Assembly (NCBI GenBank): GCA_948470475.1
Contig: OX419338.1
Location: 36,118,595-36,182,594 of the forward strand
From: Galaxea fascicularis
Lineage: Eukaryota; Cnidaria; Anthozoa; Scleractinia; Euphylliidae
Reading direction: 5' to 3'
Length of the DNA stretch: 64,000 nucleotides
The notes below the pieces were generated by a model, which ran no database searches, was not told where the DNA came from, and worked only from the letters and a program-made list of their open reading frames with translations. Positions 1-64,000 of this stretch are shown here, piece after piece. The position numbers and the translations under genes were made by a program. Positions within the stretch are counted from its first letter, which is position 1. Each line of letters begins with the position of its first letter.

Positions 1-35
1 AAGGGTATTTAAAGCTACTTAAGCTACACTGAAAG

Positions 36-135
36 GAAAGAAGTCGAAACAAGGATGTGAGATCCAGGGATCGAACTCGGGACCTTATGCACCAAGGCCG
101 CGCACTAACCGACTGTGCCACCCTTGCCCCTTAAG
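36..135 (-). repeat. tRNA-derived SINE (5' head)
   Basis: On the minus strand this is a tRNA-like head with an A box (TGGCACAGTCGG) and a B box (GAGTTCGATCCC) about 35 bases apart. It is followed by unrelated sequence running to the window start. It lacks a clean acceptor stem and CCA context, so it is read as a polymerase III-driven SINE and not a working tRNA gene. Confidence 0.6.
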
Positions 136-1367
136 GGTCAGGGGCTGGGAATTTTCCCATCATATTTTGAGGTATATCCCTGGCTTCTTTGATATAAAAC
201 CAGCATGTTGTCTTCACTACAGCAAATCAAATCCCCTGCTATTTTTTGTATATCATCACCTACTTCAAATATTAGTGATAGCCCTGAAAGAGAGTAACAT
301 CACTTAACCAGTAGAAGTGAAATGAACTTTTTCTTATAATGTGCAAATCTTCAGAATCTTTGGGTCTAAAATGTGGTACATACATAACCTGGCAAACAAC
401 AACTTTATTTACCCTTACAAACACAGGAACAAAATTGACATGCAATGAAATTAAATAAAGAAAAGGACGTTGGCTTCCTAAAACAAGTAAAGAGTTAAAG
501 ATATTAGGGAGCCAAATACACATGAAATAAATAGCAATAAACTTAACAATACTAGGGTTGAAAGAAGACCCCCTGAAATTAAAAATGGACACCACACAAC
601 AAAGAGAAAAACATACTAACATCTAGCTAAAACAAAAAAAGAACTGGGCTTAAAGGTGCAAACAAAATTAAAAATAATAAAACATCAATATTTCCTATGA
701 AATTCTTTTTTAGGTCTCTTAAATTTCCTAAAAGAGGTTGCTTCCTGGTATATTGTACCCTTCTTGATTGGTGTGTAAATCATTCTTTCTGTACCTCTGT
801 CGGCCAAAGACATAACAGATAATAAAGAAAGAAGGAAGGAACGATAATCTTTGACATTGACAGGATTTGAACATGTCCTCAGCTTTGAGATGATGATAAC
901 CCAGCTGTAGTATACTCCAATCTTGATAAATGAATCCTTAGAGAGTTTTTCTTTTGACCTTTACTTATTTTGAATCTTTTCAACAGAGCAGAAATTAAAG
1001 TTAAAAATCTCTAACAGGGAAATTCCTTTATGAAATAATGCAGATTGCGTAGTTGGAGACAGGTATTGGCAGAAACTGAGCATGAAGCAATTTTCTTTTC
1101 AGAAATTAAAGAAGAAGTGAAGAAATATTAATCATTTCAACAACAGAATTCAAATGGATTTGTGAGGCTTGCCCGATGATCTGTAAAATAAAATCACTTT
1201 AAATTTATTTATTTACTTATTTCTCACCAGTTCACGTGAAGGACTGGTAAAGAGTCGTCCCAGACTGCCTCGTTTGTAAGAGAAAAGATGAATTTAACAA
1301 GTACAGCGACGATGTAAAAGCTGCATTAATTTTCACGAAACAAGCACGGAACTTCTTTCTGTGTGGC
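136..1367. other. Intergenic, AT-rich, no gene recognised
   Basis: No exon or conserved protein could be supported here. A 116-codon minus-strand reading frame (272-622) is hydrophobic, low in complexity, has no flanking splice signals and resembles no family I know. The final 150 bases before position 1368 should hold the DCAF10 promoter and 5' UTR, but no TATA box is evident. Confidence 0.4.
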
Positions 1368-3133
1368 ATGGGAGAGTCAAAACCGGATTCAGCTCTCAGC
1401 AAATCAGCGAGCTTGCATAGCTGTAAAACATGGACTTCGCTCTCTTACCTCCAAAATCGGGAAATCCGTGGAATGCATATGGCTACAAGAACCGATATCG
1501 TGTTCTCCAAATATTACAAATACTTCTCGCTGAGAAAAATGTGGGACCCTGATGAGAAACCAGACAGTGGCAGATACGGAGCGATTTTCAACGTGGAGTT
1601 TTCTCCGTCCGGAGAACTTCTTGTGGCGGCGTGTGAAAGACATAGTTTGCTCGTGTTTGATCCACTCAGTCAGAAACTAGTAAAGGCAATACGCAATGCT
1701 CATAGTGATTGTGTAAATTGTGTGCGATTTTTGGACAGCAGAACTTTTGTCACGTGCTCTGATGATACTACGGTAGCTCTCTGGGATTCCAGGAACCTTA
1801 AAAATAAGGTTTTTAGTATGGAAGGGCATACAAACTGGGTCAAAAGTGTGGAGTACCACAGACCATCTGGACTGCTAGTGACGTCAGCCTTTGATGATAC
1901 AGTAAGGACTTGGGATATCAACAAATACTCAAACGAAGGCAGAACTCATACCAAGGTGGTTCTGCAATTCTCAAATTTGATTCGCATGAAATTATGCCCT
2001 GATGGCTACAAAATGATCCTCTCTGCTATTCCAGGCCATTTACTAGTGGTCCATAATTTAGATCTTGACTACTTGCAATGTGATGTGGAAGGTGATGATT
2101 ATCCTTTCTTTGGCGCAACAGATTCTTCCCTAATTAGCTTTGCCAGCCATCGATGGCCAAGCAAGGCAAGGAATTCATTGGAAATTATACAAGATTTCCC
2201 TGAAGAGTGCAATCCCTGGTGCATTTCATCACTAGAGGTGCATCCTCATGGCTGGTGTACGGTGGCTCGGTATACTTGCAAGAAATCAAGGAATGAGTGG
2301 ACCGTACTTCATGATATTCAGGATACTGCAGAGACAAGGAATGGTTAGTAATGGGGAAAAGGTGCTTACACTGGCATAAAAGCCAGCAGAAACCTATATC
2401 TTTTCTCCTTGCATGTTTCCTTAGGGCTGGTTCACACTTTGACATAAGCATAAGCATAAACATAAGCATAAGAAAATATGTGTGAACTGGAGTTACATAA
2501 GCATTAGCATAGGCATGAGCACAAGGAATGGAAAAAGTTCCATTCCTTGTGCTCATGCTTATGCTTATGCTTATGTAACCCCGGTTCACACATATATTTT
2601 TCTTATGCTTATTCTTATGCTTATGTGCTTATGTCAAAGTGTGAACCAGTCCTTAGTCTGAAGATGATAAGCACGTAGCCTATACTAGAATATTACATCC
2701 CATTTTTTCCGCTTGTATTTGTTGTCTATGTATTAGTCACAATGTAACTACTAGGTTTAACCTTCATCCTTTATATTGTGTATTTATTTTTTTATTTATT
2801 TCAGGTGAAGCAGCTAGTTCTCTTCCACCTCGTCTCACACACAGCATACAGGAGCCTAATGTAGCCAGAGGCTATATAAAGGAACATTGCTTTAGTAACG
2901 ATGGAAGAATCATTTGCTCACCGTTTGGAAATTCTGCAAGATTCCTTGGTTTTAGTTCAAAGTGTGACGAACTGTCGTCATGTATTCATAACACTCCCTC
3001 AGAATTGTGTGATTTGAAAACACTTATCAGTCATACAAATGCTGTGGTCACTTGCAGGTTCTCACCAACACATTCACTTCTCTCCATGGGGTGTTTAGGT
3101 GGGAGGGTGAGCTTTTACCAACCTAAACTGTAA
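1368..3133 (+). CDS. DCAF10: DDB1- and CUL4-associated factor 10 (WD40 protein), two exons
   Basis: Substrate receptor of the CUL4-DDB1 ubiquitin ligase by family membership. Coding exons are 1368-2343 and 2805-3133. The intron starts GTTAGT, ends TTTCAG, and joins AAT-G|GT-GAA in frame, giving about 435 residues (human protein 559). WD40 repeats are clear: a 'DDTTVALWDSR' stretch near residue 130 carries the WDxR box used to dock DDB1, followed by 'DDTVRTWD'. The C-terminal exon holds two more blades, 'VARGYIKEHCFSNDGR' and 'VVTCRFSPTHSLLS', ending 'GRVSFYQPKL', all diagnostic of DCAF10. The protein lacks the long Ser-rich insertion of vertebrates. The start is the first in-frame ATG; the N terminus is poorly conserved, so the ATG at 1473 is an alternative. 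AATAAA occurs about 135 bases after the stop. Confidence 0.93.
2424..2652. mobile_element. Harbinger-type MITE in the DCAF10 intron
   Basis: A 229-bp foldback element. Its ends are inverted repeats beginning GGGCTGGTTCACACTTTGAC (left) and GGACTGGTTCACACTTTGAC (right, reverse complement). It is flanked on both sides by TTA (2421-2423, 2653-2655), the 3-bp target duplication of PIF/Harbinger elements. The interior is largely the simple motif CATAAG and its complement. It sits wholly within the intron and carries no gene. Confidence 0.75.
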
Positions 3134-3154
3134 AAAAACTTGGTGAAATTGAAC

Positions 3155-3548
3155 AGGGCTCAATGCATAACCAACCTATATTACTCTTTTGACTCAATTT
3201 TTAAAAGTCATTCAAATGAACTGAATTTTTTGCATGTGACCTTTGACCAATTTCCACTTCTTTTTCAATAAATAATGTCTGCAGAAACTCATTTTTTTTT
3301 CTCTGGCAGCATCTTTTGACTTGACATTTATTTTGTTTACCTCCTGTCAAAAGTACACACAATAAGGAAAAACTGAGTTTTTGCATATGTTATTTTTTGA
3401 AAAAGAAAGGGAAACTTGTGAAACAAAATACAGGGCAATGCTAGACTACCTGTTTAAATCAATGGCCACATGCAAAAATTCAGCTGATTTGGACAACTTT
3501 TAAAGAATGAGCCAAAAAGCAAGATGGGTTGGTTATGCACTGATCCCT
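3155..3548. mobile_element. Foldback (MITE-like) element just after DCAF10
   Basis: Imperfect terminal inverted repeats: AGGGCTCAATGCATAACCAA on the left and AGGGATCAGTGCATAACCAA on the right (reverse complement). The symmetry extends inward through an ACTGAATTTTTTGCATGTG segment and its partner. The element starts 22 bases after the DCAF10 stop codon, so it probably contributes much of that transcript's 3' UTR. Confidence 0.6.
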
Positions 3549-4587
3549 TCTATTACTTGGTGTCTGTGTACAGCTGTATATAAAAATATGTTTATAGGTA
3601 TAACTGTTTCACTCCCTTGAGTGGAGGGGGCTCAAAATTGAACAGTCACTAATTTTCCTTTGAAAAGTCATGCAAATGGCGTACACATTGTTGTCATCTC
3701 TACCCATTAAAGGACAATAATTTGTAGTGTGGTTGTTTTACATTGAAGACATTACTCCCCTGGCAAGGGCAAGTGTAATAAGTGTACACGTCTGCCGCAA
3801 ATAATTTGATAACATCGAAAGACAAGTGTTGTTGAAGCAATTCATATACGCAATTAGGGTGGACTCGAAATGAAACCAGTATACTACCAAAAGAGAGGAT
3901 TATACCTTGACTTTCTGATGGTGCATACAAGAGTAAAGCATAATTTCAGTTAAATTTTTAAGCAAAGCCACGTAGTTGTCTGGAATTCTTTTCCAAAAAA
4001 GGACTAGGGCTTAAAGATGATGGTTTCGTCGTCTTTGAAGGTCTTGAACTTACCCTTACAAATTCCACGACAAATTACTTCAAGAAACCCTTCCCACCGC
4101 TTGTCTTTTGTGACCAAAGTAACCGGTTCTCCCCAGTGAACAGTGACTGACTTTCCATGATAAAGAAATGAGTATTCAGTTTTTTCAAAAAATCAGAGAA
4201 AAGCACACTTAAACAAGCTAGTACATTTTTTGGTGAATGTGTGCTCAGAGTTAACCTACTACAGAAAGAATTCTCAAAGAGCTTGAAAAGAAAGTGTGAC
4301 GTAATACTTGTGGGTAAATTCTACTAAAATAAGCCCTTCTGCTACTCAAATTTTTACACTGAAAGCATCAGAAATACTTGGCATCACCGCCTTGTCAGTT
4401 CAATGATTTAAGACTAGCAAACTGTCGAAAATACTTTTAAAAACGAAAAATCGGTTTATAGTTGCTGGTGGCATAACTTCGACAATTCCCAGAGATTTTG
4501 ATTATATAGAAATCCAAGGAAATAAAATTGAGATGTAGACTAGAAAAAGTTGTGTTCCTTGAATCCTCCGCCATTGTTCTTTTGAAA

Positions 4588-4948
4588 CTAATAGAGTACT
4601 AAAGTGTGACATCACAAAAAATTAAATCTGTGAAATTATGGGATTGGGCGCCATTTTCGAATGGAGTATCCTTAAAAAAGGTTCCTTTCCAAAACTTTGA
4701 TACTGCCCCATATAAATCTCTCTAATTTTAAGTCTGTTCTAAACTGAAGGAACAGAAACAAATTTTGAAGGGTTTGTATGGAATGCCATCAAACTTTGAT
4801 CCCTTATATCTCTACCGGGAATTGCAATTTGGAGCTAATTTTTGGGATGAGGACGTCTTTTAGCATGCTCTATAAGAATATGGCATCATATACCATAATT
4901 TCAAAAATTTTATTTTTGTGACGTCATCACTTTAGAACTCTATAATAC
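4588..4948. repeat. Foldback dispersed repeat
   Basis: The segment at 4588 (AATAGAGTACTAAAGTGTGA) recurs in inverse orientation ending at 4948, so the two ends can pair. A third copy of the same end occurs at 12109, beyond the BEL element (AATAGAGTACTAAAGTGATG). No coding sequence is seen inside. Confidence 0.55.
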
Positions 4949-5037
4949 ACTTGAAAAAATTTCTCAGTTCTGATTGGCTAAAACGGAGTGCATTTTTAGT
5001 TAACACAGTGCAGAAACGTTTAACACAGTGCAAATTT

Positions 5038-5216
5038 ACAACGAAGATTTCCGAAGTTTAACGAAGAGACTGCTGGAGGCCATCCAACGGATTTCGAAGA
5101 CCCGCGAAGATTGTGTGACACCTTCCAAAGATTGTACGAAACTTTCCGAAGTTCTCCGAAGATCGCCCGAATACTTCCGAAGATCACCCAGACACTTCCG
5201 AAGATTCCCGAAGAAA
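5038..5216. repeat. Degenerate CTTCCGAAGAT repeat tract
   Basis: The motif CGAAG, most often in the context CTTCCGAAGAT, recurs more than ten times in 180 bases at irregular 10-20 base spacing. It reads through as a 63-codon frame (5028-5219) that looks Arg/Ser/Phe-rich only because of the repeat. It is more likely a decayed minisatellite than a gene. Confidence 0.6.
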
Positions 5217-6034
5217 TAGCTTATGGCTAGAATTAAAGAAGAACATGACTAAAGAACGGAATGTACGGTCCCTCATCATAACTCCTGTTAATTATACCAC
5301 ATAGTCTAGCTGCACGGTTCAGTTTAAAACTCAGTCTAAAGCATTAGCAGTCATTTACTGGAAGGTATATCACTAAACTAAGGCAACACAACGAATCTAC
5401 AGGCCCACAGGAGTTGAACTAATCCACAAAGCTCAATCAGCTTGTTTACTGATCATCTCGCCGCGCGGGAGAGGACAAAACACGGAGTACTATTCCTTTT
5501 TACCGTTTTATTCATCAGTGTGCAACTTGTAACCAGTTCAGCAATTCAGATAACTTAAAAATAGACAAGGTGAGTTTGATAATGAGCTGTGCTTTTTAGA
5601 TATCAGCGCTACGGATAAAAAATGGCAACCTTAAGTTACTTCGTGATCAAGTCAGAGTGAATCCACCGTAAGAAAACGTTAACTTCAAGTCCATTGTTAG
5701 TTGGCATCGCAGACTGACTCAAAACTCCCACCAGCAATTGTCTTGAATCAGTAAAAAGAAGCAGAAGTACTGTAAGAAACAGCCGCATAAGCCACTTTCA
5801 GTTGGATCAAGCAATGGGGACTGCTAAGAGGCTCATTCCGCAAGAGAAAGTTCCGGTGTAAAATAAAAAGAAGGTAACTTTCTTTATCGTGAAATTGCAT
5901 GTGTACTCCGGCGGCATCTGTCCGCTCAATCCAGGCTCTACCCACAGCCTGTAATTAGTATAGTCAGGGCTGTCGTTTGGCCCAGTAAAACCTTTCCAAA
6001 CAACTTGCGAACCCCATTGTTTCAACACAGCACT

Positions 6035-6160
6035 TGGACCGGCGAATTGAACTGTAGAGCATGATGGGAAATAAAAGCACGTGTGAAAAGAAAGATGGCG
6101 TCTTGTGTGTTTATTTCATGTAGGAAGTTTTAAGCTCAAGTTTTATTGATGAACAAACCA
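6035..6160 (+). repeat. 5' LTR of the BEL element
   Basis: 126 bases, TGGACCGGCG to AACAAACCA, with no difference from the 3' LTR. It contains AATAAA (6070-6075), a likely polyadenylation signal. It is short for this superfamily, and no TATA box is visible. Confidence 0.95.
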
Positions 6161-6163
6161 TAG

Positions 6164-6180
6164 TGGTCCTTCGAGCCGGA
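6164..6180 (+). other. Primer binding site, tRNA-Tyr
   Basis: Four bases after the 5' LTR, TGGTCCTTCGAGCCGGA is the exact complement of the 3' end of animal tRNA-Tyr (acceptor strand, discriminator A and CCA). This is where reverse transcription would be primed. The gag-pol ATG follows 15 bases later. Confidence 0.8.
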
Positions 6181-6195
6181 TGAAAAGAAGCGAAA

Positions 6196-9100
6196 ATGAC
6201 AGAAGAGGAAAATACGAAGCGAAAACGAACTCTACCGAAGCATTTACAGGACTACGTGGACGTACCGGGACAAACTACCGCTGCAAACAGTAAGCAAACA
6301 GAAAGCACTTCGATCAGGAGTGGCGGCAGTCATCGAACGAGCGAGAAAAGCGGCGGAACAAGCAAATCAAAATCATCTTCTGCTAAAGAACGAGCGAAGG
6401 AAGCTGCGAGAGAAGCCAGGTTGGCGAAATTAAAAGTAGAGCAGCTGAAAGAGAAAGCGTTACTGGAGGTTCAAATCGCTACTCAAAAGGCCGAACTCGA
6501 TGCCCAACTAACCATCAAAGAAGCGGAACAAGAAGCCGACTGGAAAGAACAAGAAGCGTTACTTCTGGAAGAGGAGGCAAGTGAAGATGAAATTAGCGAA
6601 AGAATGGATGAATTTGAGCAAAACGAGCCGACTGCAGACGATGTAAAGAATGTTAAAGTCGAGCAATGCGATACGAAGAAAGGAGATTTGCCAAGCAAAG
6701 ATGCTAAATTTGCCACTCAGAAAGTAACGGAATGGTTGAAGACGGTGACACCCAAACAGGAGCCTGACGAGTTCAATGAAAGGGCCAGAGTTCTCGAGCC
6801 AACAGAAGAAAAGGAAAAGTTTGCAAACTGGGCGAACACAGCACTCGGTAAGTCACCTTTGATGTCTTCACTTCCCAAAATACAATTGCCAGTATTTGAT
6901 GGAGATCCTTGTCATTGGCCAAATTGGTATGGCATGTTCAAAGTGCTTGTGGATGATCAAATGCTTTCCAAAACACAGAAGATGATTTATTTAAAGGCGT
7001 CTGTTAAAGGGTCGGCAGAGAAAGCCATTTCTGGAATGTTATTTGATGGAACAATGTATGAACAGGCAGTTGAAGAGTTGACTCTTCGGTTTGGGAACCC
7101 AGAGCTCATTTCAAGGTCTCTAATTAGAAAGCTGTTGGAGCTACCAACGCTAAAGGATGAAGATGTTTCAAGTTTGAGGTCATTTGTTGACAACATGCAT
7201 AACATTGTGAGGACATTGAAGTCCTATGGTCACAGTGCAGACGTGCAAGCAGCAGCCAACATGCAACAGGTTATGGACAAACTGCCCCCTAAGATTGCTG
7301 AAAGATGGAGCCGACGAAAAAGAGAATTGCAGCCCAAAAGAGTTGACCTCAGTGATCTTGACATGTGGTTGGAAACAGAGGTACAAGTTAAAGAAATGGT
7401 TTACGGCAGTGTGACTATTCCAGAGAAACCCAAGTATGAGCCAGGGAAGCCTAAGGCAAATGCAAGCAACCCAAAATGGAATTCAAGACGGCAGAATGGG
7501 CGAGTTAATGCGTTCATGACTTCAGCAGCCAAATTGGAATGCCCTATTTGCAGAAATGATCATCAGATCACCATGTGTGAGACTTGGAAGAAAGGGACTG
7601 TGGATGATCGATGGGAGTTAGCAAGGAAACACAATCTATGCTTCTTGTGCCTGAAACGAAATCACCGAACGTGGCGTTGTATGTCAAAGGATACCTGTGC
7701 AGTACAAGGGTGTGGTCGAAAACACCATTCACAGCTTCACAAAACGGGCATGCTGCGATTAAACCCAACTGCTGCCACATTCCATCCTCTGCAAACTGAC
7801 ACTGGTAATGCACAGCAGAGCACAACGCCTGAAACTCACGCAAGCTGTGGAATGACTGAGGAACCTGTTAATGCAAAACGTAATGAGAAGGTGGCTCTTC
7901 AGATGGTGCCAGTTATTCTTGAAGGGAGGAATGGAATCCGGATCAAAGCAAATGCATTCTTGGATGGAGGATCAAGCTCATCTTACCTTAGAGAACAAGT
8001 AGCAGACACTCTGGGACTAGAAGCAGAATGTCGACCACTTCGTATTGCAGTATTTGGAGCGAAGACAGTTGTAACGGACAGTAAAACTGTGACTGTGCAC
8101 GTAGAAAGTATGAATGGTGATACGAAGAGAGAAGTACTCCTGTGGACAACCCCGAGCATATGCAAAATGAGAGCAATGGATTGGTCTCAAAGTAAGGAAA
8201 AGCTGTGTCATCTTCGTGATTTGAAAATTGCAAAGCCAGTTGGAAGTGGGGAGATCGATTTGCTCATTGGTAGCGATTATTATGAGGAACTTCTCCTCCC
8301 TCTTGAGCACCGTGTTGGCAGACCAGGGGAACCTGTGGGTGTGAAGACTCCACTAGGATGGACAATCGTAGGACATGTGCCAGAGGGGATCAGTGGTTGC
8401 AGCACAGCCTGCCACACCTTTACCTTTCATGCTAACCCTATTCCTGAGTTACAAGCCGATGAATTGATGCGTAAGATGTGGGATGATGAACTGGCGGGGC
8501 TTGGCGATCAAAAGAAGCAGCTGACTGCAGAGGAGATGTACGCTGAGCGTAAGGTGGCCAATTCGAGGCGTTACATTGGTGGGCGTTACGAAGTAGGAAT
8601 TCCGTGGGTTGATGATCAACCGCCATTGTACTCCAACAGAACAAGTGCTGAATCTCGGCTCGTTTCCCTTGAAAAGCAACTGCAAAGAAGACCGGATATT
8701 GCCGAGAAGTACTGCCAAGTGATGGAAGCAAATGTAACCAAAGGATATGTCAGGAAGGTAGAGCCACCAGAGGTAGATGATGGGCCAAGCTGGTACTTAC
8801 CTCACTTCCCTGTTGTGCGAGAGGATAAAGAGACCACAAAAGTGAGGATAGTGTACGACTCTGCCGCTAAGTACGGAGGGATCAGCCTCAATGACACCAT
8901 GTTACCTGGCCCAAAATTGCAGCAAGATGTCTTTGATGTATTACTTCGCTTCCGCAACAACCCAGTTGCCCTTGTAGCTGACCTGAAAGAGATGTTCTCC
9001 CAAGTCATCATGGCTAAGGAAGACAGGAAATATCATCGATTCCTTTGGCGTGGGCTAGAGCTTACGAGACCTCCAGAAGTTTACGAGGCGGTGAGCTTGA

Positions 9101-11793
9101 TGTTTGGTGACCGTGCATCGCCTTATATGGCTCAGTACGTTCTGCGCCAGCACGCCAAAGATTACCAAGAGGAATATCCAACAGCAGTGGCAATCATCCT
9201 CTTGCAGATGTACATGGACGATGTCCTGACTTCACTGGAGACAGATGACGAAGCCTTAAAGGTTCGCGATCAGCTCATTGATCTACTCGGGAAAGCGGGA
9301 TTCAAGATCCGACGATGGTGCAGCAACAAACCTAAAGTGCTGGAGGACATACCCCTTGACGATCGAGTAGCAAACGTGAAAATCGAGGAAGCAGAGCTGC
9401 CCTGCATGAAGGCGTTGGGGGTTCAGTGGAATGCAGAAATTGACGCGTTCACCTTTAAGTTGAACCCGCCAAAGGACATTGAGTACACAAAACGAGGATT
9501 TCTGAAGAAACTTGCCACCCTGTTTGATCCTCTACAGATGCTAGCACCATTCACAATAAGGGCAAGAATGGCTCTACAGGAAACTTGGTTACTTGGCCTC
9601 AGCTGGGACGAGGAATTTCCGGATGAGTTGAAGAGAAGGTGTCAAGCTTGGTTTCATGAACTGTCAGAGCTTGCTGGTGTCCAAGTCCCAAGGTGTTACC
9701 GAGTAGCTGGAAAGCGTGTTGTTGAAACCACAATCCACACCATGACAGATGCGTCGCAACTGGCATACGCGGCCGTAAGCTATGTGCGTAATGAATATGA
9801 AGATGGAGAAGTATCCGTACGGTTTGCTGCGGCAAAAGCCAAGGTTGCCCCAACAAAAGCGACAAGCATCCCTCGCTTAGAGTTGATGGGGGCGGTGTTA
9901 GGATTAAGACTGTCCAGAAGGGTCTCAGAATTGTTGCAAGTGGGCTTTGACAGTTGTACTTTGTGGACGGACAGTGAGGATGTTATTTGTTGGATTCAAG
10001 GTCAATCTAGGAGGTACAAAACCTTTGTGGCGAACAGAGTATCTGAGATACACCAGAAATCCAACCCCAAGCAGTGGCGTCATGTTCCGACTCACCTGAA
10101 CTGTGCTGATGATGCTACCAGAGGTCTTCATGCGCGTGAATTGACAGCCAATCACCGTTGGTTCCATGGGCCCGAATTCCTGTATGACATTCCAGAGAAT
10201 TGGCCACAAAAGAAACATATCAAGGAAGACGAAAGTTCTAAAGACTGCCGAGCTGAGGTCACAAAGCCCAAAATGACATTTGTGGCAGAAGTTTCCAAGC
10301 CATTGATAGATCCCCTGAAGTATTCAAGCTGGACAAAACTGATAAGAGTGACTGCCTGGGTATTGCGGTTTATTGGAAAACTGCTAAGCAAGGTGAAGAA
10401 AGGAGGAAGCGCCGTTCCCACGTTAGTGAGAGAAAATTTGTTGACCCCAGTTGAGCTGGAAGAGGCTGGAAAGTTCTGGGTGAAGCAGGCACAGATCGAG
10501 AGATTCCCCATGGAAGTGCGAAATTTGAATGGTGGAAGGGAGATTAGCAGTCAGAGTCCCTTGAAACAGCTGACGCCTATAATTGACAAGGAAGGAATGT
10601 TACGAGTTGGGGGACGCCTTACCAGAGCAGCTCTTCCCTATGATGCCATGCATCCAATGATCCTGCCCAAGAAACATCACATTACTCGGTTGATTGTAGC
10701 AGATGTCCATGGTCGTTGTCATCATGCAGGAATAAATCACGTGTTGGCCCAAGTTCGCCATCGATATTGGATCATTGATGGCCGGCAAGAAGTTAAGAAT
10801 TGGGACAGAGAGTGCAAAGTGTGTGAAAAGAGGCGTGCAGCACCAGCAACGCAGATAATGGCACCTCTTCCAGAGTCAAGACTAGGAACACCCATGAGGG
10901 CTTTTGCAAAATCATGTGTGGACTATGCAGGGCCATTCATAACTAAGATCACGCGAAGAGTTTCAGCTAAGAGATACCTCTGCCTATTTACCTGTTCAGC
11001 CACTAGAGCGGTTCACCTGGAGATCGCCTTTTCGATGAGCACAGCAGATTTCTTGAATGCGTTTAGCCGAATGGTTGCCACAAGAGGACGACCTGAAGAA
11101 GTCACTAGCGATAACGGAACAAACTTTGTGGGGGCAGAAAGGGAGCTGAGAGAGCTGATCCAGTCAATCAACCAGAAGGAGATTGTGGATGACTGTGCCA
11201 GTAAAGGCATCAAGTGGAATTGGAATCCACCCCTTGGTTCGCATTTTGGTGGCGTGTTCGAGTCGCTGGTTAAAGTAGCCAAGAAAGCGTTGAAGTCAAT
11301 CGTGGGAAATGCAGGGCTGAATGATGATGAACTCCAAACTGCCATCAAAGAAGTAGAGGGACTTATGAATTCACGACCATTGTCGTATGAGGGAACAGAC
11401 CCCCGTGATGAACCTGTGCTGACGCCGAGCCACTTCTTGATAGGGCAATTAGGAGGACAGCTGGCTCCCCGAGTAGCAGATGAAGTGGCATTTAACCCCC
11501 GAAACAGATGGAGATTGGTTCAGGATCTCGTTAAGGTTTTCTGGAGGCGCTGGAGAGAAGAATTTCTGTCAACGCTCAACACTCGGAAGAAATGGAGAGA
11601 GGCGCGTGACAACCTTAAAGAAGGAGACGTAGTACTTGTGGTTGATCAGAATGCACCACGAGGCAAGTGGCACCTGGGACGAGTGATGGAGGAGTTTCCA
11701 GGCCAAGATGGACAAGTGCGAGTCGTTAGAGTGAAAGTCCAGGGTCACGATTACATCCGCCCAATCACACGGTTGTGCCCATTGAGTGTTTGA
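6196..11793 (+). CDS. BEL/Pao gag-pol polyprotein (1865 residues, intact)
   Basis: Retrotransposon polyprotein read in one frame with no stop. Order of parts: Lys/Glu-rich coiled-coil N terminus (about 1-200); DUF1759-like gag core (about 225-370, 'LPVFDGDP' then 'WPNWYGMF'); Cys/His region (about 448-515) with a zinc knuckle of form C-x2-C-x4-H-x4-C; retropepsin region with 'FLDGGSSSSYL' (about 585); reverse transcriptase with catalytic 'YMDD' near 1005; RNase H/Pao peptidase region ('MTDAS', 'IPRLELMGA', 'WTDSEDV'); integrase H2C2 zinc finger (about 1505-1545); integrase core with the expected D, D ('SDNGTNF') and E ('GGVFESL'); C-terminal DUF5641 ('DVVLVVDQNAPRGKWHLGRV'). The protease carries DGG rather than the usual D(S/T)G. 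There is no envelope gene. The ATG directly follows the primer site. Confidence 0.96.
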   Translation: MTEEENTKRKRTLPKHLQDYVDVPGQTTAANSKQTESTSIRSGGSHRTSEKSGGTSKSKSSSAKERAKEAAREARLAKLKVEQLKEKALLEVQIATQKAELDAQLTIKEAEQEADWKEQEALLLEEEASEDEISERMDEFEQNEPTADDVKNVKVEQCDTKKGDLPSKDAKFATQKVTEWLKTVTPKQEPDEFNERARVLEPTEEKEKFANWANTALGKSPLMSSLPKIQLPVFDGDPCHWPNWYGMFKVLVDDQMLSKTQKMIYLKASVKGSAEKAISGMLFDGTMYEQAVEELTLRFGNPELISRSLIRKLLELPTLKDEDVSSLRSFVDNMHNIVRTLKSYGHSADVQAAANMQQVMDKLPPKIAERWSRRKRELQPKRVDLSDLDMWLETEVQVKEMVYGSVTIPEKPKYEPGKPKANASNPKWNSRRQNGRVNAFMTSAAKLECPICRNDHQITMCETWKKGTVDDRWELARKHNLCFLCLKRNHRTWRCMSKDTCAVQGCGRKHHSQLHKTGMLRLNPTAATFHPLQTDTGNAQQSTTPETHASCGMTEEPVNAKRNEKVALQMVPVILEGRNGIRIKANAFLDGGSSSSYLREQVADTLGLEAECRPLRIAVFGAKTVVTDSKTVTVHVESMNGDTKREVLLWTTPSICKMRAMDWSQSKEKLCHLRDLKIAKPVGSGEIDLLIGSDYYEELLLPLEHRVGRPGEPVGVKTPLGWTIVGHVPEGISGCSTACHTFTFHANPIPELQADELMRKMWDDELAGLGDQKKQLTAEEMYAERKVANSRRYIGGRYEVGIPWVDDQPPLYSNRTSAESRLVSLEKQLQRRPDIAEKYCQVMEANVTKGYVRKVEPPEVDDGPSWYLPHFPVVREDKETTKVRIVYDSAAKYGGISLNDTMLPGPKLQQDVFDVLLRFRNNPVALVADLKEMFSQVIMAKEDRKYHRFLWRGLELTRPPEVYEAVSLMFGDRASPYMAQYVLRQHAKDYQEEYPTAVAIILLQMYMDDVLTSLETDDEALKVRDQLIDLLGKAGFKIRRWCSNKPKVLEDIPLDDRVANVKIEEAELPCMKALGVQWNAEIDAFTFKLNPPKDIEYTKRGFLKKLATLFDPLQMLAPFTIRARMALQETWLLGLSWDEEFPDELKRRCQAWFHELSELAGVQVPRCYRVAGKRVVETTIHTMTDASQLAYAAVSYVRNEYEDGEVSVRFAAAKAKVAPTKATSIPRLELMGAVLGLRLSRRVSELLQVGFDSCTLWTDSEDVICWIQGQSRRYKTFVANRVSEIHQKSNPKQWRHVPTHLNCADDATRGLHARELTANHRWFHGPEFLYDIPENWPQKKHIKEDESSKDCRAEVTKPKMTFVAEVSKPLIDPLKYSSWTKLIRVTAWVLRFIGKLLSKVKKGGSAVPTLVRENLLTPVELEEAGKFWVKQAQIERFPMEVRNLNGGREISSQSPLKQLTPIIDKEGMLRVGGRLTRAALPYDAMHPMILPKKHHITRLIVADVHGRCHHAGINHVLAQVRHRYWIIDGRQEVKNWDRECKVCEKRRAAPATQIMAPLPESRLGTPMRAFAKSCVDYAGPFITKITRRVSAKRYLCLFTCSATRAVHLEIAFSMSTADFLNAFSRMVATRGRPEEVTSDNGTNFVGAERELRELIQSINQKEIVDDCASKGIKWNWNPPLGSHFGGVFESLVKVAKKALKSIVGNAGLNDDELQTAIKEVEGLMNSRPLSYEGTDPRDEPVLTPSHFLIGQLGGQLAPRVADEVAFNPRNRWRLVQDLVKVFWRRWREEFLSTLNTRKKWREARDNLKEGDVVLVVDQNAPRGKWHLGRVMEEFPGQDGQVRVVRVKVQGHDYIRPITRLCPLSV

Positions 11794-11842
11794 GATGAAC
11801 TGAACTTACTGAGATGAAGAGCAGACACCGGATGTGCTCTTC

Positions 11843-11853
11843 GGGGGGGAGGA
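11843..11853 (+). other. Polypurine tract of the BEL element
   Basis: A G-rich purine run (GGGGGGGAGGA) ends at the first base before the 3' LTR, as needed for plus-strand priming. Confidence 0.85.
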
Positions 11854-11979
11854 TGGACCGGCGAATTGAACTGTAGAGCATGATGGGAAATAAAAGCACG
11901 TGTGAAAAGAAAGATGGCGTCTTGTGTGTTTATTTCATGTAGGAAGTTTTAAGCTCAAGTTTTATTGATGAACAAACCA
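11854..11979 (+). repeat. 3' LTR of the BEL element
   Basis: 126 bases identical to the 5' LTR, followed directly by the GCACT target duplication (11980-11984) and then by the continuation of the interrupted gene copy. Confidence 0.95.
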
Positions 11980-12090
11980 GCACTTGAAATTTGCTCTAAT
12001 TTTGCAGCGAACTGAGAGTTTTCCGCTTGTACCATCAAGACATCCCTGGGGTTTCCGTCTGAGGCATATCATCTCTGTATAAGTAAGTTG

Positions 12091-13355
12091 CCTGAAACTT
12101 TCTCCAATAGAGTACTAAAGTGATGACGTCATAAAAATGAAATTTCTGAAATTATGGGATTTGTCAGGATATTCTGAAAGAGCAATGTCCAAGAGGCCTG
12201 CTTGCCAAAAATGAGCATTTGGGGACAAATTGTCTCTGAGATCGTAGCCCAGTTATGCTTACAAAATTCCATACAAACCCTTCTAAATTTTTTTTGGGTC
12301 CGGCCCTACCTTCACCCTCTCGGTTAATGACACTCATAAAATAGTTTTGAGATGTCTTCAGTGGCTGTGTAACCGCCCCTGTAGTGGTTTTCCGGGAAAC
12401 GAAAGGTTTTCATATAATGGCATGAGCTGAGAATTTATCTGAGACACATGTGGACAAGTGCAATGTAAGTAGTTCAAGAGCCCATGCAAGATGAACAAAT
12501 CTGTTGAATGAAAGACCAAATAACTGCAAGTATGCTGTAAAGCTAGCGTTAAACGTATCCCAATCTATGCTTCTACTGTACTTAAACATTGATCTCGGCG
12601 CAAATTTCAAACCAAGCGCAGTACGCAAAAACTTTACCGGGACTTCACTAGCTAATTGTAGAAAATATGTCAAGTGTCCTCATTCACGGATAGGGAGATA
12701 CTCTTTTAAGCAGAAACCTTCGTATTAAAAGGACCTAAAAGAAGTTTCTCAGTCTAGAGTACATGCCTTCGTTGAGTCTTTCGGTACATGTTCTAGTTCG
12801 GCTTTGGAAAGAGATTCATCGCTTCGAAAAGCTGTAGTCTAATCGTTCCTTTTTATGTTCAAGTTTCAGTTTGAGAGTAAAGTCTCTCGTTGGGGTATTT
12901 ATCAAGACCATTTTACAACTTCCCTTCCTGATGTAGTCGAAACCCTCCTTTGATAGGCCATATTATCGTTTTGAGAACGAACGGACAGGCAAAAAGTGAA
13001 AAAATGGAAACCGCCATATCAAAACAAAAAATAGCAGTACTGATACCCATAAAACATGCATTACATCGAGTCCATGATGAGATCCTACACTTAATGCAGA
13101 TCTCTAAACTTGGTAAGCTCACTGCATCACAAAACCAACAAGTCTAAAACATAATTAAAACGTGAAATGAGTTAGGTTAGCTTGTATTTGGTACCATCAA
13201 CTGTTTCGAGGATCACTTTTACTCTCTTACTACATGAACGCTTGGACCATCAATTTTATAGTTTTAAAGAAATCGTCCGTACAGAGACTCAATCAAAAGA
13301 CGGACGAGCTGGTAACAAATAACACTGATCGAAGAGTTACAATGATGACTTATCT
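12091..13355. other. Intergenic, repeat end and no recognisable gene
   Basis: The first 200 bases repeat one end of the 4588-4948 foldback family. The rest holds short overlapping reading frames on both strands without splice signals or recognisable protein sequence. Confidence 0.4.
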
Positions 13356-13751
13356 CTAGTCAATTACAACAACCTTGATGTTGATTCCACACAGAAATTC
13401 AGTGCCTTTAAATACTTGGCACTCCTTAACTTTGAAATCATAATTGATGCCTTCCAGTAGCTCCTCACTAACGCACGGTACCCAGAGCCAGTAGTCGGTA
13501 AAGCGAGCACTATCCTCCGGTCCAGTTATCCCCTTCCAGATGGCTGAAGCTGGGTACTTGATGAGAACAGCTTTAGAGATTTGACGCAGTGTTGCTGCTA
13601 AAGGTGTCCCACAATCTATCACCAGGACATCCCTCTGGGTTCCTTTCAGTGGCATCTCGTGTTTTCCGATATATTTTCCAGAAAACTCCTTTCCTGTCAG
13701 TGCTTCGTAGATTTCCAAGAGATCGTCATCAATCGCATCAGAGGATGCCAT
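13356..13751 (-). CDS. Unrecognised 131-residue single-exon protein
   Basis: An intact reading frame from ATG (13751) to TAG, uninterrupted by introns. I do not recognise the family. The protein is acidic at its N terminus ('ASSDAIDDDLLEIYEAL'), has a central 'GTQRDVLVIDCGTPLAATL' segment, a 'IWKGITGPEDS' turn and a beta-rich C-terminal half with two Cys. No signal peptide or membrane segment is visible. Its reality is supported by the paralogue at 5807-12090, which preserves the protein pattern while the DNA has diverged, so the sequence was kept by selection at least before duplication. The two copies have the same orientation and lie about 1.3 kb apart apart from the BEL element. Confidence 0.6.
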   Translation of the reverse strand: MASSDAIDDDLLEIYEALTGKEFSGKYIGKHEMPLKGTQRDVLVIDCGTPLAATLRQISKAVLIKYPASAIWKGITGPEDSARFTDYWLWVPCVSEELLEGINYDFKVKECQVFKGTEFLCGINIKVVVID

Positions 13752-14323
13752 CTTTTTCTTTCAGTTATCAGACTGCGACTGAACAGGTTAATCACCTCGC
13801 CTCAATATCGGCTGTGTACTTTGAAAGAAAAACAGGAAGTATGAATTATGTGCTCAACCAAAACTCGCTTTAGATTGGCTATTTCACTTTCATTATTTGT
13901 GGACTGCAGGCGCGCCTTTTTTGTATATTATTGACGTGGTTGTTCCATCGAAGATCAGAAGACAATGGTGACCACGAGGTAGATAGCATGCAGACTCACA
14001 AGTGGCTAACGCCTGACCACAGGGTATATATAAATTTATTCCGTATAAATATAATATTTGCGGGCGACCCAAGAGGAGCCCGCAATCACAATCTTCAGGT
14101 TTGTCAAATTGTAGCATGCGCGGGAGTATTTCCACATTTTTGTGGACTTCCACTAAGAATGATAAGAATGTAAAAATGCAGTGCTACGTACGGCTTTAAT
14201 CACGTGGAATTAACCAAATATGGCTAATGTATGCAAGTGGGTACGAAAAAGACGCACATGTCTTTAGTTGTGGAATTTTCCAGACCTTGGATGTCATAAA
14301 CAATCTTTAATGAGAACAACTTA

Positions 14324-14507
14324 GGCTACGTCCACACTAAGCCGGATAAATTTGAAAACGCAACTTTTTTTATCCGAATAGTATTTTCGTCCACACTAAA
14401 ACGGCGTTTTAGGTGTCCGAAAACGGAACTTTTTGAAAACGCCGGCTAAGTGGGTTAGTGTGGACAGCGAAAACGGAACTTTTTAAAAACGCTGACGTCA
14501 CAACAGG

Positions 14508-14548
<41 letters not shown>

Positions 14549-14584
14549 GGCTGAGGTAGCGTTTCAGTGTGGACAGGGAAACAG

Positions 14585-14623
<39 letters not shown>

Positions 14624-14676
14624 CTTTCGCGGCAAAAGTTGCGTTTTCAAATTTCCGGCTTAGTGTGGACGTAGCC
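14324..14676. mobile_element. Harbinger-type MITE with TTA duplication
   Basis: 353 bp with long inverted ends beginning GGCTACGTCCACACTAAGCC on the left and GGCTACGTCCACACTAAGCC on the right (reverse complement), flanked by TTA (14321-14323, 14677-14679). The interior repeats AAAACG(C/G)AAC-type motifs in both orientations. No ORF. Confidence 0.75.
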
Positions 14677-14700
14677 TTAGACTTCATCTTCAAGACTTAA

Positions 14701-16334
14701 AGGGGCAGTATCACGAAGGTTTTCGTGATTTTTGCTCAAAATTCACTAAATTCTAGCTGCAAATATTTTGCTAATATTCGAATTCTTTCTACATCGCTAA
14801 TTCCAAGAAATAAAGTGAATTTAGTGAAAATTCAATTCAAAGTTGAAAACTGACGTGCGTTTCTCGAACCCCCCGAAACTTTTCGGGGCGTATTTCGGGT
14901 GGCCATAATTTCCTACATATCTTAAAAACGAAGACGTTTCCAGGCCTGAAATTTTGCAACAATTTTTCCCTTTAGTATCTTGAAATCATGGAGGGTCCAA
15001 AATAGGTTTGGCGGGATGTGGGATGAAGCTTAAAATCAAGGCGGGATGCGGGATACGAAAAATTTTAGGGGCGGGATACGGGATGAAACTTCCCTGGCGA
15101 GACCGGGATGCTTGTATTTTCGCAGGCGGGATGTGGGATGTTTAAAAAATTAATGGCGGGATGCGGGATGGAACACGTGAAAAAAGACCTTCAAAAACGG
15201 CCATAAAACCTCTTTACGCAAGATCTCTGTTGATAAAGGACGAAGTTTTATTTTGGTACACGGTGCTCAGTGGCGATCTGTTTACACTAAAATAAATACT
15301 TTATGATGCATCTGTCATTACGCGGAGTGCGATTGGTTGATGCTGGGACCCAATTTGGATCAATTTGCGTGTACATCGGTGTTCGTGTTCATCCATTCGT
15401 CCAAGGCGCGCAGATACTGATCTGACTGATACCTTGTTTTACAATGTGAAATGAGTTTGTAGACTCTTAAAACAGCTTGCATTTTTTGACTTTTAAAGGT
15501 CACTTTAACTCTTAAAATCTTTCAGTTGTTTGAAGTTGAAAGTAGGGTACTTATTGTACTGCGCGAACAGAAGCTTGTTGGTTTGTCTTAGTGAAAACAA
15601 GACAGCATGCATCAAATAGACCAAATAATTACTATCTGCTTGTTAGACCATCGCTCAAAGATCGGCAATATGAAACGCATGTCACAATAAAACAACAGAT
15701 AGGAGATAGGACAAAGAGCACGCTATTTCATCAATATATATTTCATTTAGAAATATCTCCACGGTTTGACTAGTTTACTTTATAGATTTATAGAGGTCGG
15801 GTCGAGGTCGTTTCTGGGCATGATGACGACACCGCCAGTAGCCTCGGGCTCATCGGAGGCAGAAAAGGAAGAAGGTGATGCAAAGGTTTTGTTGACTTTC
15901 TCATTTACTATAACGATGAATACTTACGGAGTTTTATGGCGGGATCGGGATGGAGGCTGTCGATATGGCGGGATGGCGGGAGAAGGCCGAAAAGGGTGGC
16001 GGGATGCGGGATTGCAAAACCCTATTTTGGACCCTCATCATGGGCAAAGGCCAAATTTTTAAAATATGAGGGTCGCAGTTTTAATGGAAGTGACTTTTCG
16101 CGGGGCCCGAAACGTTTTCGGTACTTTCGAGAAACGGGTCCCGGCGGGCCGACGTTTTCAAGTTTGAATTGATCCCTGTCTCGGTGGTCTGCCTCCAAAA
16201 TCGTATGAGTATAATTCCTTTGCATTGCAGTAAACCTTTAAAGGAATTTTAACCATTATTTTACCTTTGGCATCAACCGAAAAGCGAATTTTTGATTTTC
16301 AATGTGTTACTAAAAATAGTGTGAGACTGCCCCT
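14701..16334. mobile_element. TIR element with TTAA duplication (piggyBac-like), carrying a nested insertion
   Basis: Inverted ends AGGGGCAGTATCAC (left) and AGGGGCAGTCTCAC (right, reverse complement) sit inside TTAA on both sides (14697-14700, 16335-16338), the target signature of piggyBac elements. Without the inserted element at 14991-16036 it is about 590 bp and non-coding, so it is a non-autonomous derivative. Confidence 0.65.
14991..16036. mobile_element. Nested TIR element rich in GGCGGGATGCGGGAT repeats
   Basis: Ends GAGGGTCCAAAATAGG and its exact reverse complement (16021-16036) are flanked by ATCATG on both sides (14985-14990, 16037-16042). Inside each end lies a cluster of GGCGGGATG(C/T)GGGATG repeats, all in the same orientation on the plus strand (15011-15175 and 15937-16016). 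The middle 750 bases hold no recognisable transposase. The superfamily is unclear; the duplication length is near that of hAT elements, but the match is weak. Confidence 0.65.
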
Positions 16335-16843
16335 TTAATACGGATGAGTAGATTAAACTATTTTATAGATCATTCTCATTTTGTGGAGGTGTATTCAAGT
16401 AGTATTGCCATGTTTCGACTAAAAATTTACTCGACTTGAAAACATGCATAACTTTTGCGATCGCTTTCGTTGCTGCTCAAGTTTACCAAAATGTAAACCG
16501 CGAGTGCAAAGCGATTGTTTTTGTTTTGTTTTGTGGCGTTGTTGCTGTCGCCGTCCTCATTTCTTAAACTCCCTGATGTTCCTTTGGGGGCTAACGTTCA
16601 AGAACTCGCGCTTAGCAGGATTGGATTCCATGTTCCAGTTTTTCTCAGTCAGTCAGCTTGGTTAGAAGCATCAAGCATCAGCCTCGGAGTTGATGTCAAT
16701 GATAGATAATTATGTCATCAGCAAAGAGTCTCCGCGCGTGCGATTGAAGTGATTACTCATTCAGGCAAGACTCATCAACTGACAGTCGACTTATTTGCAG
16801 CCAATCGGTGTCCTCTGTTAATTATCCAATGTTTTATTGCCAG

Positions 16844-17576
16844 CTTTCGCTAGTGTGGCGGTTGTACCTCAACGACCCGTGTCAATTCAAGATTTGCATC
16901 ACCTCCTTTACCAGGTTTTATATTTTAATAACTTGGGAAAAGTTAATCGGGATAGTGAACCATTCTATAAGGTAACCTGCATTAGTTCTCAAAACATCTC
17001 TCAAACAACTGCCAGTTACAGCTTTAAAGTTTGGTCTTTTGGGGAATGTAAACCGGGAAGTGGAAAAGTGGACTGTGGAGTTTTCCTATCAAACCTTCCG
17101 TAAGCTGACAACTTCGCTTGGGGCGAGAATAGGTGTCTGCTAAGGCGATAGGCATGCTTACAAGAATTACAAGCATAAGTACAAGGGAAAGCCTGGCGCA
17201 AGAAGAACAAAACTTGCGTTCTTCTTGTGTTTGCGATTGTGAGGACAAGCACAATACAAGAACAAGGGTAAGCAAAGGTTTTGGAGAGGAAGTGAAGATG
17301 AAAATAAATCATATCTGTGCATGCGCTTGTGCATACGCTTGTGTTCAAGTACGTGTCCTCATTTGTCCTGCGCTGGCACTTGCACTTATGTTTGCGTCGG
17401 TAATGAGAACCAGGCTTAATTGTCTCTAAAATGGCGTGGTTATTCCTGGTTTTCTTTTCTTGGTTTCAGAAGTTCTTGCTAAATCCTCATTTCCCCACAG
17501 TCACAAACTACCTAGAAACACCTTTGTAGAAGATGACGACGGGAGCAAAAAACACACCAACAAACGAAAGAAGTAA
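16844..17576 (+). CDS. 3' end of an unidentified gene (one firm terminal exon, one possible internal exon)
   Basis: The firm part is 17470-17576. After a strong acceptor (TTTTCTTTTCTTGGTTTCAG) comes a 34-codon open tail, read from 17472, that is Ser-rich, then acidic ('TFVEDDDGSKK') and ends 'NKRKK' at a TAA (17574-17576). That basic C terminus looks like a nuclear or nucleolar protein. A possible upstream exon is 16844-16914 (acceptor TTTTATTGCCAG, donor CAG|GTTTTA), which reads 'VAVVPQRPVSIQDLHHLLYQ'. Its end phase (0) does not fit the terminal exon (which needs one base), so another exon or a different donor must lie between. Upstream exons may be separated by the elements at 14.3-16.3 kb. 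The segment 17130-17420 between the two is simple-sequence, repeat-like DNA. I cannot name the gene. Confidence 0.35.
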
Positions 17577-17846
17577 GAGTAACATTTTAATATCTACAAT
17601 CTGTTAATTATATAAAATGTAACAAAGTCAGCAAGAAAGAATCGGCCACTGTCCAGGTTCCTATGGTAGTTTTCCCCAGGTGGCTTCATACATCTGTGGT
17701 TAGGCACAGTATTTTTTTTGCCGTCTTGAAACTACGCTTGCCATCACCAACTTGTGTCGGGATGCCAAGCATCTACCTACAATCATAAAAGATATAAGAC
17801 TACATATTTACTCTGTGGTGACTCCAGTTGCCACAACGTTGGAGAT

Positions 17847-17852
17847 TTTATT
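17847..17852 (-). promoter_or_regulatory. Polyadenylation signal, probably SELENOK
   Basis: AATAAA on the minus strand, about 70 bases past the SECIS candidate. It would end the selenoprotein K mRNA about 270 bases before the convergent gene's stop codon at 17576. Confidence 0.45.
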
Positions 17853-17920
17853 CCGAAATTGATTCAGCTTTTGCTTTCAACAAATAACTATGAGGATTAC
17901 AGCTGTTCATCCGATTTCTT

Positions 17921-17990
17921 TCATAAATTACTACCCTACTTCCCAGGGGAAGCAGGGCAGAAACCAGCCGCTTGCAGGGTAATACATCAC
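17921..17990 (-). ncRNA. Candidate SECIS element of SELENOK
   Basis: On the minus strand the core runs GTGA, 13 bases, AA, a long hairpin, TGA, spanning 70 bases, which is the usual SECIS spacing. ATTACCCT on the 5' side pairs with AGGG-(bulge)-TAAT on the 3' side, and a nested GGCAG/CTGCC-like helix forms the upper part. The quartet uses GTGA instead of the commoner ATGA. It lies about 650 bases downstream of the Sec-containing exon in the 3' UTR. Confidence 0.5.
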
Positions 17991-18641
17991 AGGGTTTTCA
18001 TTAAGTTTTGAAGGATGTGTAACATACATGACTCCACCCTTGACATTTAACAACACCGTGAAGGCCTGAATTCAATATGCAGAAACCACCACATGTAACA
18101 TCAACTATACTCAGCCGTAACAGGTGTTAATGGCTTACAACCCTTAATGACAGCCCTGCATCAAAGACAGAAGTCACAAGAATAAATAATATTATTATAG
18201 ACAGATCACCAAATGGAATCTTGCAAAATTCAAATATTCAAGCTTACCTAGTAAATCATGGAGAAAAGTAAGAAAGGTATTGAAATCAAGGCTGATAAGA
18301 GGTTAATTTCATCCAAGTAAACTGCAATTTATGCATCCTAAGGCATAAAATCTCTCACAGTGTACAGGAGTGTTTCAAATAAGAGAGCGGTCTGAGGTCA
18401 AACATCCAAGAAAGTTGGTTTCCTGACACATCAAACTGAGTGACAAAGTTGAGATGATTTAGATTCGCACCCCTCACCCCTCTCTTAATGATCAATGCTG
18501 TTTGGAACACTGAGCAATGTGCTTAATTAAAAAATGCATGTCATTAATGCCACAAACAGCATAAACAGGCCTTTTGCTTAACATCATTGGTAGCAATAAT
18601 GAAATTTGGTGAAAAAGAATAATTTTTCACTAAGTTTGAAT

Positions 18642-21600
18642 TTACCTTCCTCATCCGCCCATAGGCGGCCCTGGATTGTAGGGTGCACCTGCAATGAATG
18701 GAGACCATATTGAGGACAGAACAAAATTAACATGAACTTATAAACAGCATTATTTCTACTGCAGTGTTGCTGCTGTTGCATTAAAGGCAATTTTGAAATG
18801 AAAAGGTTTAGTGTATCTAGCAGCACATGTAGATGGTGAAATGCCCAAAACAGGTTTAGGTCACATGCATGCACAGTACACGGGTGCCACTTGAGGAAAC
18901 TTAAAAAGTCATGCTGTCACCATGGAAATTGCCTTCATGCTGAAATTTTTAACTTCCATAGGTACCAGTAAGTTGTTTGATGTTGCATGTTTACTCAAAT
19001 GATGCACACCAGCACAAATAAAAAACCAAAGGAAATATTCATACTCGTTTGGTTATTCAAGGCAATGACAATAGTTGAATGCTGTCATGATGGAAGACTG
19101 GGAAAGATTTCCACACAGCCCTATACATTAATATTATGCATGCATTTTGTGACTCAACTCTGTTCGTTTTGGAACAGGGTTAGTTTGACAGAGTTGCATG
19201 TACAATTATTAATGTATGGGGCTGTGTGGAAACCCTTCTGGAAAACTGTTTGATCCTGGTTGATAAAGAAAGGTAATGAACAAATTAACATCATAAATTA
19301 TGGAAAAGAAAAAATAAGCCTTCACTTACCCCCTCCTCCCCCACCAATTCTTCCATATCTTCTGCGTGGAGGGCGAGGCGGACTATAACATAAAGCAAAA
19401 TAAATTTGTAAGCAATAGATACTATGTCTTACTAAAGAGTATTCAAGGCAGTACACAGAAGATGTATTTAGTGTTGCAATCTCAAATGTAAGACGTGTTA
19501 TAAGAAAGAAATTGATGACACAAAAAAATATCGAAGCTTATGTTTCTCTTGAAAAAGAAAACAATGAATGAGAAAATCACTGGAAGTACCCTTTACAATG
19601 GCCACCAGTGAACAGAATCTAATAATTAGATTCTGTTCACTGCTATTAGATGATCAAACAAACAATTTTGTTCTAACTTGTCCCAGAGTGGCCGGAGGAA
19701 GATGCATCATTGATAACTGGATTAAAACAGTTACAAAAAACAAAAACAAAAGACACAGAAAAAAAAAATAAAGATAAAGAAACATAACAGCTTGAAATTA
19801 TTCAAATGAGAGCTCTGAGATACCCACAAACTTGAGAGGGATACTGAAACTTGTTAAGACATTCTTTACTTTAACAAAGACCTTACCCCCCTCCAGGCCG
19901 GTAATCTGAACTTGTGTATGAGTTACCATGTTTTGTGAGGCCAGGCTGTGAAAGAATAGTAACAAAAATGACCGTAAACAACAACAAATTAGAATTAAAA
20001 TTACAAAAAATACAGCATTGTGATGTACCACAAAGATCTACAGGTTATCTCCCTCCAAAACAGCTTTGTGTCATTAGAAAATCCAAAAGTGGTGGGGAGG
20101 GGGAAACTCTCCAGATCAAAAGGTGTAAAAGAGGACATACAACATTTTCTGAAACAACTCATTTTGCATTGGTTTGAACCAGTAGGGGAATTCTGAAAGT
20201 ACCTTGTTTAAGAAAATCAAAGACAACAAAGGATTGATTATCTTCTTGTCCGAAAGTCAATCAAACAGGTTGTAGTTTGATCATGGAAGATCACACAATG
20301 GCCTTCACAAATAAGAATACCAAAGGCACACGTAATTCTCCTGACAGAAAATGTCAGCAAATTTTAAGGTGGCTTACTACAGTTTTCACTGCTATATGCA
20401 ATCATGCTTGGCTTGCGTGTGCTTGAAGTCACGTAAACATCACACATAAACTAAAGTCAAACGAGCAGATGACGGAAAAATCCCCAAGCAAAAATGAAAA
20501 AAAAAAGTGTCATGCAAAAATCCTGAACACTGAAAAGCAATCACATTGACGACGATGTCACTACCTTCCACAGGGTTTAGGTGGAGTTGGTGTAGTAGAG
20601 AAAGCCATATTATAACTCAAAACACGAGGTTGGCGCCTGTTGTGGTGTGGAGAGAGAGAGCGCGCACTTGTAGCAGTTAATTTCTCAAAAACTAGCCTTA
20701 CAACCCATGTCCAAATTTTGGTATTTGCCAAAATACACCAACATGGAGATGTAGATTTTTTTTCAAAAAAATTTGTAAGACAGAATTTTATTAATTTTAA
20801 AAATAGACAAAATTCAACATTTTTGCTTGCAAAAATTGTGCCTAACAGAACCTTGTGTCCCTCTCTCTAAAAGTTTCTTTTTAGCCACATTTCAAATCCT
20901 GAAATTTTTAAGTGGGGTTGTATGGCTACATTTTGAGAAAAACACCCTCGATTGGTCTATTTTGTACCTCATCCCTTTTTGGGCATCCCATAATACATAT
21001 TTGGCTACAGATGCAATGTTTTAAAAACTAATATTTTATTTTTACTCCCAGATGTTTCCTTGGTCAGTTGAAGGGACTTTAGCCTGCGTGTAATGCTCAC
21101 TGAACTTCAAGTGCACGCAAGCCGCCTGTAGCAGAAAAAAACTGTAGTAAGCCACCAAGGAGGTAAGCTTAACTTAGATCAGAACGTAAATTAATAGGCC
21201 ATTTCCGAGTTCATGTCTGCCTCCTCTTCAAAGCGAGTCTAAGTGCGAAGTTTTTGTGATGGTGATCAGTTCTACTTCACATATGAATGAAAACTAATTT
21301 TCATAACAAAAACTTCCCACTTAGACTCGCTTTGAAGAGGAGGCAGACACGAACTCGGAAATGGCCTATTATAATTTAAAATAAGCTGTACTGAAAAGTA
21401 TACTCACCGAGAACATGGTGTGGAAGCTGTTTGTACGCGAAGCGATGAAACAAAGAAAAGAGGTTGTTGTTGGAATAACAGATCAATGGCACCATAAAAG
21501 TTGTTGAATAGAAACTCTAGCTAACGTGTACGTATCTGAACATTCAAACAAGCTTACAATAAGACGACAAAGTTGACCATTCCCCAAAAGACATCCGAGA

Positions 21601-21737
21601 ATATTGACAGTCTCCATATTGATCTACTTTCTAACACGTTACCTGTGAAAAAAAGATCAAATCTTATAAAAAGACTGCCATAAACAGCCAATTAATTGAA
21701 TCCAAAATCGCAACTCACTTCCAGAAACGTACACCAT
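18642..21737 (-). CDS. SELENOK: Selenoprotein K, six exons, Sec encoded by TGA
   Basis: ER-membrane selenoprotein acting in ER-associated degradation and calcium-dependent palmitoylation with DHHC6 (family knowledge). Coding exons in order: 21719-21737, 21558-21642, 21408-21426, 19887-19945, 19330-19382, 18642-18688; all junctions are GT-AG and phases close to 282 bases (93 residues plus stop; human 94). The protein starts 'MVYVSG', has one transmembrane helix in exon 2 ('DVFWGMVNFVVLF'), then a Gly/Pro/Arg-rich cytosolic tail with 'PPRPPRRR' (SH3-type), and ends 'PPMGG-U-GR', where U is TGA at 18651-18653 followed by GGA AGG TAA. This matches the family's terminal GGUGR. Exon 3 is only 19 nt. 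Ordinary gene prediction would stop at the TGA and probably skip the microexon. The 5' end faces ARMC3. Confidence 0.93.
18651..18653 (-). other. UGA selenocysteine codon
   Basis: In-frame TGA at residue 91 of 93, two codons before the true TAA stop (18642-18644). Position and context (Gly-Gly-Sec-Gly-Arg) equal those of vertebrate selenoprotein K. Confidence 0.9.
19099..19240. repeat. Foldback repeat in a SELENOK intron
   Basis: Arms TTTCCACACAGCCCTATACA and its imperfect complement (TGTATGGGGCTGTGTGGAAA) at the other end, with about 80 bases between. No coding content. Confidence 0.55.
19606..19642. repeat. Perfect 37-base palindrome
   Basis: CAGTGAACAGAATCTAAT, one central base, then the exact reverse complement. 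It lies in the SELENOK intron between exons 4 and 5. Confidence 0.85.
21194..21369. mobile_element. Near-perfect foldback MITE in a SELENOK intron
   Basis: About 176 bp with arms of more than 50 bases that differ at only a few positions, beginning ATAGGCCATTTCCGAGTTC. It ends 38 bases from the 19-nt microexon (21408-21426). Non-coding. Confidence 0.7.
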
Positions 21738-21948
21738 CTTGATGAATCACTGTATTTTGATTGCACAAAGGATTGGAACGAGCCTCGTATTCACCCCAAC
21801 CGAGCGAGGAACTGAGTATGAAGGTGTCCAATTACTATGGTAACTGGATGGTGGTGATTTTGTAGTAGAATTAGTAGAATTTGTATTTCCGTTTTGTGCA
21901 ATTTAGAAGTCATTTTCGTTCAAAAACCTCATCGATATTAGCGGAAAC
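21738..21948. promoter_or_regulatory. Divergent promoter region SELENOK / ARMC3
   Basis: Only 211 bases separate the two start codons, which point away from each other, so the genes must share regulatory DNA. No TATA box is evident for either. An RFX-like site lies inside (21831-21844). Confidence 0.7.
21831..21844 (+). promoter_or_regulatory. Possible X-box (RFX site) for ARMC3
   Basis: ATTACTATGGTAAC, about 105 bases before the ARMC3 ATG. The right half-site GGTAAC fits the RFX consensus; the left half is imperfect. RFX factors drive ciliary genes, which suits ARMC3. This is inference from one sequence. Confidence 0.35.
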
Positions 21949-24900
21949 ATGGGAAAGAAGAAAGCAAAAGAGCCAGAGACTCCAGCTAAAGATGAGGTAG
22001 GCATTTATGGACCCAGGTCAAACAAGGTTAAGTTGACTTTTTGAAGTTGCGGCCAACTTCGCGTCGGCCTGTTAAATAATCCATGTTTTCATCACGATCA
22101 AGCTTATCGGAGTATAGAAACTCAGCTGTGAAGTATTTCGGTGTTCTGCTTTCTAAAAAGGACTCACTTGAGAAGTGGTTGAAGAATTTTTCGGCGCAGC
22201 AGAATGGTGCGGACTACTATGAATTTATTTTTGGTTAAAAATTAAGTTAAAACATGTTGAAAAATCAGAATAATATTATAAACGTGTAATTTCTAAAGAG
22301 ATTTGTTTAGTGCTCATAGTTTGCCAGCTGATTTGCCTTATGTTAGGGTCACTAATCGTTTGGGATAACAGCAGAATACCCTGCCACTTCTGACCACCAT
22401 TGTAATGTAGCAGCAAATGTTTGATTTGAAGAACGAGACAGATAACAATACATGCTACTCACATGCAAATAGGTGGCAGAGTATTCTGCAGTCTAGCCAA
22501 TCTTTGAAAGAAAATTAATGCTGTTAGTCTTCAATCACTTGCGTTTGTTCTCTCTGTTAGTGGAACATGTTTTTGCCTTTTGGTTTACTTATATTAATTT
22601 CAGAAAATGTCCAGAAAATGTCCATAACCTCCCACAGAAGGTCCCTCTGGAAATTCCAATTTAGCTGCGTACTTTTCTTTTAAAACTTTTACTATTGTCA
22701 CCCCCTCCCCCTAGGAATTTCCATTGATCATCCATGGGAAGAGGTATGGATGTTTGCTGGCATTGCACAAATTCTGCACAACTAAACTTTCATATCCAAA
22801 ACTGATACTGATGCCACATCCAAACTGGTGGTTAAATATTATTATTGTCTGCTATATTGATTTCTTTAACAGTTTGACCCATTGGAACTGGTCAGCAAGA
22901 AGCCACACACTGTTGTTCTCATGTTAGATTCTCCTGAGGATCATGTTCTTCAGTCGGCTTGTGAAGCATTGTACAAGTTTTCAGAAAAGTGTAAGTTGAG
23001 TACCAGTAATCCTCTCCAGTCAATGATTATTCTGGACATTTTTACAAATACTTACTTACTTAGTTCCAGTTTTACCTTTGTCCAATTGGTCACTCATTGT
23101 ATTCCCTTAACTGAGGGTAAAATTTATTCTGTTTTGGATATGAACAGAATAACAATCGATTTAATTCTGCTCTGAACAGCAGAGTTACAGTGAAACATAT
23201 GGGGTACTCAAATTACTTTTCTGTACTATATGTAGGTCTGTATAATGCATAATTATAAAAAGACTTTGTTCCAAAAGGTCAGACAAATTTATGACACCAA
23301 TTTGGATACTCAGTGTCACTCAGAACTATATAAGACTCGTGGGCACTGTCTTCATTGTAGCCCATTGAACTATAAACTACCTGTATTCAAAAGATAATTT
23401 ATAGAGACCTGAACCATACCTAAGACTGCAAGAATGGTGAAATAAAGGATAATTACAACCATTTTCAAGCCAGCGTGAACGGCAAACATTTTTCTGCATT
23501 GTTACTCCCTCAAAGCATTCAGGTTTGTCTAGAGAAACTGTCACCTTTTTCAGCATGAATATGTCAAATTTTGACAGATCCGCCTCAATTTGTCTAGACA
23601 AACCTGAATGCTTTGAGCGAGTAACAACCTGGGAAAATGTTTGCCATTCATGCTAGCCTGAAAATGGTAGTAATTTTATTGTATAATACTTGTTTTTTTT
23701 TTTTTTTGCCTTGTTTTGTTATTGAAGCACCTTGACCCAGAATTTTAACAATAGAGTACATGTATTGTTTCAGCACTCAGCTTCTTATTCATATTCAGGT
23801 GATGAGAACAGACAGGAGCTGTTGAATCTTGGAGTCCTGGAGCCCCTGCTGAAGCTAGTGTTATCTGAAGATAAAGTTGTCAGAAGGAATGCTACTATGT
23901 GCCTTGGAACCATGGCTCAAAATGGTTAGTTTAATTATCCACTTTCTCAATTGGCAACATTGCCGCTAATTTGGAGGTCTTAATTTTACCAATGAACTGG
24001 CATGTATTGTAAAGTTGTTCATATAATGATATACAGCACTGCTGTACACTGAAGTAGACAAAATTTAATTGAAAATGTGTGTTAAAATTATGTTTTTTTG
24101 CTTTTAGCCAGCGTTAAAAAAGAACTACGGAAACTTTCCAGCATACAGCCATTGGTGACATTACTGGGACCTGATGGTATGTCATTACTTTACTGAGATA
24201 TTTCAAACTGAACCTAACTGTAGCTATTAGCCTTTCTTTATACAGGAATTATGAATTACTGGAGTGAATCAAGTTTTTCATTGCTGTATATGCAGGCCCA
24301 TATTACAGAGGTGACTGTGTTGTTGGACTGTGCAATACAATTCTATACTATGACTTTGGTCTGTCTGTGCCCTCTGTGTTGTAGGTGAAGTAATGTAATC
24401 ACACATCCCAACTCTGTAATATTAGTTTGGTCTATCTGTGTCCTCTTGGGGTGTTCATGCTTATATAGTACAAAGTGTTTGTATTTCAATCATATTCAAT
24501 ATTTAAGCAGCTGCCAAAAAAAATGTATTATTGTTCTTTGAAGCCTGATTGCCATACCTAATTTGGTCCTGTTACTTGTCTCTTGTTGTTATTCAGAGGA
24601 TATTCTATGCCATGAATTTGCAAGTTTGGCACTTTCATCCATGGCAGGTAAGGACAAGAAAGTCAAACATTTTCAAGATACCAGCTACAATATTATTTAT
24701 TTATGTATTGAATGCAAAGGACAGTTCTCTGTTATTAGTTATACTGTAAACAAATCTAGTGTTGTTACCTTTTCCTTCATAGCTGAATTTTCCTGTAAAG
24801 TGGAGATCTTTGAGCAAGGAGGACTTGAACCCATCATAAAATTACTTTCATCGACAGACTGTGATGTGCAGGTACAGGTGGTTCTTGCAGTTGTTCAGAA

Positions 24901-27900
24901 ATTAAGTAAAAAACTAGCAAGATGTACAACATACAGTATGTTGAGTGGTGGCGCTGTTTAGTGGCAAATTGTGTAGTAAGTGTTTCAGAAAATACATGAC
25001 TGGCCACAGCTCTCCTCTCTGACAGGCCATTTGAAATTTGGAGGGTTGAGCCAGCACTTTGGAAGGGAAATCTGAAACATTTTTTCAGAGAGTTATTGGA
25101 GTCCTGCTGAAATGCAAAACAGACCTCAGATACACCTGTAGGAGGTTTGATGTTCTATAATACATGTATGTGTAATGTTGTTTTCCAGAAAAACTCAGTT
25201 GAAGCCATTTCACTGCTGGTTCAAGATTATCACAGTAGGTCAGCAATTAGGGAAATGAATGGTAAGTTTTGTTACAGATTGATATAGTACATGTATTGTT
25301 GACAATCTTTCATAAAAATAGCATTTGTTCACACTGCTTGTAAAAATGTCTAGTTTTCCATGGTTGACCTGTTCAAACAGAATTTTTGGTACTGTTTGTA
25401 CATGTAGCACTAATTGATTTAAGTATTGGACACATTGTTACAATGATTGCTATTGCTTCAATGAAACTAACTGTATTTGCTCTTTAGGTTTGCAGCCCAT
25501 ATTGCTGTTGTTAGATTCAGAGTATGCTATTATTCAGCAACTGGCTTTGGAAAGTTTAATCCAAATTACACTTGATGGTAATTATAAATTACTAGTACTG
25601 CACTGTGTTGAAAATAATTTTATTTTATGTGGTTTAACTGAGTAGGTCAACAGGTCTTGCTATGTTTTTGATTGCTATTTTAATTTGACAGCTGATAACA
25701 GAGCTGCTCTACGTGAACTTGAGGGACTTGAGAAACTTGTTGAATTTGTTGGAAACAAGGTCAGTTCATGCAATATATTAAATAAATGCTGAGTTTCGGC
25801 CTGACGTACCAGTAGTTTGAGTGAACTTATACATTTGTATTATCAACATGTTTTCTTTAGGAATATGAGGATTTGCATGTGCAAGCCTTACAAGTGCTAT
25901 CCAACTGTCTCCAGGATGTGGAGAGCATGCAGGTATGGAGGAAGTCTCTATTACACAACAATAAAAAATTGTAGGTGGAAGTTGCAAGAGGTGGAATGTT
26001 CAAGCCAAAATTTCTTTAATTTCTAGGGGCATTGTAGTTTAACTCTCTTATGTGAACCAGGACACTAAGCCTGTAGGACAGTAATCAGCTGAAATATTTG
26101 CTGTTGTTGCATTTCTTAAAGATTCTGACTTTGTATTTGAAAAGTAAGCAAAGCTCAATTTCCCTTACATTCATCTGATGTGTGAAAGCAGCAAAATGAA
26201 AACTGCTTTTAATTAATGTCTTGTCATTGTTCAATCTTTGTTTTAGCTCATTCAAACCTCTGGAGGATTACAGAAGCTTCTTGCATTTGCTGCTGAGGCC
26301 AATATTCCTGAAGTCCAGCAACATGCAGTAAGCACCTTTTTCATTGTTGACCTTCAAATCAGTCATAAGTTCATTCATAAAATACAAAGATACATGTATG
26401 GCTCAAACGTACACCATCTGCATACCGTGAGAGTTAATCAAGGGAGGTATCAAAACAAACTACATTATATTACTGAATTTAAGTATAGAAATAAAATAAT
26501 AATAATAATAATTAAAGACAATGATAGTAAATTAATGGTAAATTAATCTATCATGGGAGAAAAAAATACAACTTGCCTCTAGTATAACAATGGCATCTTG
26601 GACAAGGTTGCATTGCTATTGATTATACCATCCAGGGTTATCCTTTCAGAGGGTGACAGGTGATTTTGCCACCAGTAAACGAGAAGTCTGCCTGCAACTC
26701 TACCTTTTACTATTAGAAGATGTGAGAAAGATGTCAGGAATTTTGTGTCAGTTTGTCTGCCTCTTCTCAATTCTTGTACTGTAAATCTATTTGAAATGGA
26801 AACCCCGTAATCATGATTGCCTTTTTTAAGTCCTGTCCGCTATTTTTTACATAAGTAAACGCTACAGTCATTGGCATTTCTAACTGGAAAAGTTAACTCA
26901 TACCGGTAATTTTATTTTTAATTGTTGTTATCATTTAGGCCAAAGCCATTTCCCTGGCAGCAAAAAATGGTAAGAGTGAATGACAAAAGACTGTCAATGC
27001 TGTGGTAATTACAGACGTTTTTATTCTGGCATATATGATAGAGTGGTTAAGTCACGTTGCAGAACATTCGTAATGATTTTAGCCTCCCACACAGGCCTTT
27101 GATTGGAAAAAATGTTTGGTTAGACTCAGGGGAAGGGGTGCATAACAAACACGTGATCAGTACTGAAATATTTTGAAACAATTGATAATACCCTTTAGTA
27201 TTGATAATTTTATACTCCAGGGCCTGGTTGTTCGAAAGCGGATTAACATAATCCAGGATTAGCGTAAACTTTGGTCGCAGGTTTTGACTATTGGATGAAA
27301 GTTGTTTTCGCTGCTTTTTGTTTTTCAGGATTGACTTCCACTAATCTAAAATTTTGCAGAATATCGGCATTGGACAACATTTGGGGACAGAGAAATAAGG
27401 TCCTTGATTAATTTTTAATCCTGGATTAGCATTAATCGGCTTTCGAACAACCGGGCCCAGTATTTCTAACAGTATCAAGTATCTAGTATCGCCGTCGTTA
27501 AGTTTATGGGAACAAGTATCCGTTTCCGAGGTTGTGTGACTTGCTATAGCTGTTTGTTTAGCTAGGATATTAACAGTGCATTCGCTGTTGTTAGGTGAAA
27601 ATCGCAAAATTTTCCACGAGCAAGAGTGTGAGAAAACTTTGATAACTCTGCTGTCTGCAGAGGTAAGTGAGTGACCATGATCATCCTGGGCCTCGTTGCC
27701 TTGGGAATACTCGTAGTTTGACTCGTGTTCGGAAATCACTGTCTGTGACGCAGGCTAGTAAGTCGTTGACAGTGGTCCTCAGAACCGCTTGCTATCTACT
27801 GGGAACCAGTTTTTTTTTCTGTAACGGTCTCGAGACGCAATAATCTTATTAAACTCAAGAGATGGACCATTTATATACTTGGGTGGGTTGAGTTAATGCA

Positions 27901-28354
27901 TCAAACATTTTGGCCAATCTTTTGTGGATTAAAAAAAACCAACCCAACGGATATCTTGCAGACCATCAAAATTATACATAAAATTTATGCCGAAAAAATT
28001 CTTAAATAAACTGTGCTCTTTTCCTCATTAAGTTCCCATTTCTCCCTCAGTGACATGTAGTTGGACACGTTATTCCTCTATAATGTCCATTACTGAAATT
28101 AAAAGTAAATTAACTTAATCAAATTGAAAAAAAATGTTCTGTATATTTAAAGCAACGAAAGCACATTCAAATTTATCCTAAACGAAACTTTCTCTCGTTT
28201 TCGTCACGTGCCTGACAGAGTCCTGGTGTCCAGTCCTCAGCGTCTTTAGCTCTGGCTGTTATGTCCGAGAATCTAAGCAGCAGAGACGTAGTTGGGAAAC
28301 TGGGTGAGGAAATAAATCATATTAAAATTTATGTTAAAACGATTTCTCTCGTTT

Positions 28355-28388
<34 letters not shown>

Positions 28389-31300
28389 TGAGCATCGCAC
28401 GGACGTCACGAGGTCACGGGTTCAAACCCCATTGTAGTCCTGAATTTTTTCAGGTTTATTTACGGATTTCCATAACTGCGTTCACAACTGCGAGGATCAA
28501 ATTTTATTTCATTTCTGCAGTTCACATCCTAATCATTTATTTCATATACATCATTCAGAAACTGGGTAAGAGTTGAATGTGGGTCCGTTTTATGTTAATC
28601 CCACCGTGAAAGAGAGGGAGAGACACAAAAGATTTTGGGGAATAGCATTAATGGGTGCAAGGAGATCTGTAGACCTGTTGAAAAGACCATTGCTGAGTTG
28701 TTTCCGGACACTTCATTAAGAAAATAAGGACCTTCATATTTGAGAACGAATACGATTTTTCAAATCTTGTTCGCGTGCTTTAGATGATCACCAGTGACAT
28801 CAATCTTGTTTCTACAATCGTCTGATCTGCTGGTAAACAACAACGAAGAGTGAGGGTTCAGGGGAGGTGACTGGTGTGAAATTAGAAATTCATACTCGTA
28901 CTCTGTTTCGTACTCGAACTCAAATCTGATGGTCCCTAACGCCTAATGCGAAAGCATTGTTATGAAAATAAGTGAAATTGTTTTGCAAAGAAAGCTTATT
29001 TGTCAGAGGAAGGGCCATTCAACAAGATTCCCCGAAAAAGAGGAAGACAAACCAGAAAGGCTTTGAGACCTACTACTGACTGTCTGTTTTGAACCTTTTC
29101 AGAGGGTATTCCGCCAATCATCTGTCTGCTTAATAGCGACAATCCTGACGTTAAGGAAGGTGCTACACTTGCTCTGGCAAACATCACCACCGCTAACAAT
29201 ACAAACTGCAGGTAAGGCCATACTTCTCAGCCTTTTTTATTCTCTTTTTTGAGATTTTAAATTACTACTTCCCCTTTTTTCGTTTACTCCTCTTCCTTTG
29301 CGAAGTTATTTTCATTTTTTTCTCGTAGTAGTCATAAACACTATGGTCTGCATAAGAGGCGTTTAACAAGCCGAACCTGAAGCGCGAGACTTTGAGGGCA
29401 AGCGCGAACTTAAGAAGTAGATTCCATGTTTCGTGCGATCAATAAAAGATCACAGATGACGTCAAAAAGTGGCAAGAACAACAAAGTGGCTCGCGAAGCG
29501 ACACAAAAATTGGTTTTATTAACGGTTAGCCCTTCGTCAGAGCGAATCACGAGGCGACAGGCGAGTTTGTTCTCCACAAAGAAACGTGGTTCTTTTTTCT
29601 TCTTCTTGCTTTGAAATTTGTCCACTTCCTCGGCAAGACTTACGTCTTCGTTCGCCCAATGTCGTGAAATGTCGTCTAAATTTTCATAACTTTCCGCCAT
29701 TAAAAAAAAGAGGGAAAAAGTTTTAAGCGATGACATCTTCTGTGCATTCAACTATATACTGGGTATAACGTCATCCACTTAAAAAACCTCGTAACTTAGA
29801 GAAACCGCAGCTGTTAACAGTTCTTTGCTAAAAAAAAAAACATAAAAACGTCCTCAGGGAACTATAAGACAGCCTTGCACTTGGTTATCTGCTTCTCAGA
29901 GGAAAATGAGCTGTTGTTGTATTTACAGTGAATTGGTTGAGAAAGGCGGTATTGATCCTTTGATAACTCTCCTGAATGATGCTAAGCCGCTGGTTCAAGC
30001 TAATGCTGCTGTGAGCCTCACCAACCTGGCAGCAGAAGGTATTTTTAATGCTAGAAGACGGACCATTAAAACAAATGATGTAGCGGAGGGGGTGGGGATG
30101 GGGGATTTTCAGTTTGGATGATTTTTGTTTTTCGCCCATTGCTTGTGCAGCAATTTTTTTTTTTGCGTGTGCCTGACTTTTCTTTTCTTTGCCTTCTTTG
30201 TACGCCTTTGTTTCTTTTCCTTTCCCCTTGCTTGATTTTTTTTTTTGCTTTCTCACCCCCCCCCCCCCACCTCCCATCATGTTTCTAACGGTCCCTCCCT
30301 AATTGTAAAAGGCATATCCATGATTCAACACAACATCAGAAATCAGCAGTAATGTCGTTGCCTTGCAATTCAATTGCCACAGTTTGTTGGATTTCGCGCG
30401 CTTTCTGATCGTTATGCATGTTTTGCCTCTTCACCAGCACTGGGCGCACGTTGTGTAATTTCCCGCCCTTGGCGTCGGTTTCAAGCTTTTCTTCCATTTT
30501 GATTTGCTTGTCGCGTTATTTACCTTTGCTGCGACAAGCCAGGTGCGAAAATAAGATGTGCTTCATTTGGGATTTGATGACCGAGGTTTAATTGCAAAAT
30601 AACAAATCAATAGAAGAGAGCACTTAATAACGGTTTGTGATCCTGATTTCAGAATCTTGGAGATCCGAAATTCAGCAAAGAGGAGTTGTTCCGGCTCTTG
30701 TGCAAGCTTTACAGTCTAAGTAAGAGCCATAAAGTTAAAGTAAACCTTTACTCGGGCCTCCTTTTTATCGTACATAAATAACGTTCCTTCATTTAGCTTT
30801 CCCTGTCTTCGAGATTATCCCCCTTGGAGATTACACACTCAAATGGCTAGTCAAAAAAGGATGGTGGTTTAAAAGTAAACAGATTTTGTTGACTCCGTGT
30901 ATGGTAAAAAACATTGGTGATTAAACCATAAGCATTACCTCCATTTCCTTGCTTGGTCAAAAAAGTATCATGGTTAAAACCAAACACATTTCGGTGATTA
31001 GTTTAAAAAGTATGGTTTGGAAGCTGACCTAAACTCGGCGTCTGATAGGCTGAATAAAGATTTTGAAGCCTTGCTATTTTTGTTTGTTTGTTTTCAGCGC
31101 TGCTGTGGTGCAGAGTAAGGCTGGGATAGCAGTTGCGGCCTTTGTTTGTGATGCCGACTCCAGAAATGAGGTGAAAGTGTGGTTCGCTTAGTTTGCAGGT
31201 TTTTAGTTCAGGTGTTTTGCGTGAGATGTGTGATTCTCAACTCTTATAATTTGCATTCTGGAGGTATAAGTATTACTCTGAAATTATCGATGTATTTTTT

Positions 31301-45400: not shown

Positions 45401-48400
45401 TAACTACCCAAGAAGATTTTTTGCACTGTTTTACAAATTATTTACAAAAAGAAATCTTAATCTGACATACCTGCAGGCCACCTTTTTCAAAAGCAAGTCT
45501 GTTCTTCGACTCCATCATGCCTTTCATGGCGTCTTCAATTTGGCTTTGGCTCGCCTAACGTAACAGTGATGTTAAAACAAAACATTAAAATCACACAGGT
45601 TTTTAACTGCTGCTTTGACTGAAAATTGGAGATTGATAAGGCGAGGAATGGAGTCGCTAGGTTCAATAATATTATTATTTGTTGGATCAGTTGAAAAACA
45701 AATGTAAGGACATAAGAATCATTCAGAAATGTAAATAAACACTCAGCTAGCAAAGATATTGCCAGTCAGAGGACATGGAGACAATGTGGAGACTCCAGTA
45801 CAACAACCCACCCAGTTAAACTACTAAAACGGTGAACAGTATAATAGCCCATTTTACAATATTATGTATTGAGTGACCTGGCCTTTGAGTAAAAGCGAGG
45901 CTGGGGGTGACCTTGTTTTGATACAAACCTCTATGTCTTTTTTGTGCAACTGTGGACTAGTTAGCATAACAACAACATGATTTACATAAGAAAAGGAGTG
46001 AGGTCGGTATCAAAACAAGGTCACCCCCAGCCTTGCTTATACTCAAAGGCCAGGTCACTCAACACAGCTGTAAAATGGGCTATTATACTTCAAACAATAC
46101 AATCATAATGACTAAGGCTTATTAAAAAACAGCATCTTGAAATGCAGAATGATTGATGTTTGCTCAATAAATGAAATATTTACTTATGTTTTAATAACCT
46201 GTTTGTCCTCAAGAGTACAAATCCTTTCCAGTAGGTTTTTATTTTCCTCTTCCAACACCTTCTTTGAGTCTTGAAGACCTGTAATCTCTTCCTGGGAAAA
46301 TTTGGAAATAGTGGAGAAGAAACAATCAAAATGTTTTTCTATCTCAACAGACTCACAAAGTTAATTGCAATATTAAATACTGTAATAAGTAAACTGTAAT
46401 ATGTTAACTATAATACTATAATACTTTATTACATTTCTCAGTTAGTGCGCATGCTGTGATTGGTCAATTTTGCGGGCCGTATTCTCCTGTATGGCCCACT
46501 AAATTTGAAAGATTCTTTTCCCATGCGCCCAATCAATCTCAGAGATATAAATATCTTACTAACCTTGTTTTCTTGGTCCATACTGTAAGTTACAGATCCT
46601 TGTTTTTTCCCGTTGATTTATGGCCTGCGTACTTTGCGCTTGGGCCGTAAGTGAACGGGAAAAAAATCAGTCCATAACTTACAGTACAGACTTCGAACTC
46701 AGTTAGTAAGAGGTATATAATACTTTATGAAAGATATCTTTGTGATTGTTCTTGAGTTACCTGAGCATGTTGTAGCTGTCCAACAACTTTGTCTCTTTCA
46801 TTTGAAAAATCACTTACAGCTTGATTTACCTGCATATGGATGTGGAATCAAATATTAGAATTTGTTTTTGCTTCTTTGTTTCAAATCAATTTGCTATAAA
46901 CAAATTAATTAGATTTGTGAACACTCCATCTTCAATATCAGAATCAAGCTCACATCAACCAGGCTGAGAGCATAGTCTTCAAAGGTCCACCATTCCTCCG
47001 CCTTCTTTGGTACAGAATTCTAAGTCATTATCCTTTCTTAGATGGTTTGACAGATCAGTAAAAAAAGAAACTAAACAGTCCTCAAGGTATACAATACCTC
47101 ATCCATTATCTGATTATTTTGTTTTGACAGTTGTTCCCTCTCGCTTGTCATGCCATCTATCTTAGCTTGGAGATTCAAAACTTCTACATCCTGTAATATG
47201 ATAATTTATGTACAAGTAACATCAAAGAGTTGCAACCTCTAATCCTCAAAAATAAGCTATTTTGCACACTGAACATACCTGTGCATACCTCTTGCTAGCT
47301 GATTCTGAGGTCAGTACTGTAAGTTATGGACCAAGTTTTTTCTGTTCACTTATGGCCCAAGCGCAAAGTGCATGGGCCATAAATTGACGGGAAAAAACAA
47401 GGATCCATAACTTACGGCACAGACCAAGAAAATGAGGTTGGTAAGATATTAATTTTATTACATCTCTGAGGTTAATCAGGTGCACATAAAAGGAAATTTT
47501 CAAATTTAGCAGGCCATACAGTAAAATACGGCCTTCAAAATTGACCAATCACAGCGTGCATACTAACTGAGAGATATAATAAATGTTGACAAAGATAATT
47601 TTCAAATAATTGATTTACGCAAAAAAGGGAAATATGTGTCCTTTTTAGTATTACACCTGTACCATTACTATGACCAATTTATCATTCATTGCCTTATATT
47701 ATGATCATTGTAAAATTTAATATTTCAAACATTAACGAAACAGTATTGTTACTTTAACTTTTACACCATACTTATTGCTAAACAAATCCTATTATAATCA
47801 GCAGGACTATTATTGTAAGTATTGACTGAGGATAAAAAATATTTTAAAAAAGTAAAACATACAAAATCTTGTTTCAGCTTCTCAATTTTGTTTCTTTCAT
47901 CCAGTAACTGCTTGTGGAGCTTGTTGATGTTGTCTCTCAAAACAGATCTGAAAAACACATCATAAAGCATAACAGTTCGATTTACTGTTTCACTGACAAA
48001 TGGCAATTTCAGTAATATTCTGAGTTGTAAACAATCATGTGTATTCACAACTAGAACATGTTACTGAAGGTAACTACTGTTGAAAAGCTTAACACAGTCA
48101 CTTATTCAAATTTACAGCTCAAACTATAAGATACTTTTCATTTTCCAGGTACTGCTGTTTTTCCTTTTCCCTTGCCACTTCTTGAGCCATCTCATTTCTG
48201 GCTTTTTCCAACATTCCTTCCTGATCAGCCATGCGCATATTCCACTGCTCTCGTTCGCGTTGTAAAGCACTTTGATGCTGTGATATTAGAACTTTATTAT
48301 CAGCTGTTGTTGTCTTTAAGGCCTCACTAGTTCTCTGGTGTTCTAGAAGAATTCTCTCATATGCCCCCTGCAGTGTATGCAAAATAAATTCGAAGTATAA

Positions 48401-50354
48401 TGCATCACATAACAATGATTAGAAACAGATTATTTTACACAAACAGGGTCTCCATTAGTAGTAAGGACTAACCTTAAAGCCATCGTGACCCTTTCTCATC
48501 AGTTCAAATTGCTGTCTTAATTCTTTATTTTCTTTTTTCAGTCTTGAAATGTCTGCATCTAATGTCTGACAACAAACGATTGCAATCAATTATTATATTT
48601 ACCCTATTGGTGGATGATAATTAGCAAGTCTGCTATTGTAATCAAATCCTGTTTTCTTCACGACAGTGTCACTGAAGGAACTAAAAGTAACTACCACTTA
48701 TACTCTCAATGGACTGCTACCCTACCACAGGAAACCCAGTAAGAAATGACTGGGATTGTTTTTACTCTCCACTCTGGGAACAGCATACTAGTCCATCCAA
48801 AAAACACAACAATAAAATAATAACAAGGACTATTTCTTCCATCCCTGGAGCGGGATGCTAGTCCACCAAGGCACAGAAAAAGTTAGTGAAGGAAGAGCAA
48901 CTGGGTATAAAAAGGGATTTTGACTCACCTTTCTTTCTGTTGTCAACATGGCTAATTGAGAATCAGTATTTACTGTTAAAAGGAACAAAATATCAATTCA
49001 TCAAACAACATCTGGTGCCAACTCAAGGACTTTACAGCTTGTCATGAAGTTGAAATTAAAAATCAACGTTGCCAGCAACATGCCTGCATCCTCCTGTAGC
49101 TGTGTTACGAGAGATTCCAGTTGACCCTTCAGTCGCTTTGCTTTCTCGCACTCTTCCCTAGCGGACACGGCCTCACTCCTCAGGGTTTGACAGTCCTGTG
49201 CTAGTGTCTGAACATCACTACGTTCAGATTCCACAATCCTCTCCATGTCTGATACTCTTTGAAGAAGAGACGTGTGCGACTCCTCAAGGCTTGCCCGAAG
49301 TTCTTTTTCCCTGATCAGTTCCTCCTTGAGCTGAACATATTACTAATTATTATTATTATTATAATTACGTACCACTATACATGAACATGGCATGACAGAG
49401 ATACATAGAATGTTTACAGTGAAGGTTCTACTAAACCTTCAAAATATCTTCCAGTATTAGTCATTAGACCAGTGAAAGCGAGTTACTGTCAATAGATGTG
49501 CCTTACTCATATCACGACATCTGGGTGAGCATAATCCTGACAAGGGTTTTTTGAGATGACATTGAGTGACATTTTAACAGCCTGATTGGAGGACATTTTG
49601 ACTCTACCCTATGTGCTTGCTGCTCAGAGTATCTAAACCTCACTCAATGTCACCTCAAATTGTGTTTTCACACCTTATTAACATTATCTTCTATAAAAAT
49701 AAAAATGGGGTGAGAGGATTCATTTCCAGTACTTACTTCGTTCATTTTTTTGGTCAATTTTTGTTTGGACAGTTTAAGTTCTTCCGTTTTCAATCTGTTT
49801 TGGTCACTATTTTGTGAAGATTTATCCAATTCTGAGGCAAGACGTTTCACCATATCTTGGGCCTCTTTACGACCGTTATCGCTAATTTCCAACTCCTTTT
49901 TACACCGCTGTAAGTCCTTCTTCAGCTTTTTAATCTCATTTTCATAAGTATCTTTAGGTAACGTTACTTCTTCTGGCTCTTTTTCTATTGTAGCGAGATT
50001 CTTCTCGGCTTCCAAACTACACACTGCAAGTTTCAGAGACTGAATTGTGCTCTCCGCCCGACAAACCCTAGTTACCATTTGCTCATAATTCCGTTGCAAG
50101 ATCTCCATTTGAGGGGAAACTGTTCCCGAAGCTTTGAAAGATTGCACTGGTTCTATCCTTCCACTTTTGCCGCCTTCGGCATTACCTTCTCGATCTCTGC
50201 TAAAACCGTATTCAGCAAGTTGATCGACCAACTTCTTCGTCTCCTCCTCGGCCATTTCCAAACGCCGTTGCATCACCTCGAAGGTATGCTGCGGCGAAGG
50301 GCTCGCATGCAACGTTGGAGAAATGACCTTTCGACTCATTTTGACATCGCCCAT
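36488..50354 (-). CDS. CCDC150: Coiled-coil domain-containing protein 150, 28 exons
   Basis: Long coiled-coil protein, sperm/cilium-linked by family; molecular role unclear. Exons: 49737-50354, 49084-49330, 48929-48972, 48473-48565, 48135-48367, 47863-47947, 47098-47190, 46761-46829, 46199-46291, 45471-45554, 45309-45359, 45118-45174, 44399-44461, 43388-43516, 42621-42790, 42291-42384, 41848-42017, 41521-41650, 40644-40850, 40489-40557, 39636-39712, 39319-39382, 38562-38648, 38260-38298, 38078-38157, 37548-37656, 37257-37391, 36488-36559. They total 3462 bases, 1153 residues (human 1101), and all phases agree. Identity rests on the N terminus ('ISPTLHASPSPQHTFEVMQRR', 'VCRAESTIQSLKLAV') and the domain layout. 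Almost everything after residue 200 is heptad-rich coiled coil. Introns after exons 2 (49083) and 19 (40643) begin GC, not GT; in both cases only the GC donor keeps the frame. Confidence 0.88.
36790..37140. repeat. Likely dispersed repeat in the last CCDC150 intron
   Basis: Contains two ATATCCAAACACC/GTATCCAAACTCC-type sites and a minus-strand 77-codon frame (36835-37068) that looks like the repeat-borne ORFs common in coral genomes. No splice evidence links it to CCDC150. Confidence 0.35.
40167..40405. mobile_element. Foldback MITE, copy 2, in a CCDC150 intron
   Basis: Ends GGGCCCGGTTGTTCGAAAGC and its near-complement. Interior colinear with 27230-27458. Confidence 0.75.
42815..42910. repeat. 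Fragment of a TIR element (pogo-like end)
   Basis: The segment GGTCGACTCCCGATAACTCG with a nearby inverted GACTGAGTTATCGAGAGACA resembles the terminal repeat family of pogo/Tigger MITEs in invertebrates. Both halves are short and only partly symmetrical, so it is a remnant. Confidence 0.35.
44512..45010. repeat. Compound foldback and GACGACGGC simple repeat in a CCDC150 intron
   Basis: 44550-44625 is a hairpin with arms AGCCTCCCACGCAGTCGTTTTTA and complement (imperfect). It is followed by ACGACGACGGCGACGACGGC-type sequence and, at 44970-44995, the opposing GTCGTCGTCGTCGTTG. These are probably the ends of one or two small TIR elements inserted into each other. Confidence 0.45.
45838..46090. 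mobile_element. Foldback MITE in a CCDC150 intron
   Basis: About 250 bp with ends AGTATAATAGCCCATTTTAC and the inverse. The arms remain paired for about 85 bases (through GGTCACCCCCAGCCT). Non-coding. Confidence 0.7.
46436..46720 (+). repeat. Dispersed element, copy A (inverted relative to copy B)
   Basis: About 285 bases shared in opposite orientation with 47297-47580 (landmarks: TGATTGGTCAATTTTG, GATCCTTGTTTTTTCCCGTT, CTTGGGCC). It lies in the CCDC150 intron downstream of exon 8. Confidence 0.7.
47297..47580 (-). repeat. Dispersed element, copy B (inverted relative to copy A)
   Basis: Reverse-complement copy of 46436-46720, in the CCDC150 intron before exon 7. The pair brackets CCDC150 exons 7 and 8. 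Confidence 0.7.
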
Positions 50355-51929
50355 TCACATTCTACACGAAAATTGGCCACCGCTCTCTTTTCTTTTGCAG
50401 CTTTTGTGAATTTGTTTTCAAACCGAAGCTACCCCAAAGTCCGCCATTTTGGAATTTCCGCCAACTCCGTCCTAGCGGACCAATCACAATATACCTGGGA
50501 TACCAACTGCTGCTGACGTTTGCGACTGGTGGCGCAGCATTCAGACAATTGAGGCAGGGGGCTCACCACCCCCCCCCCACCCCTACATCAAAGAAACATC
50601 AGAGGAGCAATAACCACTAACGATAGAACGGTTTTCAATTGAGTGTCGAAGGTAATTTACGTTTGCTTTATTTTTGCTTTACTCAACTCTGTCATGAGTG
50701 GCAAAACCAAAACCAATATATTATAATTTCTTTTCCTGCACTTGGAACCAGTTGGCAGACTGGTTCTAAGCACAGGAACTTATTTCTTCTGATTGGTTCC
50801 CTGAGCTGTCTTTGTCCCTTGTGATTGGTAGAGTAAGGTTATTGATTTAGTCTTACAACTTTCAATAATGAAAGCCACTAGAAGCAATATTTAGAAAACA
50901 TTCTCACTTGGGAGAGCCTCTTGAATCAATGTGGCCAGGAACACAGTGTATTTATCATGTAAAATAAAATGAGCAAATCATGAAAACAGGTGATGTTTAA
51001 CTGTTTCAATGTTTCCTTATATTTTTATAAAATAACAAAATCTTAGGTCTTCTGCAGTGATTGTCAGCTTGAGCCCACAGATTTCACTTATACAGGTCAA
51101 GTGATTCACAATTGAGGTAAAAAGTCCTTTTCAATATCACAGTGCATACTGTAAGCTCAATGGATGCACATGGCCTGATTTCAAATGCGGTTTTGTGTGT
51201 AGACCATTTCACGCTAAAATCTGCCCTTTTGAAAATGGGGCAAACAGCGCACAAAATAAGTGTTTGCACAGGGAAAAATTGCTATGTGAAATAACTTTGT
51301 AATATTGGATATCTGTAGAAACTTTGATTGGTGAAGGAAATTTAGAGGGCCAAACATTACTCATTTTAAAGTTGAGGGATACAGCTGAGCTAGAGAGCGA
51401 GTAATCTTGTTTTTAATTTTCCATACATTTGCCTGTAATCAATGCAAAGACTGGTGGGGAAAATGCACAGGCAAATAAATGGGAAATTAAGAACGCGATT
51501 ACTTGCTCTCTAGCTCAGCTGTAAAAGGAGTAATGTTTGGCCCTCTAATCCCCATACAAACATTGTATTTCGCGCATTGTTTGCCCCACTTTCAAAAAGG
51601 TGGATTTTACTTTGGAAAGGTCTATTCCATTTAACAAATATCGGTAATGTTTACAGCAATTTACCACTGTCTATTTTCTGAAACTCTCACTTTCTCAAAC
51701 AATGTTACACTAAAAAGAGAGACAGTGGGTATCTGCAGTAACCAGCAATGTCTATGTTCCAAAACTAAAAAGTCTCTTTCCATAAAGACAGTTTGGTTGT
51801 GTGGATAAGACGGAGATGTCGTTTGTGAGATGTGACAAAATAAAGTGAAATGGGAACAAAAGGTATGAGAAGCATATCTATACATGTAGTTTCCATCTTC
51901 TCTCTCATGCACAGTTAGCTCAGATGGTC
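50355..51929. other. Interval between CCDC150 and MRPL9 with one foldback element
   Basis: The first 200 bases should hold the CCDC150 promoter; an ATTGG box (minus strand) is present near 50480. A C-run (50569-50581) follows. The rest up to 51929 is AT-rich, without a credible gene, apart from the foldback at 51341-51548 and the MRPL9 3' UTR. Confidence 0.5.
51341..51548. mobile_element. Foldback MITE between CCDC150 and MRPL9
   Basis: Ends TTAGAGGGCCAAACATTACT and the inverse, arms about 75 bases (including GAGCTAGAGAGC(G/A)AGTAATC), loop near the middle. TTA/TAA at the tips may be part of a Harbinger-type duplication. Confidence 0.65.
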
Positions 51930-52532
51930 TTAACTCTGTAATTGCTTCCTATTGTCTTCAAAGTTCACGTCTCTTGGCTTCCTTTGATCCACAGTTACTT
52001 TCATAGGTACCACAACACCATCTTTAACCGCTACTTTCACCTCGAACTGTCCAAACGAGCTAATCGGTTCCTCCACAGTTATACAGTGCACCGGAACATG
52101 CAGTTGATACTGCCTCTTGTACTCCAAAGCAAGCTGGTGCTCGTTCACTTCGAAGAATTCGTTCTCTTTTCGCCTAATTTTTAAATTCGTTTTTTTCAGA
52201 AATTCCATAAAAGTAGGGCAAACTTGGGATTCTGAGCTGGTATCAGCAGAAGTATCTTCTCGCAGATACTTTCTTATGTTTTCTCTCGTTGCGTACGCAG
52301 CTATGCCCTTAGGAACCAGGAAATTTCTAGCGTGTCCCCTTTCTACAGCCACCATTTGTCCAGCATTTCCGAGCTTCTCATGTTGCTCAATTAGAATGAC
52401 GGACAATTTTGGCTTTCTGTTCGGTTTATCTTTGGGCCGTTTCCATTTGAATTGATCCATTTTGCCCATGGCTCTTGAACACAGCTTTTGCGGGCTTTCA
52501 ATTCGCAAAATTTGTCGCGAAAGCTGCAACAT
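51930..52532 (-). CDS. MRPL9: Mitochondrial ribosomal protein bL9m, single exon
   Basis: Component of the mitochondrial large ribosomal subunit. A 200-residue intronless frame with a basic, Arg-bearing N terminus fit for mitochondrial import ('MLQLSRQILRI'). The L9 core is unmistakable: 'VILIEQHEKLGNAGQMVAV' followed by 'RGHARNFLVPKGIAAYAT', the hallmark of bacterial and mitochondrial L9. The C-terminal half (about 105-200) covers the second domain and ends in a charged tail. Human MRPL9 is 267 residues; this protein is shorter at both ends. Its 5' end faces SLC25A35, with 241 bases between start codons. Confidence 0.93.
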   Translation of the reverse strand: MLQLSRQILRIESPQKLCSRAMGKMDQFKWKRPKDKPNRKPKLSVILIEQHEKLGNAGQMVAVERGHARNFLVPKGIAAYATRENIRKYLREDTSADTSSESQVCPTFMEFLKKTNLKIRRKENEFFEVNEHQLALEYKRQYQLHVPVHCITVEEPISSFGQFEVKVAVKDGVVVPMKVTVDQRKPRDVNFEDNRKQLQS

Positions 52533-52773
52533 TTCTTACTTAATTACAAATGCAAGTACCACTACATTTATCAACCAAACATGGCCGACTATCTTCATGT
52601 AAGATGAGAAACCGGTAATTAGCCAATGAGAGAGGGTGTAAGATCCCAACATTTTTCGTTCCTCCGCTGGCCAAGTAAACATCTTTGTCGAGTACCCGAC
52701 TTTAATAGAGCGCTCTGTTGAGACTTACCTGTTTTTGCCAGGGCTTGTTTGGTTTCTATTTCATCTTTCAAGG
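52533..52773. promoter_or_regulatory. Divergent promoter region MRPL9 / SLC25A35
   Basis: 241 bases between two outward-facing start codons of genes for mitochondrial proteins. A CCAAT box (AGCCAATGAG, about 52622) is central; no TATA box. Confidence 0.6.
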
Positions 52774-54288
52774 ATGCAGTCGCAACTAAAAGAATTTGGA
52801 TTAGGTGGAGTCGCAGCTTGTTGCGCTTGCTTTTTCACAAATCCTTTAGAGGTGGTTAAAACACGCATGCAACTTCAAGGAGAACTGAAGGCGCGAGGAA
52901 CGTACGCAAGGCACTACAAGAACGTCTTCCATGCGTTTTATACAATCGCCCGGTATGATGGCCTGAGAGCTATACAAAGCGGCCTCGCTCCAGCTCTTGT
53001 TTACCAAGCAATCATGAACGGATGTCGGCTTGGATCGTATCAAGTTTTAACCAATTTACAATTCACTGCAAACAAGGAGGGCAAAATCGAATTTTGGCGT
53101 TGTCTGGTCGCCGGCGCAATTTCTGGAGCTATCGGGGCATATTTGGGAAGTCCGGCGTACATGGTGAGTTGTAGAAAGCTATTTTTGTTGTTGTTGTTGT
53201 TTTTCTTTTTTAGTTTTTTGTTCTGTGTGAGGAGGCAAAGAGACGTTTCCCAAGTCACAAATATTCTAGCTGATGTTGCGTGACTAAAGTGAAACGATTA
53301 CATTTGTCACGGCAAAATATTCAGCCACGTGACGGCCTTCCGGCAAGAAGACTTGTGGACAAGTTAAAGCAAGTAATGGCAAGCAATAAAACACGAGTGA
53401 GCCAGGCTTTACTTAGCTGGCAGACGTTTTTCCTCAGCATATGCGTGCTGCACTCTAGCCCAATGACAGGGTATAAACGTAACTTCATGTCACCCAACTT
53501 CTTCAGTCCCTGATTGTCTCAGCCACTAGAAAGGCACACTGTCATCAGGTCTGTTAGTCTTCATATCTTAATGACATCCTCTAAACATCTTTCCAAAGAA
53601 TTTTTCCCATTATCGTCTGATGCAAAAGAACAGGGATGAGCCTTGTTTCCTTAAATTAGTAAATAGTGCACTCAGTTTTGATATTTTTTCTCTTTCTACA
53701 AGATGATAGTAAAGATGCATTAAAAATTGTGAAAGCCTCTCATCTAGGCTTCCTTATATATTTAAGGTAAAGACACATCTGCAATCGCAGGCAACAGAGA
53801 CTATCGCTGTCGGCTTTCAGCACAAGCATAGTGGGTTTGTTAGCGCTTTGTCTGGAATCTACAAGCAGTTTGGGATTGGTGGGCTGTGGAGGGGTGTGAG
53901 TGGTGCAGTTGCACGTGTCATGGTTGGGTCTGCTGTGCAGTTGTCTACTTTCTCCACAACAAAGCTGAAAATTGCTCAAACAAACTTCTTCAGAGAGGAC
54001 AGCTGGCTTATTCCAGCATCAGCAAGTATGGTTAGTAGTTTAGCTGTAGTATCGTGTATGACACCTTTTGATGTGGTAAGTACACGACTTTATAATCAAG
54101 GAACAACCGCAAGTGGCAAGGGACTCTTGTACAATGGTTTTCTGGACTGCTTTATCAAAATATCAAAGCAAGAAGGCTTAACTGGGTTTTTTAAAGGTTT
54201 AGGGCCACACTACTTTAGAATTGGCCCACATACGATTTTAAGCTTGCTGTTTTGGGATCAGCTAAAAAAAATTTCTGCCTCAATATAG
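52774..54288 (+). CDS. SLC25A35: Mitochondrial carrier, solute carrier family 25 member 35, two exons
   Basis: Inner-membrane mitochondrial carrier; the substrate of this member is not firmly established. Exons 52774-53163 and 53767-54288, 303 residues (human 300). Three Solcar repeats are visible with carrier signatures '[15 protein letters not shown]' (about 25), '[13 protein letters not shown]' (about 127, interrupted by the intron exactly after 'YM') and '[13 protein letters not shown]' (about 223; Ser replaces the usual Lys, as Cys does in the human protein). It ends '[20 protein letters not shown]...'. The frame is open further upstream but without an ATG, so 52774 is the start. AATAAA at 54483. 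Confidence 0.93.
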
Positions 54289-54482
54289 TCAGAGTTTCTG
54301 TGAGGTCAATTCTGTGAATCAACATTGGTAGTGGTTTTAATTTTCTAATTGTTAAATGATTGTGGTTTTGATTTTTATTTCTTTGTTTATTAGTATGGGT
54401 CAATATTATTTCCTTAACTTCATAATCTATAAACCAGACATTTTGCTGTTTTAGTCAGCTATTGTACTTTGACTTACTGTAC

Positions 54483-54488
54483 AATAAA
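54483..54488 (+). promoter_or_regulatory. Polyadenylation signal, SLC25A35
   Basis: AATAAA about 195 bases after the stop, followed by a T-rich stretch. Confidence 0.6.
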
Positions 54489-54499
54489 ATATCTTTATT

Positions 54500-55740
54500 G
54501 GTTTCTTTCCATGGGGGCTTTTCACCGACAATACACTAAAATACAGAAAAAACTGGGGATTTGAAAATACTATCTACATCTCAAATCAAAACAAAAAAGT
54601 TAAAAATACTATACACATCTCATTTGAAAGAAATGCCTTAAGTTTGCACTTAAAAACTAAAAGAGACTCACTCACTTTATAACAAGGTCTCAAGTCATCG
54701 TATCAGCAGTCTGCATTGTTTACAATCTCCTCTTAGAGTTCAGTTGCCGATTATAAGGAATGAGGAATGGTGATCTGTGCAGAGCTAACCACTCTTTTAA
54801 GTGGGTAAGATGTGCATTGTATATGTAGTCAAGATTGCATACGACACATTGGGAGATTTGATCATCCACTTTCTTTGTCTGTCCTGCATGCATTAACTAT
54901 TATCGCTGCTGAACCTGGCTTAAGTTATTAATGATGAAAGTGTAAATTTTTCTTTTGATGCAGATGTAAAAGATTTTTAAAATCCAAATTGGTTTTTATA
55001 AGAGGACAAAAAATTGCATTTTATGCTCCAATCACGTTATGGGGATGAGGCGTATGTAGTAGTGAATAAAATCACATTCCATGAAAGAAAAGTTTGTTTA
55101 TTGATTTAACATTAAAACAAATTTAAGCTTAACTTAATTCTGTGTTAATATGTGCTAGTGTTACATGATGTCAGAAAAGCAGAGAGTTTGCCCTGTCACC
55201 TTGATCGTGCAGGTGGTTTTTTAGTCACCTCAGTTCTAAGTCAGATGGGTTCCTTCTTTTTCTATGCAGAGCGATCTTTATTACGAGTCGGTACTCCTCG
55301 CTGCATCTAAAATGCGTCAAGCGCATCTTCCTTCCGCAATTTGTTGCTGTCAACACCATATAATGATTAGCCAGAAAGATTCTCATTGTCAAGTTGGACT
55401 TTCTTTATAGTGTTTTCATAGTTTTTAATAGATCTGCCTGGCAGCTGATACAGACCCTTTTGAGATGGGACGTCGACCTTCTGACTGCTTTGACGATGAC
55501 AGGGTTTCGAAGATTGACCTTTGTACTTGCCATCATGATGAAGAAATCTCAAATCTCTGATGGCCGCTGCAATGCTGGGGCTGAAAACTCTGATCACGAA
55601 GTCCCAGTTCACGGATACGTTCCTACGTCGTTCAATTTCATTTTAAGTCTACAGAGTTCTCAGTTATGGCAAAATTTTAGATCTATTACGACAGACTTTA
55701 CTGTTCAAACATGACTTCTTAAATGTACGCACTCACCATT
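54500..55740. other. Intergenic, no gene recognised
   Basis: AT-rich. An 81-codon minus-strand frame (55367-55612) has a Gln/Ser/Lys-rich sequence I cannot place; it could be an exon of an unknown minus-strand gene but has no clear partner exons. Confidence 0.35.
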
Positions 55741-55753
55741 CACGGGTTTATTA

Positions 55754-55905
55754 CTCTCACCGGTATCGCCAAGGTCATGGGTTCGACTCCCGCGCAAGTC
55801 TGATTTTTTTCAGGCTTTATTTTTACTACTGATCAAGTATTGTTTATAACTGCGATAATGAATTAGACTTTCAATCTTCAGACTTTACTGTGTGATGAAA
55901 AATGA
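55754..55905 (+). repeat. tRNA-derived SINE, 5'-truncated
   Basis: Retains the B box (GGGTTCGACTCCC) and the body shared with 28367-28561 (TTTTTTTCAGG, CATAACTGCG-like). The A box is degraded or missing. Confidence 0.6.
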
Positions 55906-55970
55906 CAACGAGAATATATGTGCGTTGCATAAGAGGACAGTGTAATTTAATATTATTAATATTATTAGTA

Positions 55971-57162
55971 TCCCGGCGTTGTCAATCAATGGTTTCCGAT
56001 CGATTGATTGCAATCAATACAATCAATAATAATCAATAACAATCCATTGATTGTTATTGATTGGTGCACCAATCAATAAAAATCGATAATCACACTCGGA
56101 GTCTTAATTGCTATTGATTACCATTGATTTCTATAGAAAATCATTGATTAATAATTCATTATGCAACTTTCTGGCGCGTTTTAGCGTGGGCGTGCTTCAT
56201 TGGTTCCGGGCATATTTACACGTCCAGGGTAATTGGGTAATTCGATTGCGCACTTTTATCCTTGCACTTCAACCGGGATTCCCAGAACACACTTGTTACG
56301 GAGTTTGCTTGTTCCAGAGATGGCGAAGCAAGTTGAATTGTCAGTGCGCTGTGTAGTCAAGGGCTATCACGAATGCCCTTTTGAAGGGAATGTCGGAGAA
56401 ATATTCTATGCATTCAAGAAGAGAGGAGAACGTGGGAATGCGTTCAGAGTTACGAATGATCGGGGGCAGCTCGGCCATCTTCAAATCGAGCTTGTTGGTC
56501 CTCTTTGGCCCTTACACAAAGAGATTACTGTGTAAGTTTAAAAATGCCACAATACATTACAAGGGAAGCGCATTTTCCTTTTAACAATTATTCTGCTATC
56601 TTCCCTTTCGGTTGCACGGGTGAATGTTCAAGATGTATGTTCTTGGCCTGCATGCGTATATTCAGGCAGCATGACAGTGAGCGCAGACAAAAACAATTTC
56701 CTCAACTAATTAACAAGCTGGAAGAGAGTGACACTGAAGAGACTTAAAGGACAAACCATTCAGTTTGGGATATACCGCCCTTTGCAGATTATATGATTAG
56801 AATTAAAGACAATTTTGTTCTTGTTTCGAGACGGTCAGAGTCCAGTAATTTAAGTGAGCTTTTAATAGCAATAAGGGGTAAAAATGCTACAAATTTAACA
56901 TAAAACACAACAAATAAAGATAACTGAATGGTTTGTTCATTCATATGGTGCGTTTTATTTAAGAAAACGACAAATTTCGTAATCAATAAAAATCAATAAT
57001 AATCAATAACAATCGATGAAAATCAATAGAAATCGATAGTCACACAACTTTTAGGCATTGATTTTTATCGATTTCCAATACCAATCAATTAATTGTTATT
57101 GATTATTATTGATTATTATTGATTTTATCGATTATCGGAAACCATTAATTGACAACGCCGGG
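55971..57162. mobile_element. TIR element with ATTGATT-rich arms carrying a HIRAN-like gene
   Basis: Ends CCCGGCGTTGTCAATCAATG (left) and CCCGGCGTTGTCAATTAATG (right, reverse complement) continue as about 190-base subterminal arms made of CAATCAATAA/ATTGATT repeats in both orientations. TAGTA flanks both sides (55966-55970, 57163-57167), a likely target duplication. The 0.8-kb interior holds one spliced gene and no transposase, so it is non-autonomous or moves with a trans-acting enzyme. Confidence 0.65.
56320..56747 (+). CDS. Small HIRAN-like protein, two exons, inside a TIR element
   Basis: Exon 1 56320-56531 (ATG after GTTTGCTTGTTCCAG), intron GTAAGT...TATTCAG, exon 2 56666-56747: 97 residues. 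The first 70 residues resemble the HIRAN-type fold found in many cnidarian transposon-linked proteins: 'GYHECPFEGNVGEIFYAFKK' then 'NAFRVTNDRGQLGHL'. HIRAN modules of known proteins (HLTF/Rad5) bind 3' single-stranded DNA ends, but the similarity here is weak and seen by eye. The 27-residue tail is charged ('HDSERRQKQFPQLINKLEES'), helical and acidic at the end. Splice signals are canonical and join in phase. It may be a captured or element-encoded DNA-binding protein; function is not shown. Confidence 0.5.
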
Positions 57163-57430
57163 TAGTATATACTAAAACTGTGCATAGCGTTGAAGGCGCG
57201 CGCTGATTGGCTACTCAAACTCCGGATATCCTGTGCTATTCACCTCCGAGCAATTCGCGCGGAATTTACGCCTAAAAATGTTGTAATCTTTGCAGGAATA
57301 AATGAGTTAAAATCATCTTTTTGTGCTATATTATCTCACTGTTTTAGTATATACGAAAACAACTATTCACCTCAGTGTTGGTGGCTAGTCATCCACCACT
57401 AGCCACCTCCACTTCGGTGAATAGTTGTTA
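57163..57430. mobile_element. Small TIR element and adjoining hairpin
   Basis: TATATACTAAAACTGTG at 57167 recurs inverted ending near 57353, marking a 190-bp MITE. A second structure follows: arms AACAACTATTCACC and its complement (57358-57429) enclosing GGTGGCTAG / CTAGCCACC. The larger element at 55971-57162 inserted at the edge of the first. Confidence 0.5.
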
Positions 57431-60308
57431 ATTACAAGTATTCTTTTTCGCTCATCATCATTTTTCTATCGCAGGGTGATGTTTTTCTAATTTCTTTCTT
57501 TCAAAGGTTCGGGAGTGCAACGATTTCTTCGGCAAACAGGCTTAATGGGCAAGCCCAGACAGACATTCCCCGTATTCTAGGGATTCACAGGGTCTGGGAA
57601 TTTGATAAACTGCAATCCCCCCATTTTATTATTGGTAACCCTTTCATTTAATGACATTTTTGTGGCATTTCACCTCTTGGAAACAGGTGATCGAAGCTCG
57701 ACATTTGGTTCGCAAAAGACTGTCCCTTTAATCAAGCTATACAAACTTCACATCAAACTAATATTTGTTCTCTGATCTTTTTTTTTTTTGCAAGATATGA
57801 GTTGTAATTATCTATATACGAACAACAAAGCGCCCTAAATGAATTACGCAGATAATAAGTTAAATGTGAAGAAAGAGTCATTGAAGGTGACAAAATATTG
57901 TTTTGCAAAGGGTAGCTTTTTATTATCAAATATAAAGTGCAGATAGAAGATACAGTCATCCAAGATGACAAACTTTATTTAAAATTCCTGTAAATAACTG
58001 GTAGAGCGACTTTAAAGTTTATCACTCCTAGTTTAAAAAATGACAAGGATTGATTGTAGGCCCATCTTATTTGTTCAATTGTTTTGTACGTGCGTAGAAT
58101 TACCTTTCGATGAATAGAATCGCTTCTTGGTCAGTTATACAGTCCAATATTGTAATGTTTAACTAAAAACAATTATTTTGTAGTCATATTTCTTTCGTAG
58201 TCATTTTTTTCCCTTTTAAACGGGATATCGTAAAGATGAGGTTGGTCATAAAGAATCGCGCCTGGTTAGACTAGGTTAGGCATTCCTAGATAAAACCGCA
58301 AAATTCGAGCGAAATTACCAAACGCGGGGAAGCTCCAATTCGAACAAAAGTAGTTTTTATTTTGCATGTTGTTCGAAGTATGTTATAAAAAGTGTTTTGG
58401 TTTAAATCTAAGAAACTCTTTTCAATTAACTTTTTGTTTTAAACTCTTACAGTATATGCGCGCTTCTGTAATGTCAATTTATTGCCTGCGGCGAAATAAA
58501 TTTTCAGGCGTTAATTCGTGGTCGGTTTAATTTTAAACAAGAGATTTTGTGGGGGTAAGATTTTTTGATTGGTGTTATGACAGAGGTAAAAAACAATAAA
58601 TAACAACCAGAACGGTGTAGGAATAACATGCCTAACAGTTTTGCATTTGTTGAATCGGAGATTCGACCGAAGGCCAGAAACTAGCTAGGATGACGGCACT
58701 TACTGAATTACTTAAAAAAAAAACCGCAATCTTACAATTTTGTTCCTCGTCAGTCGTGTACGCTATATATAATATAATGATTGAGATAGCACAGTTATCG
58801 TCCACTTTTGAAAACTCTTTTCTCTTGAAAGTGGTTTTGGGATTCTCCGTTTCCTCATAAGCGTTTTGATCTCTGGTACAGGTGAGTGACAAGGAAAATG
58901 GACGCTAAAACACAACTGAACAATTTCAATCAAGATTGTGTGTTCGTGGACCGGTCGACTTTGTTACTTTGTTACTTGATTTGAAGGCTTCTCATCTGAC
59001 CATTAAGTCATTTTTGAGTCCGAAACTCTTTTCATCCTACAGTAAGGTGAAATTTAAAATGTATTTGTGTTGTCAGTATATCTTGGATGTTTTTAGCGCT
59101 GTTGTTGTCAAGCCTTATGGTCCATAGGTCTTTATTTTGTTCTGTTTTCTTGTATTGTTTTGAGTTTTACCTGATTGCTTTCCTGTCTTTATGCTTCTTC
59201 GTCCGGCGAAGCAAATCTTCTGAATCTTTGAATTGGCATTAATATCGCGTTGAAATGCGATAACAATCTATGAAATCAATATAAATTTACTTTTAGTGCG
59301 GTGATGAGCTGAAGATTAATTTTGTGACAAGACTACGCAAAATCTTGTTTTTTTAATTCTTTCGAGAGAATTTTTTTCATCTGTTCATGATAAGATTAGT
59401 TAAATTAGGAATTTAACGAGGACAGCCGAAAACCTAGAAATATTTGTGACTTGAATTTCAAGATTTTTATTTATTTGTTATCGATAGAAAAATTAAACAA
59501 CACAATGTCCATCCCTTCCCTTTTGCGATTGCCCTTGTGACAGAAGTAAACAGTTTACTTAAATACAGTAATACCACAGAAATCAAGATTCGTAACAAAG
59601 TAAATTTTTTCGTCTAGATGATCGAAATAAAATTTGATATGTGAAAGCCCACCAACTCGTGGTATCGAAAAGGTTTGGTCTTTCGTGAGTCTAGAGAGAA
59701 ATAAACCCAGTAATGTAAAATACTAAAGAGGAAATCGAATTGAAATGAAACAATCATGTTTTAGAACCTTTTTGTCAATTGCAAAAAGAATGCACAGTTG
59801 GCGACAAGCACGCAACATGATTGGCTGACACGTGAAAGGAGGGGATAGCTTTGGTTGAATTTTGTGCCTTGATTGGTTGATTTTTTTTGTTTGATGCGTC
59901 ACGCACGTGCTAAATTACTCATTTGAATGGCTTCCCGCCTTAATTGAGTGACGCCGCCGAGTTCATTTATTGGCCAGTGGGTTTAAAACGGATGTTGCCC
60001 CTAACAAAGTCGTCGATAATAAATTGTTTTCAAGTAAAAAAACCGAGGCGCACCAGAGAAATTAGAATAATGCGTACATCTGGAGTTTATGAAAATGAGA
60101 GAGGATTTCCTTAAATAGTCGAGGAGATAACCCGAGCTCGACAGAAAGTCGCGTTTCGCTTTAGCTCTTTTTTTGTCTTGCTCTAGTCTTTGAAAATGAA
60201 TTACCTCGACATGCGATTTAATTATTTGAAAACCAGCTTGGATTGTTCGAGGAAAGAATAGATGAATTTGAACCGATCGATCACGAAATTGCTCGCTTAG
60301 AGGAAGAC
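57431..60308. other. Intergenic, AT-rich; VWA5A-like promoter at the right end
   Basis: No gene or clear mobile element recognised. Short frames at 58632-58892 (-) and 58936-59127 (+) look random. Near the right end there is a TTAAATAG box (about 60112) and two short upstream ORFs (60196-60261 and 60262-60300) directly before the VWA5A-like start. Confidence 0.4.
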
Positions 60309-61546
60309 ATGACTGGCCTTGTTAATCGCCACACTAACTCCAACCTGCCGCTAAAAGCGTCAAGTATTTTTGCCGAGGTAAACGGTTTTGCGGCGCGTGT
60401 GTTAGCTACTTTGACGTACTGTAACGACTGCGAGTATGATGTTGAAGGTTTGTTTATTTTTCCGCAAGATGAGAGAGCAACAGTGGTAGAATTCGACGCG
60501 ACCATAGAAGAACGACATGTAAGTTCACAAGTCTCGGATGTTATCACACGAGACTCCACGAAGCATACTTTCGCTCTGGAAGAGCGAGACGATGATCTAT
60601 TTTCCCTAAGCCTGGGAAGAATTCCTCCACTGAAGTCAGTGTTTGTTCAAGTTAGTTTGATTACAGAACTTGGAACGGACGAAGCTACCGGCGGATCTCT
60701 GTTTATTCTGCCGTCCGTCTTTACGCCGCGGCTTGCAAGCGAGGAAGACGTTGAATCAGATATTTACGGCTCGCAAATGCTTATTTCTAACTTACCACGC
60801 AAGACGCAAGAGCCTTATAGTTTTGAGCTTCAACTGGAAGTCTCCGCGCCATGTTTGTTAGCCGGGTGTTCTTCTCGGACGCATGCCATCCAAGTAGACG
60901 CTGACTGTCGCGCCGTCAACGCTTCCCGAATTCACATCACGATCGCTGAGGCGCATACATATGATCGCGAACTGGAAGTTGTGCTTCATTTGTCGCATCC
61001 TTTTGACCCTTACGTCCTCATTGAAGAAGGTAAGAAAGATTTCAACTCCTCGCAATCGCAGAAGAGCATGGATGACGTAAACCAGTCGGATTCTATTGAG
61101 GATTTCCACAAGAAAGCAGCGATCATGATAAATTATACCCCGAAACTTTCCAACCTCGTCGCTGTCGGAGAATACATCTTTCTCGTTGACCGTAGTGGAA
61201 GTATGAGTGGTGATCATATTTTTCACGTCAAAGAAACGCTGCTACTTTTCCTTAAGAGTTTGCCAACAAATTGCTATTTTAACATCATCGGTTTTGGTTC
61301 CTATTATCGGAGTTTATTTCAAGAAAGCCAGCCGTACAACGAAACGACGCAAGGAAAAGCTTGCGCTTACGTGCAGAAAATGAGGGCGGACCTTGGTGGT
61401 TCTAATCTCCTGCTCCCGTTAGAGTTCATCTTTGAAAAACCCACAAGACCTGGAATTGGACGAACAGTTTTCATGCTTACGGACGGTGGTGTATCCAATA
61501 CGGTTGAAGTTGTGGATTTTGTCCGTAGACATTCCTATACTACTCG
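60309..61546 (+). CDS. VWA5A-like protein (VIT + VWA domains), first coding exon, gene continues past the window
   Basis: Similar in layout to VWA5A/BCSC-1. The exon encodes 412 residues plus a split codon and ends CG|GTAAGT. Residues about 10-140 form a VIT domain ('GFAARVLATLTYCND', 'VEGLFIFPQDE'), and from about 285 a VWA domain begins with the MIDAS motif 'DRSGSMS', then 'ETLLLFLKSLPTNCYFNIIGFGS', 'ADLGGSNLL' and 'FMLTDGGV', all of the VWA5A pattern. The metal-binding DxSxS, Thr/Ser and Asp positions are present. Start at ATG 60309 because the following 'MTGLVNRHTNSNLPLK' matches the family N terminus; the frame is open 87 bases further upstream (to 60222), so an upstream exon (acceptor GAAAACCAG at 60236) is possible. 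No following exon was found up to 64000. Role in the animal is unknown. Confidence 0.85.
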
Positions 61547-64000
61547 GTAAGTTATCAATGTTAATTTGTTTTATGACAAAAAATGTTCGGAAACTTTACA
61601 CTTTAGTGCGATGCTTTGTGGTTTTTGGGTTAGTTATTCCCACAATCATCGCCTGAATGCAATATGACTTTTTTTCGTTTTGAAGCGAAAATCAGTGTTG
61701 TGGGATTTGCGATACACATCGACCAAAGTATCTCCTTGGCTTTATCAAGTAGGGTATGTCGTATTTAGGGGTAGTTTGTTTGGTCTTACAGTTTATCTCG
61801 CCTGTGCAAAGATTGTGAAAAGTACCTTTGATCTTCAGGTGATCTAAACGCGAATTTTTTTAATATATATACCGAATCGGAAATCATGGTCGATAGACAG
61901 TCTACGATAAATTTTTCAACTGGAATGAAATTTATGCTGTATTATAAAGTTAACAAGGGTTTTTGCTTCTGAGGAAATACAGAAGCGCTCATAGCAGTAT
62001 AAGAAATATACCTGATACAGCTAAGTTAAAAATATTTTCGTTGAGGTTTTGATTATGAAATCCACCCAGGCTTTATTTCCTAAACATACTCAGATTCCGG
62101 TCCTATTTCTCATTACGTTTCAGTGAATATGTCGCGATATTTGACGATGATCCTTAATTTGGCGTTTTACAGGATGTTGAAATTTTCTAATGCCATTATT
62201 TCCTTTAGGCTAATTTCAATCTGATTTTGACATAACTTTTGCAGTAAACTTCTTCCTCCTTACCGAAAGATCGGTTTCAACATTAAAACTTGTTTTGCCT
62301 TTTGTCCCCAGAAAATATTGTTTTGAATTAAAAACAGAAAGGTACTAAATATTGTTAATGTAGTTCAGTTCATGTTTTTGAATAGAAAAATCCGCGTATT
62401 TAATTCATTCGTCGAGCTACTTGTTTTTTCCGTAGGTATTTTCTTTTAAAGGCAGGCATGTGAAATGTCTTGTCTAATGTCAAAGCCCTGTTGTCTAGCG
62501 ATAAATTCATGTTTTCTTATCTTGTTAACTCCTCGTTTACTTGAGCCAAAACAGCTTTTGTAAGACGTTTTTAGCGAATGGAAAATTATGTCTAAAATTA
62601 TTTTTGTTTATGCATTAAAAAACTGAAATCATAAGAGAGATGACAAGTCAAGAGCTTGCTTTAGACCTCAGTTTTACTCACAACTTAAAGCCTGACGCTA
62701 AAACACATTGAATATTTTTTCGTGATCTTTAACTCGAATTTACACTTGTCACTTCGCAAAACTATAAATGATATCACTCGGTATCTTTTATGAGTTAGTA
62801 ATGAAAAATGAAGCGTCAACGCGGATGTAGGCTTTCTTAAATTTGAAAGCAATTTCACGGTGTATAAAGCAAGCAAATGATCTTGAAAACTCGAGATAGT
62901 AGTCCAGCGCAATAAATGTAAATAATTTTGGATGACTTTTCACTTAATGAACCACCTGTATTTTCCACTTTTTTATGCATTTTGTTGGGAATAAATATTG
63001 CTTCGGTTGGAGGGAATTATTTACTCAAACTGTGTTGAGAAGTTTTGAATTTTGTTTGTGTGATCATCGTTTGACAATGAAACTAATTTTCAGCCCATGG
63101 CAGGGGTAAATTTTGGTCGGATAAGGTGATACTGTCACTTGCATATCAATCATTGCAAACAAAGGGAGAAAGTTAAGACAGGTGGTAATTTTAAGAGTTT
63201 TTCCTCGAAAGAATAGAAAGTGAAAATCCGGAAGTGCTAATCTGCATCAAAAAACGGTGACAATTGCTTATCTGTCATGTTGAGAACGAAATGAACTTTC
63301 TCATAAACCTGCATGAACTCACTAAAAATGCCTTTTTCATTAAAGTTCCTCTTATCTTTGCGATCGTTCAACTCTTACAATTGTCTTAAAATCGATTTTA
63401 GACAAATACCGTGTTTTCCAAGTGTGAATTATGAGTCCTGCTTCGATTACCGGCCTGTAATTCAACTTGTTAGCTATTCACTCATTTGAAAATGCGACTA
63501 AAAATCAACTACTTTTATTTGAGGCGCGCTGATGTTTCTGGCCCATTCAAAAATTTTAGCTTTTTTAAATTTATCAGACGGTGTCATTAAAAGCGGCTGC
63601 TTCTGTAGAAGATTAAAGGCAGTAATTTGAATGTCTTAAATTGGACCTTAAATGGAAGGCCTGTCTGCTATCGTCTACCTTTCTTAGCTTCATCCAATAA
63701 ACTAGATTGACAGATACAAATTTTCGCCGCGAAATTGGCAACTTAACCCTACAGCAAAGAGCTTTAAGGCAATGGAAACCGATCGCGAATACAAATTACC
63801 TTTTTCGGTTCAATCATTAGAAACCCGTTTTTTCCAGTTATTCGTGTTAGTGTGCTTCTATGTACCATTCACTCTGGGTAGCGACAAGAATAAAGTTGAA
63901 AAAAATCCTGATTTCAGTCTACCTTAAGCAGAAAAAAAAGCAACAAAAAGAATACCATCTACAAGCAAATGTTTTTTTGTTAAATACCCTCTTAATGGAG
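61547..64000 (+). other. Long intron of the VWA5A-like gene, no exon seen
   Basis: AT-rich sequence with only random short frames. The next expected exon (continuing the VWA fold with an 'FGIG'-like segment) was not found, so the intron is at least 2.45 kb. Confidence 0.5.

Follow-up and report, generated by a model that had tools for sequence, protein, structure and literature searches.

The element at positions 55972-57162 of the 64,000-nucleotide stretch of Galaxea fascicularis DNA analysed here (GCA_948470475.1, contig OX419338.1; hereafter the window) is best read, with a probability of roughly 0.62, as a non-autonomous DNA transposon that is mobilised in trans and carries what is left, in truncated form, of an old HIRAN gene with an accessory role. 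The terminal inverted repeat (TIR) element lies between TAGTAT repeats, and its features are as follows:

55966..55971, unstranded: left target site duplication, TAGTAT, 6 bp
55972..56000, plus strand: left terminal inverted repeat, CCCGGCGTTGTCAATCAATGGTTTCCGAT, 29 bp, pairing with the right end
56001..56160, unstranded: left subterminal AATCAAT/ATTGATT array, many motifs spaced 10 bp
56320..56531, plus strand: predicted exon 1, N-terminal half of a HIRAN-like domain (from copy alignment, fold matches and dN/dS)
56532..56665, plus strand: predicted intron, GTAAGT...ATTCAG (from donor and acceptor conservation, with the junction placed by P0007 and P0025)
56666..56747, plus strand: predicted exon 2, short form without the VTG...GGG..NVPV half of the domain (from comparison with relatives)
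56913..56918, plus strand: AATAAA, possible polyadenylation signal (consensus match only)
56976..57133, unstranded: right subterminal AATCAAT/ATTGATT array (from motif count)
57134..57162, minus strand: right terminal inverted repeat, 29 bp
57163..57168, unstranded: right target site duplication, TAGTAT, 6 bp

The two 29-bp ends are 97% complementary, and the end pattern, allowing up to three mismatches, matches the window only at these two sites and never in 100 shuffles. Motifs of the AATCAAT/ATTGATT type number 13 in the left arm (55972-56160, 189 bp) and 13 in the right (56976-57162, 187 bp), are absent from the 815 bp of the element's middle, and have a density of 0.45 per kb elsewhere in the window; within the arms, the heptamers are frequently spaced at 10 bp. 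These counts bear out the ATTGATT-rich inverted arms described in the earlier note. The flanking TAGTA reported there is indeed a direct repeat, though its true form is the 6-bp TAGTAT. Open frames within the window element are all 100 aa or shorter, which leaves no space for a transposase. Beyond the right end, the element adjoins another repeat (57163-57429), with inverted arms GTATATACTAAAACTGTG at 57165-57182 and 57337-57354; a hairpin (57358-57429, arms of 32 bp) comes after them. To the 5' side of the element, frames within 51930-54288 resemble, by eye, mitochondrial ribosomal protein L9 (minus strand) and a mitochondrial carrier (plus strand).

Searches of the assembly (416.6 Mb, 170 contigs) place the element in a dispersed family. 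The end pattern CCCGGCGTTGTCAATNAATGG, with at most one mismatch, occurs at 66 forward and 66 reverse places in the whole genome, whereas the reversed control gives no match in either direction. Loci were drawn from a gene-bearing DNA query (189 candidates, 40 scored, 151 matches), a full-length protein relative (101 matches), and the end pattern; L037 was left out as a duplicate of L086. With a two-ended copy defined by an end match over 21 bp with at most five mismatches, both ends are present in 55 of the 62 loci examined, the remaining seven (L038, L039, L040, L047, L092, L094, L098) lacking paired ends. Exact flanking duplications of 6-9 bp accompany 52 of the 55 two-ended copies (all but L013, L022, and L099), and all 52 strings are distinct; about 0.013 copies with duplications of at least 6 bp would be expected by chance. 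The longest exact duplication is 6 bp in 21 copies, 7 bp in 26, 8 bp in four, and 9 bp in one. The proposal, originally made from a single locus, of a mobile TIR element with one spliced-looking gene and no transposase is upheld. Among the 100 end-pattern places listed of 132, 70 make 35 pairs spanning 782-2558 bp and 30 are unpaired; no pair of ends among these 100 lies more than 2558 bp apart.

Several copies depart from the common form. The extra length of L086 and L041 is inserted sequence unlike the element; L043-L046 are longer too: close to where exon 2 begins they contain additional sequence, some 345 bp or more, and in L043 and L044 a short direct overlap at this point resembles the trace of a further insertion. 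L092 retains the left end only (284 bp), L098 runs into an assembly gap, and L094 is a 65-bp right-end stump beside long frames that by eye resemble a tyrosine-recombinase retroelement. Large open frames of 1757 and 911 aa around exon 1, considered as possible fusions, proved to be assembly gaps.

The window gene opens with an ATG at 56320 and closes with a stop at 56747, giving a predicted product of 97 residues. The two exons with canonical splice sites recognised in the earlier note hold up across the family: the donor GTAAGT is kept in 32 of 35 aligned copies (exceptions L044, L048, and L049), and every copy except L049 keeps the acceptor ATTCAG (34 of 35). Two protein relatives bear on the junction, P0007 crossing it at the expected place (...KITV-IVTGSP, protein letters) and P0025 corresponding to the intron end followed by the exon (...QIFRIVTGSP, protein letters); both are consistent with a donor GT/GTAAGT and an acceptor ATATTCAG/A, and hence with the predicted splicing. 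A third relative, P0001, was dropped as proof of splicing because its junction is incompatible with GT-AG on the window sequence. The two-exon reading frame is intact in 18 of the 35 aligned two-ended copies, the window included, with L032 (compensating frameshifts only) and L044 (changed donor) as weak members of this set; at a single exon 1 residue, the window copy departs from the majority.

HIRAN is a DNA-end-binding repair domain found within large remodellers. The resemblance to it that the earlier note suspected is supported for the gene family by the structure model of the full-length relative P0007 (pLDDT 79, pTM 0.71), whose 12 best Foldseek matches in the PDB are all HLTF HIRAN (E <= 7.6e-4), with Rad5 next. 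Profile searches against PDB sequences placed HLTF at the top five of 12 and the top five of six matches, with weak E values of 0.05-0.07. These models support a HIRAN-like family in which the whole-domain fold, shared with the HLTF and Rad5 structures (6kcs, 4xzf, 4s0n, 6l8n), is present in the full-length relative. In HLTF, the DNA cavity residues of HIRAN are given as Y72 and Y93 (PMC4666394). Unlike HLTF and Rad5 HIRAN, the gene described here stands alone as a small gene in a transposon, has lost the second half of the domain in its window form, and lacks a Pfam HIRAN match: a Pfam scan of the window protein returned no families, and a scan covering 39 relatives (E <= 10) listed 11 families, HIRAN not among them.

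Judged by its sequence, the window gene lacks the C-terminal half of the HIRAN domain, and the complete domain was not found; the VTG exon, which encodes this second half, has no match below E 0.3 anywhere in the window. Alignment of the short exon 2 to the VTG exon, of which it may or may not be a worn form, gave p values of 0.016-0.98 for five targets and 0.07 when summed. P0001, a close relative of the window protein, yielded a poor model (pLDDT 56); the fold search with it found nothing at E <= 0.001, and HIRAN is missing from the 50 matches listed of 152, although a poor model of this kind would not prove that the short protein is unable to fold. A DNA-end-binding module as the sole cargo is too strong a description of the window copy.

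Exon 1 is complete in 46 of the 55 two-ended copies, partial in one, and absent from eight; the figure of 46 is inflated, since gene-bearing queries supplied most of the loci. Seven of the eight copies without exon 1 (L048, L091, L093, L095, L096, L097, L100) bear exact 6-7 bp duplications, and the gene is thus dispensable in cis. Ten of the 30 unpaired end-pattern places, picked because they were absent from the gene-search listings, were fetched; seven proved to be two-ended copies without exon 1, the other three being L092, L094, and L098. An identical deletion (query 310 to 636) is common to L091, L093, L095, and L100, which indicates that this exon-1-less branch itself multiplied. Copies of another size class, about 780-800 bp long, retain exon 1 and are missing exon 2, as judged from size and spacing and seen directly in L049. 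Copies without the gene had been anticipated as a sign that it arrived by chance insertion; such copies do exist, but a chance origin does not follow from them, since the missing parts are internal deletions and the gene is also found in a second TIR subfamily.

The second subfamily, with the end CCCGGCGATATCAATNAATG, carries the gene too; the suggested genome-wide search for copies with the same ends has thereby yielded both a family and a gene common to two TIR subfamilies. An end variant with a base other than T at position 8 occurs at seven places in the genome, six of which start with CCCGGCGATATCA, the seventh (C12:20829126) being the window-family copy L030 with an altered end. For five of the six CCCGGCGATATCA ends, an exon 1 match is found no more than about 1 kb away, C4:4129714 being the exception; one of the five, L084, has lost its other end. 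L105 (688 bp) and L106 (654 bp) are two-ended, with a decayed exon 1 and 6-bp duplications (ATAATG and CTTTCA, respectively, by eye). No full HIRAN gene was detected between family ends in 11 element loci, and L106 and L105 gave matches only at E 0.08 and 0.24, respectively.

HIRAN sequences without family ends are present in the same genome as well. L080 and L081 are decayed two-half (full-length) relics, and L101, L102, and L103 contain the second half. These unlinked copies show an older and wider family of small HIRAN genes. L104 holds an open, unlinked HIRAN first half (2427-2648), again without family ends, which may be a live small HIRAN gene. The second halves in L101 (2456-2599) and L102 (2608-2465) share one in-frame stop and thus look like copies of another repeat with a dead HIRAN gene.

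Between the subfamilies, exon 1 of L022 (window subfamily) and L084 (second subfamily) differs at 16.5 of 47.2 synonymous and 16.5 of 162.8 nonsynonymous sites (dS 0.47, dN 0.11, dN/dS 0.23; Fisher p 4e-4 on rounded counts). Protein identity to other subfamilies is 0.74 in exon 1 as compared with 0.48 in the translated upstream stretch (13 proteins); for exon 1 of L104, L081, and L080 against the others, dS is saturated and uninformative on selection. As read from these substitutions, exon 1 was under purifying selection while the TIR subfamilies diverged. The constraint might alternatively reflect time spent as a host gene, if a MITE-like element had picked up a host HIRAN gene once and the gene had rendered no service to the transposon. 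Unlinked copies without family ends (L080, L081, L104) do occur in the genome, and DNA transposons are known to have picked up unrelated genes, as with TET/JBP (PMC12730594); yet the gene occupies a matching place in two TIR subfamilies separated by an exon 1 dS of about 0.47, so that the constraint postdates entry into the element lineage unless the gene was captured twice, and we regard host capture as unlikely. Counting against an accessory-gene origin, in turn, is that no transposase or autonomous partner was found in these searches.

Within the window subfamily (31 copies, with L032, L041, L048, and L049 left out), changes from the majority affect 1.35% of sites in exon 1, 1.36% in the 5' UTR, 1.11% in the intron, and 1.14% in the 3' UTR, with exon 2 (0.79%) below the other parts. 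Exon 1 changes comprise 20 synonymous, 62 nonsynonymous, and four stop changes (expected 23.4, 58.8, and 5.0), for a dN/dS-like ratio of 1.23, and those of exon 2 comprise 0 synonymous and 20 nonsynonymous changes (expected 8.0 and 20.1). Protein identity within the same subfamily is 0.94 in exon 1 and 0.84 upstream (p 0.0008, five proteins), a comparison in which 22 of the 24 upstream mismatches come from one frameshifted row (P0035, 12/34); a paired count gave 5.2% and 4.9%, with no difference. Copies of this subfamily drift neutrally, and the gene looks like one that was once selected and is at present a decaying passenger, though inserted copies of a gene that still works would be expected to drift neutrally as well, so that this does not alone prove a dead source gene. 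Were the short protein still working, as a trans-acting helper or regulator of the family whose truncation had changed its function, the intact frames (with L032 and L044 as weak cases) and the small differences among copies, about 1%, would both be accommodated. The exon 2 changes, the poor P0001 model with HIRAN absent from its listed fold matches, and the spread of exon-1-only copies and of copies without exon 1 nevertheless make a working short protein distinctly improbable. That the HIRAN protein itself drives transposition, in an element of a new type that dispenses with a DDE transposase, is highly implausible: it is the only gene present and the listed TIR places include no more widely separated ends, but HIRAN is not known to have catalytic activity, and copies whose gene is truncated or missing have spread, so that another activity is required anyway.

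For a trans-mobilised transposon with a HIRAN remnant, movement would be by cut-and-paste, with a transposase supplied in trans recognising the CCCGGCGTTG...CAACGCCGGG ends and probably also the 10-bp-spaced AATCAAT subterminal arrays. The target would be cut with the 6-7 bp stagger recorded in the duplications. The ancestor of at least two TIR subfamilies would have carried an accessory HIRAN gene, kept under purifying selection as these diverged, and the single gene would be what is left of it; by analogy with HLTF, the intact protein may, for example, have kept excised or nicked 3' ends in place for the transposase. In the window subfamily, the second HIRAN half would then have been lost, the shortened gene spreading as a passenger that now decays, and deletion derivatives with exon 1 only or no exon 1, having the same ends, would be mobilised likewise. 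Carriage of HIRAN alone by a mobile family, selected across two subfamilies, suggests recruitment of an end-binding repair module by a transposon, and in this family the change from accessory gene to decaying passenger would be plainly visible and countable.

The many copies, shared ends, and individual duplications, with no transposase inside the window element, are those of a non-autonomous TIR transposon. The strict definition of a MITE, which excludes coding sequence, does not describe the family, as 18 of the 35 aligned copies have an intact frame, though exon 1 is missing from some derivatives. MITEs, including the coral CMITEs (PMC2872659), are similarly small, with inverted ends and many copies that are probably mobilised in trans. 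CMITEs, however, are linked to piggyBac-like elements with a TTAA duplication (PMC2872659), whereas the window family carries an intron-containing gene and has varied 6-7 bp duplications, which likewise set it apart from piggyBac and Kolobok (TTAA duplication). Dada elements (PMC3706591) share duplications of 6-7 bp, the longest repeat being 6 or 7 bp in 47 of 55 copies here. They are described as having no terminal inverted repeats, a large transposase, and insertion in small RNA genes (PMC3706591), and were rejected given the TIR and the 52 different duplication strings. IS3EU elements (PMC10045372) usually have 6-bp duplications, where 7 bp is most frequent in the window family, and complete IS3EU families are reported always to have TA..TA termini; the CCCGGC..GCCGGG termini of the window family exclude this assignment.

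Non-transposase genes on DNA transposons are also known from Kolobok, with its accessory proteins (PMC9587614), and from TET/JBP transposons (PMC12730594). These elements are described with a transposase, which the window element lacks, and the accounts (PMC9587614, PMC12730594), as far as they go, note no HIRAN gene. Among the openly searchable papers listed by literature searches, titles and opening abstract lines mention no HIRAN gene in a eukaryotic transposon. We tentatively raise, as a possibility only, an undescribed lineage or superfamily of animal DNA transposons with its own stand-alone HIRAN holding 3' ends, of which the window element would be a defective branch; its marks would be the CCCGGC..GCCGGG ends, 6-7 bp duplications, and 10-bp-phased AATCAAT arrays, setting it apart from Dada, IS3EU, piggyBac, and Kolobok.

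Outside the assembly, the exact end pattern has no matches in a viral contig collection, and the 58 stretches there that match the peptide pattern encode no relative. A prokaryotic genome contig collection gave 30 peptide-pattern matches, of which two (L001 and L002) were called relatives; these were judged to be chance, and both sit in 415-aa frames that by eye resemble M16-type peptidases. Elsewhere in the window, an open frame of 1869 aa (6184-11793) resembles, by eye, a BEL/Pao-type retroelement polyprotein, and a match to tRNA at 28368-28440 (34.1 bits against an Rfam threshold of 29) may represent either a tRNA gene or a tRNA-derived repeat.
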